From: Ruminococcaceae bacterium YAD3003
Lineage (GTDB): Bacteria; Bacillota; Clostridia; Saccharofermentanales; Saccharofermentanaceae
Direction of reading: 5' to 3'
NCBI GenBank assembly: GCA_900107185.1
Contig: FNPA01000005.1
Location: 1 to 64,000 of the forward strand
DNA: 64,000 nt
Shown: piece by piece, positions 1 to 64,000 of the stretch
Layout of the letters: every line of letters begins with the position of its first letter
How positions within the stretch are numbered: position 1 is the stretch's first letter
Translations under genes and position numbers: made by a program
The notes under the pieces: model-generated
What the model was told of the DNA's origin: nothing
Seen by the model: the letters and a program-made list of their open reading frames with translations, nothing else
Databases searched by the model: none

Positions 1-2
1 AC

Positions 3-118
3 CTGTCGACGATTTGTCGACGAAATCAGGCAAAAACGTCGACGTTTTCGTCAATTTAGGCCTGGATTGACGATTCTGTCGACGAAAAACGTTATTTCCG
101 TCGACATTTCGTCGACAG
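3..118. repeat. Mirror-symmetric array of six GTCGAC palindromes
   Basis: Six copies of the palindrome GTCGAC begin at 5, 16, 38, 78, 100 and 111. Their spacings are 11, 22, 40, 22 and 11 bases, so the array is an exact dyad about 60.5, which falls in the middle of an AGGCCT palindrome. A further pair of arms, CGTCAAT (49-55) and ATTGACG (66-72), lies on the same axis. Bases between the words match poorly, so it is the word positions that are conserved. There is no ORF here. It lies just beyond the terminator of the tRNA-Leu fragment. Function unknown; a similar design recurs at 28195-28313. Confidence 0.8.
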
Positions 119-130
119 AACCTTCTTTCG

Positions 131-177
131 AAAAGTAAAAGAGGCTGTTGCTTTTGTTTGCAACAACCTCTTCTTTT
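131..177 (-). terminator. Rho-independent terminator after tRNA-Leu
   Basis: Arms at 139-151 and 160-172 form a 13-base stem with one mismatch and an 8-base loop. On the minus strand the stem is followed by a T-rich run (complement of 131-138), directly after the tRNA CCA end. The plus strand also has a T run (171-178), so it could act in both directions. Confidence 0.8.
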
Positions 178-245
178 TGGTGGGGCTGGTGGGACTTGAA
201 CCCACACGATTTATGGTCGGCAGATTTTGAGTCTGCTGCGTCTGC
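178..245 (-). tRNA. tRNA-Leu(CAA), 3' part only (broken)
   Basis: Read on the minus strand, the fragment has an encoded CCA end (178-180), discriminator A (181), the 3' acceptor strand (182-188), a T arm with 5-base stem and TTCAAGT loop (189-205), a long class II variable arm (206-219) and an anticodon stem-loop (220-236) with anticodon CAA (227-229). The D-arm end is recognisable to about 245. The rest of the D arm and the 5' acceptor strand, expected to be GGGGCTG, are absent: the sequence passes straight into acyl-CoA ligase coding sequence. It cannot make a functional tRNA as it stands. Either a rearrangement or a misassembly joined the two. Confidence 0.85.
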
Positions 246-247
246 TT

Positions 248-1816
248 TCTACCGAGAAATATGACCACGATATCGATTCACTCGGTACATATTTCATGAA
301 TACAGTTAACAAGGGTGCAAGGATTGCGATCTTCTCTGAAACCAGATATGAGTGGTACACATCTTATCTGGCAACAACAAACGGTACTGGATGCGTAGTT
401 CCTTTGGACAAAGAACTCCCTGTCGATGACGTATTCAATATGCTCACACGTGCTGAAGTTGATATCGTCTTGTTCTCAAAATCAAAACTCAGCATTATCA
501 ACGGCGTATACGGTAAAGTCGATACAGTTAAGCACTGGATCTGCATGGATCAGATCGATGATGACAGATTCCTCTACTATCAGGATTGCCTTAAGATTGG
601 TGAACAGAAATTAGAATCAGGTGACAAGATCTTCACAGAAGCTACCATCGATCCTGAAGAGATGACGATTCTCCTCTTTACATCAGGTACAACAGCTAAG
701 TCGAAGGCTGTTATGCTCTGCCAGAAGAATATCTGTAAGAACCTCATGTCCATGTTCTCAATGCTCTATATCGACAGAAGCGATGTATGGCTCTCTGTTT
801 TGCCGTTGCATCACACATATGAATGTACATGCGGATTCTTGGGCCAGGTATACAGAGGTACTACGGTTGCTATCTGCGAAGGCCTCAAATATATTGCCCA
901 GAACATTCAGGAAGTAAGACCTACGGCGATCCTCATGGTTCCTGTAATGCTCGAATTGTTCTACAAGAAGATAATGAAGGGCGTTAAGGCTGATCCCAAG
1001 AAGGCAAAGAAGCTCGAGAAAGGTATTAAGATCGCAAATGCTCTGCATCTTTCCAACAAGATGAGAAGAAAGCTCTTCAAGCAGATTCATGATGTATTCG
1101 GCGGCAGAATGAGACTCATCATTTTGGGCGGCGCACCCGTAAATCCTGAAATACTGAAATTCTTCCAGGATATCGGATTCCTCTGCGTACAGGGTTACGG
1201 CCTTACAGAGTGTGCACCTATCCTTGCGCTTAACCGCGACGTTGCGTTCAAGAATCACGCTGCCGGTCTCCCTTTGCCCGGATGCGATGTTAAGATCCTT
1301 GATCCTGATTCAGACGGCATCGGCGAATTCATTTCTAAAGGTGATAACAACTTCCTTGGTTATTATAATGACCCTGAGAATACTGCGCTCGCACTTGATA
1401 AGGATGGTTACTATCACACCGGAGACCTTGGTTATATCGACGAAGATGGTTTCTGTATCATTACGGGCCGTAAGAAGAACGTTATCATTGCAAAGAACGG
1501 TAAGAACGTATTCCCGGAAGAGATCGAGTATCTCCTGTCACTCAACCCTTATGTTGCTGAGTCTGTAGTATCCGGTGTTGAAGACAAGGTTAAGGATGAT
1601 ATCGTTGTAACTGCAACTATCTTCCCGGATCTTGAAGAGGTTAAGGCTAAGCTCGGAATCGAGACTGACCCTACAGAAGAGCAGATCATGGGCATCTTAA
1701 AAGATGTAGTCGCTGAGACAAATGAGAAGCTCGAGAGCTACAAGAAGATCAAGAATACAGTCCTCAGAATGACTGAATTTGAGAAAAATACATCAAAGAA
1801 GATCAAGCGTTATTAA
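248..1816 (+). CDS. AMP-binding long-chain acyl-CoA ligase, 5'-truncated
   Basis: This is a member of the ANL superfamily that adenylates a fatty acid and transfers it to CoA. Visible motifs are the P-loop LLFTSGTTAKSKAVML, the GYGLTECAP motif, the YHTGDLGYIDEDGF hinge region and a C-terminal lysine-rich FEKNTSKKIKR segment that should hold the catalytic lysine. About 520 residues remain; family members usually carry some 50-80 more residues before the KYDHDIDSLGTYF segment. No start codon with a ribosome binding site exists: the open frame only extends upstream through the antisense of the tRNA-Leu fragment, with a TTG that is the anticodon complement. Treat it as a partial gene; the precise fatty acid substrate cannot be read. 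Confidence 0.85.
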   Translation, partial: STEKYDHDIDSLGTYFMNTVNKGARIAIFSETRYEWYTSYLATTNGTGCVVPLDKELPVDDVFNMLTRAEVDIVLFSKSKLSIINGVYGKVDTVKHWICMDQIDDDRFLYYQDCLKIGEQKLESGDKIFTEATIDPEEMTILLFTSGTTAKSKAVMLCQKNICKNLMSMFSMLYIDRSDVWLSVLPLHHTYECTCGFLGQVYRGTTVAICEGLKYIAQNIQEVRPTAILMVPVMLELFYKKIMKGVKADPKKAKKLEKGIKIANALHLSNKMRRKLFKQIHDVFGGRMRLIILGGAPVNPEILKFFQDIGFLCVQGYGLTECAPILALNRDVAFKNHAAGLPLPGCDVKILDPDSDGIGEFISKGDNNFLGYYNDPENTALALDKDGYYHTGDLGYIDEDGFCIITGRKKNVIIAKNGKNVFPEEIEYLLSLNPYVAESVVSGVEDKVKDDIVVTATIFPDLEEVKAKLGIETDPTEEQIMGILKDVVAETNEKLESYKKIKNTVLRMTEFEKNTSKKIKRY

Positions 1817-1852
1817 TTTGTCCTAATAATTGATTGCGTATGGTTACTTATG

Positions 1853-1872
1853 GGGATATTGTAAGATATCCC
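1853..1872. promoter_or_regulatory. Inverted repeat between the ligase gene and tldD
   Basis: Arms GGGATAT (1853-1859) and ATATCCC (1866-1872) are separated by 6 bases. There is no clear T run, so it may be a weak terminator or an operator or leader hairpin for tldD, whose start lies 28 bases downstream. Confidence 0.4.
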
Positions 1873-1899
1873 TTAACTTATTTAGAAAGAGGTTAGTTT

Positions 1900-3288
1900 A
1901 TGTTTAATGACAGTGATTGTTTGAGAATACTTGAACAGGCAATGTCTACGACTGCTGATTTCGCTGAAGTATTTCAGGAAGTTACGGAGTCGAAGTCTGT
2001 GTCGCTCTTAAACGGCCAGGTTATCCGTGCTGCTACTAATTACGATACTGGTACAGGTATCAGACTGTTGGCAGGCACTAATTCAGTTTATGTTTTTTCG
2101 AGTGACAATGATATCGAAGTATTGTTGAAACTCGCGAAAGAAGCTGCCGCCGCCATTAAGGGCGGTGATAAGGGCAGTATCGAGGAGCTTAAGGCTCTCT
2201 GTTCCACATCGAAAGCAACGATTGAGATCGATCCTATGTCAGTTGCAAAATCTGAGATGGTAGATTTCTTGAGGCAGTCTTCAGATTTTGCGTTGAATTA
2301 CAATCCTTTGATTACTCAGGCTGCTTCGAGTATCGCATGCGTAAAGAGAACGGCAAGAGTAATCAATACACGCGGCGTTAATGCTGAAGATACGACAAAC
2401 CGTATCCGTTTATCAGTTGAGACTATCGCAACCAAAGATAACGAGAAGCAGAGCGGCAGAGTTGCTCCCGGTACCATGAGAGGATATGAATTCATTAACG
2501 AATATCCTCTTATCGATAAGACACGCGAGTGCTGTGATACAGCTATCCGTATGGTTAATGCAGGATATGCGCCTTCTGCTAAAATGCCTGTTATTCTGGG
2601 CAACGGTTTTGGCGGAGTTATCTTCCACGAAGCATGTGGTCACGCACTTGAGGCTACATCAGTTGGTATCAGGAATTCTTACTTTACTGATATGCTCGGC
2701 CAGCAGATCGCATCTTCGATCGTAAGCGCCAGAGATAACGCAACGATAGACGGTGAGTGGGGTTCTTATGCAACAGACGATGAGGGTAATACGTCATCAG
2801 ACCTCCTTCTCATCGAGAACGGTATCCTCAAAAACTACCTTGTTGATGAGCTCGGCGGACGCCGTATGAATACTAAGCCTACAGGATGCTCACGCCGTCA
2901 GAATTATACTTATGCTCCTACATCGAGAATGAGTAATACATACATCTGCAACGGTGAAACTGATCCTAAGGACATCATTGCCAATACTGAATACGGACTC
3001 TACTGCACACAAATGGGCGGCGGTTCCGTAGACACTTCAACAGGCGATTTCAATTTTGCTGTTAATGAAGCATTCATGGTCCGTAACGGTAAGATTGCTG
3101 AGCCTGTAAGAGGCGCTACTCTTATCGGTAAGGGTCAGGAGATACTTAAGAACATTGATATGGTCGGTAATGATCTTTTACTCTCAGCAGGAATGTGCGG
3201 TTCTGTCTCGGGTGGTGTTCCTGTTACTGTCGGCCAGCCTACGATCAGGGTTTCTTCGATCCTTGTCGGCGGCAGAGATGCTGAGTAA
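1900..3288 (+). CDS. tldD: TldD-family zinc metalloprotease subunit
   Basis: TldD/TldE (PmbA) proteins form a heterodimeric metalloprotease that degrades unfolded peptides and, in some bacteria, matures microcins or helps clear CcdA. This 462-residue protein carries the HEACGH zinc motif (HExxxH, H243 and H248), followed by the conserved glycine-rich C-terminal part. The start has AGAGG eight bases upstream. The partner gene begins 13 bases after the stop codon, so the two are surely co-transcribed. The metal motif is on this subunit, as expected for TldD. The natural substrate in this organism is unknown. Confidence 0.93.
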   Translation: MFNDSDCLRILEQAMSTTADFAEVFQEVTESKSVSLLNGQVIRAATNYDTGTGIRLLAGTNSVYVFSSDNDIEVLLKLAKEAAAAIKGGDKGSIEELKALCSTSKATIEIDPMSVAKSEMVDFLRQSSDFALNYNPLITQAASSIACVKRTARVINTRGVNAEDTTNRIRLSVETIATKDNEKQSGRVAPGTMRGYEFINEYPLIDKTRECCDTAIRMVNAGYAPSAKMPVILGNGFGGVIFHEACGHALEATSVGIRNSYFTDMLGQQIASSIVSARDNATIDGEWGSYATDDEGNTSSDLLLIENGILKNYLVDELGGRRMNTKPTGCSRRQNYTYAPTSRMSNTYICNGETDPKDIIANTEYGLYCTQMGGGSVDTSTGDFNFAVNEAFMVRNGKIAEPVRGATLIGKGQEILKNIDMVGNDLLLSAGMCGSVSGGVPVTVGQPTIRVSSILVGGRDAE

Positions 3289-3301
3289 GGAGGGGATGGA
3301 T

Positions 3302-4669
3302 ATGGATATTAAACAAGCTAAAAAGTTTATGGATAAACTCGTCAATGCCGGTAAGGAATACGGCTTTGAAGAGTGTGAAGCATGTTATGCAACTGAGAAC
3401 TCAATGAGTATCGACATCTTGAGAGGTGAAGTCTCAAGTTACGAGCACAGCGCTTCCGGCGCGGTTTCTTTCAGAGGTCTCAAGAACGGTCAGATGGGAT
3501 ATTGCTCAACCAATGTAATCGAAGACGCTTCTATCGATTATCTTCTTAAATCAGCAATGGAAAACTGTGATGTCTTAAACGATGAAGATCCGCAGTTCAT
3601 CTATTGTGATGAGAACAACAAGAATCTTTACTATTCTCAACTGTCAGAAGATTACGATAAGAATACTTATGAGCGCTTTTCAGAGCTCGGTCTTAAGCTT
3701 GAGAAAGCGATCCTGGCTCTCGATTCACGTATCGATGCAGTAGATTATCTGACTATCTCATGCAGTACAGGTCCTTATCTCATTATCAATTCCAAGGGAC
3801 TCCACTCCTACAGGGATTCAGACGGAATCTCACTCATGGCTGCTGCCAGGGCAACTGATTCAGACGGAAGCGTTAAGAGCGGCGGTCATTACTGGATCGG
3901 CAAGGATATAGATGATTTTGATATGGATAAGTTCCTTGTTAAGTTCAGTGAGAACCTGCTGGGCAAGATGGGCGCCAAGTCCGTTAAGTCAGGAAACTAT
4001 AAGACTATCCTTAGGAGCGAAGCATTTAACCAGTTCTTCATGGTGTTTTTCGGCAACTTCCTTGCAACAACAATGCAGAGAGGCCTGTCACTTCTCGAAG
4101 GCAAGGAAGGCGAGAAGATTGCTTCAGATTGCCTCACTGTAAAGGAAGAACCTATGTATGATAAGGCTCTTACCAAGATTCCTTTCGATGATGAAGGTGT
4201 TCTTACCACCTCGAAAGCAATTATTGATAAGGGTGTTTTTGCAACAGCTTTATACGATCTGAAGTCTGCAAATAAGGCAGGAAGAGAATCAACAGGCAAC
4301 GGTTTCAGAGGCGGCAGTGCAGTATCAGAAATGCCTACCAATCTGGTTGTTGAGCCGGGTGATAAGACTTTCGATGAGCTCGTAGAAGAAGTCGGTGAAG
4401 GAATAATCCTTACTGATCTGTCAGGACTTCATGCCGGCGTAAATGCGATCAGCGGTGATTTCTCGCTCCTTTGCGAAGGTTATCTCATCGAGAACGGCAA
4501 GAAGGGAAGACCTGTTGAACAGATTACGGTGGCAGGCAATTTCTATGATGTAATTAAGTCTATTAAATCTGTAGGAAATGATATAATCAATGTGCCCTCA
4601 GGCGAAGGAGAGTTCTTCACGCCTTCGGTATATATTGAATCTCTCGCTATTTCAGGCGACGAAGAATAA
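3302..4669 (+). CDS. pmbA: PmbA/TldE-family protease subunit
   Basis: This 455-residue protein is the second subunit of the TldD/PmbA pair and lacks the HExxxH metal motif, as TldE proteins do. The open frame extends back into tldD, but the ATG at 3302 has AAGGAGG about eight bases upstream, while the in-frame ATG at 3296 abuts the Shine-Dalgarno sequence, so 3302 is chosen. Typical family segments are visible in the C-terminal half, such as the GNGFRGGS and SGDFSLLCEGYLIENG stretches. It lies 13 bases after tldD and 20 bases before the sulfhydrylase gene. Confidence 0.9.
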   Translation: MDIKQAKKFMDKLVNAGKEYGFEECEACYATENSMSIDILRGEVSSYEHSASGAVSFRGLKNGQMGYCSTNVIEDASIDYLLKSAMENCDVLNDEDPQFIYCDENNKNLYYSQLSEDYDKNTYERFSELGLKLEKAILALDSRIDAVDYLTISCSTGPYLIINSKGLHSYRDSDGISLMAAARATDSDGSVKSGGHYWIGKDIDDFDMDKFLVKFSENLLGKMGAKSVKSGNYKTILRSEAFNQFFMVFFGNFLATTMQRGLSLLEGKEGEKIASDCLTVKEEPMYDKALTKIPFDDEGVLTTSKAIIDKGVFATALYDLKSANKAGRESTGNGFRGGSAVSEMPTNLVVEPGDKTFDELVEEVGEGIILTDLSGLHAGVNAISGDFSLLCEGYLIENGKKGRPVEQITVAGNFYDVIKSIKSVGNDIINVPSGEGEFFTPSVYIESLAISGDEE

Positions 4670-4689
4670 AGAAAGAAGGATAATGGCAA

Positions 4690-5967
4690 ATGAGTACAGT
4701 AGACACAATCGCACTTCACGGCGGTTACAATCCCGGCAACGGCGAACCTCGTCAGGTTCCGATCTATCAGAGCACCACATGGAAGTATAATACTTCTGAA
4801 GACATGGGTAAGCTTTTCGATCTCGAGGCTTCTGGTTATTTCTATACAAGACTTCAGAATCCTACAAATGATTTCGTAGCTTCAAAGCTCTGCGCTATGG
4901 AAGGTGGTTTTGCCGGAATGCTCACATGTTCAGGCCAGGCTGCTAACTTCTTTGCAGTATTCAACATCTGCGAAGCAGGCGATCACTTCATCGCTTCAGC
5001 TAACATCTATGGCGGCACATATAATCTCTTCGGCGTTACATTCAAGAAGATGGGCATCGAGTGCACATTCGTTGACCAGACACTTCCTCTTGAAGAACTC
5101 CAGAAGTACATCAGACCTAACACAAAGTGCGTATTCGGTGAGACGATCACAAATCCTACTGTTGACGTTCTTGATATCGAGAAGTTCGCAACACTCGCAC
5201 ACAATAACGGCATCCCGCTCATCATGGACAACACTTTTGCAACACCTGTAAACTGCCGTCCTATCGAATTCGGATGCGATATCGTTACACACTCAACTAC
5301 AAAGTACATTGACGGCCACGGTTCATCTGTTGGCGGCGCTATCATTGATTCAGGCAACTTCGACTGGATGGCTCATGCTGATAAGTTCCCTGGACTGTGC
5401 ACACCTGATGAGTCATATCACGGAATTACTTATGCTACAAAGTTTGGTAAGGCTGCTTACATTACAAAGGCTACAGCACAGCTCATGAGAGACTTCGGTT
5501 CTATCCAGTCTCCTCAGAACGCTTACTACATTCAGCTCGGTCTTGAGTCACTTCCTGTACGTATGGCACGTCACTGCGCTAACGCTCAGAAGGTTGCTGA
5601 ATTCCTCGCATCTGATGACCGTATTGCATGGGTTAAGTATCCCGGACTTAAGACAGACTCACAGTATGAGCTCGCTCAGAAGTATTGTCCTAAGGGAACC
5701 TGCGGCGTAATGTGCTTCGGTGTAAAGGGAGGAAGAGAGGCATCCATCAAGTTCATGGATTCTCTTAAGTTCGCTACTATCGCTACACACGTTGCTGACT
5801 GCAAGACATTGCTCCTGCATCCTGCATCACATACACACAGACAGCTCACAGACGAGCAGCTCGCAGAGGCAGGTATCCCCGGTGATCTCATCAGATTCTC
5901 TGTTGGTATGGAGGATCCTGACGACATCATTGCTGATCTCAAGCAGGCGCTTGATAAGATCGGCTGA
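4690..5967 (+). CDS. metY: O-acetylhomoserine sulfhydrylase (Cys/Met metabolism PLP enzyme)
   Basis: This 425-residue PLP enzyme of the Cys/Met metabolism family most likely makes homocysteine from O-acetylhomoserine and sulfide. The PLP lysine is K205 in STTKYIDGHG. The N-terminal ALHGGYNP and the length near 425 fit the O-acetylhomoserine/O-acetylserine sulfhydrylase group rather than the shorter (about 380-residue) cystathionine synthases and lyases. AAAGAAGGA provides a ribosome binding site. The 20-base gap after pmbA suggests co-transcription, and a terminator follows at 5996. Substrate preference between acetyl- and succinyl-homoserine cannot be seen. Confidence 0.88.
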   Translation: MSTVDTIALHGGYNPGNGEPRQVPIYQSTTWKYNTSEDMGKLFDLEASGYFYTRLQNPTNDFVASKLCAMEGGFAGMLTCSGQAANFFAVFNICEAGDHFIASANIYGGTYNLFGVTFKKMGIECTFVDQTLPLEELQKYIRPNTKCVFGETITNPTVDVLDIEKFATLAHNNGIPLIMDNTFATPVNCRPIEFGCDIVTHSTTKYIDGHGSSVGGAIIDSGNFDWMAHADKFPGLCTPDESYHGITYATKFGKAAYITKATAQLMRDFGSIQSPQNAYYIQLGLESLPVRMARHCANAQKVAEFLASDDRIAWVKYPGLKTDSQYELAQKYCPKGTCGVMCFGVKGGREASIKFMDSLKFATIATHVADCKTLLLHPASHTHRQLTDEQLAEAGIPGDLIRFSVGMEDPDDIIADLKQALDKIG

Positions 5968-5995
5968 TATCAGATTCGTCTTAGTTTTAATATAT

Positions 5996-6024
5996 GAGGC
6001 CGCACAAGTGTGTGGCCTCTTTTT
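5996..6024 (+). terminator. Rho-independent terminator after metY
   Basis: GAGGCC...GGCCTC arms with partly paired inner bases, followed by five T residues. It closes the tldD-pmbA-metY unit. Confidence 0.85.
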
Positions 6025-6062
6025 ATAGAAATATTAACGTTTTCGCTGATTTTGGGAAATTT

Positions 6063-6092
6063 GTTTGATTATCAAACTAAATTAGGTATAAT
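6063..6092 (+). promoter_or_regulatory. Promoter with FabT-box-like palindrome
   Basis: GTTTGAT-T-ATCAAAC (6063-6077) is a perfect palindrome with 7-base arms. It overlaps the -35 element TTGATT (6065-6070), which stands 16 bases before a consensus -10 TATAAT (6087-6092). A repressor bound here would block the carboxyltransferase operon. The palindrome resembles, from memory, the FabT operator of streptococcal fatty-acid genes (TTTGA-N3-TCAAA), but no regulator gene is in the window to confirm this. Confidence 0.65.
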
Positions 6093-6135
6093 GGTGTCAT
6101 TTGGATAATAAACATAAGTATATGAGGCATTAATT

Positions 6136-7683
6136 ATGGATCAGATTTGGCAAGACAGTATTGACCGCCTTAACGCAAGACGCGAGAACGTTCTTGCAGC
6201 AGGTGGTGCTGAAAGAATTGCAAAACAGCATGCTTCAGGTAAACTCACAGCCCGTGAGCGTATGGAGGCGTTGTTTGACGACGGTACTTTCGTTGAGTTA
6301 AACGATCAGATCACATCCAGATGTTCTGATTTCGGAATGGATAAGAAGAAGCGCATGGGTGACGGCGTTGTAACAGGTTATGGTTACATTCACGGCCGTG
6401 TTGCTTTTGCATCTTCACAGGATTTTACAGTAGGCGGCGGTTCTTTAGGTGAGGCTCAGGCCATGAAGATCTGCAAGGCTATGGATAAGGCTATGGAAAT
6501 GAAGGCTCCTTTTATTTCCATCAACGATTCAGGCGGAGCTAGAATTGAAGAGGGAATCGACTCTCTTACAGGTTATGCTGATATCTTCTATAGAAATACA
6601 ATCGCTTCAGGCGTTATTCCTCAGATATCTGTAATCATGGGACCTTGCGCAGGCGGCGCTTGCTATTCTCCTGCAATTACAGACTTTATCTTCATGACTG
6701 ATTACAGCCAGATGTACATCACAGGACCCGCTGTTGTTAAGTCAGTTACAGGTGAGGTTATCACATCAGCTGATCTGGGCGGTGCTGCAGTTCACAGCTC
6801 TACATCAGGAGTTGCTCATTTCGTATATCCTGATGATCTCTCATGCCTTAATGGTGTCCGTCAGCTTCTTGGATATTTACCTCAGAGCAATGAGGATTTC
6901 TCACTTGAGGTTCCCGGTACAGCTGTTGATAACAGTGCTAACTTAAGCTCTATCGTTCCTGCTGATTCAAAGAAGGCATACGACGTAAGAAACGTAATCA
7001 ACACGATCGTTGATGAGAACAGTTTCTTTGAGGTTCAGGAAGCTTTCGCGCGTAATATCATCATCGGATTCGGAAGAATTGACGGTGAGACGATCGGTAT
7101 TATCGCTAACCAGGCTTTGTTTATGGCAGGATCACTCGAGATCAATGCATCTGATAAGGCTTCACGTTTCATCAGATTCTGCGATTCATTCAATATTCCG
7201 CTTCTTACATTAGTTGACGTTCCTGCATTCCTTCCGGGATCACAGCAGGAGCACGGCGGAATTATACGTCACGGTGCAAAGCTCCTTTATGCATATTCAG
7301 AGGCTACAGTTCCGAAGGTTGGTCTCATCATGCGAAAGGCATACGGCGGAGCTTATATCGCAATGAACAGTAAGGGTACAGGCGCTGACGTTGTATACGC
7401 ATGGCCTATCGCTGAAATCGCCGTTATGGGCGGTTCAGGTGCTGTCAGCATCATCGGTAAGAAAGCAATCGAAGCTGCTGAAGATCCTGCAGCAAAGAGG
7501 GAAGAGCTCCTCGCTGAATATAACGATAAGTTCATGAATCCTTATATTGCTGCTGAGCACGGTTATGTTGACGAAGTAATCCTTCCTGAAGAAACAAGAA
7601 CGAAGATTGCTGAAGCATTCAATATGCTCAAGTCCAAAGACCGCACATTGCCTTACAAGAAGCACGGCAATATCCCGCTTTAA
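6136..7683 (+). CDS. Acyl-CoA carboxyltransferase (12S / MmdA / PccB type)
   Basis: This 515-residue protein belongs to the crotonase-fold carboxyltransferase family that moves a carboxyl group between biotin and an acyl-CoA (propionyl/methylmalonyl-CoA in characterised relatives). Glycine-rich oxyanion loops are visible: GGGSLGEAQA, NDSGGARIEEGI and GPCAGGACYSPA in the N-terminal half and GGSGAVSIIGK in the C-terminal half. It is the first gene of a four-gene operon with a biotin carrier and a 5S-type subunit, the composition of transcarboxylase. No biotin carboxylase and no membrane beta subunit (OadB/MmdB) accompany it. Whether the CoA substrate is propionyl-, methylmalonyl- or acetyl-CoA cannot be told by eye. 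The start codon is preceded by TGAGG. Confidence 0.88.
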   Translation: MDQIWQDSIDRLNARRENVLAAGGAERIAKQHASGKLTARERMEALFDDGTFVELNDQITSRCSDFGMDKKKRMGDGVVTGYGYIHGRVAFASSQDFTVGGGSLGEAQAMKICKAMDKAMEMKAPFISINDSGGARIEEGIDSLTGYADIFYRNTIASGVIPQISVIMGPCAGGACYSPAITDFIFMTDYSQMYITGPAVVKSVTGEVITSADLGGAAVHSSTSGVAHFVYPDDLSCLNGVRQLLGYLPQSNEDFSLEVPGTAVDNSANLSSIVPADSKKAYDVRNVINTIVDENSFFEVQEAFARNIIIGFGRIDGETIGIIANQALFMAGSLEINASDKASRFIRFCDSFNIPLLTLVDVPAFLPGSQQEHGGIIRHGAKLLYAYSEATVPKVGLIMRKAYGGAYIAMNSKGTGADVVYAWPIAEIAVMGGSGAVSIIGKKAIEAAEDPAAKREELLAEYNDKFMNPYIAAEHGYVDEVILPEETRTKIAEAFNMLKSKDRTLPYKKHGNIPL

Positions 7684-7697
7684 GGAGGAATTGATTC

Positions 7698-7868
7698 GTG
7701 GATGAACAGTTAATTGTAGCAATGGCAGTTGCATGTATTGCCGAAGAGAACGGTGTCGACACAAAGCATGTAGTTGTTCGTTCTTTTAAGGAAGTACAGA
7801 AGAGTAGTCTGGAACAGTACATTGCAGATAAAGGAATTTCTTATCACAAATATCAGTTGGGAGAATAA
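7698..7868 (+). CDS. Small OadG-tail-like protein of the carboxyltransferase operon
   Basis: A 56-codon gene starts with GTG at 7698 behind AAGGAGGAA at 7682-7690, and its stop codon is 5 bases before the biotin carrier gene. The protein begins [20 protein letters not shown] and continues through HVVVRSF. That pattern (acidic-E-x-x-I-x-A-x-A-x-A helix, then VVVRS) resembles the cytoplasmic C-terminal tail of OadG/MmdD subunits of sodium-pump decarboxylases. The membrane anchor of those subunits is missing. It probably helps assemble the carboxyltransferase and carrier. Function is inferred from position and this faint resemblance. Confidence 0.75.
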
Positions 7869-7873
7869 ATAAA

Positions 7874-8239
7874 ATGAGTAAGTATCGTATTACAGTTGAA
7901 GGTAAGACATATGAGATGGATGTTGAATTGATCGGAAGCAACGGCGCAGTTCAGCAGCCTGTAAAGGTTGCAGCCCAGCCTGTTGTAAGTGCACCTAAGG
8001 CAGCACCTGCTCCTGCAGCAGCTTCATCCGGTTCAGTTATTGCACCGATGCCCGGTACAATCCTTAAGGTTAAGAAGGCGGAAGGTGACAGCGTTAAGGC
8101 CGGTGATGTAGTTCTCGTTCTCGAAGCAATGAAAATGGAGAACGAGATCACAGCTCCTGCTGATGGTGTTATCGCATCCTTGAGCCTTACAGAAGGCAGC
8201 ACAGTAGCCGGTTGCGATCTGCTCTTCGAAGTTAAGTGA
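7874..8239 (+). CDS. Biotin carboxyl carrier protein (1.3S type)
   Basis: This 121-residue protein carries the carboxyl group on biotin between two active sites. The C-terminal biotinyl domain has the canonical EAMKMEN motif with biotinylated K87, 35 residues from the end as usual. An Ala/Pro-rich flexible linker (about residues 30-54) separates it from a short N-terminal segment that in relatives binds the 12S and 5S subunits. Length and layout match the 1.3S subunit of propionibacterial transcarboxylase. The biotin would be added by a BirA ligase encoded elsewhere. Confidence 0.93.
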
Positions 8240-8249
8240 GGAACATTTA

Positions 8250-9644
8250 ATGTCTGAACTTTTTAGTACAAATAAGAAACTTCAAATAACTGATACTATC
8301 TTAAGAGATGCGCATCAGAGCCAGGCAGCTACGAGAATGAAGCTCGAAGATATGCTTCCTGCATGCGAGATCCTCGATTCTATTGGTTATTATTCCATTG
8401 AATGCTGGGGCGGAGCTACTTTCGACTCATGCATGCGTTTTTTGAATGAAGATCCGTGGGAGAGACTCCGTACATTGCGAAAGGCTCTTCCTAATACAAA
8501 GCTCCAGATGCTCTTGCGCGGTCAGAACCTTTTGGGATACCGTCATTATGCTGATGACATAGTTGAAGCATTCTGCGCTAAATCAATTGAGAACGGTATT
8601 GATATTGTACGTATTTTCGACGCGCTCAATGATATACGCAATATGGAAGCTTCAATCAATGCAGTTAAGAAATACGGCGGAATCGTTGAAGCCGCAATGA
8701 GCTATACAACGAGCCCGGTCCATAACGAAGATTATTTCGTTGATAAAGCTGTTATCCTGGAACAGATGGGCGCAGATACTATCTGCATCAAGGATATGGC
8801 AAATCTTTTGCTTCCTCAGGATGCTTATAATCTCGTAAAGAAGCTAAAGGAAAAGGTTTCCATCCCGATTCATCTTCATACACACAACACAACCGGTACA
8901 GGTTCCATGGTTTACCTTATGGCTGCTATGGCAGGTGTTGATATTGTTGACTGTGCTTTGTCTCCGTTTGCAAATGGTACATCACAGCCCGCTACAGAAT
9001 CACTGGTTGCAACACTTAAAGGTACTGAGCGTGATACAGGATTGGATCTCAACAGACTTAATGATGCAGCAATTCATTTCAAGGGTGTCGCTGCGAAAAT
9101 GGAGGCTGCAGGAACCATCAGTTCAAAGGTTCTCCGTGTAGATCCGAACACATTGCTCTATCAGGTTCCGGGCGGAATGCTCTCAAACCTTTTGTCACAG
9201 CTCAAGCAGGCTAATGCTGAAGACCGTATGGAAGAAGTTTTGCAGGAAGTTCCGAGAGTTCGTGAAGATTTCGGATACCCGCCGCTTGTAACTCCTACGA
9301 GCCAGATCGTTGGTTCACAGGCTGTTTTCAACGTTCTCATGGGCAGATACAAGACATTTACTAAGGAATCAAAGGGTTTGCTCCGTGGTGAATACGGTGA
9401 ACTCCCCGGAAAAGTAAATGAAGAGATCAGAAGCAAGGCGATAGGGGAGGATGAAGTAATCACTTGCCGTCCTGCTGATCTCTTAAAGCCTGAGTTAGAT
9501 ACAATCAGAGAACAGTACAAGGACATCGCTAAGTCTGATGAAGACGTTTTGAGTTGCGCAATGTTCCCGCAGGTTGCTCCTGAATTTATCAGGAAGCGCG
9601 ATGGGGGAGATGTCCGTGAGATCACTGTTGATTGGGTAAAATAA
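8250..9644 (+). CDS. Oxaloacetate/pyruvate carboxyltransferase subunit (5S / OadA N-terminal type)
   Basis: This 464-residue TIM-barrel enzyme is homologous to the carboxyltransferase domain of OadA and pyruvate carboxylase. It moves a carboxyl group between oxaloacetate/pyruvate and biotin. Key motifs: ITDTILRDAHQSQAATRM near the N-terminus, the carbamylated-lysine segment TICIKDMANLL, and the metal-binding HLHTHNTTG. It ends without a biotin domain, which is instead the separate protein encoded 10 bases upstream. With the 12S-type subunit this predicts carboxyl transfer between oxaloacetate and an acyl-CoA. A double hairpin with terminator follows. Confidence 0.9.
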   Translation: MSELFSTNKKLQITDTILRDAHQSQAATRMKLEDMLPACEILDSIGYYSIECWGGATFDSCMRFLNEDPWERLRTLRKALPNTKLQMLLRGQNLLGYRHYADDIVEAFCAKSIENGIDIVRIFDALNDIRNMEASINAVKKYGGIVEAAMSYTTSPVHNEDYFVDKAVILEQMGADTICIKDMANLLLPQDAYNLVKKLKEKVSIPIHLHTHNTTGTGSMVYLMAAMAGVDIVDCALSPFANGTSQPATESLVATLKGTERDTGLDLNRLNDAAIHFKGVAAKMEAAGTISSKVLRVDPNTLLYQVPGGMLSNLLSQLKQANAEDRMEEVLQEVPRVREDFGYPPLVTPTSQIVGSQAVFNVLMGRYKTFTKESKGLLRGEYGELPGKVNEEIRSKAIGEDEVITCRPADLLKPELDTIREQYKDIAKSDEDVLSCAMFPQVAPEFIRKRDGGDVREITVDWVK

Positions 9645-9710
9645 GATTCAGCTATTCCCTATTATTTCTTCTTTTAGAACGTTTGTTCTAAGAGCGAAAA
9701 TATGATGTTT

Positions 9711-9756
9711 AGAATCCCTAATTTCGAACTACCAGTTCGATTTTAGGGATTTTTTA
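9711..9756 (+). terminator. Rho-independent terminator of the carboxyltransferase operon
   Basis: Arms AATCCCTAA (9713-9721) and TTAGGGATT (9743-9751), with inner arms TCGAACT/AGTTCGA, followed by six T residues. Another hairpin without a T run (9671-9694) lies just upstream. Confidence 0.88.
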
Positions 9757-10285
9757 TGTATATGATTAGCGTGCATTTGATGATAATGATTAATTAATTA
9801 ATTGGATACTGAATGACTCGTAGAATCAATTCGTATGATTAAATCTGAATCTATGATCAAATAGAAATATAATATCCGATGATTTGGTCATAGCGATTAC
9901 GATTAAATGATTCTGCGATTAGTTATCAGTTGATGATTAAAATAAAAAAGAATTAGTAATAGATTTGTTTTAATAACAGTTATGGAATACTAATAGATTT
10001 GAATTACTAATAGATGATTCTGGTAATTGATTCATTAATAAATACAAATTAAAGACTGGCACGATGAAGAGAATAACGAATCGACGGAACGTAGACTGAA
10101 TCAATAATTATCGTCGCAGGATTCATCGATCTGGTCCCGGATTCTCAAAATGCGCGATGAATAATAATATTTTCATCGATGATTCGTCTACTTTATTATT
10201 TATACCTCTTCCTAATTCACCAAAATATTAATTATACCGAATTGCATATAGAGAATTTTGGAAGAAAAAGTAGATATATCTTCTG
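9757..10285. other. 529-base non-coding spacer rich in GATT words
   Basis: No gene is visible. The stretch is A+T-rich and unusually dense in GATT and its complement AATC, with about sixteen GATT copies between 9764 and 10185. Near-direct repeats of (A)NTAATAGATTTG occur around 9955-9967 and 9990-10002, with a related unit near 10006-10020. The right end (10100-10190) contains several ATTCATCGAT and GATGATTCG-like words in both orientations. It separates the plus-strand carboxyltransferase operon from the minus-strand phosphonate-type fusion gene; both genes end here, so it is not a promoter region for either. Confidence 0.55.
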
Positions 10286-12508
10286 TCAGTACAGGATCTC
10301 GTGATAAAGACTTTCGATGGTATCAACATCCAAAGCGATCGGATGATTTTTAAGTCTTACCGGATTAACACTCGTTTTTAATTCTTCGAACTGTTTATCA
10401 GTTGCTGTTGGAATTTCCAATTCGAGTTTATCGAAAATATCATTTAATTTAGCAGCACCGGATTTTGCATCAGCGCATCCCAATGTCTGACCGATCTCAT
10501 TAAGAACATTCTTAAGATAATCTTCTCCGCGTGGGTCTATACATTTATCTGTATTATTAATCATCCACGGGAACAGTTTTCTGACACAAAGGATTGCAGC
10601 GTGACCATGCGCTGAATCAAAGAGGCTCGTGATCTTGTAGCACATAGCGTGTCCGGCTGTTGTCTGAGTTATATTAATAGCTTTTCCGGCTGTGTTAGCT
10701 GCCAACAGCATTCCGGCTCTGCCCTCTTCGGTGTTATTTAAATAACCGTCCATATGTTCTATAACAGAGCTCAAAGCTTCTTTGCTGTATTTTTTGCTCT
10801 CATCAGTGCTGTTTACAGACCAGAATGACTCGATAGCATGGCATAAAACATCGCACATTGTGGCCTTTTTCTGGTACAAAGGCAATGTAATAAGCGTATC
10901 CGGATCCATTAAAACGGCCCCCGGAATAAAGCTCTCGCTGGTAATGCTCTGTTTCTCATCGTTGTAATAAATTACGGCATATCTGGTAGCTTCTGAGCCT
11001 GTTCCGGCCGTTGTAGGAATCGCGAGGAACGGAATATCATTAGGAACATATTCCCCGTTCAGCCATGAACCGTCAGCTCCATCACCCGGCATGTTCGAAA
11101 ACAATTTAATGCATTTAGCTACGTCTATTGCTGATCCGCCGCCTATAGCCATGATGCTGTCGCAGTTTTCATTGCGGAATACTTCGACACCTTTTACGAC
11201 GCTCTCATATAACGGATTCGGATGGAAATCCGAGAATTTAACTATATGAGTTTTTATATTCTTAAGCTTCTTATTTATCTTATAGAAATAGTGGATTGCT
11301 TCACCGCAAACGAGAAGGACCCTCTCCTTCCCTTCCAGCCACTTATCTAATTCGGCATAATCGTTATGGGAATGAATTATGCTGTTATCAGTAAGTGTTT
11401 TCGCCTGGAGCGACATGTATTTGGAGTCGGAACTGTAAGGAAATTCAACGAGTTTTCCACCATAAGTCGCTAAGATAGAGATAACCTCATCTCTAACCGG
11501 TTTCTGGAATCCGGTTAACCAGTCATCGCCGTGTACAACGATATCAGGCTTATACTTTTTAAGATTTTCCTCATAGCTTAATGTGTTCTGGTCGACAACT
11601 TTATAAACGCCTGAAATACGCTCAAATAAGAGTTTTCGCTCTGTTGCAGGCACGAAAGGAACCCGCTTATAACTTGCAACTACATCATCAGAGAGCACAC
11701 CGATTATGAGTCTTCCGAGCTTTTGAGCCTTCTTGATTATCGACAAGTGTCCGCCGTGAATAATATCGGTGGAAAAACACATATAAACTGTTCTGGATTC
11801 GATCTGTTTGAGTTTATAGCTTACAACTGCCAGATCTTCAGGATTATCGATCTCTGAACATAAGAGATTACCTACGTCGAGCCCTGTTATGTTAGCTGCA
11901 CCGTCAAGTTCATTAAGAGCATTCTCGGCATAAACCTTTGTATTCCCTGCTTCACAGAACTCAACGATCTTATTAAGCCAGACCAACCAGTCTTCCCTGT
12001 TAAGTTTATATAATGCCTGTGCTTCTACCGCATCGTTAAATACATCTACACCGACCTTGATTACTTTACCGTCTCTAATCTGCGCCTTGAAATCCTTCTG
12101 AGGCAGCGGCAGAGTCGTTGAAATGGTCATGCATGAAACGGGAGAAGCAATTACTTTGTCGAATACTTCCGACTCGAAAACCAGGTCTCCGTGCATCAGG
12201 ATAATGTCATCATCCAGATACTCCCTGGCACAGTAAATACTGTAAATATAGTTGGTCTTATCGTATATAGGATTCTTTACGAAAGTGAAATGAAGCGGAA
12301 GATCAAGGCTCTCACAGTAATTAATGAGAACTGTATCGTTATAGCCTGTGGTCATTACTACTTCAGTAATCCCTGCATCGATAACATGCTTAAGCTGTCT
12401 GGATAAAATCGTTTCATGACTGGATACTTCAGTCATGCACTTAGGCTGTTCGGATGTTAAAACACCCATTCTGGAACCGAGACCGGAATTAAGAATTAAT
12501 GCTCTCAT
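10286..12508 (-). CDS. Trifunctional NTP-transferase / cytidylyltransferase / iron alcohol dehydrogenase (phosphonate type)
   Basis: Three domains are fused in 740 residues. Residues 1-235 are a sugar-nucleotidyltransferase fold with LNSGLGSRMG...PKCM and metal-site HGDLV, like LicC or PntC. Residues 239-370 are a HxGH cytidylyltransferase (STDIIHGGH, residues 247-254; VVHGDDW) closely resembling the domain usually fused to phosphoenolpyruvate mutase. Residues 375-740 are an iron-containing alcohol dehydrogenase with AIGGGSAIDVAK, IPTTAGTGSEATRYAVIY and metal ligands D553 and H557, of the phosphonoacetaldehyde-reductase type. The combination suggests reduction of phosphonoacetaldehyde to 2-hydroxyethylphosphonate and its activation with CMP for a cell-surface polymer. 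No PEP mutase or decarboxylase gene is in the window, so this remains inference. It starts one base after the VanZ-like gene. Confidence 0.75.
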   Translation of the reverse strand: MRALILNSGLGSRMGVLTSEQPKCMTEVSSHETILSRQLKHVIDAGITEVVMTTGYNDTVLINYCESLDLPLHFTFVKNPIYDKTNYIYSIYCAREYLDDDIILMHGDLVFESEVFDKVIASPVSCMTISTTLPLPQKDFKAQIRDGKVIKVGVDVFNDAVEAQALYKLNREDWLVWLNKIVEFCEAGNTKVYAENALNELDGAANITGLDVGNLLCSEIDNPEDLAVVSYKLKQIESRTVYMCFSTDIIHGGHLSIIKKAQKLGRLIIGVLSDDVVASYKRVPFVPATERKLLFERISGVYKVVDQNTLSYEENLKKYKPDIVVHGDDWLTGFQKPVRDEVISILATYGGKLVEFPYSSDSKYMSLQAKTLTDNSIIHSHNDYAELDKWLEGKERVLLVCGEAIHYFYKINKKLKNIKTHIVKFSDFHPNPLYESVVKGVEVFRNENCDSIMAIGGGSAIDVAKCIKLFSNMPGDGADGSWLNGEYVPNDIPFLAIPTTAGTGSEATRYAVIYYNDEKQSITSESFIPGAVLMDPDTLITLPLYQKKATMCDVLCHAIESFWSVNSTDESKKYSKEALSSVIEHMDGYLNNTEEGRAGMLLAANTAGKAINITQTTAGHAMCYKITSLFDSAHGHAAILCVRKLFPWMINNTDKCIDPRGEDYLKNVLNEIGQTLGCADAKSGAAKLNDIFDKLELEIPTATDKQFEELKTSVNPVRLKNHPIALDVDTIESLYHEILY

Positions 12509-12509
12509 A

Positions 12510-13067
12510 TTATGTATAAACGACTTCGGTTCTACCCTTATATCTCATATAAATAGTAAAGATAACTCTGACTATTATCAGGACAAATATAATTCCGATG
12601 AGATCTACCAATACGTCAACGATCGAACCATCACGGCCTGTAACGAACAACTGATGGTACTCATCGAAAATCGCATTAACGATTGCAAACCACAATGTGA
12701 AAATGATGTTCATCTCATTATCTGATCTAAGGAGCTTAACCGGGCTCTCAGCATAAGATGTCTTTCTGGAAATCTTATTAGTTGAAGACAATGCCATATA
12801 AGAAAGTACAGTCAGCAATGCAAATTCGCTAGCATGAGCAATGGTTCTCAAAACACTGTCATCATCAAGTTCGAGATTGAACAATTCATTCAGAATATTA
12901 AGAACAGATGAGGATAATCTTGTGGATTCAACACCTGTATCAGATGACATCTTATAGATCAGTGCTATCCAGGAAAGAGTGAGGATCCAGAAAATAGCAG
13001 CCATAATGGAATATCTTATAGATATTTCCTTGGCACGCTTCTTTTCCTTTAAATGCTCTAACATCAT
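12510..13067 (-). CDS. VanZ-like family membrane protein
   Basis: This 185-residue protein has about four membrane segments (starting near residues 22, 80, 120 and 150). VanZ-family signatures are present: a serine-rich loop after the first segment (MSSDTGVESTRLSS), HASEFALLT, DEYHQLFVTGRDGSIVDVLVDLIG. VanZ gives low-level teicoplanin resistance in enterococci, but most family members are of unknown role in the cell envelope. AAAGGA precedes the start. It is followed after one base by the phosphonate-type fusion gene, so the two may be translated together. Confidence 0.8.
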   Translation of the reverse strand: MMLEHLKEKKRAKEISIRYSIMAAIFWILTLSWIALIYKMSSDTGVESTRLSSSVLNILNELFNLELDDDSVLRTIAHASEFALLTVLSYMALSSTNKISRKTSYAESPVKLLRSDNEMNIIFTLWFAIVNAIFDEYHQLFVTGRDGSIVDVLVDLIGIIFVLIIVRVIFTIYMRYKGRTEVVYT

Positions 13068-13112
13068 ATATCCTTTTAGTCTTTTGTTTTAAATCATTAT
13101 ATTACAATATCG

Positions 13113-13589
13113 TCAATCACGGTATTTTTTCGCGTTTTTCATGGCTCTGTCTATGTCTCTGGCAGCTTCTTTCTTAGCCATTACATCACGCTTATCGTAA
13201 TCTTTCTTACCTCTGGCAAGACCTATCTCAAACTTTACCTTGCTGTCTTTAAAGTAACATTTTGTAGGAACAAGAGTTAATCCGTCCTGCTTAACAGTTG
13301 AATACAAACGGATGATCTCCCTTTTATGCATCAGGAGTTTTCTGTTTCTTTCAGGATCAAGATTATATCTGTTTCCATGTTCATAAGGGCTGATATGAAC
13401 GCCGATAAGCCACATCTCACCGTCTTTTACCTGTACATATGAATCCTTGAGATTGACCCTCCCTGCCCTGAGACTCTTAACCTCTGTTCCGGATAAAGCC
13501 ACGCCCGCTTCAAACCTCTCCTCGATAAAGTAATCGTGATAGGCTTTGCGGTTCTCAGCTATTATTTTTATACCTTTTTTAATTGCCAT
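13113..13589 (-). CDS. smpB: SsrA-binding protein SmpB
   Basis: SmpB binds tmRNA and delivers it to stalled ribosomes for trans-translation. The 158-residue protein has the family core: AENRKAYHDYFIEERFEAGVAL, the TEVKSLRAGRVNLKDSYV segment and the basic C-terminal tail with KKDYDKRDVMAKKEAARDI. The open frame extends seven codons further to a TTG, but the internal ATG (MAIKKG) gives the usual N-terminus; neither has a strong ribosome binding site. It follows tsaD by 60 bases. No ssrA gene is visible in the window. Confidence 0.93.
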   Translation of the reverse strand: MAIKKGIKIIAENRKAYHDYFIEERFEAGVALSGTEVKSLRAGRVNLKDSYVQVKDGEMWLIGVHISPYEHGNRYNLDPERNRKLLMHKREIIRLYSTVKQDGLTLVPTKCYFKDSKVKFEIGLARGKKDYDKRDVMAKKEAARDIDRAMKNAKKYRD

Positions 13590-13649
13590 AATGGAGTATT
13601 TTACAATCAAAAGCGGAAATTTACAAAGAAAAGCCCGAAAAGACTTAAT

Positions 13650-14666
13650 TTACTGCATTTGCAGAGACGGATATGCGTTGAGATCCAGTGTATCTCTTCT
13701 GCCGTTCATGTATTCAAAATATCCGCATGAAGCGATCATTGCAGCATTATCCGTACAGAATTTCAGTTCAGGATAATAGAGCTGAATTCCCTTCTTCTTT
13801 GCCTTCTTATCAAATGCAGATCTTAAGAATGAATTAGCAGATACGCCGCCTGCAAGACAGAGTTTCTTAATGCCTGTCTGTTCTACAGCAGTCATAGTAT
13901 TTTTCAATAAACTGTCAGCAATTGCAGTCTGATAAGATGCAGCGAAGTCTTTGATATCGATCTCTTCGCCCTTTTGTCTTAGACCGTTAATGAGATTAAG
14001 TGCAGATGTCTTAAGGCCCGAAAACGAGAAATCCAGAGTATCGCCCATATGAGTTTTGGAGAATACATATCTTGTAGTATCTCCACCCTGTCCTGCCTTA
14101 TCCATCTTAGGACCACCGGGGTAGCCCAAACCGATTACTCTGGCAATTTTATCTATTGCTTCACCTGCCGCATCATCTCTGGTACGGCCAAGAACTGTCA
14201 TGTCTGTATAATCATCGACTCTTACGATCATTGAATTGCCACCGCTAACACATAAACAAAGGAACGGCGGTTCCAACTCTTCAAAACAAAGGTAATTAGC
14301 AGCTATATGACCCTTTAAGTGATTAACGCCTACAAGAGGTTTGCCTGATACTTCGCACAGACCTTTCGCGCAGGAAAGACCAACAAGTAGCGCGCCGACA
14401 AGACCGGGACCATATGTAACTGCAACAGCATCGATATCATTTAATGTAACACCGGCATCAGACAGAGCCTTCTCAACTGTCGGATAAACAGCGTCGATAT
14501 GCATTCTGGATGCGAGCTCAGGAACGACACCGCCGAACTGCTCGTGGAAATCAGCCTGTGAGGCAACGCAGTTGCTTAAGATGATACGGCCGTTCTTAAC
14601 AACAGAAGCAGCTGTCTCATCACAGGAACTCTCGATGCCTAAAATCAGTACGTCTTCCCTGCTCAT
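13650..14666 (-). CDS. tsaD: tRNA threonylcarbamoyladenosine transferase TsaD
   Basis: TsaD transfers the threonylcarbamoyl group to A37 of ANN-decoding tRNAs together with TsaB and TsaE. The 338-residue protein has the ASKHA-fold opening ILGIESSCDETAAS, the metal-binding NHLKGHIAA (HxxxH), the GGPKMDKAG loop, the SFSGLKTS motif and the C-terminal FCTDNAAMIA with the third metal ligand. Its start overlaps the end of the upstream alpha/beta-hydrolase-like gene by 4 bases (ATGA arrangement), so they are translationally coupled. Confidence 0.96.
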   Translation of the reverse strand: MSREDVLILGIESSCDETAASVVKNGRIILSNCVASQADFHEQFGGVVPELASRMHIDAVYPTVEKALSDAGVTLNDIDAVAVTYGPGLVGALLVGLSCAKGLCEVSGKPLVGVNHLKGHIAANYLCFEELEPPFLCLCVSGGNSMIVRVDDYTDMTVLGRTRDDAAGEAIDKIARVIGLGYPGGPKMDKAGQGGDTTRYVFSKTHMGDTLDFSFSGLKTSALNLINGLRQKGEEIDIKDFAASYQTAIADSLLKNTMTAVEQTGIKKLCLAGGVSANSFLRSAFDKKAKKKGIQLYYPELKFCTDNAAMIASCGYFEYMNGRRDTLDLNAYPSLQMQ

Positions 14667-15694
14667 GTTTCTTCCCTCGAATAGTAAGAATTAAGGAAAT
14701 CGTTTACTGTCTTAATGTAAAGATTCTTATTGATTCCGTATTCCTCGAGATAACCGGCACCGGATACCATCGTGCTCTTGGTAATACTTGAGTTAAGTCT
14801 GTTGCGCTCTGTAATGATCTGATCGATCTTATCTGCTCCGATAAATGTATCGTGGCCGCCATACATTATGAGTACGGGGAATGGTAATCTGGCGATCTCA
14901 GCTGCAAGACTGAGATTAGAACCGCCTGCAGATACTCTGATAGCATAAGGAACAGAATACTGGGTAATGAATCCCAAAGGCTCGCTCTGGACAACCTCAG
15001 GTCTGATATAGTCGTCAGACTGTTTTGCAGGAGAGTCAAGGATCATACCGATTACATAAGACTGATCGAATCCGAGATTGCGTATATTACTGCTGTATTG
15101 GGACAAAGTAAGTTCGCCCGCACCTGCCGGCGGAAGATTTTTATATGCCAGGAGTGATGCGGTACAACCTGTACCAATACCGTAAATGATTACGTTAGTA
15201 GTAACTGAAATCTGTCTAACGATAGCGATCGCGCCCAATACATCCTGCCATTCGAGATAACCATAGGAACAGATATCACCGCCTGATGTACCTGAATTTC
15301 TCTGGTCGAAAAGAAATACGTTATATCCGTTGTCGAGCCAGGATTCGAGCATATCGATCATTTCGACACCGAACGGAAGTCTGTTAGAGCCCGCATCGTG
15401 TACTACAATTATGGTTGAAATAGGCTTCTTTGCCTTAAAAAACCAACCCTGCAAAGATGTCTGTCCGTCTGCTGATTCGAAACTCGTTGTATTGTAAGAC
15501 GGAAGGATATTTGAAGGAACGTTCGACACTTCGTTACGCCCGATATTCATTAAACGGTTAGCGGAAAATACAGTTAACGCTATAAAAGAGATCAAAACAA
15601 TCGCGATAATACTTAAGACTAATGCAAGTCTCATAATAAACGGATTTCTCTTCCTAATAAGGCTTCCGTTATAACTTACCATTCCTCTGTTCAT
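14663..15694 (-). CDS. Membrane-anchored alpha/beta-hydrolase-fold protein lacking catalytic Ser and His
   Basis: A 343-residue protein with an N-terminal membrane segment (about residues 22-45) and an extracytoplasmic alpha/beta-hydrolase fold. Fold landmarks are clear: TIIVVHDAGSNR (residues 94-105), LFDQRNSGTSGGD (128-140) and LIMYGGHDTF (275-284). However, the nucleophile elbow reads GIGTG (172-176), with glycine at the serine position, and the segment that normally carries the catalytic histidine reads GAGYLEEYG (312-320), with tyrosine. It is therefore probably not a serine hydrolase; a scaffold or binding role is possible. It overlaps tsaD by 4 bases and lies about 50 bases after dut. 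Confidence 0.75.
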   Translation of the reverse strand: MNRGMVSYNGSLIRKRNPFIMRLALVLSIIAIVLISFIALTVFSANRLMNIGRNEVSNVPSNILPSYNTTSFESADGQTSLQGWFFKAKKPISTIIVVHDAGSNRLPFGVEMIDMLESWLDNGYNVFLFDQRNSGTSGGDICSYGYLEWQDVLGAIAIVRQISVTTNVIIYGIGTGCTASLLAYKNLPPAGAGELTLSQYSSNIRNLGFDQSYVIGMILDSPAKQSDDYIRPEVVQSEPLGFITQYSVPYAIRVSAGGSNLSLAAEIARLPFPVLIMYGGHDTFIGADKIDQIITERNRLNSSITKSTMVSGAGYLEEYGINKNLYIKTVNDFLNSYYSREET

Positions 15695-15746
15695 GATCTA
15701 AAGAATAACCTACTCTTCTCTGCTTTTTACGTTAATTATCAGGCAA

Positions 15747-16241
15747 TCAGTTTACGCCGCTCGAACCGAATCCGCCGCCTCTGTCCTCACCGATGGCCTT
15801 TACATTATCTGTTTCAACAAACTTGCAGTATTCAACTTTTGCAACGACCATCTGTGCTATCCTGTCGCCTTTTCTGATCTTATATGTTCCATGAATGCAG
15901 CCCTTACTGTCTAAGGTCAGAGGCTCAGATACATCTTCCTCAACCATAAATGAATCGTTATAAACAATTACATTTACTTCATCCCTGTAACCGCAATCGA
16001 TCGTGCCGGGAGCATTGGGAATCCTGAGCGGAGTCTTTAATGAAACACCGCTTCTGGGTCTAATCTGGACTTCGTATCCATACGGAATGGCGAGCTTGAT
16101 TCCTACAGGAACCAGAGCTGTTCTTCCCGGTTCGATAATTACTTCTTCTGCAGCATAGAGATCCATGCCTGCATCACCGTCGTGAGCATAAGCAGGCAGC
16201 TTAGCGTCTTCCCTGCACTTCTCAATATAGATTTCAGTCAT
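15747..16241 (-). CDS. dut: dUTP diphosphatase
   Basis: Trimeric dUTPase hydrolyses dUTP to dUMP and pyrophosphate, keeping uracil out of DNA and feeding thymidylate synthesis. All five family motifs can be followed in the 164-residue protein: DAGMDLYA, RPRSGVSLKT, GTIDCGYRDEV, KGDRIAQMVV and the C-terminal RGGGFGSSG that closes over the active site. Its start overlaps the end of the upstream U32 peptidase gene by 8 bases. Confidence 0.95.
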   Translation of the reverse strand: MTEIYIEKCREDAKLPAYAHDGDAGMDLYAAEEVIIEPGRTALVPVGIKLAIPYGYEVQIRPRSGVSLKTPLRIPNAPGTIDCGYRDEVNVIVYNDSFMVEEDVSEPLTLDSKGCIHGTYKIRKGDRIAQMVVAKVEYCKFVETDNVKAIGEDRGGGFGSSGVN

Positions 16242-18612
16242 AAGCCTGTCCTCCGGGTAATATCGTATAGTTGCAGATTACATTGAATCCCATATCTGCG
16301 ATGGCATCCGCGTAAGACTGATCCAATACATTTTTCGGTCTGCCGTAGATCGAGCATGAACAGTCAACAGGATGAGGTACAACCAGCAGCTTTGTATTCT
16401 CACCCTTCTTGTCAGGTTTCATATCGAAAACAGCCTTGCCCGAGCAGAAATTGCACGGTCTCTGATTCCTTCCACATGCACAGAAATCAGACTGCATCCA
16501 GGGAATCAAACCATCAGAATGAATGATTACCGTAGAATTTGTTTTTTCAATATCGATTGTTTCTGTTAGCGTTCTTAAGTTAGCAATAACATCATCGGCA
16601 GATACTTCATAAGAAGGCATTACTGCATCAGCATATTCAAATGCATAAGCCAAAGATTTAGCACTGTAAATGTTAGTGCCTGCAGATGCAAAATGCTTCA
16701 GGTCTCCTCTAAGGAATTTCCTGTCAGTAAATAATCTCGAAGACATAACAGCAATAAACGCATTGCCGAGATCGTTCTTAAGATTTGTAATTACCGTATC
16801 GATAATCTTATTGAGTTTATCGTGATGGAAATCAGGCAACAACAGAACCATCTCAGTTCCATGATCTTTTACAAAACCAGTAACTGTCTGATAGAGCTCC
16901 GGTACTGCCAGATCGTAGATGCTGAATGCATAGATATCTGCGCCTTCTTCGAGCAGCTCCTCATTAAGTCTTAAGACGGGATATGTATACATATTCTTGA
17001 TCTCGCCGTAAGATTCAGATGTCTCACCATAGAATTCGGAATCTTCCACATAATCAGTGCCGTAACTCTTCTTAAATGAATTAACGACATTAACTTCGAG
17101 CTGCAGCAACAGATCACGTCTTAAGTTATTAATCGTGCTGACAGGACAACGGTATGTATCTGAACCTTCGAAAGCAACATCAACTACCTTAAAAGGTGTA
17201 TCCAGAGTCTTGCCTGCCTGTTCAATGATCCTGTCTTTATCTAATGGCTTACCGTCGTAGTCTTCAGGAATAGAGATAGTTGTATCAGCTGTTATATCCC
17301 CTGCTATACCGCCGATTACTGAAGCCTTGGCAATAATCTCGCTCTCATTGTTTTCGAGAGTGATCTTAATGGGAGTTCTTCTTAACTCCTGCTTTGAGAT
17401 AGCGATATCGTGATTCATGAGGAAAACTTCAAATCCGGGTTTAAGCTTCTTGATCATATCCGGATGAAGTCCCTTAATATCCATACCTGTAAGTCCCTGA
17501 TTGGTCTTGCCTACAGGGAATGAACAGATTTCTCTTGCGTTGTCGCGGATAGACAGGAAATCGCCTCTGTCGGGTTCTATGGCGCCTGACTTGATGCCGA
17601 CGGTAACTATTCCGTTTTTGTTGTCCAGACGGCTTATACGGCCGATTCTGACTCCGTACTTACCGGGATATTCGCCTGAGAGTAAACGATCGTCCTTGTT
17701 TCCGCTCAAATACTGTGAAGTAAAAGATCCGCCTCTGTTGAAGTTAACCAGAAGGTCAGCCTTAATCTCTTTGATCAGGTCGTTATTAAGATTGCCGTCG
17801 TAATATGCATCGATAAGTCTTCTGTAGCAATATACAGCTGATTTGACGTAATTGGCATCTCGCATTCTGCCTTCGATCTTAAGGCTCTTAACACCTGCAT
17901 TTATAAGTCTTGTGAGATAGTCAGTAACGTCTCTGTCTTTTGGTGAAATGAGATGACCTTCTCTTAATCTCAAGCCGTCATTTGAGAGTGAATATTCTTC
18001 ACGGCAAGGCTGAGCGCAAGAACCTCTGTTGCCTGATCTCGTTCCGCTTCTGTTCATTGCTGAGAATAAGCATAATCCTGATGCGCAAACGCAAACGGCA
18101 CCGTGAGCAAATACTTCTGTCTCGAGATCGTATTTTGCAGCAACCTTAGTGCGGTTCTCTATCTCATCACAGGATAACTCTCTCGGCAATACAACACGGT
18201 TTGCACCGAGTTCTTTTAGTTTCATGAATTCATCTGCAGAATAGACATTCATCTGAGTACTGCAGTTAATGATCACATCAGGAAAATCAGCCGCAAGTTT
18301 TGTAATCACGGCGAGGTCCTGGACGATAAGTCCGTCTATTCCGATATTAACTGCTTCTGCAATTGTCGGATAGAAAACCTCGAATTCTGAATCACTCATC
18401 AGAGTGTTTACTGCAAGGAAAACCTTGGATGATCTCGCGTGAGCATAGTTCACGCCTTCATCCAGTTCTTCAATAGTAAAGTTATCTGCTGATTGTCTTG
18501 CGGAATATTCTTTAAGACCCAAATAAATACTGTCAGCTCCGGCGTCGACAGCAGTCTTAAGAATAGAAAGATTACCTGCCGGAGCAAGCAGTTCAATTTT
18601 GTTCTTTATCAT
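16234..18612 (-). CDS. U32-family peptidase with C-terminal DUF3656-like extension
   Basis: A 792-residue protein of the U32 collagenase-like family. Members related to RlhA/TrhP act in RNA hydroxylation rather than proteolysis, so the name should be taken loosely. The N-terminal TIM-barrel starts IELLAPAGN and has the U32 signature around EVFAHGAVCVCASGLCLFSA. Cysteine-rich stretches near the C-terminus (CACGRNQRPCNFCSG) could bind a metal cluster. The start at 18612 (MIKNKIELLAPAGN) is chosen because the longer open frame only reads the upstream zapA-like gene in another frame. It overlaps that gene by 20 bases, a gene order common in Clostridia. Confidence 0.88.
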   Translation of the reverse strand: MIKNKIELLAPAGNLSILKTAVDAGADSIYLGLKEYSARQSADNFTIEELDEGVNYAHARSSKVFLAVNTLMSDSEFEVFYPTIAEAVNIGIDGLIVQDLAVITKLAADFPDVIINCSTQMNVYSADEFMKLKELGANRVVLPRELSCDEIENRTKVAAKYDLETEVFAHGAVCVCASGLCLFSAMNRSGTRSGNRGSCAQPCREEYSLSNDGLRLREGHLISPKDRDVTDYLTRLINAGVKSLKIEGRMRDANYVKSAVYCYRRLIDAYYDGNLNNDLIKEIKADLLVNFNRGGSFTSQYLSGNKDDRLLSGEYPGKYGVRIGRISRLDNKNGIVTVGIKSGAIEPDRGDFLSIRDNAREICSFPVGKTNQGLTGMDIKGLHPDMIKKLKPGFEVFLMNHDIAISKQELRRTPIKITLENNESEIIAKASVIGGIAGDITADTTISIPEDYDGKPLDKDRIIEQAGKTLDTPFKVVDVAFEGSDTYRCPVSTINNLRRDLLLQLEVNVVNSFKKSYGTDYVEDSEFYGETSESYGEIKNMYTYPVLRLNEELLEEGADIYAFSIYDLAVPELYQTVTGFVKDHGTEMVLLLPDFHHDKLNKIIDTVITNLKNDLGNAFIAVMSSRLFTDRKFLRGDLKHFASAGTNIYSAKSLAYAFEYADAVMPSYEVSADDVIANLRTLTETIDIEKTNSTVIIHSDGLIPWMQSDFCACGRNQRPCNFCSGKAVFDMKPDKKGENTKLLVVPHPVDCSCSIYGRPKNVLDQSYADAIADMGFNVICNYTILPGGQAYD

Positions 18613-19180
18613 CTGTCTTCTTAAATTTGGTGAACAGACCGGTGGATGCACTGTTAGCCAATTCTTCCATAGGAGTAGGCTTGATATCCGGCTTGTTCTT
18701 CTCTGCTTCGAGAGCACCCTTATTCTTGTAGTACATGAGCTCAGTCTTGAGAGCACTGTTCTCTGCTCTTAATGAGATAAGTCTGTCACATGCTTCAAAC
18801 AAAGACATGATGGCAGTTTTATTGGTTGCAATATAAGGGTTATTCTCTTTTGTTTCGTTATAGATCTCGTCGGCTAATGAACCGACCTTCATGATGCGGT
18901 CATAACCTGCATCTCCGCTTCTTACGAGATACTGTACACCGCCAATTGTAACCTGGGCACTCTGTTCCTTCTTCTCATCAGGATCCTTCTCAGGCTTTGT
19001 GCGTGCCTTGATCTTATCTTCTAATGTGATTACCTTCTTCTCAGTAACAGTCTTGGCCTTTATCTCGCCTTTGTAGAGCTGCTTGTATTCAACGATAGCG
19101 GGAGCATCATCCTTCTTACCCTTACGCTTGTAAGAGCCGTCAGAATATTTGCCTAACAAACTGGCATTAGATTTTCTCAT
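18593..19180 (-). CDS. zapA: ZapA-like cell division protein with long basic N-terminal extension
   Basis: ZapA binds FtsZ and promotes bundling at the division ring. Residues about 75-150 show the ZapA pattern: a short beta-hairpin VTIGGVQYLVRSGD, then a helix with IMKVGSLADEIYN and a coiled coil running through ACDRLISLRAENSALKTELMYYK. The protein is 195 residues, about twice the usual ZapA length, with a lysine-rich N-terminal part and a polar C-terminal tail. The linkage to a U32 peptidase gene supports the call. Confidence 0.75.
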   Translation of the reverse strand: MRKSNASLLGKYSDGSYKRKGKKDDAPAIVEYKQLYKGEIKAKTVTEKKVITLEDKIKARTKPEKDPDEKKEQSAQVTIGGVQYLVRSGDAGYDRIMKVGSLADEIYNETKENNPYIATNKTAIMSLFEACDRLISLRAENSALKTELMYYKNKGALEAEKNKPDIKPTPMEELANSASTGLFTKFKKTDDKEQN

Positions 19181-19237
19181 GTAAAAACCCCCGTAATTAT
19201 TAGAAGATATTTAATTATAGCACTAAAAGTTTTTCAA

Positions 19238-20044
19238 TTACGTTAAACGTAGTTGTTTATACAGCGACGCGAACTCTTCAGGCTTTAATTCCTCTGCCCT
19301 GGCATTGCCATTAATTCCCAAAATATTAAATGCGTCATCAATTGCTTCAGCATTGAAAACTGATGAAAGATTCTTCTTTAACAGCTTTCTTCTCATTGCA
19401 AAGCAAGTATTAACAAACTTCACGAAATCAGGAGATAAGATATCAGCTGACTCTTCCCTGCTGAAACTGATAACTGCAGATGTCGTTCTAGGCTGTGGAA
19501 CAAATGCAGTGTGTGGAACCTTAAATTCATAAGTGTACTTTCCATACAGAGTGCAAAGAATTGCCAGAGGACCATACTGTTTTGTATTGGGAGTACAGTC
19601 AATCCTCGCAATGGCTTCATCTTCTACCATGAATACCATACGGCGGGCGCCTGAATAATCAGAGAAGAGTTTCTTCATTATGTCTGTCATGACATAGTAA
19701 GGAATATTGCTTACGACGATATCAGCATCAATGATGTCGCTGCCATCAACTTTGAGAAAATCCTTATTGATAACAGTCACGTTATTCAGAGCAGACTTAA
19801 GATATTCTGCAATTCCGTTATCTATCTCGTATGCATAAAATCGAACTGTCAGTTCGGAAATAGGGATTGTAATACTGCCTAATCCCGGGCCGATCTCGAT
19901 TACTGTGTCTTCCCTGTTTATCCCGCACAAATCAACTATCTTCTGAATAATGTCTTCATCACAAAGGAAATTCTGCCCGAATTTACTTTGGGGCAGAATT
20001 CCTTCGTTAGACATTATCTCTTTTATAGTCTCTCTATTCATCAC
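19238..20044 (-). CDS. rsmA: 16S rRNA dimethyladenosine transferase RsmA (KsgA)
   Basis: RsmA dimethylates two adjacent adenines in the 3' terminal hairpin of 16S rRNA, a late step of small-subunit maturation. The 268-residue protein has the N-terminal KFGQNFLCDEDI, the SAM-binding VIEIGPGLGSIT and the catalytic motif SNIPYYV. The C-terminal helical domain with FAMRRKLLKKNL is intact. Its start overlaps the stop of purL by 4 bases. Confidence 0.95.
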   Translation of the reverse strand: MMNRETIKEIMSNEGILPQSKFGQNFLCDEDIIQKIVDLCGINREDTVIEIGPGLGSITIPISELTVRFYAYEIDNGIAEYLKSALNNVTVINKDFLKVDGSDIIDADIVVSNIPYYVMTDIMKKLFSDYSGARRMVFMVEDEAIARIDCTPNTKQYGPLAILCTLYGKYTYEFKVPHTAFVPQPRTTSAVISFSREESADILSPDFVKFVNTCFAMRRKLLKKNLSSVFNAEAIDDAFNILGINGNARAEELKPEEFASLYKQLRLT

Positions 20045-23000
20045 AGGAAGTAAGCAACACCTGATTCAAAGATCTTCTGGTACTTGTTACCGGGGATGTT
20101 CTTTGTAAGGTCTGACTCATATCTTTCTGTATGACCCATCTTACCCAGAACACGTCCGTCGGGTGATGTGATACCTTCAATTGCACAGATAGAACCGTTG
20201 GGGTTGAACTGTGTATCGGATGCATAGTTACCGTCAAGATCAACGTAGCATGTAGCGATCTGGCCGTTTGCAGCGAGCTTTCTGACGAGATCTTCAGAAG
20301 CTACGAACTTACCTTCACCGTGAGAGATCGGAATCTCATAGATCTCACCAGGTGTGCAGAGTGAGAGCCAGGGGCTCTTGTTTGTCATGATCTTTGTTCT
20401 TGAGTAAACATTCTGATGTCTGCCGATGTTATTGAATGTGAGCGTCGGGCTGTCAGGTGTCATGTCGCAGATCTTACCGAACGGTACGAGACCGAGCTTG
20501 ATAAGAGCCTGGAAACCGTTGCAGATACCGAGTGCAAGACCGTCTCTGTTATCGAGGAGGTCTGAAATGGCATCAGCGATACCGCTGTTTCTCAATGAAG
20601 CTGTAATGAACTTACCTGAACCTTCAGGTTCGTCACCTGCAGAGAATCCACCGGGGATCATGAGGATATTAGCTTCGCGGATCTTTGCAGCGAGTTCAGC
20701 GAATGATTCGTTGATATCGTTCTGGTTTCTGTTTCTTACAACGAAGATCTCAGCATCAGCACCTGCTCTCTCAAAAGCTCTGGCTGAATCGATCTCGCAG
20801 TTGTTACCCGGGAATACAGGAATGATAACCTTCGGCTTAGCACCCTTAAGAACTCCGGGAGCAGCCTTTGAAGGCTTACCGTCTGTATAAACGTCGATTG
20901 CAAAAGGCATCTCAGCTGGCTTTGATACTGTCGGGAAAATTCTTTCGAGCTTACCTTCATAAGCTTCAACAGCATCCTTACCTGAGAGCTTTGCACCTGC
21001 GAAAGTGAAGTCACCTGTGTCGTTTGTTGTACCGAGGAACTTACCGCCTGCCATTTCTACCTTATCTACAGCATTACCGTCAGCAGGGATAGCAACGATA
21101 ATTGAACCCAATGTCTTGGAGAAGAGATCAGATTCAGTAACCTTATCTGAGAAATCAAATCCTAATTTGTTACCGAAGCACATCTGTGCAACTCTTGCAG
21201 CAACACCGGCACTCTTCACTACTGCAGCATTTTTGATCTCACCGCGGTCGATCAATTCCTTAACAGCCTTGATGACTCTTAAAACGTGATCCTTCTTATA
21301 TGAACCCTTACCGTCTCTTGCGCACTTGATGAGGTAGAGCTTCTGGCCCTTACCTGTAAGTGTAGCTGTGATGACCTTATCTGTTGTTGTCATTCCAACA
21401 GCGAAAGATACGAGCGTCGGAGGTACGTGGATATCGTTGAATGTTCCGGACATTGAATCCTTACCGCCGATAGCTGCTGTACCGTAATCGAGCTGAGCCT
21501 TGTATGCACCGAGGAGTGCAGCAAGAGGCTTACCCCATGATTCAGCACCAGCCATTCTCTCGAAATATTCCTGGAATGTGAGTCTGGCCTTCAAAGGATC
21601 AACACCCATAGCGAGGAGCTTGAGAAGTGATTCAACTACTGAGTTGTAAGCACCTGCATAAGGGCTCCACTCTGTGTAGTAAGGATCGAAACCGTATGTC
21701 ATTACTGAGCAGTCGTGTGTTGTGCCGTGATCAAGGGGGATCTTTGCAGCCATACCTTCTTCAGGTGAATTCTGCATCTTACCGCCGTAAGGCCATACAA
21801 CTGTAGCAGCACCGATAGAAGAGTCGAATCTCTGGATAAGACCCTTTCGAGATGCACCTTCAAGTGAATTAAGTGTACCCTTGAGGCTCTCTGCAAAGTT
21901 GCCTTCAACAAAACCATTTGCAGGTGTATCAAGGAACTCTCCCTTGCCCTGAGGAACAACACTTGCTTCAGCATACTGTGTAGCACCGTTTGTATCGATG
22001 AAAGATCTCGGGAGGTCAACAATTGTGTTGCCGTTCCATACCATCTTCATGACGGGCTCAGCAGTAACCTCGGCAACTACAGTTGCTTCGAGGTTTTCCT
22101 TAGCAGCAGCAGCCATGAACTTATCAAGATCAGCCGGATGAACAACAACGGCCATTCTTTCCTGTGACTCGGAGATTGCGATCTCTGTGCCGTCAAGACC
22201 ATCATATTTCTTCGGAACTGCATCAAGGTTGATTGAAAGTCCTTCAGCGAGCTCACCGATAGCAACGGAAACACCGCCTGCACCGAAGTCATTACATCTG
22301 ATGATGAGTCTAGTAACGTCAGGGTTTCTGAAAAGTCTCTGGAGCTTTCTCTCTGTCGGAGGATTACCCTTCTGAACTTCAGAACCGCATGTAACAACGG
22401 ACTGTGTATCGTGAGCCTTGGATGAACCAGTTGCACCGCCGATACCGTCACGACCAGTTCTGCCGCCAAGGAGTACAACGATGTCTCCTGCCTGAGGTCT
22501 TTCTCTTACGATATTTGAAGCAGGAGCAGCACCTACAACGGCACCGATCTCCATTCTCTTTGCAACATAACCGGGATGGTAAACTTCATCAACCAAACCT
22601 GTAGCAAGACCAATCTGGTTACCATATGAAGAATATCCTGCAGCTGCAGTACGGACAAGCTTCTTCTGTGAGAGCTTACCCTTGAGTGTAAGTTCAACGG
22701 GAACTGTAGGATCGCCTGCACCAGTAACTCTCATTGCCTGATATACATAAGATCTGCCTGAGAGCGGGTCTCTGATTGCACCACCAAGACATGTAGCAGC
22801 ACCACCGAAAGGTTCGATCTCTGTAGGATGGTTGTGTGTCTCATTCTTAAACATGAAGATATAATCTTCAGGCTTACCGTCTACTTCGATTCTTACCTTG
22901 ATAGAGCATGCATTGATTTCTTCTGATTCATCGAGGTCAGCGAGCTTGCCGTCCTTCTTGAGTTTCTTGCCTGCGATAGTACCGATATCCATGAGGCAGA

Positions 23001-23826
23001 TAGGCTTTTTACTGATTCTCTCGCCGTAAACATCTTCTCTTGTTGCGAGATAATCCTTATATGTTTCCTTGATCTCAGCTGTGAGCTCGTCATCACCTTC
23101 AAACTTGATGTCTGTAAGGTTTGTAAGGAATGTTGTATGACGGCAGTGGTCAGACCAATATGTATCGAGAACTCTGATTTCTGTAACTGTAGGAACCCTT
23201 CCCTGCTCTTTGAAGAAATCCTGAACGAACTTAATGTCTGCAAAGCTCATTGCAAGTCCCATTGACTTTCTGAGTGATTCGAGATCTTCATCAGACATAG
23301 AATTAAATCCGTCAACATTAGCAACTGTAGTAGGAATATCGTACTTGTCGATGAGTGTTGCAGGCTTTTCTGCAGATGCTTCACGTGCTTCAACGGGGTT
23401 AATGAGGTAAGACTTGATCTTCTCCTTCTCATCTTCTGAAACAGAACCATAGAAAGCAATGATCCTGGCGCACTTAACGATAGGTCTCTCTTTTGCTGTC
23501 ATGAACTGGATGCACTGAGCAGCTGAGTCTGCTCTCTGGTCGTACTGACCGGGCAAAGACTCAACGATAAGAACATAAGCTGCATCACTAAGATCTACAG
23601 TCTCATCGTAAAGAATATCGACAGGCGGTTCGCTGAATACAACGGTTTTCGCATTGTCGAACTCTTCATCTGTTACGCCTGATACGTCGTAACGGTTGAT
23701 AACGCGAACCTTTTCGATGCCTGATACGTTTAGATCGTATTTAACATCATGGAGGATTCCGCCGGCTTCAACATTAAAGCCTTCTTTCTTCTCTGACAGT
23801 ACTCGTCTTACATCATTCTCGTTCAT
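20041..23826 (-). CDS. purL: Phosphoribosylformylglycinamidine synthase, single chain
   Basis: This enzyme converts FGAR, glutamine and ATP to FGAM in purine synthesis. At 1261 residues it is the fused form: a PurS-like N-terminal region, the PurL catalytic part with LDTYWSDHCRHTTF and the FKNETHNHPTEIEPFGGAAT segment spread over two homologous halves, and a C-terminal PurQ-type glutaminase. The glutaminase has IPVFPGNNCEID, the nucleophile cysteine in GICNGFQALIKLG and histidine/glutamate in SHGEGKF. No other purine genes are nearby, so it is separate from the pur operon. It lies 24 bases after htpG. Confidence 0.96.
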   Translation of the reverse strand: MNENDVRRVLSEKKEGFNVEAGGILHDVKYDLNVSGIEKVRVINRYDVSGVTDEEFDNAKTVVFSEPPVDILYDETVDLSDAAYVLIVESLPGQYDQRADSAAQCIQFMTAKERPIVKCARIIAFYGSVSEDEKEKIKSYLINPVEAREASAEKPATLIDKYDIPTTVANVDGFNSMSDEDLESLRKSMGLAMSFADIKFVQDFFKEQGRVPTVTEIRVLDTYWSDHCRHTTFLTNLTDIKFEGDDELTAEIKETYKDYLATREDVYGERISKKPICLMDIGTIAGKKLKKDGKLADLDESEEINACSIKVRIEVDGKPEDYIFMFKNETHNHPTEIEPFGGAATCLGGAIRDPLSGRSYVYQAMRVTGAGDPTVPVELTLKGKLSQKKLVRTAAAGYSSYGNQIGLATGLVDEVYHPGYVAKRMEIGAVVGAAPASNIVRERPQAGDIVVLLGGRTGRDGIGGATGSSKAHDTQSVVTCGSEVQKGNPPTERKLQRLFRNPDVTRLIIRCNDFGAGGVSVAIGELAEGLSINLDAVPKKYDGLDGTEIAISESQERMAVVVHPADLDKFMAAAAKENLEATVVAEVTAEPVMKMVWNGNTIVDLPRSFIDTNGATQYAEASVVPQGKGEFLDTPANGFVEGNFAESLKGTLNSLEGASRKGLIQRFDSSIGAATVVWPYGGKMQNSPEEGMAAKIPLDHGTTHDCSVMTYGFDPYYTEWSPYAGAYNSVVESLLKLLAMGVDPLKARLTFQEYFERMAGAESWGKPLAALLGAYKAQLDYGTAAIGGKDSMSGTFNDIHVPPTLVSFAVGMTTTDKVITATLTGKGQKLYLIKCARDGKGSYKKDHVLRVIKAVKELIDRGEIKNAAVVKSAGVAARVAQMCFGNKLGFDFSDKVTESDLFSKTLGSIIVAIPADGNAVDKVEMAGGKFLGTTNDTGDFTFAGAKLSGKDAVEAYEGKLERIFPTVSKPAEMPFAIDVYTDGKPSKAAPGVLKGAKPKVIIPVFPGNNCEIDSARAFERAGADAEIFVVRNRNQNDINESFAELAAKIREANILMIPGGFSAGDEPEGSGKFITASLRNSGIADAISDLLDNRDGLALGICNGFQALIKLGLVPFGKICDMTPDSPTLTFNNIGRHQNVYSRTKIMTNKSPWLSLCTPGEIYEIPISHGEGKFVASEDLVRKLAANGQIATCYVDLDGNYASDTQFNPNGSICAIEGITSPDGRVLGKMGHTERYESDLTKNIPGNKYQKIFESGVAYFL

Positions 23827-23850
23827 AAGGTCTCTCCTTGTGAAATTTAA

Positions 23851-25773
23851 TTACAGATTATCAGCGCTCTTAGAGAGCAATTCGGTATTGAACTTAAGGA
23901 ATCTCTCGAGGCCTTCACTGTCCAAAGAACCGTGAGCCAGTTTAGCCTGATCGTAGATGTGCTGAGCAAGTCTGTCAGCTTCTTCCTTCTTTGTGCCCAT
24001 TGATTCCAAAGCTTCAAGCTTTGTGATGAGCGGGCTGTCGGTATTAACGACGAGTTCTTCGGTTTCAGGGAACATGTCGTTTAATTCCTCTTCACTCATT
24101 GTACCCATAGATGACATCATTCTCTCATACTGGGCACGCATTTCCTTCATTCTTCTGTTGTGCTCTGCTTCACGGATAAGAGCAGGCAGATTATCTTTAC
24201 CCATTTCCTGCGCGAAAACAATGAGCTTGTCATTGCCTACAGCACTTCTGAAGAAATCTTTGAGCTTATTCTTTGTTTCCTCATCAGCCTCATTACCCGA
24301 GAGCTCTGAGTCAACACGCTTAAATCTATAGTCAGGCTTCTTCATTTCGAGATAGGACATGAAGTTGTTATCGATCTCTTCATCCATAACAACGACTTCA
24401 AATCCGTCATTCTTGCTCATCTCAACGTAAGCAGCCTGAGCCTTGGGATCAGTTGTATATCTGATCGTCTTCTTATCTTCTGTTGTAAGTTCTTCGATTG
24501 TCTTGTACTTATCGTCAACTGTCTTAAACAGGCAGATGCCGTCAACCTTCTCGTAGAACTTCTCTTCCTTCATCATGCCGTACTTAACGAATACAGCGAT
24601 GTCAGACCAGTATTTCTCGTAATCTTCTCTCTGCTTCTTGAACAGCTCATTAAGCTTATCTGATACCTTCTTAATGATGTGTCCTGAGAGCTTCTTTACA
24701 TATTCATCCTGCTGGAGTGCTGAACGTGAAACATTGAGCGGGAGATCAGAACAATCAAGGCATCCCTGCAAGAGGAACAGGAAATCAGGAATGATCTCTT
24801 CAATGTTATCTGCAACAAAGATCTGATGATTATAGATCTTGATCCTTCCATCCAAAGACTGATAGATGTTGTCTGTCTTCGGGAAATAAAGGATACCCTG
24901 CAATGTGAAAGGATAATCCATATTGAGGTGAATCCAGAACAGAGGATCTCTGCCATCGTTAAATACAGAATGATAGAACTGCTTATATTCCTCTTCTGTG
25001 CACTCGGAAGGCTTCTTTGTCCACAAAGGTGATTTATTGTTTACGGGAACATAAGAAACCGGTGAAGGTGTGTATGTTTCGCCCTTCTCTTCTGCTTCCT
25101 TCTTACGCTTCTGCTCTGACTCTTCATGGAGTCTGTCTGATTTTGTATCAACGAAATAGATGTCAGCGGGAGCAAAGTAGCAATACTTTCGAAGTGTCAT
25201 TCTGATAGTAGCTGAATCGAAGATCTTAATAGCATCCTCAGAAAGCTTCAGAGTAATGATCGTTCCTCTTGTCTCCTTATCTGAAGGAAGAATCTCAAAA
25301 TCCATACCGTCGTTGGACTTCCAGATTACAGGCTCAGCATCTTCCATGAAGCTCTTTGTGTTGATAGTAACTTCATCAGCAACCATGAATGCGGAATAGA
25401 AACCAAGACCGAAGTGGCCGATGATGCCTGTCTTATCAGTTGATTCCTGCTGGTACTTATTAACGAAATCAAGAGCACCGGAGAAAGCAATCTGGTTGAT
25501 GTATTTCTCAACCTCATTCTCGGTCATTCCGATACCGTTATCTTCGAATGATAATGTCTTGTTGTCATCATCATATGTAAGAGTGATCTTATACTCTGCA
25601 TCATCCTTCGGAGCCTTGCCCAATTCAACAAGTCTTCTGTGCTTTGAAATAGCATCAGCGCAGTTAGATACGAGTTCTCTTACGAAGATATCCTTATCCT
25701 CATAGAGCCATTGTCTTATAACCGGAAAAATATTCTCGGTCGTAACCGATATCTTTCCTGATTTAGCTTCCAT
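23851..25773 (-). CDS. htpG: Molecular chaperone HtpG (Hsp90)
   Basis: HtpG is an ATP-driven dimeric chaperone of the Hsp90 family in the cytoplasm. The N-terminal ATPase domain shows FVRELVSNCADAISKHRRL, SFEDNGIGMT and IGHFGLGFYSAFMVAD. The middle domain includes the LPLNVSRSALQQD segment, where the conserved arginine contacts the ATP gamma phosphate. The C-terminal part is shorter than in Enterobacteria, as common in Firmicutes (640 residues in total). An AGGTGG-type ribosome binding site precedes the start. No CIRCE or other heat-shock operator is seen in the 19-base gap to the aminotransferase gene. Confidence 0.95.
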   Translation of the reverse strand: MEAKSGKISVTTENIFPVIRQWLYEDKDIFVRELVSNCADAISKHRRLVELGKAPKDDAEYKITLTYDDDNKTLSFEDNGIGMTENEVEKYINQIAFSGALDFVNKYQQESTDKTGIIGHFGLGFYSAFMVADEVTINTKSFMEDAEPVIWKSNDGMDFEILPSDKETRGTIITLKLSEDAIKIFDSATIRMTLRKYCYFAPADIYFVDTKSDRLHEESEQKRKKEAEEKGETYTPSPVSYVPVNNKSPLWTKKPSECTEEEYKQFYHSVFNDGRDPLFWIHLNMDYPFTLQGILYFPKTDNIYQSLDGRIKIYNHQIFVADNIEEIIPDFLFLLQGCLDCSDLPLNVSRSALQQDEYVKKLSGHIIKKVSDKLNELFKKQREDYEKYWSDIAVFVKYGMMKEEKFYEKVDGICLFKTVDDKYKTIEELTTEDKKTIRYTTDPKAQAAYVEMSKNDGFEVVVMDEEIDNNFMSYLEMKKPDYRFKRVDSELSGNEADEETKNKLKDFFRSAVGNDKLIVFAQEMGKDNLPALIREAEHNRRMKEMRAQYERMMSSMGTMSEEELNDMFPETEELVVNTDSPLITKLEALESMGTKKEEADRLAQHIYDQAKLAHGSLDSEGLERFLKFNTELLSKSADNL

Positions 25774-25792
25774 TTATACCACCTCCAAATAA

Positions 25793-26656
25793 TTATCCGT
25801 TCAGTCTGTGCTTCTCGGCACTAATGTATTCAGATGTATAACCCTGATACATCTTCGAGATCATCTGCAAAACCTCATTGTCTGCAGACTTAAATTCGTA
25901 ATTATCAATGAATCTTACAGGCAAAATATCGAAAGGCGTGCTGGATACAAATACTGCATCTGTTTCAGGATCGAGCTCTTCAGGCTTAAATGTTCCGATC
26001 TGGAGCTCTAATCCTGAGCGTTTAAGCGCCTCCATTACTCTCTTACGGGTAATACCTATAAGGATCTTTTCATCAGGAGCGGAATAAACCTTACCGTTCC
26101 TGATAACAAACAGATTAGACATTGAACCTTCATAGAGCTTACCTTCGTTATCTGTAAGAACCAGCTCGAAAGGAAGTCCATGGTCATTTTCTTCCTTAAA
26201 CTTCTGATTAACAGTTGTCTTGTAGTCGCCCCTGAAGATCTTAAGATTAGGTGTCTTCCTCTCCCAATTCAAAATGCTGGTATTAATACCGTTCTCGAAA
26301 AGTTCTTTTCCGGGAAGCGTAATATCAGCCTCGTGTATAAGCAGTATTTCATTAGTAAGTACAATTCTTATAGAACCATCAACAACATTATCCATATCTA
26401 CAAAGCTGTATGCTTCAGATAAGATCTTTGCCGTGTCTACCGGAAAGTTCTCTAAGCCCTTAACGGACTTAACGAGTCTTGCCAAATGGTCCTCAACAAA
26501 TAAAAGAACACCGTCTTTTACTCTGATGGTCTCATAGTATATTCTGCATTCAACGGGTTTCTGGAGAGATTCGGTCAATTCCGAACTGACCCTGTAATAC
26601 TTGCCGCAATAAAGAAAACCCTTACCGGTAAGATGTTCCATCAACGGATAAGCCAT
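25793..26656 (-). CDS. Class IV PLP aminotransferase
   Basis: A 287-residue member of fold type IV (branched-chain amino acid, D-amino acid aminotransferases and aminodeoxychorismate lyase). The PLP-binding lysine is in GDYKTTVNQ, followed by the conserved ELVLTDNEGKLYEGSMSNLFVI. It starts a long minus-strand run through htpG, purL and rsmA. Which of the family reactions it catalyses cannot be decided from the visible residues; the neighbours give no strong hint. Confidence 0.85.
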   Translation of the reverse strand: MAYPLMEHLTGKGFLYCGKYYRVSSELTESLQKPVECRIYYETIRVKDGVLLFVEDHLARLVKSVKGLENFPVDTAKILSEAYSFVDMDNVVDGSIRIVLTNEILLIHEADITLPGKELFENGINTSILNWERKTPNLKIFRGDYKTTVNQKFKEENDHGLPFELVLTDNEGKLYEGSMSNLFVIRNGKVYSAPDEKILIGITRKRVMEALKRSGLELQIGTFKPEELDPETDAVFVSSTPFDILPVRFIDNYEFKSADNEVLQMISKMYQGYTSEYISAEKHRLNG

Positions 26657-26821
26657 TAGAGTCGTAAATCCCCTTGAGAATTATTCATTTGCATATTATG
26701 CCACATAAGATTGTATACAAAACGGTTGGTTTTTACAAAAGCGGAAAGTTAAAAACATGCACAAAAAATAATTAATTATTCTTATTTGAATTTATATGGC
26801 GACGAGATTAAAATCTTGTTG

Positions 26822-26850
26822 TTGACTTGTAGATAAAGCAAGTGTATGAT
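26822..26850 (+). promoter_or_regulatory. Promoter of argG
   Basis: TTGACT (26822-26827) and TATGAT (26845-26850) with a 17-base spacer, 54 bases upstream of argG. Confidence 0.8.
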
Positions 26851-26872
26851 ATGCGAAGTTTATACAGAACTT

Positions 26873-26886
26873 TGCATAAATATTCA
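26873..26886 (+). promoter_or_regulatory. ARG-box-like operator before argG
   Basis: TGCATAAATATTCA matches the ArgR/AhrC operator pattern TGAATwwwwATTCA on the opposite strand with one mismatch. It sits between the promoter and the argG start, where a bound arginine repressor would block transcription. ArgR is not encoded in the window. Confidence 0.65.
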
Positions 26887-26903
26887 TAAATCGGAGGTGC
26901 CTT

Positions 26904-28118
26904 ATGGCAAAAGAAAAATTCTTACTGGCTTATTCAGGCGGACTTGATACTTCTATTATCATCCCGTGGCTTCTTGAACACTACGACTGTGAAGTAGTTG
27001 CTTACTGCGGCGAAGTTGGCGTTGGTGTTGATCACGACTATCTCGAGAAGAAGGCACTTAAGTGCGGCGCTATCAAGTGCATTATCGAAGACATTTCAGA
27101 AGAGTTCGTTTCTGATTTCGTTTTCCCTACTCTTAAGGCTAATGCAGTTTACGAGGGCAAGTACCTTCTCGGTACATCAATGGCTCGTCCTGTTATCGCT
27201 AAGCATTTCGTTGAGGCTGCTCACGCTAACGGATGCACAACAATCGTTCACGGCTGCACCGGTAAGGGTAATGACCAGGTAAGATTTGAACTCTCCATTA
27301 AGGCTCTCGATCCTGATATGAAGATCCTCGCTCCCTGGAGAATCTGGGACATCAAGTCTCGTGACGAGGAAATCGACTACGCTCAGGCTCGTGGTATCGA
27401 TGTTCCTGTTACTAAGGAAAACAATTATTCAAAGGATGAGAATCTCTGGCACCTATCTCACGAGGGTATGGATCTCGAAGATCCTGCTAATGAGCCTAAC
27501 CTCGACAAGATCCTTGAGCTCATGGTTTCACCTGAGAAGGCACCTGATACTCCTACTTATGTAACGATCAAGTTCGAGAAGGGTATCCCGGTTGAAGTTG
27601 ACGGACAGAAGCTCTCACCTGCTGATCTCCTCAGATACTGCAATAAGGTTGCTGCAGCTAACGGTGTTGGTATCGCTGATATCGTTGAGAACCGTCTCGT
27701 TGGTATGAAGAGCCGTGGCGTTTATGAGACACCTGGTGGAACACTCCTCTTCGCTGCTCACAGAGAGCTCGAGCTCCTCACAGTTGAGCGTGACACAATT
27801 CACTACAAGGACCTCGTAGCACAGAAGTTCTCTGAACTCGTTTACTATGGTCAGTGGTTCCACCCTCTCCGCGAGGCTCTCTCCGCATTCGTAGATAAGA
27901 CTCAGGAAGTTGTAACTGGTGAAGTTAAGATGAAGCTCTATAAGGGTAACTGCACACCTGCAGGCACAACATCACCCTTCTCACTCTACGATCCTGAGAT
28001 TGCTACTTTCGAGGCTGATGACGTTTACAACCAGGCTGATGCAGGCGGATTCATCAACTGCTTCGGTCTCCCTATGAAAGTTAATGCTAAGATGAAGCAG
28101 AAGAACGGTTTACTCTGA
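26904..28118 (+). CDS. argG: Argininosuccinate synthase
   Basis: ArgG joins citrulline and aspartate using ATP, the penultimate step in arginine synthesis. The 404-residue protein begins with the PP-loop ATPase motif [16 protein letters not shown] and retains the [23 protein letters not shown] and SPEKAPDTP segments. CGGAGGTG gives a strong ribosome binding site. Promoter and ARG-box-like site lie just upstream; argH follows beyond a GNAT gene. Confidence 0.97.
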
Positions 28119-28138
28119 TTTATAACTAAGATATATGA

Positions 28139-28169
28139 GGGCTGTCTCTGATTTGAGGCAGCCCTTTTT
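28139..28169 (+). terminator. Rho-independent terminator after argG
   Basis: GGGCTGTCTC and GAGGCAGCCC form a 10-base stem (one G-U pair) followed by five T residues. Confidence 0.88.
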
Positions 28170-28194
28170 GATTACTAAATTGATGCAAAGATTT

Positions 28195-28313
28195 TGTATA
28201 GGATTTTGTCTAGGATTTTTAGCCGATTTTCCTAGACAATTTCCTAGCAAACAGTAAATGCCAGCTTTTTGTCTAGGATTTTAAGCGGTTTTTCCTAGAC
28301 AAATTCCTATACA
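28195..28313. repeat. Mirror-symmetric array of CTAG-centred words
   Basis: Words of the type TTGTCTAGGA and its complement TCCTAGACAA, with variants at the ends (TGTATAGGA at 28195-28203, TCCTATACA at 28305-28313), are arranged as an exact dyad about 28254. The four-base cores begin at 28198, 28210, 28232, 28244, a degenerate CCAG at 28261, 28273, 28295 and 28307, so the spacings are 12, 22, 12, 17, 12, 22, 12. Each half can also fold as a hairpin with a perfect 10-base stem (28206-28239 and 28269-28302). It ends 19 bases before the GNAT start codon, so it may be in its leader. Function unknown. Confidence 0.8.
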
Positions 28314-28332
28314 CACTTCAGTGAGGGTACTT

Positions 28333-28791
28333 ATGCAGATTACATACAGGCTGATGACAATTGAAGACTACGAAGAAGCTTATGATCTCTGGATCAAATG
28401 CGGCAACGGACTTAATGATAAGGACGATTCCAGAGAAGGCATCGAAAAGTATCTTAAGCGTAATCCCACTACCTCCTTTGTTGCTGTTTGTGAGGGTAAG
28501 GTTGTTGGTGTAATATTATGTGGACACGACGGAAGACGTGGAATTATCCAGCATGCATGCGTATCACCTGATCACAGACGTGAAGGTATTGGCGCAAAGA
28601 TTGTTGAACTGGCGCTTGATGCACTTAAGGCTGAAGGAATCAACAAGGTTCTCTTAGTCGCTTTCAAAAAGAATGAAGGCGGAAATGCATTCTGGGAATC
28701 ACAGGGATTTACGCTTCGTGATGATCTTAATTACCGTAACAAGGCTCTGGCCGAGATGGTCAGAATAGATCCTGATTACGTAAAGGAGTAA
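28333..28791 (+). CDS. GNAT-family N-acetyltransferase between argG and argH
   Basis: A 152-residue acetyl-CoA-dependent acetyltransferase of the GNAT fold, with the acetyl-CoA loop RREGIGAKI and a C-terminal NAFWESQGF strand. It resembles the YpeA group. The start is taken at ATG 28333, with GAGGGT five bases upstream; an in-frame GTG at 28321 is possible. argH starts 4 bases after its stop. The position inside an arginine cluster suggests, but does not prove, a role in arginine synthesis, for example acetylating glutamate, or in modifying a pathway protein. Confidence 0.85.
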   Translation: MQITYRLMTIEDYEEAYDLWIKCGNGLNDKDDSREGIEKYLKRNPTTSFVAVCEGKVVGVILCGHDGRRGIIQHACVSPDHRREGIGAKIVELALDALKAEGINKVLLVAFKKNEGGNAFWESQGFTLRDDLNYRNKALAEMVRIDPDYVKE

Positions 28792-28795
28792 ACAT

Positions 28796-30157
28796 ATGGC
28801 TAAGAAAATGTGGGCAGGACGCTTCGAGAAAGCTACCGACAAAGAAGTAAACGATTACAACTCTTCTCTCCCCTTCGACTGCAAGATGTACAGTCAGGAC
28901 ATTGAAGGTTCTATAGCTCATTCGCAGATGCTCGCTAAACAGGGTGTTATTTCAGAAAAGGATGCTGAAGATATCAAGAACGGTCTCCTCTCTATCAAGG
29001 AAGATATTGAATCAGGTAAGCTTACTTTTGATTCTGATGCTGAAGATATTCATATGTTCATCGAAGAAGAGCTCACAAACCGAATCGGTGATGCCGGTAA
29101 GCGTCTTCATACAGGACGTTCCAGAAATGATCAGGTCGCATTGGACCAGCGTCTTTATATGGTTGATGAAGCCGGTGAGATTGTTGAACAGCTTGATGAC
29201 CTTATTGATGTATTAGTTGATATCGCGAAAGCAAACGTTGAGACATACATGCCCGGATATACTCATCTTCAGAGAGCACAGCCCATCACTTATGCTCACT
29301 ATCTCTCTGCATATATCGAAATGTTTAAACGTGACATCGACCGTATCAACGAAGCAAAAGAACGTGCAAACATTTCACCTTTGGGCAGTGGTGCGCTGGC
29401 AGGAACAACTTATCCGTTGGATCGTGAATTCGTAGCTGAACAGCTCGGTATGAATGGTGTTACTCTATGCTCTCTTGACGGTGTTGCTGACAGGGATTTT
29501 GCAATTGAATTTGCATCAGCTTGTTCAATCCTCATGATGCACCTGTCCCGTATGAGCGAAGAAATTATTCTCTATGCTTCACAGGAATTCAAGTTTTATG
29601 AATTGGATGATGCTTATTCTACAGGTTCATCCATGATGCCTCAGAAGAAGAATCCTGATGTTGCAGAGCTTACCCGTGGTAAGACAGGCCGTGTTTACGG
29701 TGACCTTATCTCATTGCTCGTTATCATGAAGGGTCTCCCCCTTACATATAACAAGGATATGCAGGAAGTGCAGGAAGCAATGTTTGACTGCATAGATACT
29801 ATCAAGGCAGTTCTTCCTCCCTTCACCGGCATGATCAAGACAATGACGATCCGTAAGGATAATATGGAAGCAGCTGCTCTGGGCGGATTCACAAATGCGA
29901 CTGACCTGGCTGACTATCTCGTTAAGAAAGGTCTGCCTTTCAGAGAGACACATGCTATTTCAGGTAAGCTCGTTCATTACTGCATTGAGAACGGTATCTC
30001 ATTGCTTGATGTTTCACTGGATAAACTCAAGGAGTTCTCCCCTGCTTTCGAGGAGGACGTATACGATGCAATCTCACTTAAGACTTGCGTTGAAGGAAGA
30101 AAACTCGTAGGCGGACCTGCTCCTGAGACAGTTAAGAAGTATCTGGACGAACAGTAA
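28796..30157 (+). CDS. argH: Argininosuccinate lyase
   Basis: ArgH splits argininosuccinate into arginine and fumarate. The 453-residue protein belongs to the fumarase/aspartase superfamily; the signature loop GSSMMPQKKNPD carries the catalytic serine. MWAGRFEKATD at the N-terminus and HTGRSRNDQV in the middle are typical of ArgH. It directly follows the GNAT gene with a 4-base gap and ends before a shared bidirectional terminator. Confidence 0.97.
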   Translation: MAKKMWAGRFEKATDKEVNDYNSSLPFDCKMYSQDIEGSIAHSQMLAKQGVISEKDAEDIKNGLLSIKEDIESGKLTFDSDAEDIHMFIEEELTNRIGDAGKRLHTGRSRNDQVALDQRLYMVDEAGEIVEQLDDLIDVLVDIAKANVETYMPGYTHLQRAQPITYAHYLSAYIEMFKRDIDRINEAKERANISPLGSGALAGTTYPLDREFVAEQLGMNGVTLCSLDGVADRDFAIEFASACSILMMHLSRMSEEIILYASQEFKFYELDDAYSTGSSMMPQKKNPDVAELTRGKTGRVYGDLISLLVIMKGLPLTYNKDMQEVQEAMFDCIDTIKAVLPPFTGMIKTMTIRKDNMEAAALGGFTNATDLADYLVKKGLPFRETHAISGKLVHYCIENGISLLDVSLDKLKEFSPAFEEDVYDAISLKTCVEGRKLVGGPAPETVKKYLDEQ

Positions 30158-30177
30158 TTGTTACTACAACATATAAA

Positions 30178-30212
30178 ATAAAGGCTTTCAGAAAACTGAA
30201 AGCCTTATTTTT
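30178..30212. terminator. Bidirectional terminator between argH and the binding-lipoprotein gene
   Basis: Perfect 11-base arms AAGGCTTTCAG (30181-30191) and CTGAAAGCCTT (30196-30206) with an AAAA loop. T runs flank it on both strands, so it ends argH and the convergent minus-strand lipoprotein gene. Confidence 0.9.
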
Positions 30213-32035
30213 TAGATTCTGTTATTTACTTCGGCCTGTGCCGCATCAAGGAATACCTGGGGATCGCACATTTCGTAATATGTCATATAAGATTTCCAAT
30301 CGGTATTGAAATTCTTGCTCATTACCAGTTTTGGCAGCCATTCATGTTTGCATTCGCCAATACTTACCCAAACTGCTCCATAAGGTGTTGAAGTGGTAAG
30401 ATTGTTAGACCAGGTCCACAACGGGTACCACGGTTCAGGTACAACCTCTTCTGAACCGATGAATTCAACATAATTATTTACACCATATGCATCGAAACAT
30501 TTTACAACAGCTTCAGGCAGTGACGCTTTGTATTCAGAAGGCTGCTCGGCAGGCATCATGCAGTTGATACCATCTCTGCTCGTTCCACGCCACTGAGGCA
30601 TATAGGAATATTCGCAGGAATGAGAATCTTTGTAATTTGAATCAGACCAGTTAATTCTCATCTCAGGCGTTCTATAGTATGAACCATTCTCATCAATAAG
30701 ATAGTCAACACCTTCAATTCCCCAGAAACGGAGATCGTGAATGTCCTGATCCAAAAGATCGCTTAAGAACTTGAATGCCTTGTCAGGATCGACGCAATTG
30801 GTAGAAATAGCAATGCCTGCATCGACATTGATATCATGGCTATAAGTATGATAACGCTGACTCATTCCATTTTTAGCAACCAGTCCGAGAGGGACATAAT
30901 CACATCCAATTCCACTTAAAGAATATGGATCGCCATTTTCTGCATACTGCGTTTCCTCAAAAGATCCCATAGCGCTGTAGGCAAAATCCCAATATTGGTC
31001 GCTCATGCCAAGAACACGACCGGTACAGATCTTTGAAATATATTCATCGTAATTCTGAACTGCAAAATCAGGATCTATAATGCCCTTTTGGTATTCTTCG
31101 TTGAGCTTTTTGAAATAATTCTTTGCTGTTTCAGTCGTGTTATAGTCAACAACCTTAGGGTTTTTGATTCCATTTTCCGTACTGACGCCTACACACATAT
31201 TATTTGCATAACCATCTAAAAACAGCGGAGCTGATTCGATGCAGAAGTATCTCCAGTCTTCGCACAAACATGTATAAGGAATTACCGGATCTCCGTTGGG
31301 CATATAAGGATTAGCTTCTGCATATCTTTCGATCAGATCAAAATACTCATCGAGGGTCTCAATCTTAGGATATCCTGCCCATTCCAATACTCTGACCTGA
31401 ATCCAGAATGCCTGTTCATTATGTAATGTTGAAGTATCTTTTCCATAATAATTCTCGAAAACATCAGCCCAGTAAATATGTCCATCCTCCTGTCTGAACT
31501 TATCCCACTGTTCCTCAGAGTAAAGTTCCTTAAGGTTAGGATACATCTCAAGATAATCATCCCAAGCAATGAGGTAATCATTTTCGTATAATTTCACATT
31601 TGAAGAACCCGTATAAATGAAATCCGGACACTCGCCAGAAGCAATTATCGCATCGACTGCTTCAGATTCTGTCTGACCTCTGAGCCAGTATTCTTCAACA
31701 TATACACCAGTCATCTCAGCAATAATCTTCTTTATTTCATTATCATCACTCTTCTCATTACCATACATTGTTGTAAACATAGTAAAGTTGGTGATATCGC
31801 CATCGAAAACAGGACGAGGTGTAGGTACAGCTGTTGGACCTGATACCGGAGTAGGTGTCGCTGTCGGATCAGGGGTTGTAGGCTCAGGTAACGATGTTTC
31901 CTGGAACTCAGGCTTTGAGGCATCGCTGTTTACTTTACGGTCACCTGAAGGAACCTTACCTGCCGTACATGAACAGACAGATAAAACTATCGATATTGTC
32001 ATTAATCCGGCTAATGCTTTTTGAATCCGCTTCAT
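30212..32035 (-). CDS. Extracellular solute-binding lipoprotein (sugar ABC type), orphan
   Basis: A 607-residue substrate-binding protein for an ABC importer. The signal peptide MKRIQKALAGLMTISIVLS leads to a lipobox ending in VCSC, followed by a Pro/Thr-rich linker (about residues 45-75) that tethers it to the membrane. The start at 32035 has GGGGGGA upstream; the open frame extends 8 codons more. The mature part resembles the large binding proteins (LipO type) used for oligosaccharides. No permease or ATPase gene accompanies it. The neighbouring GH13 amylase suggests an alpha-glucan substrate. A palindromic operator overlaps its probable promoter. Confidence 0.82.
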   Translation of the reverse strand: MKRIQKALAGLMTISIVLSVCSCTAGKVPSGDRKVNSDASKPEFQETSLPEPTTPDPTATPTPVSGPTAVPTPRPVFDGDITNFTMFTTMYGNEKSDDNEIKKIIAEMTGVYVEEYWLRGQTESEAVDAIIASGECPDFIYTGSSNVKLYENDYLIAWDDYLEMYPNLKELYSEEQWDKFRQEDGHIYWADVFENYYGKDTSTLHNEQAFWIQVRVLEWAGYPKIETLDEYFDLIERYAEANPYMPNGDPVIPYTCLCEDWRYFCIESAPLFLDGYANNMCVGVSTENGIKNPKVVDYNTTETAKNYFKKLNEEYQKGIIDPDFAVQNYDEYISKICTGRVLGMSDQYWDFAYSAMGSFEETQYAENGDPYSLSGIGCDYVPLGLVAKNGMSQRYHTYSHDINVDAGIAISTNCVDPDKAFKFLSDLLDQDIHDLRFWGIEGVDYLIDENGSYYRTPEMRINWSDSNYKDSHSCEYSYMPQWRGTSRDGINCMMPAEQPSEYKASLPEAVVKCFDAYGVNNYVEFIGSEEVVPEPWYPLWTWSNNLTTSTPYGAVWVSIGECKHEWLPKLVMSKNFNTDWKSYMTYYEMCDPQVFLDAAQAEVNNRI

Positions 32036-32067
32036 ATTATCCCCCCTGTCTTTTAGCAAATTTAATT

Positions 32068-32098
32068 TACTATTTCATTATATACGAATGAAATAGTA
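32068..32098 (-). promoter_or_regulatory. Long palindromic operator over the -10 of the lipoprotein gene
   Basis: Perfect 12-base arms TACTATTTCATT (32068-32079) and AATGAAATAGTA (32087-32098) with a 7-base centre. On the minus strand a TATAAT -10 lies within it (complement of 32077-32082), about 40 bases before the start codon; the -35 is weak. This looks like a repressor site controlling the binding protein. Confidence 0.65.
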
Positions 32099-32153
32099 CT
32101 AAAACAGGATAAATTCTATGAGTTAGAGTGAAGAATTTAATTAATTCTAACTA

Positions 32154-33464
32154 TCAGCGTTCCATTAACCAGATTTCAGATGATTTGGGCTGTAACGTAG
32201 AACCGCCGCCAAAATCGTGGATGTTTCCGGAAATGAGTTCCCTGGCCTGACCGCAGCCTGCATCGAAATGAGCTGTATACGGATTATCATCCATGTTGAT
32301 AGCAACCATTATTTTCTCATCACCTGAATTGCGCTCAAAGATAACCTGCTTGTTAGTGAGAACAACTATTCTGAGGCCGCCGTAATTGAGTGCTCTGCTA
32401 TTCTTTTTAGCTTCAGAAAGTTTAGCAATATGGTCGCAAAGATAATTCCATTCAGGCTTATCAAAACATGCTCTTAATGCAGGATCGCCTTCTTCCTTAC
32501 GTGCTTTGGCACCCCACTCGGAACCATAGTAAACGCAAGGTATTCCGGGCATAGTAAATACCAGAGTATAAACAAGAGGAAGTAAGCTCTCATCATTAAG
32601 AATTGAAGCGATACGGGTAACATCGTGGTTATCAGCAAAAGATAAGAGATGCGCTCCCCTGCATACGGTCCAGTCTTCGGGGCCGAAGAGTCTCATAAGA
32701 GAATGCATGATCTCGAACATGTTAGATGAATTAAATGAAGAATAAATTCCCTTATAGCACTGATAGTTCGTAAGAGAATGAAGATGCATATCATTAAGCA
32801 TCCTTCCATATTCACCGTGGAGAACCTCGCCTAAGAGGAAGAATTCATTCTTTTTGCTGTCAGTGAATTCGCGAAGTCTTCTTAAGAATTCATGATCGAG
32901 ACAGTATGCAACGTCCAGACGCAGTCCGTCGATATCGAAGAAATCTATCCAGTAATTAACTTTATCCAGAATGTGATCAATAACAGCAGGGTTTCTGAGA
33001 TTCAATTTAACGAGATCGTAATTGCCTTCCCATCCTTCATACCAGAAGCCGTCATTGTAGTTGGAGTTACCATCGAAAGATAAATGGAACCAATCCTTAT
33101 ATGGAGAATCCCAACGCTTTTCCTGAACATCCTTAAATGCCCAGAAGCCTCTTCCAACGTGATTAAATACACCGTCAAGAACAACCTTTATACCTTCATT
33201 ATGGAGGGCTTTTACGACCTTCTGAAAGTCTTTATTTGTTCCTAATCTGGTATCAATGAGACCATAATCTCTGGTGTTATAACCGTGAGTATCTGATTCA
33301 AAAACCGGTGAGAAATAAATGGCATTTATGCCAAGCTTTTTCATATGAGGGATCCAATCAAGAACCTTTAGTATTCTTGATTTAGGTTTGCCATCATTCT
33401 CAAAAGGCGCACCGCAAAATCCAAGAGGATATATCTGATAAAATACCGCTTCTTCAAACCACAT
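32154..33464 (-). CDS. GH13 alpha-amylase-family glycosidase, cytoplasmic
   Basis: A 436-residue glycoside hydrolase acting on alpha-glucosidic bonds. The four GH13 regions are present: DGVFNHVG (97-104), GLRLDVAYC with nucleophile D184, LLGEVLHGE with acid/base E213 and FADNHDVTRI with D281. There is no signal peptide, so it works inside the cell, as maltogenic or neopullulanase-type enzymes do on imported maltodextrins. It is compact and lacks the N-terminal starch-binding domain of neopullulanases. It sits between an orphan sugar-binding lipoprotein gene (118-base gap) and a membrane protein gene (no gap). Confidence 0.92.
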   Translation of the reverse strand: MWFEEAVFYQIYPLGFCGAPFENDGKPKSRILKVLDWIPHMKKLGINAIYFSPVFESDTHGYNTRDYGLIDTRLGTNKDFQKVVKALHNEGIKVVLDGVFNHVGRGFWAFKDVQEKRWDSPYKDWFHLSFDGNSNYNDGFWYEGWEGNYDLVKLNLRNPAVIDHILDKVNYWIDFFDIDGLRLDVAYCLDHEFLRRLREFTDSKKNEFFLLGEVLHGEYGRMLNDMHLHSLTNYQCYKGIYSSFNSSNMFEIMHSLMRLFGPEDWTVCRGAHLLSFADNHDVTRIASILNDESLLPLVYTLVFTMPGIPCVYYGSEWGAKARKEEGDPALRACFDKPEWNYLCDHIAKLSEAKKNSRALNYGGLRIVVLTNKQVIFERNSGDEKIMVAINMDDNPYTAHFDAGCGQARELISGNIHDFGGGSTLQPKSSEIWLMER

Positions 33465-34193
33465 TTATGTATTTCCTTCTTTCTTCGCTTTTCTCTTAAG
33501 TCTTATACACGTGATAAGGCCGCCAAACCCCATCAGGAAAATAATCGCGATGGCTACAATACCGCTGTATTTTTCGATCTGCATCGCGAAAAGTGAGAGG
33601 TTACCTTCATCTCTGTGTGAGAAAGCCCATTCAAGAGCAAGGCTCGATACCATAGCTTCAACGATTCCTATCTTTCGAAGTGATAAAGCAGTCAAAGACT
33701 TTGATTTATGGGCCTTAAACATATTAATGACTGCGAGCAGAACCTTATATATGACGTATAGTCCGAATACATATACAAGGAATCCCGGATAGTCGTGGAT
33801 TACTTTATTCTTAACAATAAGACGTACAGCTAATGCAAATACGATGTCGAGCAAGATGAGATTTCTTGAAAATTTCCAGTAATTCCTTCTCTCGCTGAAA
33901 CGCTTACCCTTAAATACCGCTCCCCTGCCGGCTCTGTACAAAACATTTATACGGAGGAGGCTTAGCAGAAAGTAATAGAACGACATTATGAGCAGCCACA
34001 ATGACTGCGATAAAACAGACATCGAGGCACAGAAACTCGAATAAATTATATCGAAGGCGATAGACGGCAAAGTAAGAGCAACCGTTTTACGCTTATAGTC
34101 GGTTACATATTCCCAGAAGCGTCTGGCCTTAGATTTCTGAGGTTCTGTTGAAACCTCTGCATTATCCTTGATGTCAGTCTTTTCCTTAGCCAT
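33465..34193 (-). CDS. Multi-pass membrane protein, unknown function
   Basis: A 242-residue protein with about five hydrophobic segments, starting near residues 38, 62, 108, 135 and 210, and charged lysine-rich ends. No family is recognised. It lies 6 bases after the PFL-family gene and its stop codon abuts the amylase start codon, so it belongs to the same transcript. The conserved-looking arginines in RINVLYRAGRGAVFKGKRFSERRNYWKFSRN between segments 2 and 3 may be a cytoplasmic loop. Confidence 0.7.
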   Translation of the reverse strand: MAKEKTDIKDNAEVSTEPQKSKARRFWEYVTDYKRKTVALTLPSIAFDIIYSSFCASMSVLSQSLWLLIMSFYYFLLSLLRINVLYRAGRGAVFKGKRFSERRNYWKFSRNLILLDIVFALAVRLIVKNKVIHDYPGFLVYVFGLYVIYKVLLAVINMFKAHKSKSLTALSLRKIGIVEAMVSSLALEWAFSHRDEGNLSLFAMQIEKYSGIVAIAIIFLMGFGGLITCIRLKRKAKKEGNT

Positions 34194-34199
34194 TAAAAA

Positions 34200-35558
34200 T
34201 CAGTTACGCATTGAATGAACAGGTGCAGGAATACGTCCGCCTCTATGAATGAAATCAGCGCAGGAAGCACGGTTAACATCCATGATTGGAGCAGTACCCA
34301 ACAGTCCGCCGAACTCAACACTGTCACCTACATTCTTACCGGGAACAGGGATGAGTCTTACAGCAGTTGTTTTGTTATTAAATGTTCCGACAGCCATCTC
34401 ATCAGCAATGATTCCGGAGATAGTCTCTGCAGTAGTATCACCGGGGATAGCGATCATATCAAGACCTACGGAGCATACACATGTCATAGCTTCGAGCTTC
34501 TCGAGCTTCAATGATCCTGATCTGGCTGCAGCGATCATACCTTCATCTTCTGATACAGGAATGAATGCACCTGACAGACCACCAACATAAGAAGATGCCA
34601 TGATTCCGCCCTTCTTAACTGCATCATTAAGCATAGCAAGAGCAGCAGTTGTACCCCATGTTCCACAAGTCTCAAGACCGAATTCTTCCAAAAGTCTTGC
34701 TACTGAATCACCAACTGCAGGTGTAGGAGCAAGAGAGAGGTCAATGATTCCAAAAGGAACCTTAAGACGCTCAGAAGCTTCTCTGGCAACGAGCTCACCG
34801 ACTCTCGTAATCTTAAATGCAGCTTTCTTAATTGTTTCAGCAACAGTACCGAAGTCTTTTCCTCTTACCTGCTCTAACGCATGCTTTACAACACCGGGAC
34901 CTGAAATACCGACATTGATAACGCATTCAGGCTCACCGGGGCCTAAGAAAGCTCCGGCCATGAACGGATTATCTTCAGGAGCATTGGCAAATACAACGAG
35001 TTTAGCGCATCCCAGAGCATCCTTATCCTTTGTTGCTTCTGCTGTCTTTTTTATAATGAGACCCATGTCACGGACAGCATCCATATTGATACCTGTTCTT
35101 GTGGAAGCTACATTGACAGATGAACAAACGAGTTCAGTAGCTGCCAGAGCATCAGGAATTGAATTAATAAGGATCTTATCTGAATTTGTATAACCCTTTT
35201 GAACGAGTGCGGAAAAACCACCGATGAAATTAACACCGCAAGTTCTTGCCGCTTTATCGAGGACCTGCGCGAAAGGTGTGTAATCTTTGGCACCACAGGC
35301 GGATGCAACTATAGAAATAGGTGTTACGGAGATCCTCTTATGAATGATCGGAATACCGTATTTCTTACTGATGAGTTCACCTGTCTCAACGAGCTTACCT
35401 GCGTACTTACAGATCTTGTCATAGATCCTGTTGCAGGATTCTTCAACTGTGGGAGCAGCGCAATCCATAAGAGAGATACCCATTGTAATCGTACGGATAT
35501 CCAGATGCTGGCTGTTAAACATCTGCATTGTCTCTATTATTTCATGTTCGTTAATCAT
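34200..35558 (-). CDS. PFL-family protein (UPF0210 / DUF711)
   Basis: A 452-residue member of UPF0210, whose fold resembles pyruvate formate-lyase and ribonucleotide reductase although no glycyl-radical motif is present. The role is unknown. Recognisable family segments: [18 protein letters not shown] and the glycine-rich [17 protein letters not shown]. It is always seen next to a small ACT-domain gene, as here (21 bases apart), suggesting that the two proteins act together with a small-molecule signal. Confidence 0.88.
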
Positions 35559-35579
35559 ATATACCTCTCGAAAACCTGA

Positions 35580-35864
35580 TCAGATTGTGTGCATAGCATT
35601 GAAAAGGCCTGTGTGCTGGATTGTGATCTGAACACCGAGTTTTTTGCCTAATTCAGTGAGCTTATCTGAAATATCAGATTCTTCAATAATAAGATCTTTG
35701 AGGTCAACCATCATAACCATCGTAAAGATGTCATCTAAGATAGTCTGGGAAATATCATTAATATTGATACCGTAATCTGCAAGAAGGCGTGAGACATCTG
35801 CGATAATTCCTACTCTGTCTCTTCCTAATACTGTAACAACAGCTGTATTCTTTTCCTGGTTCAT
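35580..35864 (-). CDS. ACT-domain protein (UPF0237)
   Basis: A 94-residue single ACT domain, the ligand-binding module of many amino-acid-regulated enzymes. It opens AVVTVLGRDRVGIIADVSRLL, with the ligand-loop glycine-rich turn, and ends at IQHTGLFNAMHTI. The start at 35864 has AGGAGGTG upstream; the longer open frame to 35963 overlaps the upstream flavoprotein gene and is rejected. It precedes the PFL-family gene and probably regulates it. Confidence 0.88.
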   Translation of the reverse strand: MNQEKNTAVVTVLGRDRVGIIADVSRLLADYGININDISQTILDDIFTMVMMVDLKDLIIEESDISDKLTELGKKLGVQITIQHTGLFNAMHTI

Positions 35865-35891
35865 AATAAACACCTCCTGCAATAATGGTTT

Positions 35892-35909
35892 GATTTTATC
35901 GCTAAAATC
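35892..35909 (-). other. Small hairpin between a flavoprotein gene and the ACT gene
   Basis: Arms GATTTTA and TAAAATC with a 4-base loop, in the 64-base gap. It could be a weak terminator of the flavoprotein genes or an operator of the ACT/PFL pair; there is no long T run. Confidence 0.35.
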
Positions 35910-35928
35910 GGTAAAACAACATTGATTT

Positions 35929-37572
35929 TCAAGTTTTCGAACAGGTAAGCAAAGAATCGGCAAGTTTATTGGCGCATTTTATTCCGTCAATTGCTGACGA
36001 CATGATTCCTCCGGCATATCCGGCACCTTCTCCGCAAGGATAAATACCTTTAACAGCAGTGCTCTGGAATGTTTCAGGATCTCTGACTAGCCTTACAGGT
36101 GAAGAACTTCTGGCTTCTACTGCTGTAAGAACACTGTCAGGGTCATCAAAACCCTTTATTTTCCTGCCCATTTGGCTTACTCCGTCTTTAATCGTCTCCA
36201 AAATAGTTTCAGGGAATACTTCTGACAGATTTCCACATTCTACGCCTGGTTTAAACGATGGCTTAACCTTTCCAAACTCTGTGGTAGTCTTATTTTCAAG
36301 CAGATCACCATATCTTACGGCAGGTGCTCTGCCTGTACTGCCTCCTGCCTTAAATGCTGCATGTTCTAATTTCTCCTGGAATGCTATGCCGTCAAGAACT
36401 CCATCACCATAATCATTACTGTCAACAGGCACAAGAATTGCACTGTTTGAGTTATCTAAATCTCTTGAACGGTAACTCATACCGTTAGTGCAGACACTCT
36501 GGTTGTCGCTCTGGGCAGCAACGACCTCGCCGCCGGGACACATACAGAAGGTATAGAGTTTACGTCCTGTCTTTGTATCACATGAGAGTTTATAAATGGC
36601 TGCAGTAATATCTTTTGAATACGCAGAATCAAATCCGAATTGTGAGGTATCAATATCAGATCTCAAATGTTCGATCCTGACGCCAACTGAAAAAGGTTTG
36701 GACTGCATATCCATTCCAAGTCTGTTAAGAGCTCTGAATGTGTCTCTGCTCGAATGACCTATAGCGAGGATCAGATTATTGCAAGAAATCTCAGATGTGC
36801 CTTCTTCTGATTCAACAGTAATGCTCTTGAGCTTCCCTTTTTCAGTCTTATACCCAAGAAAAGTAGTATTAAATCTGACATTACCGCCTAATGCGATGAT
36901 ATCTTCTCTGACACTTGTAACGACCTTCCTCAATCTGTCAGTACCAATGTGAGGATGAGCATCATAAACAATGTCTGAAGGCGCTCCGTGAGCAACCATG
37001 GAACACAATACAAAATCTTTAAGACCGGAACTGATACCTGAATAAAGCTTTCCGTCTGAGAATGTTCCTGCTCCTCCCTCTCCAAATTGAATGTTGGAAT
37101 TGGGGTTAACAGAAGATTTGCCTTCCTTAACTGCTTCGGTATCTCTTACGCGGATATCCATAGATGGACCACGTTCAAGAACAATAGGTCTTAATCCGTA
37201 TTTAGCAAGGATCAGAGCAGCATATAAACCGGCAGGACCTGTTCCTACAACAATAGGACGCTTATATTCCTTATCACCATTAAAGGAGTCAATCAGAGGA
37301 AGTCCTGTTAAATTAACTTCCTTTTCTCTCAACTCTTTTGCATCAGGAGTAATGAAATCAAATCTGTAATTTATAGTTACTTTGCCGTGTCTGGCATCAA
37401 TAAACTTCTTGTTTATATCGATAATTACTGTGCCTTCTTCGAGCTTCTTAAGGCCTGCACGCATAGCCTTATTGCCAGACTTTTTGATCTCTCTGACAAT
37501 TAAGACTGAATCAGGAGTTTTAGATGATACAACGGAATTATTAACTTCAGGTCTTACCTTGATCTCAAACAT
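35929..37572 (-). CDS. FAD-dependent dehydrogenase of unknown substrate (COG2509 type)
   Basis: A 547-residue flavoprotein. After an N-terminal alpha/beta region comes the dinucleotide-binding VVGTGPAGLYAALILAKYG (GxGxxG), with acidic strand end VLERG. FGEGGAGTFSDGKL and the C-terminal YPCGEGAGYAGGIMSSAIDG are typical of this group of uncharacterised dehydrogenases. The start at 37572 (MFEIKV) overlaps the preceding gene by 8 bases; the longer frame reads that gene's 3' end. The substrate is unknown. Confidence 0.82.
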   Translation of the reverse strand: MFEIKVRPEVNNSVVSSKTPDSVLIVREIKKSGNKAMRAGLKKLEEGTVIIDINKKFIDARHGKVTINYRFDFITPDAKELREKEVNLTGLPLIDSFNGDKEYKRPIVVGTGPAGLYAALILAKYGLRPIVLERGPSMDIRVRDTEAVKEGKSSVNPNSNIQFGEGGAGTFSDGKLYSGISSGLKDFVLCSMVAHGAPSDIVYDAHPHIGTDRLRKVVTSVREDIIALGGNVRFNTTFLGYKTEKGKLKSITVESEEGTSEISCNNLILAIGHSSRDTFRALNRLGMDMQSKPFSVGVRIEHLRSDIDTSQFGFDSAYSKDITAAIYKLSCDTKTGRKLYTFCMCPGGEVVAAQSDNQSVCTNGMSYRSRDLDNSNSAILVPVDSNDYGDGVLDGIAFQEKLEHAAFKAGGSTGRAPAVRYGDLLENKTTTEFGKVKPSFKPGVECGNLSEVFPETILETIKDGVSQMGRKIKGFDDPDSVLTAVEARSSSPVRLVRDPETFQSTAVKGIYPCGEGAGYAGGIMSSAIDGIKCANKLADSLLTCSKT

Positions 37573-38824
37573 TTTGAGATATGCTTTCTGCTGCCAAAGC
37601 AGCTGAAGTCCATGCCCACTGGAGGTTATAACCGCCACAAATACCGTTAACATTAACGGCTTCACCGACTATATAAAGACCGGGGCAGCTCTTTACCTGC
37701 ATATTATCATCGAGTTTAGACAGCTTAAATCCGCCTGAAGAAACCTGAGCTTTGTCTTCGTCACCGTATCCTGTGATCGGAATCGGGAAAGCACATAAAA
37801 GATTAGACAGTTCAGCGATCTTGTTATCGTCAAGCTCGCGAAGTGTCATCTTATCGCACTTAAGATGCATCTGTTTCATAGCAAAATCTGTAATGTTTCT
37901 TAAGAGCATACCTGACAGAGCATCAGCACAGTTTCTATGAGCATACATCTGTCTTCTGATATAGATCATCTGGAAGATCTCACCGGCAGACTTACCTGTA
38001 AGATTCAAAACAGCCTTAATGCCTGTCTCGCCGTTGTCTATAAGCCTTACAACTGCATCAGAGACATCCATTACGCAAATACCACTGATACCGCCTTCTT
38101 TTGTAAACAATATCTCACCTTCTGAATGAGCCTTTACAAAACCGCCGGCATTAACTATCTTTACGTCTCCCCTGCATCTGATACCTGCAAGTCCCTTGAT
38201 ACCTGGAATGTCTGAAGATAAAGATGTGAGCGCAGGCTTAAAAGGTACAAAGAATGAGCTGTCTGCAATCTTATCTAATATATTTACAACGTCGCCGGTT
38301 GAACCTGTTGACGGATATGTAATACCGCCTGTAGCAATAACAACATTTTTAGACAGATAAGTCTCATCTGTATCAGTCGTAATCTCATAGAACTTCATCT
38401 TATTTATGGATACGACCTTCTGCTTAAAAACGGTTTCAATCTTATTGTCTTCAAGATAGAATCTCAATGCATCAACAACTGTTGAACTCTTAAGCGTAGC
38501 GGGATATAAGAGTGTCCCCTTCTGCTCTAATACAACACCAAGAATGTTTTCGAAAAAATCACATGTCTCAAGACAACCGTATCTGTTAAGACTCGATTCG
38601 AGTTTAAATGTATCATCCGTGTTATATCTGGAAGCATCGATCTCGGTATTAGAGAGATTGCATCTGCCGCTTCCTGTAAGAGCAAGCTTCTTACCTACTC
38701 TGGTTCCGCCTTCGATTATCAGTACTTTCTTACCTGAATAAACTGATCTGGATAATCTGGCTGCACAATAAAGTCCTGCAGCTCCTCCGCCAATAATAAT
38801 GCAGTCATAAACATTGCTCTTCAT
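37565..38824 (-). CDS. HI0933-like NAD(P)/FAD-dependent oxidoreductase
   Basis: A 419-residue flavoprotein of the HI0933/YhiN family (aminoacetone-oxidase-like). N-terminal IIGGGAAGLYCAARLSRS binds FAD; the C-terminal PGLYIVGEAVNVNGICGGYNLQWAWTSA is diagnostic of the family. The start at 38824 is preferred over 38842 because GGGGA lies upstream and the latter is inside the CYTH gene without a binding site. It overlaps the next flavoprotein gene by 8 bases and follows the CYTH gene by 4 bases. Physiological substrate unknown. Confidence 0.85.
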   Translation of the reverse strand: MKSNVYDCIIIGGGAAGLYCAARLSRSVYSGKKVLIIEGGTRVGKKLALTGSGRCNLSNTEIDASRYNTDDTFKLESSLNRYGCLETCDFFENILGVVLEQKGTLLYPATLKSSTVVDALRFYLEDNKIETVFKQKVVSINKMKFYEITTDTDETYLSKNVVIATGGITYPSTGSTGDVVNILDKIADSSFFVPFKPALTSLSSDIPGIKGLAGIRCRGDVKIVNAGGFVKAHSEGEILFTKEGGISGICVMDVSDAVVRLIDNGETGIKAVLNLTGKSAGEIFQMIYIRRQMYAHRNCADALSGMLLRNITDFAMKQMHLKCDKMTLRELDDNKIAELSNLLCAFPIPITGYGDEDKAQVSSGGFKLSKLDDNMQVKSCPGLYIVGEAVNVNGICGGYNLQWAWTSAALAAESISQNV

Positions 38825-38828
38825 AAGA

Positions 38829-39488
38829 TCACATATCCCCATTTACCATTGCTAATGTTCTCATGTACTTGCTCTTATCTAAAGGAACACAATCGTTTTC
38901 ACCGGTTATAAGATCTCTAAGTGCATTTAGATCATTAACGTCACCGGTTACTAACTCCAGTTCCAATTCGCATATCTCATCAGTTTTAGAACCGTCAGAG
39001 CTCTTTATAAGACCTGAATCAAAGCAGGCTTCTATTACACTGTTTCCATATTCAAGTTTATAAAGTGTTCTATAAAATGAATTGGAGCAGATTACTCTCA
39101 GATCATCATCTTCAATATTCTCGAAAACTTCATTTAAGTACTCAACAGGATCCCTGTCAGAAGGAACGTTATTAATGAATTCTTTGATAGAGAACTTGTT
39201 TTCGCTGGTTTTAACATTCCATTCGTATCGCTTATGAAGGCCGTTATCAGCTCCGCCACCATATTTAACGGTAAGTTCGTAAAACTCAGCATCATTACCT
39301 GATACATGTCTGATTCTAGCAGCGCCGCCACGGCTAAGGAGAGTCATATCATTAGTATCAAGATAACTGTTCTCGAGAAAGACAGGAGAAACATCAGCAT
39401 TATCGCATGCCTTAAGAAATGAATCTGTTTTAGCTACCTTAAACAGACTGTCTTTATTCTTAAATGCGAGCTTTACTTCTGTTTCCAT
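38829..39488 (-). CDS. CYTH-domain protein
   Basis: A 219-residue protein of the CYTH (triphosphate tunnel) superfamily, whose members hydrolyse triphosphates or make cAMP. It opens with the ExExK signature METEVKLAF and has alternating acidic strands later, such as EICELELELV, that line the tunnel and bind metal. Which triphosphate is used cannot be read. It follows the DUF5711-like gene by 10 bases, so it is attached to the Gld-type transporter operon. Confidence 0.85.
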   Translation of the reverse strand: METEVKLAFKNKDSLFKVAKTDSFLKACDNADVSPVFLENSYLDTNDMTLLSRGGAARIRHVSGNDAEFYELTVKYGGGADNGLHKRYEWNVKTSENKFSIKEFINNVPSDRDPVEYLNEVFENIEDDDLRVICSNSFYRTLYKLEYGNSVIEACFDSGLIKSSDGSKTDEICELELELVTGDVNDLNALRDLITGENDCVPLDKSKYMRTLAMVNGDM

Positions 39489-39498
39489 ATGTTATTCC

Positions 39499-40704
39499 TT
39501 AAGTTATCGTATGTACTCCGCTCGTTGAAACAACACAGAGTTTATTACCGGATAAGAAATTCATTCTGATAATATCCTCATCAACGGAGAAATCGTTAAT
39601 GATAACACCCGACGTGTTGTATATAAAGATTCTTCGGTCAACGTTTATCGCATAAAGAGTTTCATTCTGGGCAACGCAGTTGATGTTTGATCCGATGTTG
39701 GAATCGTAAATAACGCTGTCATTAGGCGTTACTACCGCGAGCTTATTTAACTGGCTGATACCATCGGAATATGTAATAAACAAGTTTCCGTTAACGTTCT
39801 TCACAAAGCCGATAGCTGAGAAATCGAAATTCATAAGAGAAAGATTCTCATCCTTTACTTCATATAGAGAACTGGGGGTAAAACAGCACAGTTTCTTTCC
39901 TACATAGCAGATAGAAGCAAAGATAACGCTATCTTCTGTAGTATAAACAGCATTATCAACTACTTCATAACCCTTAGGTGTGTTGTTAATTGAGAATACC
40001 CGGACATAAGGAACGATAACAGCACCGCTCGTGTTAATGGTTGATACAGCGAGCAGCGATGAATCGGAATTAAATGCGCAGCAAATAGGAAAACCTGAGT
40101 TATAAGAGGTCCAAACTGCGATCTCATTTCCGCTCTTATCAAATACAGAGACATCACCGTAGGATTCGTCACTTCCGCAGATTACAGCGATAAATCCTGC
40201 GTCAGACATCTGAACTGATTTAACCGGATTGGCAACAGGCTTCGAGAACTTAAATCCGTCCTGATCAAGAACAGTAAAGTTGTAACCGTCTTTATCGAAT
40301 ACTGCTACGTAATCACCGAATGTAACACACTGGGGATTCTGATATGAAATTGTCTGTGAAAATACTTCTGTACCGGAGAGCGTAAGGTAAGCGATACGTT
40401 CGGAAGTAACCTTGATTACACCGTCTCCATATGGATAGAGTTTCTGAGCTTCTGAGTATTCGCACGAGAAACCGCCCTGGGCAGACAATTTGATCTGGGC
40501 ATCAGCACCTGACATTGAATCAATCTTCTTGGAAACCACGAAAATCAATATAATGCTTGCTAAAAGGATTACCGTAAATAAGGTAATCGCTATAGTTAAA
40601 CCCTTTCGAATGAGGCTCTGGGAATAAGTAACGTCTTTCTTTTTCTCAGCAGCCTTAGGATTAGTCTTTGGTTTTTTATCCTTAATCTTCTCTTTATTTT
40701 CCAT
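39499..40704 (-). CDS. Membrane-anchored beta-propeller-like protein (DUF5711-like)
   Basis: A 401-residue protein with a lysine-rich cytoplasmic N-terminus, one membrane segment (about residues 36-56) and an extracytoplasmic domain of repeated beta-strand blades, with recurring motifs such as VAVFDKDGYNFTVLDQDG and SVFDKSGNEIAVWTS. It resembles the DUF5711 family. It lies 5 bases after the DUF4340 gene. It probably belongs to the envelope machinery of that operon; function unknown. Confidence 0.7.
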   Translation of the reverse strand: MENKEKIKDKKPKTNPKAAEKKKDVTYSQSLIRKGLTIAITLFTVILLASIILIFVVSKKIDSMSGADAQIKLSAQGGFSCEYSEAQKLYPYGDGVIKVTSERIAYLTLSGTEVFSQTISYQNPQCVTFGDYVAVFDKDGYNFTVLDQDGFKFSKPVANPVKSVQMSDAGFIAVICGSDESYGDVSVFDKSGNEIAVWTSYNSGFPICCAFNSDSSLLAVSTINTSGAVIVPYVRVFSINNTPKGYEVVDNAVYTTEDSVIFASICYVGKKLCCFTPSSLYEVKDENLSLMNFDFSAIGFVKNVNGNLFITYSDGISQLNKLAVVTPNDSVIYDSNIGSNINCVAQNETLYAINVDRRIFIYNTSGVIINDFSVDEDIIRMNFLSGNKLCVVSTSGVHTIT

Positions 40705-40709
40705 TTCTC

Positions 40710-42197
40710 TTACTCTACCGGTATATCATAAGTTCCGTTTTTGTTGTTTGTAATTGCTTCGTTTAACAATTCATATGCGCTCCAGGCACCGTAATTATAA
40801 GTATCACTGCCAGCGTCAAAGAATATTTCTTTTGCAAAGACATAGAAATTCATATATTCACCGTTCTTGAAGACATAATATGAATTACTATCTCTGGTGT
40901 AGAAATCATATACAGTTGTATTGTATGAATTCTCAAGGAACTCGAAAGAGATAACGGGACCCGCAGATATATCAACATCGGTTCCGATTTCAATTCCTGC
41001 GATTTCTATGCATGTAAGACTCTCAAAAAGAACAGAACTGTAAGATCTGCCATCTGAATCAGATATCTTTCCGTTTCTTCCATCGAGCGTAAATGAAGCT
41101 CTGGATGAGGTCATTGACTCACCTTCCGGAACAAAGACTTCGAACTTAAATGTCTTATCACCATAAGTTCCGGTTATTGTCTTGATGTCCTTGGCACTAT
41201 AAGAATAAATGTATGGATTTATCAATACTTTTTCCTGCATCTCAAGTCCCGTGATCTGTGTTTCGGAAACCATAAAACAGTTATTCATACCAGTCATGTA
41301 ACCATAATAGAAACCATTGATCTTCTGACTGAAATAAAGTTCTGTTTTCTGCCCGTCATTTGTGGTGAGAATGAAATGATAAGCAGGATTATCAAGGCCG
41401 TATTTAGACTTGTCGGCATCGGTAATATCGATATACTCACTGATTGTAAGCTGTGTGATCATGTATACGAGATTAGAAAAATAAGAACTCGTATCATGCT
41501 CATACGGACTGTAAACATCAAATTCGATCAAACCTGCAGCATTTTTCACAGCTTTTGCATCGAGAACCATGTTATCAGTGCTTCGGTCAAAATGAACAGT
41601 CTTGAGGTTGTCGTAATCAATATTAATGGAAATTGAATCCAGAAAATCTATGGCTGTCTTTTCAGCATAATCCAACTTAGTGGAAGAAACGGAATAGATT
41701 ACATCTGATCCTGAAAAATACATGTAGCAGTATTTACCATCAGGAGACTTATTTCCCAAATATACTGTTGTAACACTGCCATTAAGACAGTTAACAGTAA
41801 TCGTATAACGAGGGTTATCCAGTCCGTACTCAGCGAGATTGGAAGTGGTTGATACTTTCGCATAGCCTGAATAATATGTCAGTGCTTCAACATACTCTGA
41901 AATTCTCACCTGTGAATACTTTTCACCGGTCTGTATATCGTTTCCTACGAACTGATACTGGGTATATCCGTTAGAATCAACAGTAAATTTAATAACAGAC
42001 GTGTACTGTGTCTCGTTGTTATATACAGAAAGAGTGTTTATGTCTGAGGTATGGAAATAAGCGATATCAATCTGTCCGCTGGAGTTATCAGAAGGTTCAG
42101 TGTTACCGTTGGCAGAAACAACCAAATAGATGATTACGCCAATTAGCAGCGCAATCATTATTATGAACGGTACAAGAAGATTCTTAACAGACTTCAT
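40710..42197 (-). CDS. DUF4340 protein with two tandem repeats, membrane anchored
   Basis: A 495-residue protein with an N-terminal membrane segment (about residues 8-28) and two extracytoplasmic DUF4340 repeats, each containing a YGLDNPxY motif (EYGLDNPRYTI and KYGLDNPAYHF). DUF4340 proteins usually accompany GldG-like subunits of ABC transporters. The gene starts one base after the GldG-like gene ends. Its biochemical role is not known. Confidence 0.85.
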   Translation of the reverse strand: MKSVKNLLVPFIIMIALLIGVIIYLVVSANGNTEPSDNSSGQIDIAYFHTSDINTLSVYNNETQYTSVIKFTVDSNGYTQYQFVGNDIQTGEKYSQVRISEYVEALTYYSGYAKVSTTSNLAEYGLDNPRYTITVNCLNGSVTTVYLGNKSPDGKYCYMYFSGSDVIYSVSSTKLDYAEKTAIDFLDSISINIDYDNLKTVHFDRSTDNMVLDAKAVKNAAGLIEFDVYSPYEHDTSSYFSNLVYMITQLTISEYIDITDADKSKYGLDNPAYHFILTTNDGQKTELYFSQKINGFYYGYMTGMNNCFMVSETQITGLEMQEKVLINPYIYSYSAKDIKTITGTYGDKTFKFEVFVPEGESMTSSRASFTLDGRNGKISDSDGRSYSSVLFESLTCIEIAGIEIGTDVDISAGPVISFEFLENSYNTTVYDFYTRDSNSYYVFKNGEYMNFYVFAKEIFFDAGSDTYNYGAWSAYELLNEAITNNKNGTYDIPVE

Positions 42198-42198
42198 A

Positions 42199-43701
42199 TC
42201 AGAGATTCTTCCTCTTAAAGTAAACGATAACAGCCAGAGCTATTAATGCAATCGGTATTATCAGCATGAAAATTACGAGCATCATTGTTGAAGTTGATGT
42301 AGTAGCTTTCGTTGCATCAATATTGTATGAATCGATATTCTTGGAAAGAATATTAATCTGTGAATCAACAGACGTATCAGTGAGTTCTCTTATGCATGCT
42401 CTGAAGAAATCAACATTGATATCATTCAAAGAATGCTGGCTGATGTAATCGTCAGATGAGAATGCCATCGTTCCGAACACAAATACTTCAGAAGGAACAA
42501 CACCATCCTTAACAGCATACATTGCAACATAATGCTGACCGATATCTTCTACACCATTCGCAACAACATTTCCGGTAGAATCCAGCATCAATGTCTGGGA
42601 ATTAGAACTCGTTGCGAGTACAGGTTTAGTAACAAAATCCGGATTGGGAATATCTGATGTTCTGACATTTCTGGCATAAGAATTGGTCAGATAAGAAATT
42701 GAAACATAACTTGAGAATTCATCAGATACTGTAACAACAGAGTTTACTGCGCTGCCACTTAACTGATGACCGGCATCATTTTCATATACCAGCAATGGAT
42801 CAATGTTGATGTTCATCTGATTGAGCAGCTGATTTAATCTGTCATATTTCTCAGTTACATTGTTTGTGTTGTAATCAACAGCAACAAAAAGCTTGCCGCC
42901 GTTTTTCATGTATTCAGAAATCTCAACGTACATTTTCTCGGAAATATCTGAATTAGGACCATTCAAAATAAGGAGACTGCAGTCATCCGGAATCTCGAAA
43001 GAATCTGAATCAGGAAGCATTACAACTTCCATAAGCATTGATTCAAGGATCTTAGTAAGATTATCGTTACCATCATCTTTGAGACCTGAAACGATATATG
43101 CCTTCTTTGAAATACCCTGTGTTAATGCATACATTGTATTTGTAAAGGTAAATTCGGTGTTATTACCGGTAATTACATATGTACCGTATGTTGAATAGTA
43201 ATTCTCATCGTAGTAATAGCAATCGATTGGAGATATAACTCTGATTCTTCCGTTACATGAAACTACAAATGAATCAGTACGTGATGCAAGATCGAAAGAA
43301 TTATCCGGATCAAGCTCAGTAATTATAGAAGGCCTCTCGTTGGGATTAACATATTCAACGCTTACCTTACCATCACCTTTCTTAACATAATCATCAAGCA
43401 AAGGAATGATGTACTGATAAACTGTTCCATCTACGTTATTGGGACGGTTAAAGAGTCCGACAATTCTGATGTGAGTATCAGGAGATAATCCGTCAAGATA
43501 ATCAATTGAAGGCTGTGAAATAGAATTCTGAGAAGAATATGAGAAGTCAAATGTCAAAGCCTTACCAAAAACCTTATCCAAAAGGAAATTGCCGAGGATG
43601 ACAATAGCAGCAAGCAAAACAACAGATGCCAATGAGTATTTCTTTAACTTATCGGCTCTGGAATCGTTATTCTTATTTTCGTTAATGATTTCTTTGTTCA
43701 T
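42199..43701 (-). CDS. GldG-like extracytoplasmic ABC transporter subunit
   Basis: A 500-residue protein with membrane segments near both ends (about residues 21-44 and 470-492) and a large extracytoplasmic region related to GldG. It includes VEYVNPNERPSI and a GFSY-like fold with LLILNGPNSDISEKMYVEISEYMKNGGKLFVAVDY. GldG works with GldA and GldF in gliding of Bacteroidetes, but homologues are common in non-gliding bacteria with unknown substrates. The start at 43701 has GGAGGGG seven bases upstream. Gap to the permease gene is 13 bases. Confidence 0.85.
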   Translation of the reverse strand: MNKEIINENKNNDSRADKLKKYSLASVVLLAAIVILGNFLLDKVFGKALTFDFSYSSQNSISQPSIDYLDGLSPDTHIRIVGLFNRPNNVDGTVYQYIIPLLDDYVKKGDGKVSVEYVNPNERPSIITELDPDNSFDLASRTDSFVVSCNGRIRVISPIDCYYYDENYYSTYGTYVITGNNTEFTFTNTMYALTQGISKKAYIVSGLKDDGNDNLTKILESMLMEVVMLPDSDSFEIPDDCSLLILNGPNSDISEKMYVEISEYMKNGGKLFVAVDYNTNNVTEKYDRLNQLLNQMNINIDPLLVYENDAGHQLSGSAVNSVVTVSDEFSSYVSISYLTNSYARNVRTSDIPNPDFVTKPVLATSSNSQTLMLDSTGNVVANGVEDIGQHYVAMYAVKDGVVPSEVFVFGTMAFSSDDYISQHSLNDINVDFFRACIRELTDTSVDSQINILSKNIDSYNIDATKATTSTSTMMLVIFMLIIPIALIALAVIVYFKRKNL

Positions 43702-43714
43702 GTTAACCCCTCCG

Positions 43715-44482
43715 TCAAGCCTGGCTCCAACGCTTCTTGTCAAGGAGCCTGTATGTCAGATAGATAAACAGGATTCCGACGGAAAGAAGGAAAAACAGAG
43801 CAGAAACCGAGAAAATACCAAGGCTGAAATCCTGTGTTTTAACAAAAGGATCAAACCAGGTAATGGTATTTGTAACTGCGGTTCCAATTGATGATGCCTT
43901 AGAATTACTAAGTCCGAGTGTTGACGCCATTGATCCTGCTGCTGTGCCGACATAACCTGAAATTACAGAGATAATCTGTGATACGAGGATAAAGACAAAA
44001 GCAACGATAGCAGATACGATCTGGCTGTCAGTAATTGCAGATGCGAATAAACCGATCGCGATGAACATAAATGCCATAAAGAAGAAGACGATTATTGCAC
44101 CGAAATCACCTACATTGAACACGCCACCGCATGAAACGGTAACGATTATGTGGATGATAACGTTGATAAACATAACGGCATAGAGCGCAAATGCAGCAAG
44201 TGCTTTTCCGAGAACGACAGAGAAAAGACTTGTTGGAGTTGTGTAATAGAGGATATCTGTTCCCCTCTTCTTATCTTCAGCAAACAGACCCATTGTGATA
44301 ATAGGCACAATGATTACGAAGAATGATCTGAGCGAAATGACTTCGGTGCTGATACTTACGCTTCCATAAGCGAACTGCGTATAGAAAATGTATCCTGACA
44401 GGAATGAGAAAATTGATAAAGCTACATATCCGACAGGAGATCTGAAATAAGACAGGAATTCTCTTTTAAATATTGCGTACAT
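43715..44482 (-). CDS. ABC-2 permease (GldF-like)
   Basis: A 255-residue membrane protein with six predicted segments, starting near residues 16, 48, 92, 130, 158 and 226. YRLLDKKRW ends the protein. It is the permease for the ATPase encoded immediately before it; the genes overlap as TGATG. ABC-2 type permeases with GldG partners are exporters or act mechanically on the envelope; the substrate is not visible. Confidence 0.88.
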   Translation of the reverse strand: MYAIFKREFLSYFRSPVGYVALSIFSFLSGYIFYTQFAYGSVSISTEVISLRSFFVIIVPIITMGLFAEDKKRGTDILYYTTPTSLFSVVLGKALAAFALYAVMFINVIIHIIVTVSCGGVFNVGDFGAIIVFFFMAFMFIAIGLFASAITDSQIVSAIVAFVFILVSQIISVISGYVGTAAGSMASTLGLSNSKASSIGTAVTNTITWFDPFVKTQDFSLGIFSVSALFFLLSVGILFIYLTYRLLDKKRWSQA

Positions 44483-45432
44483 CAGTTTGCCCTCCTCTTA
44501 CCTGCTGTGATACTAAGGAAGACTTCCTCTAACGTAGGATCCAGAGAACGGATCTCCAAAATCGGCCAGTTTTTCTTTGCCATACAATTGAATATTGAAA
44601 CTCTGACATCACTTGTAGAGTTAGAAACAATGGAAATTTCAATCTGGCTTACTCTGCTGTCCGTAACACGGACAATAGCAGAAGATATACCCGGAATTGT
44701 TCTAATTAATTCAGCGCATTCCTGTGAAGGTCCTCTGAACGTCATAAGGAGTTTTGACTGACCGGACAAACGCTTGGACAGATCAGTAATTGAATCGATT
44801 GCAGCAACTTTACCGTGGTTAACGATAACAACTCTGTCAGCGATCTCCTGGATCTCAGATAAGATGTGTGAACTGATAATGATTGAATGTCTCTTTGAAA
44901 GAGACTTAATAAGCTTTCTGATCTCAATGATCTGGTTAGGATCAAGACCAACTGTGGGCTCATCAAGAATAAGAATAGAAGGATTGCCGACCAGAGCCTG
45001 TGCAATACCGACTCTCTGTTTATATCCCTTTGATAGATTTCCGATGAGTCTGTTTTTAACATCAGAAATCTTAACCATCGAAAGAATATTGTCGATCTGA
45101 CTCTTACGCTTATCTTTGGAAACACCTTTGAGATCACATATATATTCAAGATATTCAATTACGGTCATATCATGATAAAGTGGAGGATTCTCAGGCAAAT
45201 AGCCGATTTCCTTCTTAGCCAGCTCAGGCTCTTCAAGAATATCGTGACCGTTAACTTTAACGGAACCGGATGTTGAAGAAATATATCCGGTAATAATATT
45301 CATTGTTGTGGTCTTACCTGCTCCATTTGGACCAAGAAAGCCAAGGATTTCATCATCATTAACGGTGAAAGAGATTCCATTAACGGCTTTTTTATCGCCA
45401 TATCTCTTCACAAGATTGCTGATCTCAATCAT
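44482..45432 (-). CDS. ABC transporter ATPase (GldA/NatA-like)
   Basis: A 316-residue nucleotide-binding protein with Walker A GFLGPNGAGKTTTMN, signature LSKGYKQRVGIAQAL, Walker B ILILDEPTVGLDP and a switch histidine in IIISSHILSEI. A C-terminal domain of about 80 residues follows the ATPase core. The start at 45432 has TTGGAGGC upstream. It is the first gene of the transporter operon that continues through permease, GldG-like, DUF4340 and DUF5711-like genes. Confidence 0.93.
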   Translation of the reverse strand: MIEISNLVKRYGDKKAVNGISFTVNDDEILGFLGPNGAGKTTTMNIITGYISSTSGSVKVNGHDILEEPELAKKEIGYLPENPPLYHDMTVIEYLEYICDLKGVSKDKRKSQIDNILSMVKISDVKNRLIGNLSKGYKQRVGIAQALVGNPSILILDEPTVGLDPNQIIEIRKLIKSLSKRHSIIISSHILSEIQEIADRVVIVNHGKVAAIDSITDLSKRLSGQSKLLMTFRGPSQECAELIRTIPGISSAIVRVTDSRVSQIEISIVSNSTSDVRVSIFNCMAKKNWPILEIRSLDPTLEEVFLSITAGKRRAN

Positions 45433-45464
45433 TGATGCCTCCAATGAAACTCAAATATCTTTAT

Positions 45465-45470
45465 ATTATA
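45465..45470 (-). promoter_or_regulatory. Probable -10 of the Gld-type transporter operon
   Basis: The complement reads TATAAT, 32 bases before the ATPase start codon. The -35 region is T-rich without a good match. Confidence 0.4.
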
Positions 45471-45513
45471 ACAAAGTAAGAAAATAATAAAAACAGTAAG
45501 ACTAAAACAGGCA

Positions 45514-46284
45514 TCAGCCCTGTTTCATAGATAATTCAGCAGCAAAAACCTTAGTATCAAAGTCCTTATAGCCAAATACACTGATTTTTGAGTCTTTCTC
45601 GCAAATAAAGAGCTCTACCTTCTCACCTGCCATAACTTCGCTGTTGTAGTTGATTACAATATCCTCAATCTTTGAAACATCGTAACCATGCTTAAACAGT
45701 GCGTCATAAGCCCATGCAGTATATCTGGAATTATTAACGTGTCTGTTACGGTCAAGTTCCGTATAATCAGCATATTTGATTATTACCGGCTTATCAGATG
45801 CGGTAACTATGTCATTTCGGGCAGGAAATCTCAATTTAGGACAATTCTCACCGAAAACCAATCTTGGATCCTGAATTGTCGGAGGCGGAAGTTCAGGCCT
45901 CTTAGAAGCGATAACAGGCCTGTGGGTATTCCAGTCAGCAAGAATCCAAGTGGAAGTTGCCATTCCGATTAGTCTGTTATCAGAACTGTATATCTCAAAA
46001 TCACGGCCATAGTAGAATTTATCCAATTCAGTTGACCATGTTCTGATGCGGAAAGTTTCATGCCATGAAGGAAGCTCGGTGAAATGTAGCCTCATCTTAA
46101 GGATAATCCAGCATATTGAGTTCTCTTTAAGGAAATCCGTACCATAACCGACGGAATTTGAACTCCTTTCTGCCGCTTCCTGCAGATCTCCTATCAGAGA
46201 AGAACAGTACAGTTTATCCCCAATACCGCATTCTGTGGCCTTGCAATAGACCTCCATATCCGAGTATTTAGCGATCTCAGTCAT
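45514..46284 (-). CDS. Acyl-ACP thioesterase
   Basis: A 256-residue protein of two hot-dog folds, which releases fatty acids from acyl carrier protein. The conserved active-site region reads LDRNRHVNNSRYTAW, matching the D-x-N-x-H-V-N-N pattern in the second hot-dog half; the first half has ELPSWHETFRIRTW. The start at 46284 has AAGGAAGAG upstream and overlaps the end of the next upstream gene by 8 bases. Confidence 0.88.
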   Translation of the reverse strand: MTEIAKYSDMEVYCKATECGIGDKLYCSSLIGDLQEAAERSSNSVGYGTDFLKENSICWIILKMRLHFTELPSWHETFRIRTWSTELDKFYYGRDFEIYSSDNRLIGMATSTWILADWNTHRPVIASKRPELPPPTIQDPRLVFGENCPKLRFPARNDIVTASDKPVIIKYADYTELDRNRHVNNSRYTAWAYDALFKHGYDVSKIEDIVINYNSEVMAGEKVELFICEKDSKISVFGYKDFDTKVFAAELSMKQG

Positions 46285-46855
46285 TTGTCTCTTCCTTCTT
46301 TTCAACTACAGGCATTTTCATAGGTTTAGTCGCTCTGGGATTATACCTTCTGAATACCTGATACATTTCAGGCTTAAAAATAAAAACAATTACGAATTTA
46401 ATTCCTTCATGAGTAAGGCAAAAATACCAGTATTTCTCATCAATCGGGAAATCATTAAGATCTGTAAGTTTAAGTCTGATATTGGCATTATTCATATCAT
46501 TTTCAAATCTGTCTGAGGTAACAGGTCCGATATACTCGCACTCTTTTATTGAAAAACTAACGAGTTCTTCACGCTTTTCCTTACCCTTGATGGCAGCGCA
46601 CTCAAAAAAGTCGTTGCTCATCTCATATTCATATTCTTTATGCTGACGCTTAAGAAGCCATACAAGACCGAAAACAACAGCAACAGAAGCAAAAGATGTT
46701 ACAGGAATAACATCTGAACCCCAATTGAGCCAGGGGTAAACATTAATTACTGCAATAAGCATTATCGCAACCACTACAGCAGTAACGTTAAAGATTACTC
46801 CGTTTATTCCGTTCTTACGAACGACTAAGCCTTCAATAAAACTGTCTTGTAACAT
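46277..46855 (-). CDS. Two-pass membrane protein (DUF6106-like)
   Basis: A 192-residue protein with two membrane segments near residues 20-42 and 52-69, then a soluble beta-rich domain (about 75-185) with YWYFCLTHEGIKFVIVFIF. The opening LQDSFIEGLVVRK is reminiscent of DUF6106 proteins of Clostridia; this is a low-confidence memory. It is translationally coupled to the acyl-ACP thioesterase gene (8-base overlap). Function unknown. Confidence 0.65.
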   Translation of the reverse strand: MLQDSFIEGLVVRKNGINGVIFNVTAVVVAIMLIAVINVYPWLNWGSDVIPVTSFASVAVVFGLVWLLKRQHKEYEYEMSNDFFECAAIKGKEKREELVSFSIKECEYIGPVTSDRFENDMNNANIRLKLTDLNDFPIDEKYWYFCLTHEGIKFVIVFIFKPEMYQVFRRYNPRATKPMKMPVVEKKEETND

Positions 46856-46925
46856 AATTCACCTCAAACAAGACTAATTCTAACACAAAGGTAGAGCCAA
46901 TAACTGAACTGAACCTGAAATTCAA

Positions 46926-46958
46926 ATAAAAAAGAACCGTCTCATACGAAACGGTTCT
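46926..46958 (-). terminator. Rho-independent terminator of groES-groEL
   Basis: Arms AGAACCGT (46933-46940) and ACGGTTCT (46951-46958); on the minus strand a run of six T residues follows. About 100 bases after groEL. Confidence 0.82.
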
Positions 46959-46980
46959 CTAAATCTTATAGTTGTGTAAG

Positions 46981-47055
46981 CGAGTAATACAATTTTCGAG
47001 AGCCTCCGCACAAGCGAAGCGCGGAGGACTCGCTCGAGAAAATTTGTATTACGAG
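46981..47055. repeat. Long imperfect inverted repeat directly after groEL
   Basis: Outer arms GTAATACAA (46984-46992) and TTGTATTAC (47044-47052) enclose TTTTC/GAAAA pairs and a G+C-rich stem CCTCCGC (47003-47009)/GCGGAGG (47021-47027). The structure spans about 75 bases and begins 3 bases after the groEL stop codon. It may be a 3' stabilising hairpin or a short repeat element; the G+C-rich core differs from the surrounding sequence. Confidence 0.65.
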
Positions 47056-47058
47056 CGA

Positions 47059-48690
<1,632 letters not shown>

Positions 48691-48693
48691 CTA

Positions 48694-48981
48694 TTAGTCT
48701 TCAACAATAGCAGCGATGTCATCCTGACGAACGATGATGTATTCCTCACCATCGAGCTTTACGTTTGTGCCTGCATAGTCACGGATGATAACCTTCTCGC
48801 CTACTTTAACTTCCATCTTTATCTCGTTGCCATCAACGATTCCACCGGGACCAACAGCAATGATCTCTGCAATCTGAGGCTTCTGCTGAGCACCTGAGGA
48901 CAGGATAATTCCGCTCTTCGTGGTCTCTTCAGCCTGAAGTTTCTTTACTACTACCTTATCTGCTAAGGGCTTAATTGTCAT
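48694..48981 (-). CDS. groES: Co-chaperonin GroES
   Basis: The 95-residue heptameric lid of GroEL. It opens IKPLADKVVVKK and has the mobile loop around EETTKSGIILSSGAQQKPQ and the roof segment VGPGGIVDGNE. The start at 48981 is chosen for GGAGGTC seven bases upstream; the frame could extend 5 codons. A CIRCE element and promoter lie upstream. Confidence 0.97.
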   Translation of the reverse strand: MTIKPLADKVVVKKLQAEETTKSGIILSSGAQQKPQIAEIIAVGPGGIVDGNEIKMEVKVGEKVIIRDYAGTNVKLDGEEYIIVRQDDIAAIVED

Positions 48982-49008
48982 AAAAAAGACCTCCAATACT
49001 AAGAAATT

Positions 49009-49043
49009 GTGGTTAGCACTCTATAGGTCCAAGTGCTAACCAC
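49009..49043 (-). promoter_or_regulatory. CIRCE operator (HrcA site) of groES-groEL
   Basis: TTAGCACTC (49013-49021), nine bases, then AAGTGCTAA (49031-49039): the CIRCE inverted repeat with one mismatch in the inner position. Outside the consensus the dyad continues, giving 12-base perfect arms (49009-49020 and 49032-49043). It lies just downstream of the promoter, so HrcA represses the operon. Confidence 0.95.
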
Positions 49044-49048
49044 AACAA

Positions 49049-49077
49049 AATATAATTCTATTTTTGGGGTGTGTCAA
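49049..49077 (-). promoter_or_regulatory. Promoter of groES-groEL
   Basis: On the minus strand TTGACA (complement of 49072-49077), 17-base spacer, TATATT (complement of 49049-49054): a near-consensus vegetative promoter followed by CIRCE. Confidence 0.9.
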
Positions 49078-49104
49078 TACGAAAATCAAAAAAAGTCAAA
49101 AACT

Positions 49105-50460
49105 CTAATGTATCAAATCCTCTAACGGAATCTCAAAATTACAGTAATTGTAATCCGGTGCATGAGGCGGTACTTCTACCCAGTCATATTCGGTTGTTGT
49201 ACCATAGAAAAAGAGCTGAACATAAGGAATAATTGCATTCCAGTTCATTCTGATACTCCACTCATCTCCATACATTCCAGCGTTATAACAACCCTCGATC
49301 GGGAGCTGTATATACTGAGTCTCAAGATGATCCAAAGAAGGAATGAACTCTAACGCAAGTTTCTCAATATCCTCTTTTGGTATGTTGGTAATTATTGCCT
49401 GCAGGACGGTATCCATGGCGGCTATCTTACCGGTCGTCGACATGCCCATATATTGGGCCATTACACTCCTTAGAACCTCGATTTGACGTTCCATTCTCTC
49501 GAAGTCACCGTTACCGACATATCTTATTCTTGCATAAGCAACAGCCTGATATCCTGCCAGCCAGGTATATTCGCCGGTAGAATAGATATGTTCCGCACCG
49601 GGATTGATCTCATCAATATAGTTATTGGCAACACTCGCCTCACTGCTGGTCATGTTTACATAAACACCACCTACGGCATCAACAATTTCAGCCATGTGGG
49701 CAAAATTAACGTAAGCATAACCATCAATCGGAATTCTGAGACAGCTCTCAACTGTTGCAACAAGAAGATCCGGACCGCCCCATGACATAGCAGCGTTAAT
49801 CTTATGAGGAGTTGAGTAACCCGGGAAATACGCATAAGTATCTCTTGCTATGTGAAGCATCTTGAGAGTACCGTTCTTTGTATCAACGGACATAACCACG
49901 ATAACGTCAGATCTCTCACCGGTACCTGATTCGTTGTAATACTTGCTTCTGCTGTCGATACCGATAAGAAGGTAATTTCTGATAGGAGCATCGTCTATTG
50001 CCTTGATGGGCGCAAATCTTGTGGTCTGCGTAACATTGCAAAGGAGCTTAACATTACCCTCTTCATCAATGATTGTGATAGCTGTATCCGGATCAGTTGT
50101 CTCGTAAGTGATCTTGTTAAGGAGATATTCCTTATACCAGAGCGCGAAACAAACCACACCGATGATAACGCCGACAAGAGCAGCAACAGCTCCTGCAATG
50201 ACACGGATCTTCATATGCTTCTTTTTAGAATCGCGTGCACTTGTCTTCTTTGCCGGTTTAGATGCCTTTTTGGAAAAACCATACTCATAAGCACTCTCAG
50301 TTGACAATTCCTGAGGTTCTTTAAACTGGCTCTCCTCAATCTGGCTCTCCGGATTTTTAGTTTGTGTAGACAACTTAGAAGTATCAGTAAACTCAGAGTC
50401 TAAGTGCTTGGGCGCTTCAGGCCTTCGTACTGATAAATGTCTGTTTTCGTTGTTTTCCAT
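49105..50460 (-). CDS. LytR-CpsA-Psr (LCP) family wall-polymer ligase
   Basis: LCP proteins attach teichoic acids or capsular polymers to peptidoglycan on the outer face of the membrane. The 451-residue protein has a polar cytoplasmic N-terminus, a membrane segment (about residues 85-110), then the LCP domain with NYLLIGIDSR, GERSDVIVVMSVDT and the arginine-aspartate motif ARDTYAYFPGY. It follows galE by 15 bases, linking it to surface sugar metabolism. Confidence 0.92.
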   Translation of the reverse strand: MENNENRHLSVRRPEAPKHLDSEFTDTSKLSTQTKNPESQIEESQFKEPQELSTESAYEYGFSKKASKPAKKTSARDSKKKHMKIRVIAGAVAALVGVIIGVVCFALWYKEYLLNKITYETTDPDTAITIIDEEGNVKLLCNVTQTTRFAPIKAIDDAPIRNYLLIGIDSRSKYYNESGTGERSDVIVVMSVDTKNGTLKMLHIARDTYAYFPGYSTPHKINAAMSWGGPDLLVATVESCLRIPIDGYAYVNFAHMAEIVDAVGGVYVNMTSSEASVANNYIDEINPGAEHIYSTGEYTWLAGYQAVAYARIRYVGNGDFERMERQIEVLRSVMAQYMGMSTTGKIAAMDTVLQAIITNIPKEDIEKLALEFIPSLDHLETQYIQLPIEGCYNAGMYGDEWSIRMNWNAIIPYVQLFFYGTTTEYDWVEVPPHAPDYNYCNFEIPLEDLIH

Positions 50461-50475
50461 TTTATCCTGCCTTCT

Positions 50476-51498
50476 TTAATCCTTGAGACCTTCCGGATTC
50501 ATTGTCTGCCACTTCCAGCAGGATGAGCACATCTCATCAATGCCGTACTTTGCCTTGAATCCGAGCACCTCTTCAGCCTTCTTAGTGGAAGCATAGCAAA
50601 CAGCAATGTCACCCGCTCTTCTGGGTCCGAAAACATGCTTGATCTCATGTCCGCAAGCCTTTTCAAAGGCTTTAACGGCTTCCTTAACAGAAGTTCCCTT
50701 ACCGGTTCCAAGATTGAAAACACTAACAGAATCTTCCGTTCTCTCAAGGAATTTTATCGCTTTTACATGACCTTCCGCAAGGTCAACGACATGTATATAA
50801 TCACGAAGACACGTACCGTCAGGTGTGTCATAATCGTCACCAAACACAGTAAGACATTCCAATGTTCCGCCTGCAACTTTTGATATATAAGGGAATAAAT
50901 TATTAGGAATCCCTTTAGGATCTTCACCTATAAGACCACTCTCATGAGCCCCTACAGGGTTGAAATATCTGAGCAGACAAATCTTCTTATCAGGTTCTGC
51001 CTTAGCATAGTCTCTTAATACCTGTTCGAGCATCCACTTTGTCCAGCCGTAAGGATTGGTGCATGTTCCGAGAGGACTCTCCTCTGTAAAAGGAACATCT
51101 TCACTGGAACCGTAAACTGTAGCAGATGAACTGAATACAAGATTATTTACACCGAATTCAGTCATAAGACGGCATACGGTGATCATGCTGTCTATGTTAT
51201 TTGAATAATAATCAAGCGGAATCTTTACTGATTCACCGACAGCTTTAAGTCCTGCAAAATGAATAACTGCGTCAATCTTATTCTCCTCGAAAACCTTTCG
51301 AAGGGCGTTAATATCGCAGCAATCAACGTTATAAAACTTAAATCTTTTACCTGTAATTTTCTCCAGGCGGTTCTGGACTTCCATCTTGCTGTTTACGAGA
51401 TTATCAGCAATTACTACATCATATCCGTTCTCATACAGAGAAATTACGGTATGAGATCCGATATAGCCGTTTCCGCCGGTTACTAATACTGTAGACAT
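50476..51498 (-). CDS. galE: UDP-glucose 4-epimerase
   Basis: GalE interconverts UDP-glucose and UDP-galactose (or the N-acetyl forms) with bound NAD. The 340-residue SDR protein has the NAD motif GGNGYIGSHT, the SSSATVYG segment with catalytic serine/threonine, and YGWTK with the catalytic Tyr-Lys pair. The start at 51498 has AAGGAG upstream; 15 codons of extra frame lack a binding site. It heads a pair with the LCP gene and probably supplies galactose for surface polymers. Confidence 0.95.
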   Translation of the reverse strand: MSTVLVTGGNGYIGSHTVISLYENGYDVVIADNLVNSKMEVQNRLEKITGKRFKFYNVDCCDINALRKVFEENKIDAVIHFAGLKAVGESVKIPLDYYSNNIDSMITVCRLMTEFGVNNLVFSSSATVYGSSEDVPFTEESPLGTCTNPYGWTKWMLEQVLRDYAKAEPDKKICLLRYFNPVGAHESGLIGEDPKGIPNNLFPYISKVAGGTLECLTVFGDDYDTPDGTCLRDYIHVVDLAEGHVKAIKFLERTEDSVSVFNLGTGKGTSVKEAVKAFEKACGHEIKHVFGPRRAGDIAVCYASTKKAEEVLGFKAKYGIDEMCSSCWKWQTMNPEGLKD

Positions 51499-51650
51499 AT
51501 TAAACTCCTTTGTTTCAAGTAGTTGAAAACCATTTAACCACAAAATATTTTAATTTGAAACTAATTCCGCATATTTGCACCATTTTTGAAAGAACGGAAA
51601 ATCTTTTTCATATAAAATATATATGTAATCAAAAACACTTGGAGTAAACA

Positions 51651-52388
51651 ATGAATAAACTTATTTACATTGCTGATGACGATGACAACATAAGAAATCT
51701 ACTTAAGACATTTTTGGAGCGTGAAGGGTTCCACGTAACCGGTTTTCCTACCGGAGATAAATTATTCGAAGCATTTTCCAACTCACCGTCAGATCTCGTT
51801 ATTCTTGACGTAATGATGCCAGGACATGACGGATTCTTCATTTTGAAGGAAATCCGTAAGACATCTAATGTGCCGATTATTATGCTCACTGCAAAAGACA
51901 GTGATGCTGATTATATCCAGGGCCTTGATATGGGCAGTGATGATTATTTCACAAAGCCTTTCTCCCCTGTTAAGCTCGTTTCAAAAGTTAAATCTATTTT
52001 GAAGAGACAGGAAGAGATCACTGGTAAGACCGGTGATAAGCCTGATAACGATGCTGTTTATGAATTTGCAGACATCATCATTAACAGAAAAACAAAGGAA
52101 ACAACAATGAAAGGTAAGCCTTTACCGCTTACACCTAATGAATACCAGCTCCTTACATATCTTATTTCCAATAGAGACCGTGCCGTATCAAGAGCAGAAC
52201 TCCTTGATAAGATCTGGGGATATGAGACTCAGGTTGAGACAAGAGTTGCAGATGACACCGTCAAAAGATTAAGGAAGAAAATCAGTAAATCAGATGCTAA
52301 AATATCTACTATCTGGGGTTATGGCTTCAGACTCGTAGACAGAACTGACGAAGATACTGATGATGATGACGGAGATATTGAGGATTAA
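51651..52388 (+). CDS. OmpR-family response regulator
   Basis: A 245-residue DNA-binding regulator: receiver domain (residues 3-118) with DDDD acidic pocket, phospho-acceptor D53 in LVILDVMMPGHDGF and the conserved lysine in YFTKPF; then a winged-helix DNA-binding domain (about 135-232) with the GYGFRLVD ending. An acidic tail (DEDTDDDDGDIED) follows. The stop overlaps the kinase start as TAATG. An AT-rich 152-base spacer separates it from divergent galE; TTGGAG precedes its start. Confidence 0.95.
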   Translation: MNKLIYIADDDDNIRNLLKTFLEREGFHVTGFPTGDKLFEAFSNSPSDLVILDVMMPGHDGFFILKEIRKTSNVPIIMLTAKDSDADYIQGLDMGSDDYFTKPFSPVKLVSKVKSILKRQEEITGKTGDKPDNDAVYEFADIIINRKTKETTMKGKPLPLTPNEYQLLTYLISNRDRAVSRAELLDKIWGYETQVETRVADDTVKRLRKKISKSDAKISTIWGYGFRLVDRTDEDTDDDDGDIED

Positions 52389-54025
52389 TGAGTGATAAAC
52401 CGGAACAGTCTCGGTTAAAAACTAAAAAACCTTCAAGAAACAAATCGGCAATCAGAATACCAATCTCACTTCACTTTTATGCAGTTGAGATTGTGGTAAT
52501 TATTCTGATTGTCTTTATTATTAACATTTATATCCAGTCAATCGTTAAGAATTACATTGCCAATGAATGTAACCAGCGACTTGATATCGCCGTTAACTCC
52601 ACACAGAACTTTGCTCAGGCATTCAGCTCGCAGATCAGTGTTACCGATGAGCGGAGCGAAGAAAATATCAGAGCTTATCTCGTTAATTCAGTAGTTACTT
52701 CTGCCGACCTGTCTAACCAGGCCAGTATCGCTCTTTATACTTTAGATAAAGATACGGGCGAGTACATTCTGTTATGGCCTACCGCTTATTATTCTGCTTC
52801 ATATGCCAACAGTGCATCTAATGTAGTAAGCCAGGTTATCGAAGAGCATGGTTATGAAGATATCACCAATACACAGACCACTGAAATCGACGGCAACCTT
52901 ATCTACTACAGAACTCTTACCATCGAATATAAATCAACCAGAGTAGATGATACCAACTTAGACGTTAACAGTACTCCAGGTCCTACGCTTGATGATGAAC
53001 ATAAGGATACAGTTGATCTTAATAACTACTACCTCTGTGTATACGTTAACTCGAGCTCCTACTATTCATTTATGGCTGCCATGACTCTGGCACTTATTCA
53101 GGCTGCCCTCCTCGCAATTCTTATTGCGGGTGTATTGAGTATGCTGATGACATATCCACTCATCTTCTCTACCCAGAAACTCTCAAGATTTGCAAAGCGT
53201 ATTTCAAAGGGTGATTTCAAACCCGTTAGAGGTCATATAGTCAGTAAAGAATTATCTGAATTGGGCGATGTCATGAACCAGATGGCATACAGACTCGAAG
53301 AATCAGATATTGAGCAGAAGACATTCTTCCAGAATGCTTCACATGAATTGAGAACTCCTCTTATGTCAATTCAGGGATATGCTGAAGGTCTTAAATACGG
53401 AGTTTTTGAAGCTGAAGAAGACCGCGATAACGCCATTGATGTCATTATTGCTGAGACTGGCAGACTTTCTTCATTGGTTGAAAACCTCCTCTCTATTTCC
53501 AAAATGGATATGAGCCGAAGCGGAAACTACGAAGTTAAGAAGCAGAACATCGATGTTACTAAGATCTGTGACACTATTATCGACCGTGTAAGAGGAAACT
53601 TTATTCACGAAGACAAAGCTATTATTAACGATATCGATATCCAGAGCATCTACATTTACGGAAACGAGAACGATCTCATCAGATGTCTCGAAAACATATT
53701 CTCCAACTGTCTGAGATACTGCAAGAATGCTGTTTCATTCAGCTGTAAACTGGATGAGTCCGGTTCAAATGTTGTTTTCACAATTTCAGACGACGGCCCC
53801 GGTATTGCTCCTGAAGTAGTCGATCATCTTTTCGAGCGTTTCTCTAAAGGTGCTGACGGTAAACACGGTATCGGACTCGCTCTTGCAAAAGCAATTGCAG
53901 AGGAACATAACGGTACAGTAAATGCATATAACAAACCGGAAGGCGGTGCATGTTTCAATGTCACCATTCCGGTTCTGTTCCACAGAGATCAGCTGACTAA
54001 GATAAATAACGACAGTACAAAATAA
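52388..54025 (+). CDS. Sensor histidine kinase
   Basis: A 545-residue membrane kinase: membrane segment at about 27-48, extracytoplasmic sensor region of about 180 residues, second segment at about 230-258, HAMP linker, HisKA domain with phosphorylated H319 in NASHELRTPLMSI, and an HATPase domain with ISDDGPGIAPE and KHGIGLALAKAI. It pairs with the response regulator just upstream. The signal is not recognisable from the sensor region. A terminator follows. Confidence 0.95.
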   Translation: MSDKPEQSRLKTKKPSRNKSAIRIPISLHFYAVEIVVIILIVFIINIYIQSIVKNYIANECNQRLDIAVNSTQNFAQAFSSQISVTDERSEENIRAYLVNSVVTSADLSNQASIALYTLDKDTGEYILLWPTAYYSASYANSASNVVSQVIEEHGYEDITNTQTTEIDGNLIYYRTLTIEYKSTRVDDTNLDVNSTPGPTLDDEHKDTVDLNNYYLCVYVNSSSYYSFMAAMTLALIQAALLAILIAGVLSMLMTYPLIFSTQKLSRFAKRISKGDFKPVRGHIVSKELSELGDVMNQMAYRLEESDIEQKTFFQNASHELRTPLMSIQGYAEGLKYGVFEAEEDRDNAIDVIIAETGRLSSLVENLLSISKMDMSRSGNYEVKKQNIDVTKICDTIIDRVRGNFIHEDKAIINDIDIQSIYIYGNENDLIRCLENIFSNCLRYCKNAVSFSCKLDESGSNVVFTISDDGPGIAPEVVDHLFERFSKGADGKHGIGLALAKAIAEEHNGTVNAYNKPEGGACFNVTIPVLFHRDQLTKINNDSTK

Positions 54026-54029
54026 ACCA

Positions 54030-54066
54030 ATAAAAAATGCCGCCTCATATGAGACGGCATTTCCTT
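54030..54066. terminator. Terminator after the two-component genes
   Basis: Thirteen-base arms with one mismatch (54036-54048 and 54049-54061), A run before and T-rich tract after; may serve both the kinase gene and the convergent minus-strand gene. Confidence 0.85.
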
Positions 54067-54079
54067 TATTTAAGTAGAT

Positions 54080-55108
54080 TTACATTAAGTTGAAATACTT
54101 ATATGCATTGAAGAATGCGGGTTTTCCTTCGTATCTCTTAGAAGTGACTGCAGAAGCATTCGCCTTCTCTGATTCGATCTTCTGGAAATTACGCTGGAAC
54201 ATAAGAAGCGTATTCAGTGCATCTGGAATCGTAGCGCATCTCCCCGCCAGCAAAATCTGCTGAAGCTTAAAAAGGATTCTGGGATCTACATATTCAGCAG
54301 CTATCAGGCTGGAACCATAACCGTTATAAAGAAGATTAAGCTGGTCAGATAACTCACCTGCTTCTGTGATCAATTGTTCCATCTTAGCTTTATGACTCTT
54401 CTTCTTCAAAACGAACAAAACGATCAATCCGGCAGCGATAAGGAAAGAAACACCTGCAATAATGTAGTATGGAATCTTGTTATCAGAAGATTTAACCCAG
54501 AATATTGCGTTTGCCAGCTGAATAAGAGCAAAAACACCAACAAGTATACCCCATACCAAAGGTGCGACACTTGTTTTGGAGAACTTATTAATCTCGCTAT
54601 TAAGGTTTTCGTACTTCTGGAACATATCAACCTTCGGACTGAAATGGTTAAGCATTTTAGTCATCTCAGCAAGAGACTTCTCGCGTTCAGCTGCATAAGC
54701 AGGATCGAGTGCTGGCTGCTGTGGTGCCTGATAACCATAAGAAACAGGCTGTGCAGCATTCTGATAAACAGGCTGATATACCTGCTGATAAGGCTGTTGA
54801 TATTGCGGCTGGGCAACCTGCTGATACTGAGGTTGTGCTACCGGCTGCTGATATTGAGGCTGTACAGGTGCTGTAACGGGCTGCTGCACAGGAACACTAT
54901 ACTGAGGCTGAGCAGGCTGAACAGGAGCCTGCTGCTGAACCGGTGCCTGTTGTACAGGCACTGCCTGAGGCTGAACTGCCGGCTGTTGATATACAGGCGG
55001 CTGATAAGAAGATGCCTGAGGCTTAGCGAAAGTCTGATTAGGCTGAATATCAGGTGTTGCCGGATCGCTGGAACCTGTTATCTGCCAATTCTCATCAAAA
55101 TCACTCAT
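54080..55108 (-). CDS. Membrane protein with P/Q-rich N-terminal repeat region
   Basis: A 342-residue protein. Residues about 20-135 are a low-complexity region made of Gln, Pro, Val, Ala and Tyr with repeats such as QPQYQQPVAQ. Then a helical segment, two membrane segments (about 183-203 and 214-236) and a C-terminal cytoplasmic helical domain of about 100 residues. The P/Q-rich part is probably disordered and may bind partners. No family is recognised and no operon partner is evident. Confidence 0.75.
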   Translation of the reverse strand: MSDFDENWQITGSSDPATPDIQPNQTFAKPQASSYQPPVYQQPAVQPQAVPVQQAPVQQQAPVQPAQPQYSVPVQQPVTAPVQPQYQQPVAQPQYQQVAQPQYQQPYQQVYQPVYQNAAQPVSYGYQAPQQPALDPAYAAEREKSLAEMTKMLNHFSPKVDMFQKYENLNSEINKFSKTSVAPLVWGILVGVFALIQLANAIFWVKSSDNKIPYYIIAGVSFLIAAGLIVLFVLKKKSHKAKMEQLITEAGELSDQLNLLYNGYGSSLIAAEYVDPRILFKLQQILLAGRCATIPDALNTLLMFQRNFQKIESEKANASAVTSKRYEGKPAFFNAYKYFNLM

Positions 55109-55180
55109 GTCTTCTCTCCCTTATTAATATAAAGATAATTTTATTACGATAATCAAAGTTTTCCAATATTAAAATGCATA

Positions 55181-55211
55181 AAAAACAAGGCCGCTAAGAT
55201 AAGCGGCCTTG
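55181..55211 (-). terminator. Rho-independent terminator of the trpB-like gene
   Basis: Perfect 10-base arms CAAGGCCGCT (55186-55195) and AGCGGCCTTG (55202-55211); on the minus strand a T run follows. Confidence 0.88.
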
Positions 55212-55236
55212 TAATTGACAGTAGATTATTCAGAAA

Positions 55237-56604
55237 TTAACCGATCTTCGGGCACTGAGAAAGTGACTTAGCGATATCTTCGTCAGTAGGAATGTAGTCA
55301 TCCATAACACCGTCGTTGTATTTCTGATATGCAACGAGATCGAAGTAACCTGTACCTGTGAGACCGAAAACGATGTTCTTAGCCTCACCTGTCTCTTTGC
55401 ACTTAAGAGCCTCGTCGATTGCAACCTTGATAGCATGTGAGCTCTCAGGTGCAGGAAGGATTCCTTCAACCCTGGCAAACTTCTCAGCAGCTGCAAATAC
55501 ATCTGTCTGCTTAACAGAAGTAGCTCTGATGAGCTTGTCATCATAAAGCTGGGATACGATAGAACTCATACCGTGATATCTGAGACCGCCGGCATGGTTA
55601 GGAGCAGGCATAAAGTTGCTTCCCAGTGTATACATCTTAGCAAGAGGACAAACTCTGCCTGTATCGCAGAAATCATAAACATAAGAACCTCTTGTAAGTG
55701 ACGGACAGGAAGCCGGCTCAACAGCGATAATATCGTAATCAGCCTCTCCTCTGAGCATCTGGCCGACGAAGGGTGAAATAAGACCGCCCAGGTTGGATCC
55801 GCCGCCTGCACATCCGATGATCGTATCTGCCTTGATTCCGTACTTATCGAGAGCAGCCTTAGCTTCAAGACCGATTACTGACTGATGGAGCAATACCTGA
55901 CCCAAAACAGAGCCGAGAACATATCTGTATCCTTCCTGGGATGTAGCAGCCTCAACAGCTTCGGAAATGGCACAACCCAATGAACCGTCTGTACCGGGGA
56001 ACTCTTCATTGATCTTACGGCCGACATTTGTTGACATTGAAGGAGAAGGCGTTACGGTAGCACCATATGTTCTCATAACTTCACGTCTGAAAGGCTTCTG
56101 CTCATAAGAAACCTTAACCATGTACACCTGGCAGTCAAGGCCGAAATATGCGGTTGCCATTGAAAGAGCTGTTCCCCACTGGCCGGCACCTGTCTCTGTG
56201 GTAACACCCTTAAGACCCTGCTTCTTGGCATAATATGCCTGAGCTATAGCAGAATTGAGTTTATGTGAACCTGAAGTGTTGTTACCTTCGAATTTGTAAT
56301 AGATATGAGCAGGTGTATCAAGTTCCTTCTCGAGGCAATAAGCTCTTACCAAAGGTGAAGGTCTGTACATCTTATAGAAATCAACGATCTCACCGGGAAT
56401 ATCGATCCACTGGTCGTCATTATTCATTTCCTGCTTGGAAAGCTCTTCGCAGAAAATAGGATAAAGATCTTCAGCCTTCAAAGGTTCGCCTGTTCCGGGA
56501 TTAAGAAGCGGAGCGGGCTTATTCTTCATGTCGGCGCGAACGTTGTACCATGCTGTAGGGATCTCGTTCTCTGACAAATAGATCTTGTAAGGAATTTCAG
56601 ACAT
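55237..56604 (-). CDS. trpB: TrpB2-type tryptophan synthase beta chain
   Basis: This PLP enzyme condenses indole and serine to tryptophan. At 455 residues, with GSHKLN as the PLP-lysine motif and TETGAGQWG, it belongs to the TrpB2 group rather than the shorter TrpB1 partner of TrpA. The IGCAGGGSNLGGL phosphate-binding loop is intact. It stands alone, without other trp genes, as TrpB2 often does; such enzymes may salvage indole or use phosphoserine. A palindrome lies in its promoter region. Confidence 0.88.
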   Translation of the reverse strand: MSEIPYKIYLSENEIPTAWYNVRADMKNKPAPLLNPGTGEPLKAEDLYPIFCEELSKQEMNNDDQWIDIPGEIVDFYKMYRPSPLVRAYCLEKELDTPAHIYYKFEGNNTSGSHKLNSAIAQAYYAKKQGLKGVTTETGAGQWGTALSMATAYFGLDCQVYMVKVSYEQKPFRREVMRTYGATVTPSPSMSTNVGRKINEEFPGTDGSLGCAISEAVEAATSQEGYRYVLGSVLGQVLLHQSVIGLEAKAALDKYGIKADTIIGCAGGGSNLGGLISPFVGQMLRGEADYDIIAVEPASCPSLTRGSYVYDFCDTGRVCPLAKMYTLGSNFMPAPNHAGGLRYHGMSSIVSQLYDDKLIRATSVKQTDVFAAAEKFARVEGILPAPESSHAIKVAIDEALKCKETGEAKNIVFGLTGTGYFDLVAYQKYNDGVMDDYIPTDEDIAKSLSQCPKIG

Positions 56605-56641
56605 ATATCGTCCCCCTTTAATAAAACTGATTTATTTTACA

Positions 56642-56660
56642 ACAAATAACTGTTATTTGT
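56642..56660. promoter_or_regulatory. Palindrome between divergent trpB and queA
   Basis: Perfect 8-base arms ACAAATAA and TTATTTGT with a 3-base centre, 37 bases upstream of trpB. On the minus strand it lies where the trpB -35/-10 region should be, so it may be an operator. It is about 80 bases from queA. Confidence 0.5.
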
Positions 56661-56740
56661 ACAAAAACATGAGAATGTAACATCAGTTTTTTTCAACGTG
56701 ATATGATAAACTTCTTTCGAATATAAATAAGAGGATAAAA

Positions 56741-57778
56741 ATGAAGACTTCTGATTTCTATTACGATCTTCCTGAAAGACTTATTGCACAGGTCCCAACA
56801 AAGGACCGTCTTGCTTCACGTCTTTTGGTTCTTGATAAAAAGACCGGCAAAACTATAGACGGTCATTTCCCTGATATTAAAAATTACCTTCACAAAGGTG
56901 ATGTTCTCGTAATTAATAACACAAGAGTTATTCCCGCTAGACTTTTAGGCGTCCGTTCTGACACTCAGAGTCCTGTCGAGCTCCTTCTTCTTAAGAGAAT
57001 CGACGATAATCATTGGGAAACACTGGCCCGTCCGGGTAAGAAAGTTCGTGAAGGCAAGAAAATGACCTTCATTCCAGGAGAGCTCGAAGCTGAATGCGAA
57101 CAGGTTCTTGAGAGTGGAAACCGTATTATCAGATTTGATTTCAAAGGTGTTTGGGAAGAAGTTTTGGACAAAGCCGGAACTATACCTCTTCCGCCCTATA
57201 TTCATGAGAAATTAGATGATCCTGAACGTTATCAGACAGTATATTCAAAAGATTCCGGTTCAGCCGCTGCTCCTACTGCAGGTCTGCACTTCACCAAAGA
57301 ATTATTGGCTGAACTCCAGGAGATGGGAATTGAGATTGCTGAACTTACACTTCATGTTGGATTAGGCACATTCAGACCTGTTAAGGCTGAGACCATTGAA
57401 GAACATGAGATGCATTCCGAATGGTATGATTTCCCTAAGGAAGCATCAGATATCATCAGAAAAGCTCGTAAAGAAGGCAGAAGGATAATTTCTGTTGGAA
57501 CAACATCAACCAGGACTCTGGAAACAGTTGCTTCTAATGATCCCGAGATGATGCCTGTATCAGGATACACTCAGATCTTTATTTACCCCGGCTATGAATT
57601 CAAATGTGTTGATTCACTTATCACAAATTTCCATTTACCAGAATCAACATTAATCATGCTGGTATCTGCTCTGGCAGGAAAAGAAAACGTATTAAACGCA
57701 TATAAGCACGCCGTTGAAGAAGAATACCGATTCTTCTCATTCGGGGACGCAATGTTCATCACAGATTTGGAGAAATAG
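56741..57778 (+). CDS. queA: S-adenosylmethionine:tRNA ribosyltransferase-isomerase
   Basis: QueA transfers and isomerises the ribosyl moiety of SAM to form epoxyqueuosine in tRNA wobble position 34. The 345-residue protein opens [15 protein letters not shown] and contains [20 protein letters not shown] and [15 protein letters not shown], all family signatures. The preceding AAGAGGA gives a ribosome binding site. tgt, acting one step earlier in the pathway, follows after one base. Confidence 0.97.
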
Positions 57779-57779
57779 T

Positions 57780-58895
57780 ATGTCCTATCCCGTATGGTAC
57801 GAACACATTCATACATGCGCCCAGACAGGAGCCAGACTCGGTAAAGTCCATACCCCTCACGGAACATTCATGACTCCTGCATTTATGCCTGTAGGAACTC
57901 AAGCTTCCGTTAAAGGTATGAGTCCTGAAGAAGTTTACGGTATGGGTGCTGGCATTATGCTCTCCAATACATATCACCTCTGGCTCAGACCCGGAAGTGA
58001 TATTGTAGCCAAAGCAGGCGGCCTTCATAAATTCATGAACTGGAAAGGCGCTATCCTTACAGACAGCGGCGGATTCCAGGTTTTCTCCCTCGCAAAACCT
58101 AAAGATGTAAAAGAAGATGGTGTTAAATTCAGCTCTCATATTGACGGCAGAAAGTTATTCTTAACTCCTGAAATTTCAATGCAAGTACAAAATGACCTGG
58201 GTGCAGACATCATCATGGCTTTCGATGAGTGCTGCCCCTACCCTTGCGAACATTCATATGCTGACAGATCACAGGCAAAGACCACAAGATGGCTCGAGCG
58301 TTGTATCGAAGCTCACAAGAGACCTGATGAACAGGCTCTGTTTGGTATCATCCAGGGTTCTATGTATCCCGACCTTCGAAAGAAGAGTGCCGAATCCATT
58401 ACTTCATTTGATCTTCCGGGTTTTGCTATCGGAGGAATCTCCGTCGGTGAACCTAAGAACCTGTTCCTAGACATGATCGATTGCACAGTTCCCCTCATGC
58501 CTGAAGATAAGCCGCGTTATCTTATGGGTGTCGGTACTCCTGATTATCTTATCGAAGGTGCCTGCAGAGGAGTTGATATGTTTGACTGCGTTCTTCCTAC
58601 CAGAATGGGCAGACACGGAACTATTCTTACTGATTACGGTAAGAAGATCATTAGAGATAAAAAATTTGCTGAAGATTTCGGACCTATGGATCCTGAATGT
58701 AACTGCTATGCATGTACAAACTTCAGCAGCGCATATGTAAGACACCTTATCAAAGCAAATGAGATGTTCGGATTAAGGCTTTGCACTTACCACAACATCC
58801 ACTTCCTCTTGGTTCTCATGGAGAGAATCCGTCAGGCTATTGCTGAAGACAGATTAGGTGATTTCAGAAAAGAATTCTACGAGCGTCTGGGATAA
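57780..58895 (+). CDS. tgt: Queuine tRNA-ribosyltransferase
   Basis: Tgt exchanges guanine 34 for preQ1 in Asp, Asn, His and Tyr tRNAs. The 371-residue protein has [12 protein letters not shown] with the first catalytic aspartate, [13 protein letters not shown] with the nucleophile aspartate and a zinc site formed by the CNCYAC cysteines and a histidine in LCTYHN. The start at 57780 has GGAG seven bases upstream inside queA; a longer frame inside queA is rejected. Its stop codon abuts the stop codon of the convergent PP2C-like gene, with no terminator between. Confidence 0.97.
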
Positions 58896-59438
58896 TTAAT
58901 TTCCGAGTTTCAGAGTTACTGCAGACAGATTTCCACACTTGAGCTGATTTTGGTCAGATATTCTTCTGATCATCATGTTCATCCATTCGCTGCAAGTATC
59001 TGAAACAAGCGCATCAGCGAGTATTCCTTCATCTGTCAGGAATCTATAGAAATTAGAAGTAGCGCAGACCAGTCTGTCATCAGATGACAAACGGAAATAA
59101 CCGTTAGGAAGAATGCTTACAGTTCCGTTCCTGATGATCTTTGCGCAGACTTCTCCTCTTCTGAAACACTCAATTCCGTCGTTTACGGAACGGAGCAAAA
59201 GGTACTCAGAGTTCTCATCTAAACACTCGGTCATAACCGAATTCAGTTCAGAGATACTCTTTGCACCCTCTTCACTGTTTAAAATTTCAGAGAATAACAA
59301 TGTCTGGCTTCTCGCACCTTCAGCCAAATGACTGCCATAAAATATAGCAACAGTCATATTGGGAATAAGCGTTAAATAGACTTCATCCAAAAAGTCTAAT
59401 GAGTCTCCCCTATGCTTAAATGTGTAATACTCTATCAA
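58896..59438 (-). CDS. Degenerate PP2C-like protein
   Basis: A 180-residue protein whose C-terminal half follows the PP2C pattern but has lost the metal ligands: where PP2C enzymes read S-D-G-V/L the sequence is ATSNFYRFLTD, and where the final D-N-x-S/T metal site is expected it reads CGNLSAVTLKL. The N-terminal DGxxGG metal site is also absent. It is encoded with a 4-base overlap after an intact PP2C gene. A regulatory or scaffold role with that phosphatase is a fair guess; it could also be decaying. Confidence 0.6.
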   Translation of the reverse strand: MIEYYTFKHRGDSLDFLDEVYLTLIPNMTVAIFYGSHLAEGARSQTLLFSEILNSEEGAKSISELNSVMTECLDENSEYLLLRSVNDGIECFRRGEVCAKIIRNGTVSILPNGYFRLSSDDRLVCATSNFYRFLTDEGILADALVSDTCSEWMNMMIRRISDQNQLKCGNLSAVTLKLGN

Positions 59439-60331
59439 ACGAAGCTCCTCGTCATCTTAATGACAATTGCAGAATAGTTGTCCTGTCTGGGATTTCTTTT
59501 GGTTTTAACACCGTATTTTAAACTTCTGGCAATTCCTGATGCATTCTGGTCAAAGTGAATGTGGTTAACCAGTCTGTTCAAAGGGATTGAATCAGTAACA
59601 CCGTCAGAACTGATGATCAGGATATCATTTTCCATAAGTCTTAAAGGCTTTGATGTCTTAAGAACATGACAATTATGGTTACCTACAAAATCAATCAAGC
59701 CCTTAGCCCTGGTATCTTTATAGGCATCAACGGTATCAATTCCGCCTTCTGCAAACTTCCTGATCATGAGAGTGATGTAATTCTGCTTATAGTTCAGAAG
59801 TGTCGCATGGTTATTTCTGATAAGGATAATATTACTGTCTCCGAGGCTGTAGAAATTCATGTAATCATCATATACATGAACCATAACAAGAGTTGCACCG
59901 GCGCCTAAATGATATTCCTCATAAACTTTATTGGAGATGTCTGTTATAACAGCAGCATTATCATCCTGGGCATCGAATTTGTACGGATAATTCTCAGTCA
60001 ATGAATCAGTAACATATTTAGATACGACCTCACCATTAAGGAGTCCGCCCATTCCGTCAGAACAAGCTACAACAACTCCATTATCCTCAGCCTTATCCAT
60101 TGGAGAAATATAAATCGAGTCTTCCTGATTGTCTCTTTTGCCGCGTTCATGAAAATAAGCAACATCACATACGAGCTTCAACTTATCCTTATGCTGCTTG
60201 GTATAAATATTAGTCTTTATCAGTGAATACAACAGGATAATTGAGAATGAAATAAAGGAAAAAGCAAATAATGCCAAAGCAACACAGATAGCTACAATAG
60301 AATCTTCTGGCAAAAGGCTAAAATCATACAT
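59435..60331 (-). CDS. Membrane-anchored PP2C serine/threonine phosphatase
   Basis: A 298-residue PPM-family phosphatase with an N-terminal membrane segment (about residues 11-37). Metal-site motifs are complete: RDNQEDS (66-72), ACSDGMGG with D92, ISSDGVTD and RQDNYSAIVI near the C-terminus. It would dephosphorylate Ser/Thr phosphoproteins at the membrane, usually opposite a Hanks-type kinase, but no kinase gene is present in the window. It overlaps the degenerate PP2C-like gene by 4 bases. Confidence 0.9.
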   Translation of the reverse strand: MYDFSLLPEDSIVAICVALALFAFSFISFSIILLYSLIKTNIYTKQHKDKLKLVCDVAYFHERGKRDNQEDSIYISPMDKAEDNGVVVACSDGMGGLLNGEVVSKYVTDSLTENYPYKFDAQDDNAAVITDISNKVYEEYHLGAGATLVMVHVYDDYMNFYSLGDSNIILIRNNHATLLNYKQNYITLMIRKFAEGGIDTVDAYKDTRAKGLIDFVGNHNCHVLKTSKPLRLMENDILIISSDGVTDSIPLNRLVNHIHFDQNASGIARSLKYGVKTKRNPRQDNYSAIVIKMTRSFV

Positions 60332-60353
60332 AGCTTAATTCCGGAGCTTTCCT

Positions 60354-61232
60354 TTATGAATCGGTGTTTTCGCTGGTTACGTTATTAATTTTATCATTAT
60401 CGTCAGAATAAGCACCATTTTCTGTGGCCGATTCTTTGACAAAACGTTCGATAAGGCGCCTTGTATAACTGTTTAAGAAATACTGAACCCACGAAATACA
60501 AAGAAATGAATAAAGGAAAACAAAGATCCCCAATGTCAGATAAGAAGCTGACATCAGCAAATAAAAAGGTACGGCAATATAGAAAACAAAAACAACTAAA
60601 GATACTCCAATGTTAGGAATGAACCGGATGAGCAATAACAGAAATGCATTCTTATAAATCTTAAAAAGGCTCAGATCTGTAGACACTATAAGCTGATAAA
60701 CAAAATTCTGAATTAAAACTAAAGCAAACATCAGTATCACAAACAGCATTGCAAGGTATTTATTGAAATTAATATAAAAACTTACAGCTAACAGCGAGAT
60801 GAAAGTAGCCAACAGTCCAATTATCATGGCACCAATCGATTTGCCGACATTATTCTTCAATCCGGATTTAAAATCGCTGAACAAAGAAACAGATGAACCA
60901 TTTCTTATGTTCTTATACAGATTTGAAAAGCCCGCCTGAAAAGGTCCGATACAGATAAGACAGCTAGAAACCAATGCATTAATGAAGAAAATAATCAGGA
61001 GCATATACATCCAGTAAGAAGTGACATCGTCATCATTACGGAGGAGACTATCCCAATTAAATATTCTGCTGAAAACAAATACAAAAGATGAAGACAGAAA
61101 ATAAGATAAAAGAATCGAAGGAATATTAAACAGAATAAACAGCACATTAGCTGCCATCAGCCTTACATTATTAGCCCAACCGTTTTTGAAAAAGCCGATA
61201 ACTATATCTTTTTTGTTCCCGGAATTATCCAT
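60354..61232 (-). CDS. YesL/DUF624-like membrane protein
   Basis: A 292-residue protein with about six membrane segments. The central GPFQAGFSNLYKNIRNGSSV followed by SDFKSGLKNNVGKSIGA matches the DUF624 (YesL) pattern; YesL is often linked to sugar transport operons but its role is unknown. Here it lies 8 bases after trmFO and 22 bases before the PP2C gene. Confidence 0.75.
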   Translation of the reverse strand: MDNSGNKKDIVIGFFKNGWANNVRLMAANVLFILFNIPSILLSYFLSSSFVFVFSRIFNWDSLLRNDDDVTSYWMYMLLIIFFINALVSSCLICIGPFQAGFSNLYKNIRNGSSVSLFSDFKSGLKNNVGKSIGAMIIGLLATFISLLAVSFYINFNKYLAMLFVILMFALVLIQNFVYQLIVSTDLSLFKIYKNAFLLLLIRFIPNIGVSLVVFVFYIAVPFYLLMSASYLTLGIFVFLYSFLCISWVQYFLNSYTRRLIERFVKESATENGAYSDDNDKINNVTSENTDS

Positions 61233-61240
61233 AAAAAGTT

Positions 61241-62587
61241 TTATTTAGTAACAATAGAATTGAGGCTATCTTCAAATAACTTCAAATGCTCTAATGCTCT
61301 GTCAGCAAGCGCATTATTCTTATCTTTCTTGGCAGTCTTACCCTTAAATCTGCCTTCAATCGGAGCAACAATTCCGAAATTGGCATTCATAGGCTGAAAC
61401 TTCTTGATATGCGGATCGGATACATAAAGAGCCATTGAACCAATTACTGTGCATGCATCAGGTTCATATGAAGGCTCAATTCCAAGAGCTCTCTGGGCAG
61501 CATAGAATCCTGCCATAAATCCTGACGCTGTTGATTCAATATAACCCTCTACTCCAGTCATCTGACCTGCGAAGAATATATCCGGCTTTTCTCTAAGACT
61601 ATAATGGGAAGACAGATACTTGGGTGAATTAAGGAATGTATTTCGATGCATTACGCCATATCTGGTATATTCAGCATTCTCAAGTCCCGGAATCATTCCA
61701 AATACTCTCTTCTGTTCAGGCCATTTAAGTCTTGTCTGAAAACCTACGAGATTATACATGGTCTTGGCACGGTCATCCTGCCTCAGCTGCAGACATGCAT
61801 AAGGTTCAGCACCTGTCTTAGGATCAATTAAACCAACAGGCTTTAACGGACCAAATCTCATAGTATCAACGCCTCTTTGAGCCATAACCTCAATAGGCAT
61901 ACATCCTTCAAATACGATCTCACGATCGAAATTCTTAACCTCTGCCCTCTCAGCGTTAACAAGCTCTTCCCTGAATGCCAGATACTCTTCTTTGGTCATG
62001 GGACAATTAATATAATCGTCGCCACCCTTACCGTATCTGGAAGCTCTGAATGCTCGTGACATATCAATTGAATCGCCTGTTACGATAGGAGCAGCACTGT
62101 CAAAGAAATGAAGTCCTGATGTATCGCCAGTTACTCTGAGAATATCTTCAAAGAGATCACCTTCGGTGAGCGGACCGGTCGCAACGATAACTATACCTTC
62201 TTCAGGGATCTTCGGAACTTCAGCATTAATAACTTCAATCAAAGGATTGTTTCTGATGGATTCCGTTATGTAACCGGAGAATTCATCTCTGTCTACTGCT
62301 AATGCGCCACCGGCAGGAATACTCGCCCTATCAGCTGATTCCATGATCAATGAACCAAGACGTCTGAGTTCCTCTTTGAGAAGACCAATTGCATTCTCTC
62401 TAGATGCAGCCCTCAAAGAATTGCTGCAAACCAGTTCAGCAAAATTCTGAGAATGATGAGCCGGACTGTATTTAACCGGCTTCATTTCATAGAGCTTGAC
62501 ATGAACACCGGCTCTGGCGCAGACATTAGCTGCTTCTGAACCGGCAAGTCCTGCTCCGATAATGGTAACAGTAGGATTATTCTTCAT
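61241..62587 (-). CDS. trmFO: tRNA (uracil-54-C5) methyltransferase TrmFO, folate/FAD type
   Basis: TrmFO makes ribothymidine at position 54 of tRNA using methylene-tetrahydrofolate and FAD. The 448-residue protein opens with the dinucleotide motif [18 protein letters not shown] and has [14 protein letters not shown] with the conserved cysteine, and the [18 protein letters not shown] segment near the C-terminus. It overlaps topA by 11 bases, an arrangement usual in Firmicutes. Confidence 0.97.
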
Positions 62588-64000
62588 CTTCGCTATTCTT
62601 ATTCTTGGAAGAAGATTTGCTCTTCCTTACGTTTGATACACAGTCCTTATTTGAGCATCTGGGATAAGCCTTTTTACCAAAATGCTTGAGAACCATATAG
62701 CTGCCGCACTCAGGACAAACCTTACCATCGATAGGAAGATCCCATGAAATAAAATCACAATTAGGATCAGAGCCCTGCTTATCGCATGTATAGAAAGACT
62801 TGTTTCTATACTTCTTAGACTTATGTACGAGAAGTCCGGATCCGCACTTAGGGCATGTACCCTTAGCATATACAACAATATTCTTTGTATAGTTGCATTC
62901 AGGGAAATTGGCACAAGCAATAAACTTACCGTATCTGCCTTCTTTATATACGAGTTCACCACCGCACTGAGGGCATACTTCACCTGTCTTTTCAGGCTCG
63001 AAAGTAATCTTATCGATAGATTCCTGAGCTGCCTTAATCTGAGAGTTGAATTCAGGGTAGAATCTGTTGAGAATATCTTCCCATTCTTCCTTACCTTCTT
63101 CTACTTCATCCAATTTATTCTCCATATCGGCTGTAAAAGAAAGATCAACGATCTCGCTGAAGTTTTCAGAAAGCATATTGGTAACGATCTTACCAAGATC
63201 AGTTATCTGAAGAAGACGACCGTTCTTCTCAATGTACTTACGATCAAGGATAGTAGAAATCGTAGGTGCATAAGTAGAAGGTCTGCCGATTCCATATTCT
63301 TCCAGAGCCTTGATAAGTGTTGCTTCCGTATAATGCGGAGGCGGAGTTGTAAACTTCTGTAATGACTTAAGATCAAGGAGTTCGAGCTTAACACCATCTT
63401 CAAGCGGAGGAATTGCAGCCTTGCCATCCTGATCGTCATTTTTTGTTGTATCTTCAGCTATATCATCGTAAAGAACAAGGAAACCCTTGAATGTAATAGT
63501 CTCACCTGTTGCTCTGAACACTCTGTTATTGCATGATGCCTGGCATGTAACAGTATCCAGCTTGCAGGCTGTCATCTGAGTAGCAAGGAATCTGTCCCAA
63601 ATAAGCTGATAAAGCTTGTACTGATCATTTGAAAGAGAAGATCTGATCTCTTTGGGATCGAGATCAAAATGAGTAGGTCTGATCGCTTCGTGAGCATCCT
63701 GTGCAGAATTCTTATTCTTATATTGTCTCTTAAAGTTTGCACAGTATTCACTGCCGAAACGTGCCTTGATCAATTCCTTAGCTGCAGCAACAGCCTCTTC
63801 AGAAATACGGACTGAGTCAGTTCTGATATAAGAAACAAGAGCTGTCTGTCCCTGTCCTGCGATTTCAACACCTTCGTAAAGCTGCTGGGCAATAGACATT
63901 GTCTTCTTAGATGAGAAACCAAGTCTCTTTGAAGCTTCCTGCTGCAAAGTGGATGTTGTAAACGGAGGATAAGGATTACGCTCCTTATTACCCTTCTTGA
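62577..64000 (-). CDS. topA: DNA topoisomerase I, 5' end beyond the window
   Basis: TopA relaxes negative supercoils through a covalent 5'-phosphotyrosine. The coding frame runs to the window edge, so about 474 C-terminal residues are present: [21 protein letters not shown], the active-site region [25 protein letters not shown], then three four-cysteine zinc modules ([18 protein letters not shown] and CPECGSYMV with their partner cysteines) and a Ser/Lys-rich tail. The N-terminal Toprim domain lies outside. The apparent start at 63947 is only an internal TTG. Confidence 0.96.

Follow-up and report, generated by a model that had tools for sequence, protein, structure and literature searches.

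The closest described counterpart of the arrays analysed here is the REPIN-RAYT system (REPtron). In the passages of PMC3116915 that describe it, a distinct repeat family lies beside each gene, further dispersed copies have no gene, and the repeats and genes are thought to diversify together. The arrays reported here resemble this description, as given in those passages, in being palindromic intergenic repeats with one repeat family per gene and with gene-less dispersed copies. The REPIN-RAYT feature that each repeat family lies beside one gene of one family is found in form at 32 of 41 loci, with another gene family. Unlike the Y1 HUH transposase of REPIN-RAYT, the neighbour here belongs to a nuclease-like family, and, again unlike REPIN-RAYT, fourteen intact genes of this family are present in the genome from which the DNA comes (the own genome). 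Each array strings together several short words, up to eight or more, with whole-turn spacing, whereas a REPIN consists of two inverted REPs.

A second comparison is with the GTAG/CGTC-tagged REPs, which the relevant passages of PMC3733652 present as extragenic palindromes that are often clustered, as are the arrays here. The same passages say that CGTC repeats have no transposase gene, and the main text of PMC3733652 has no occurrence of 'Firmicutes' or 'Clostridi'. Unlike these REPs, the array studied here has no GTAG or CGTC on either strand of 28195-28313. The recombination-promoting nucleases (Rpn), a variable bacterial nuclease family according to PMC10327210, were compared by name and by a Pfam scan. 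No report of the gene-array pair was found in the open-licence PMC literature.

The array between argG and the GNAT-family gene

The window, by which we mean the whole 64-kb stretch of DNA that was analysed, carries the array in the spacer between argG and a GNAT-family gene. The two gene names are those of an earlier note on this DNA. The features are as follows.

26904..28118, + strand: argG, the upstream neighbour, an open reading frame
28138..28169, + strand: argG intrinsic-terminator-like hairpin with a T run, recognised by eye
28195..28313, no strand assigned: phased dyad array of the TGTCTAGGA word family, a dispersed copy whose matching gene lies outside the window on contig C15
28195..28203, + strand: word 1, TGTATAGGA, complementary to word 8
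28207..28215, + strand: word 2, TGTCTAGGA
28230..28238, - strand: word 3, TCCTAGACA
28242..28250, - strand: word 4, TCCTAGCAA
28258..28266, + strand: word 5, ATGCCAGCT, degenerate
28270..28278, + strand: word 6, TGTCTAGGA
28293..28301, - strand: word 7, TCCTAGACA
28305..28313, - strand: word 8, TCCTATACA
28333..28791, + strand: GNAT-family gene, the downstream neighbour, with an alternative upstream GTG at 28321

The array consists of eight words of about 9 bp in two mirrored halves (layout W W n W' W' m W W n W' W'). The steps between 9-mer starts are 12, 23, 12, 16, 12, 23 and 12, those between CTAG centres are 12-22-12-17-12-22-12, and the dyad lies near 28254. All eight word positions given in the earlier note were right on recheck, and the array is real. 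The note had counted one degenerate word among the CTAG-centred words, and here only its positions stood: CTAG is exact in five of the eight words (28210, 28232, 28244, 28273 and 28295) and the centre is degenerate in three, namely the outer pair (ATAG at 28198 and CTAT at 28307, which are mutually complementary) and CCAG at 28261.

Folded as RNA, 28195-28313 forms one long hairpin (-51.5 kcal/mol) rather than the two 10-base hairpins for which the note had proposed a test. The very high stability of this fold (z -10.6) would suit an attenuator, a terminator or another structured RNA in the leader of the GNAT gene. No Rfam match above the gathering score was found in the window. The GNAT-family gene served as an anchor for finding orthologous spacers, and in 13 of them argG or its terminator precedes the GNAT gene, a count that leaves out loci with another upstream gene or that were not readable. 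Nine of the 13 have the terminator only and no array (G001, G004, G019, G022, G030, G032, G035, G051 and G052). The window array is present in the own spacer and in that of G055, and arrays of other words are present in those of G005 and G023 (the latter by eye). The earlier note would have counted it against its own reading if the argG-GNAT spacers of close relatives kept only a simple hairpin. The outcome is mixed, with nine terminator-only spacers on one side and, on the other, retention of the array in the relative whose GNAT protein is most similar. Since a similar hairpin occurs in species without the array, the hairpin at 28138..28169 is not part of it. The array lies downstream of the argG terminator, gene ends flank 14 of the 45 strong arrays (at least five words each) on both sides, and the pairing of the arms is not preserved (see below). 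We accordingly dropped the RNA-leader idea of the note, and an RNA element is in our judgement highly improbable.

A first word-free scan of the 64 kb returned just two arrays, at 4-117 and 28195-28313, compared with a mean of 0.1 in 20 shuffled windows. In an eight-word chain scan the two arrays scored 61.4 and 60.8, the latter being that at 28195-28313, and shuffled DNA gave at most 51.0 (about 184 kb) and 49.2 (1.26 Mb). By these scans the symmetry exceeds chance. The chain-scan threshold of 44 let through hundreds of chance peaks, and 50 to 52 was applied afterwards. BLAST placed the window array at three other sites of the own genome and a pattern search added a fifth copy at C30:11486. 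All five copies of the TGTCTAGGA family have the same geometry within one base. The copies were aligned by geometry because MAFFT misaligned the TGTCGACGA and TGGCG copies and because the BLAST orientation was wrong for L002, a palindromic copy that fitted better when reversed. In the named-species collection, from which own or very near records may be omitted, the TGTCTAGGANNNTGTCTAGGA pattern had six scattered matches where about seven were estimated by chance, suggesting that the word is not widespread.

The other array of the window lies at its start.

4..117, no strand assigned: phased dyad array of the TGTCGACGA word family, with word starts at 4, 15, 36, 48, 65, 77, 98 and 109

Its steps (11, 21, 12, 17, 12, 21 and 11) follow the plan of 28195-28313 with TGTCGACGA as the word, and the steps and scan scores bear out the claim that the two arrays share a plan and differ in word. 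The TGTCGACGA family contains CGTC. The gene-side counterpart of the 4-117 array is at C29:101208-101322 (L203/L257). An identical 172-bp stretch with the TGTCGACGA array stands at four contig ends (window 1-172, C15, C9 and C27), which, as far as an assembly can be read in this way, would fit two identical genomic copies. Two more diverged TGTCGACGA copies are on C29 and C11. The 172-bp repeat breaks the assembly, which makes the start of the window a contig end with an uncertain left flank. At 178-250, part of a minus-strand tRNA gene seemed by eye to run into an open reading frame, a possible misassembly near the contig end; ARAGORN found no tRNA in 1-2000.

The array-linked genes and their proteins

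The plan of the window arrays recurs with other words. The own genome has it with TGTCGACGA, with TGGGAGTA (four arrays: L176 twice, L177 and L178), with TGGCGTA and with more. In G017 the words are TGTCGCTC and GGTCACT, and in G005 they are CGYYCAAAT, AATACGGCA and others. A general word-cluster scan revealed a second plan, of single words in alternating orientation, together with many coding-repeat clusters inside genes. No convincing intergenic array was found in 200 kb each of G061 and G064, which represent two genera from a single different family within the order. The matches there fell largely in coding or AT-rich DNA, with scores close to those of shuffled DNA (top chain 51.8, in an AT-rich genome with a shuffled maximum of 50.2), and the array-linked gene family described below is absent from these two genera.

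When the genes beside strong arrays were compared, four arrays with four different words were found to adjoin genes of one protein family. In the own genome this family comprises 14 intact genes plus a broken one (the search gave 16 match rows, two of which are one gene); G005 has 10 genes, G017 has 4 and G055 has 13. The broken gene (L298) was set aside from the 42 loci and 41 were analysed. An array of at least four words lies within 307 bp at 32 of the 41 family genes compared to 59 of 537 ordinary genes of 200-340 aa, a background with a limit of 310 bp in which some family genes may be included. For arrays of five or more words the counts are 27/41 versus 31/537, and for six or more they are 12/41 versus 8/537. 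The words beside family genes vary from gene to gene. By the four-word criterion no array was present at nine of the 41 loci (L260, L264, L270, L280, L281, L286, L287, L293 and L294); there were traces at two of these, a weak chain (51.2) at L260 and CAGACA words, seen by eye, at L294.

The period of the arrays follows the tree of the proteins. On a maximum-likelihood tree of the 41 proteins, the period is about 52 bp in clade 2, 60-64 bp in clades 1, 1b and 4, and 73-74 bp in clade 3. The period classes require 4 changes on this tree, compared with a mean of 12.6 and a minimum of 7 in 5000 label shuffles, none of which was as low. The test covered 31 loci in three classes, with L265 unclassed and four ties given 63, the class of their clade. 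The exceptions to the clade period are L263 (61, 73, 73; classed 74 by double words) and L288 (64, 64, 74). The partnership between the word arrays and the gene family is well supported within this one genus. At E 1e-10 the family was found in 59 of 59 genomes of the genus, in some of which the sole match is weak and perhaps another protein with the same domain, versus 1 of 40 genomes of the order's other families. At 1e-15 it was found in 8 of 299 genomes of a phylum sample, the own genome included, and some of these matches are long open reading frames.

The array-linked proteins are about 260 aa long and have a clade-specific N-terminal part and a PD-(D/E)XK-like C-terminal part. The C-terminal ~60-130 aa are similar to two candidate defence proteins of PADLOC. 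All of the six proteins tested, which cover all clades, matched the C-terminal end of PDC-S68 (6.7e-5 or better), and two of the six matched HEAT_CxxC_PD-DEXK (2.8e-5 and 4.5e-6). A phage Holliday-junction-resolvase family was matched weakly by one of the six (1.7e-4). The PDC-S68 profiles are about 1200 aa long and match at their C-terminal end, whereas the array-linked proteins are far shorter, have another N-terminal part and go with intergenic arrays. No Pfam family, and no Rpn family, passed the cut-off among the proteins tested, NCBIfam gave none for two proteins, and the PDB held no solved relative. The conserved columns are RSxxE, YE, DF and (E)H.G, and the canonical catalytic lysine was not recognised. 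We read these columns as those of a PD-(D/E)XK-like (Vsr/DUF559-like) nuclease, and the C-terminal part may have nuclease activity. The N-terminal part is likely to be the reader of the word. In a tblastn search, 6 plasmid records and 2 phage records gave distant matches, none of which covers 80% of the query, and in five of the six plasmid records the same C-terminal part was found in large proteins that are annotated as AAA ATPases or RecD-like helicases. There were no relatives of the array-linked protein among viral contigs. The same nuclease-like C-terminal part was also seen in long open reading frames of the genome searches.

These proteins bear on the reading of the arrays as a REPIN/RAYT system, in which palindromic repeats are moved by a Y1 (HUH) REP transposase. 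The logic is the same, with a repeat family beside its own gene, dispersed copies and, in the passages cited above (PMC3116915), a suggested co-evolution. The adjacent gene here is from another protein family, however, and the window array lacks GTAG. PF01797 had no matches in the own genome, which is 99.9% complete, or in G005, G017 and G055, and is present in 16 of 59 genomes of the genus. Because the Y1 transposase is missing we reject this reading, which we regard as scarcely conceivable.

As a separate observation, L286 (on C25 of G055) and L287 (on C20 of the own genome) encode near-identical proteins in two species (branch 0.015), and no array was detected beside either gene. The pair suggests a recent transfer or, alternatively, a member of the family with another role.

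Matching of words to genes, spacing and pairing

The 45 strong arrays comprise 4 home arrays and 41 dispersed arrays. A dispersed array was scored as matching when at least four of its words occurred in the surroundings of a family gene, with whole genomes searched for genes and part of each genome for arrays; shuffled words usually gave 1-3 in this test and in single cases up to 7 or 8. The best match was a gene of the same genome for 15 of the 41 dispersed arrays and a gene of another genome for 6 (L035, L159 and L162 of the own genome; L093, L220 and L222 of G005), with 1 tie and 19 that had no good match. The TTGGGGTAAA arrays led to L285 (with 10 and 9 words), four arrays of the TGTATCGAAA type in G005 to L278 (6 to 8), the CGTTCAAAT-type arrays to L291 (7 and 6), ACGGACTAA to L297 (6) and TGTCGACGA to L257 (5). 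The TGTCTAGGA arrays matched L261 with 3 to 6 words, the window array having 3 with the word used in that match. L261, the matching gene of the window array, is at C15:58089-58856, with a reading frame that stops 1 bp short of the gene's own TGTCTAGGA array. No matching gene was found for the G005 families AATACGGCA and AATCGGGCA in a whole-genome gene search. This comparison of words across loci shows a home locus for many word families, with an array next to a family gene, and further arrays in other intergenic gaps. It points to proteins that each recognise a word of their own and assist in spreading or maintaining it.

Sister proteins can have related words, as in L257 (TCGTCGACA) and L259 (TCGTCAATA) or in L288 (ACCCACTAA) and L289 (CCGACTAA/CCGATTAA); the words of the sister pair L284 and L292 are unlike. 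In the same spacer of G055, the ortholog of the window array has TGTACAGTT and CAGTTTTTTG in place of TGTCTAGGA. The G055 array beside L262, the sister of L261, is also without TGTCTAGGA, and has TGTACAGTT in no exact copy and in two within one mismatch. Counted as exact copies and copies with at most one mismatch, TGTCTAGGA occurs 4/6 times in the own window array, 4/5 times in the own gene array and 0/0 times in both the G055 ortholog and the G055 gene array. The corresponding counts for CAGTTTTTTG are 0/1, 0/0, 3/4 and 1/3. By these counts, the word of the window array and that of the matching gene array differ in the same direction between the two species. Another G055 array keeps TGTCCAGGA, which is closer to the own word.

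The earlier note had proposed that the arrays belong to a family of elements in which the word is exchanged or evolves together with a recogniser, and four results speak in favour of this. The same plan occurs with other words in the same genus; arrays of many words adjoin a single protein family and their period follows the protein tree; the dispersed arrays match as counted above; and the G055 ortholog array and the array of the sister gene share a changed word. Together, these comparisons of genomes support the proposal.

The spacing of the words was examined in 113 intergenic clusters of at least four words (49 in 843 kb of the own genome, 51 in 800 kb of G005 and 13 in 400 kb of G017). 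Some of these clusters are chance, the shuffled samples having given 48.6, 12.5 and 100 clusters per Mb, and overlaps between neighbouring stretches were removed from the set only where the sequence was identical. Distances between words on the same strand peak at 51-53, 61-64, 73-75 and 104 bp, that is at 5, 6, 7 and 10 helical turns. The Fourier resultant of the same-strand distances at 10.5 bp was 0.436 (n=353) for intergenic clusters versus 0.027 (n=637) for clusters inside genes, which instead gave 0.54 at period 3. Opposite-strand distances showed little phasing (resultant 0.076, n=528). The whole-turn spacing on the same strand argues for a protein on one face of duplex DNA.

The words stay conserved as the spacers between them drift. 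Two TTGGGGTAAA arrays of the own genome have words and offsets in common and spacers that are mostly unlike, and two ACCCACTAA/ACCGACTAA arrays of G055 keep the words with spacers that are still recognisably similar. Among 99 adjacent arm pairs in arrays of at least five words from the own genome, G005 and G017, both arms were consensus in 38, one was changed in 40, and both were changed and non-complementary in 21. None was compensated, giving 0 of 61 among the pairs with a changed arm in a strict test in which only identical words counted as complementary. Hairpin pairing in the arrays is not preserved. Against this, the two outer words of the window array differ in concert between the own genome and G055, and G055 has units with matching arms.

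These last two observations would be expected if there were no recogniser, with template switching in quasi-palindromes keeping the words alike and common descent giving the shared plan; the G055 blocks of ACCCACTAA and ACCGACTAA units each have matching arms, as this explanation would have it. However, the absence of compensation in all 61 changed arm pairs counts against template switching, which also predicts neither the whole-turn spacing, nor the adjacency to genes, nor a period that follows the protein tree, nor the identity of words across loci with drifted spacers. We consider it improbable.

Within G055, one array (L250, L253) has blocks of ACCCACTAA units and of ACCGACTAA units, as though one word were giving way to another a unit at a time.

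Position, spread and origin of the arrays

Within 500 bp of the 45 strong arrays there are 83 flanking open reading frames, a few of them double-counted, of which 50 face the array with the 3' end and 33 with the 5' end. The side on which the array lies beside its family gene depends on the clade: 5' in clade 2 (11/11) and clade 3 (4/4), 3' in clade 4 (5/5), and mixed in clades 1 and 1b. Without being mobile, the arrays might serve as binding or regulatory sites, forming a platform on which the protein acts as a DNA-binding regulator or silencer, with the home array as its operator and the dispersed arrays as targets or decoys. The constant 5' side in clades 2 and 3 agrees with this, and the strict helical phasing fits cooperative binding. 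The 3' side in clade 4 does not, nor do the 14 strong arrays flanked by gene ends, the variable presence of arrays between species of the genus or the nuclease-like C-terminus. A platform without mobility is therefore rather unlikely in our view, though well ahead of the other rivals discussed above. A promoter operator as the general role is out, given the 14 of 45 strong arrays between gene ends.

Three convergent gaps with an own array (L176) were compared with those of relatives. The array-less relatives (G052 and G032 at the first gap, G052, G032 and G004 at the second, and G004 at the third) have 29 to 96 bp between the aligned blocks, and the own genome has about 220 to 360. G055 is without ACCCACTAA words at the second gap and has, by eye, a seemingly different word family at the first; the remaining relatives have other DNA in the three gaps. 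The dispersed copies, the array-less orthologous gaps and the presence of different families at one gap would all fit mobility. Set beside a MITE of a DDE insertion sequence, the arrays do have inverted ends, and by eye no consistent target-site duplication was noticed in their flanks, so that transposition is unproven.

We think it probable that the window array belongs, as a dispersed copy with no gene beside it, to a nuclease-linked repeat system in which each word is read by its own oligomer and copying is driven by the nuclease. In such a system, an oligomer of the protein would attach to one face of duplex DNA at the ~9-bp word specific to that protein; the clade-specific part would read the word, and the period of 52, 63 or 74 bp would be set by the oligomer. 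The nuclease part would nick or break DNA at the arrays, and repair would copy arrays to new gaps and keep their words alike. Nuclease activity, mobility, the role of the N-terminal part and nuclease-driven copying are what we infer here.

The broader reading is that of an undescribed selfish or domesticated bacterial system of fast-diversifying small word-reading nucleases, each driving its own helically phased arrays, with ten or more enzyme-word pairs side by side in one genome and with switches caught mid-way. We see this as evenly poised. Candidate specificity switches would be TGTCTAGGA versus TGTACAGTT and ACCCACTAA versus ACCGACTAA. If this is true, REPIN-RAYT is not the sole gene-plus-palindrome partnership in bacteria, and a different nuclease-like family has reached the same arrangement, with many enzyme-word pairs inside single genomes. 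The pairs would then offer a natural collection of ~9-bp DNA specificities built on a single protein scaffold and, as the words beside the genes would be a read-out of specificity, the DNA-recognition code of the family could be worked out from sequence. The persistence of such repeats without an autonomous transposon would become testable.

In G005, five loci (L081, L083, L088, L094 and L099) are intergenic islands of several hundred bases in which two or more word families lie close together.
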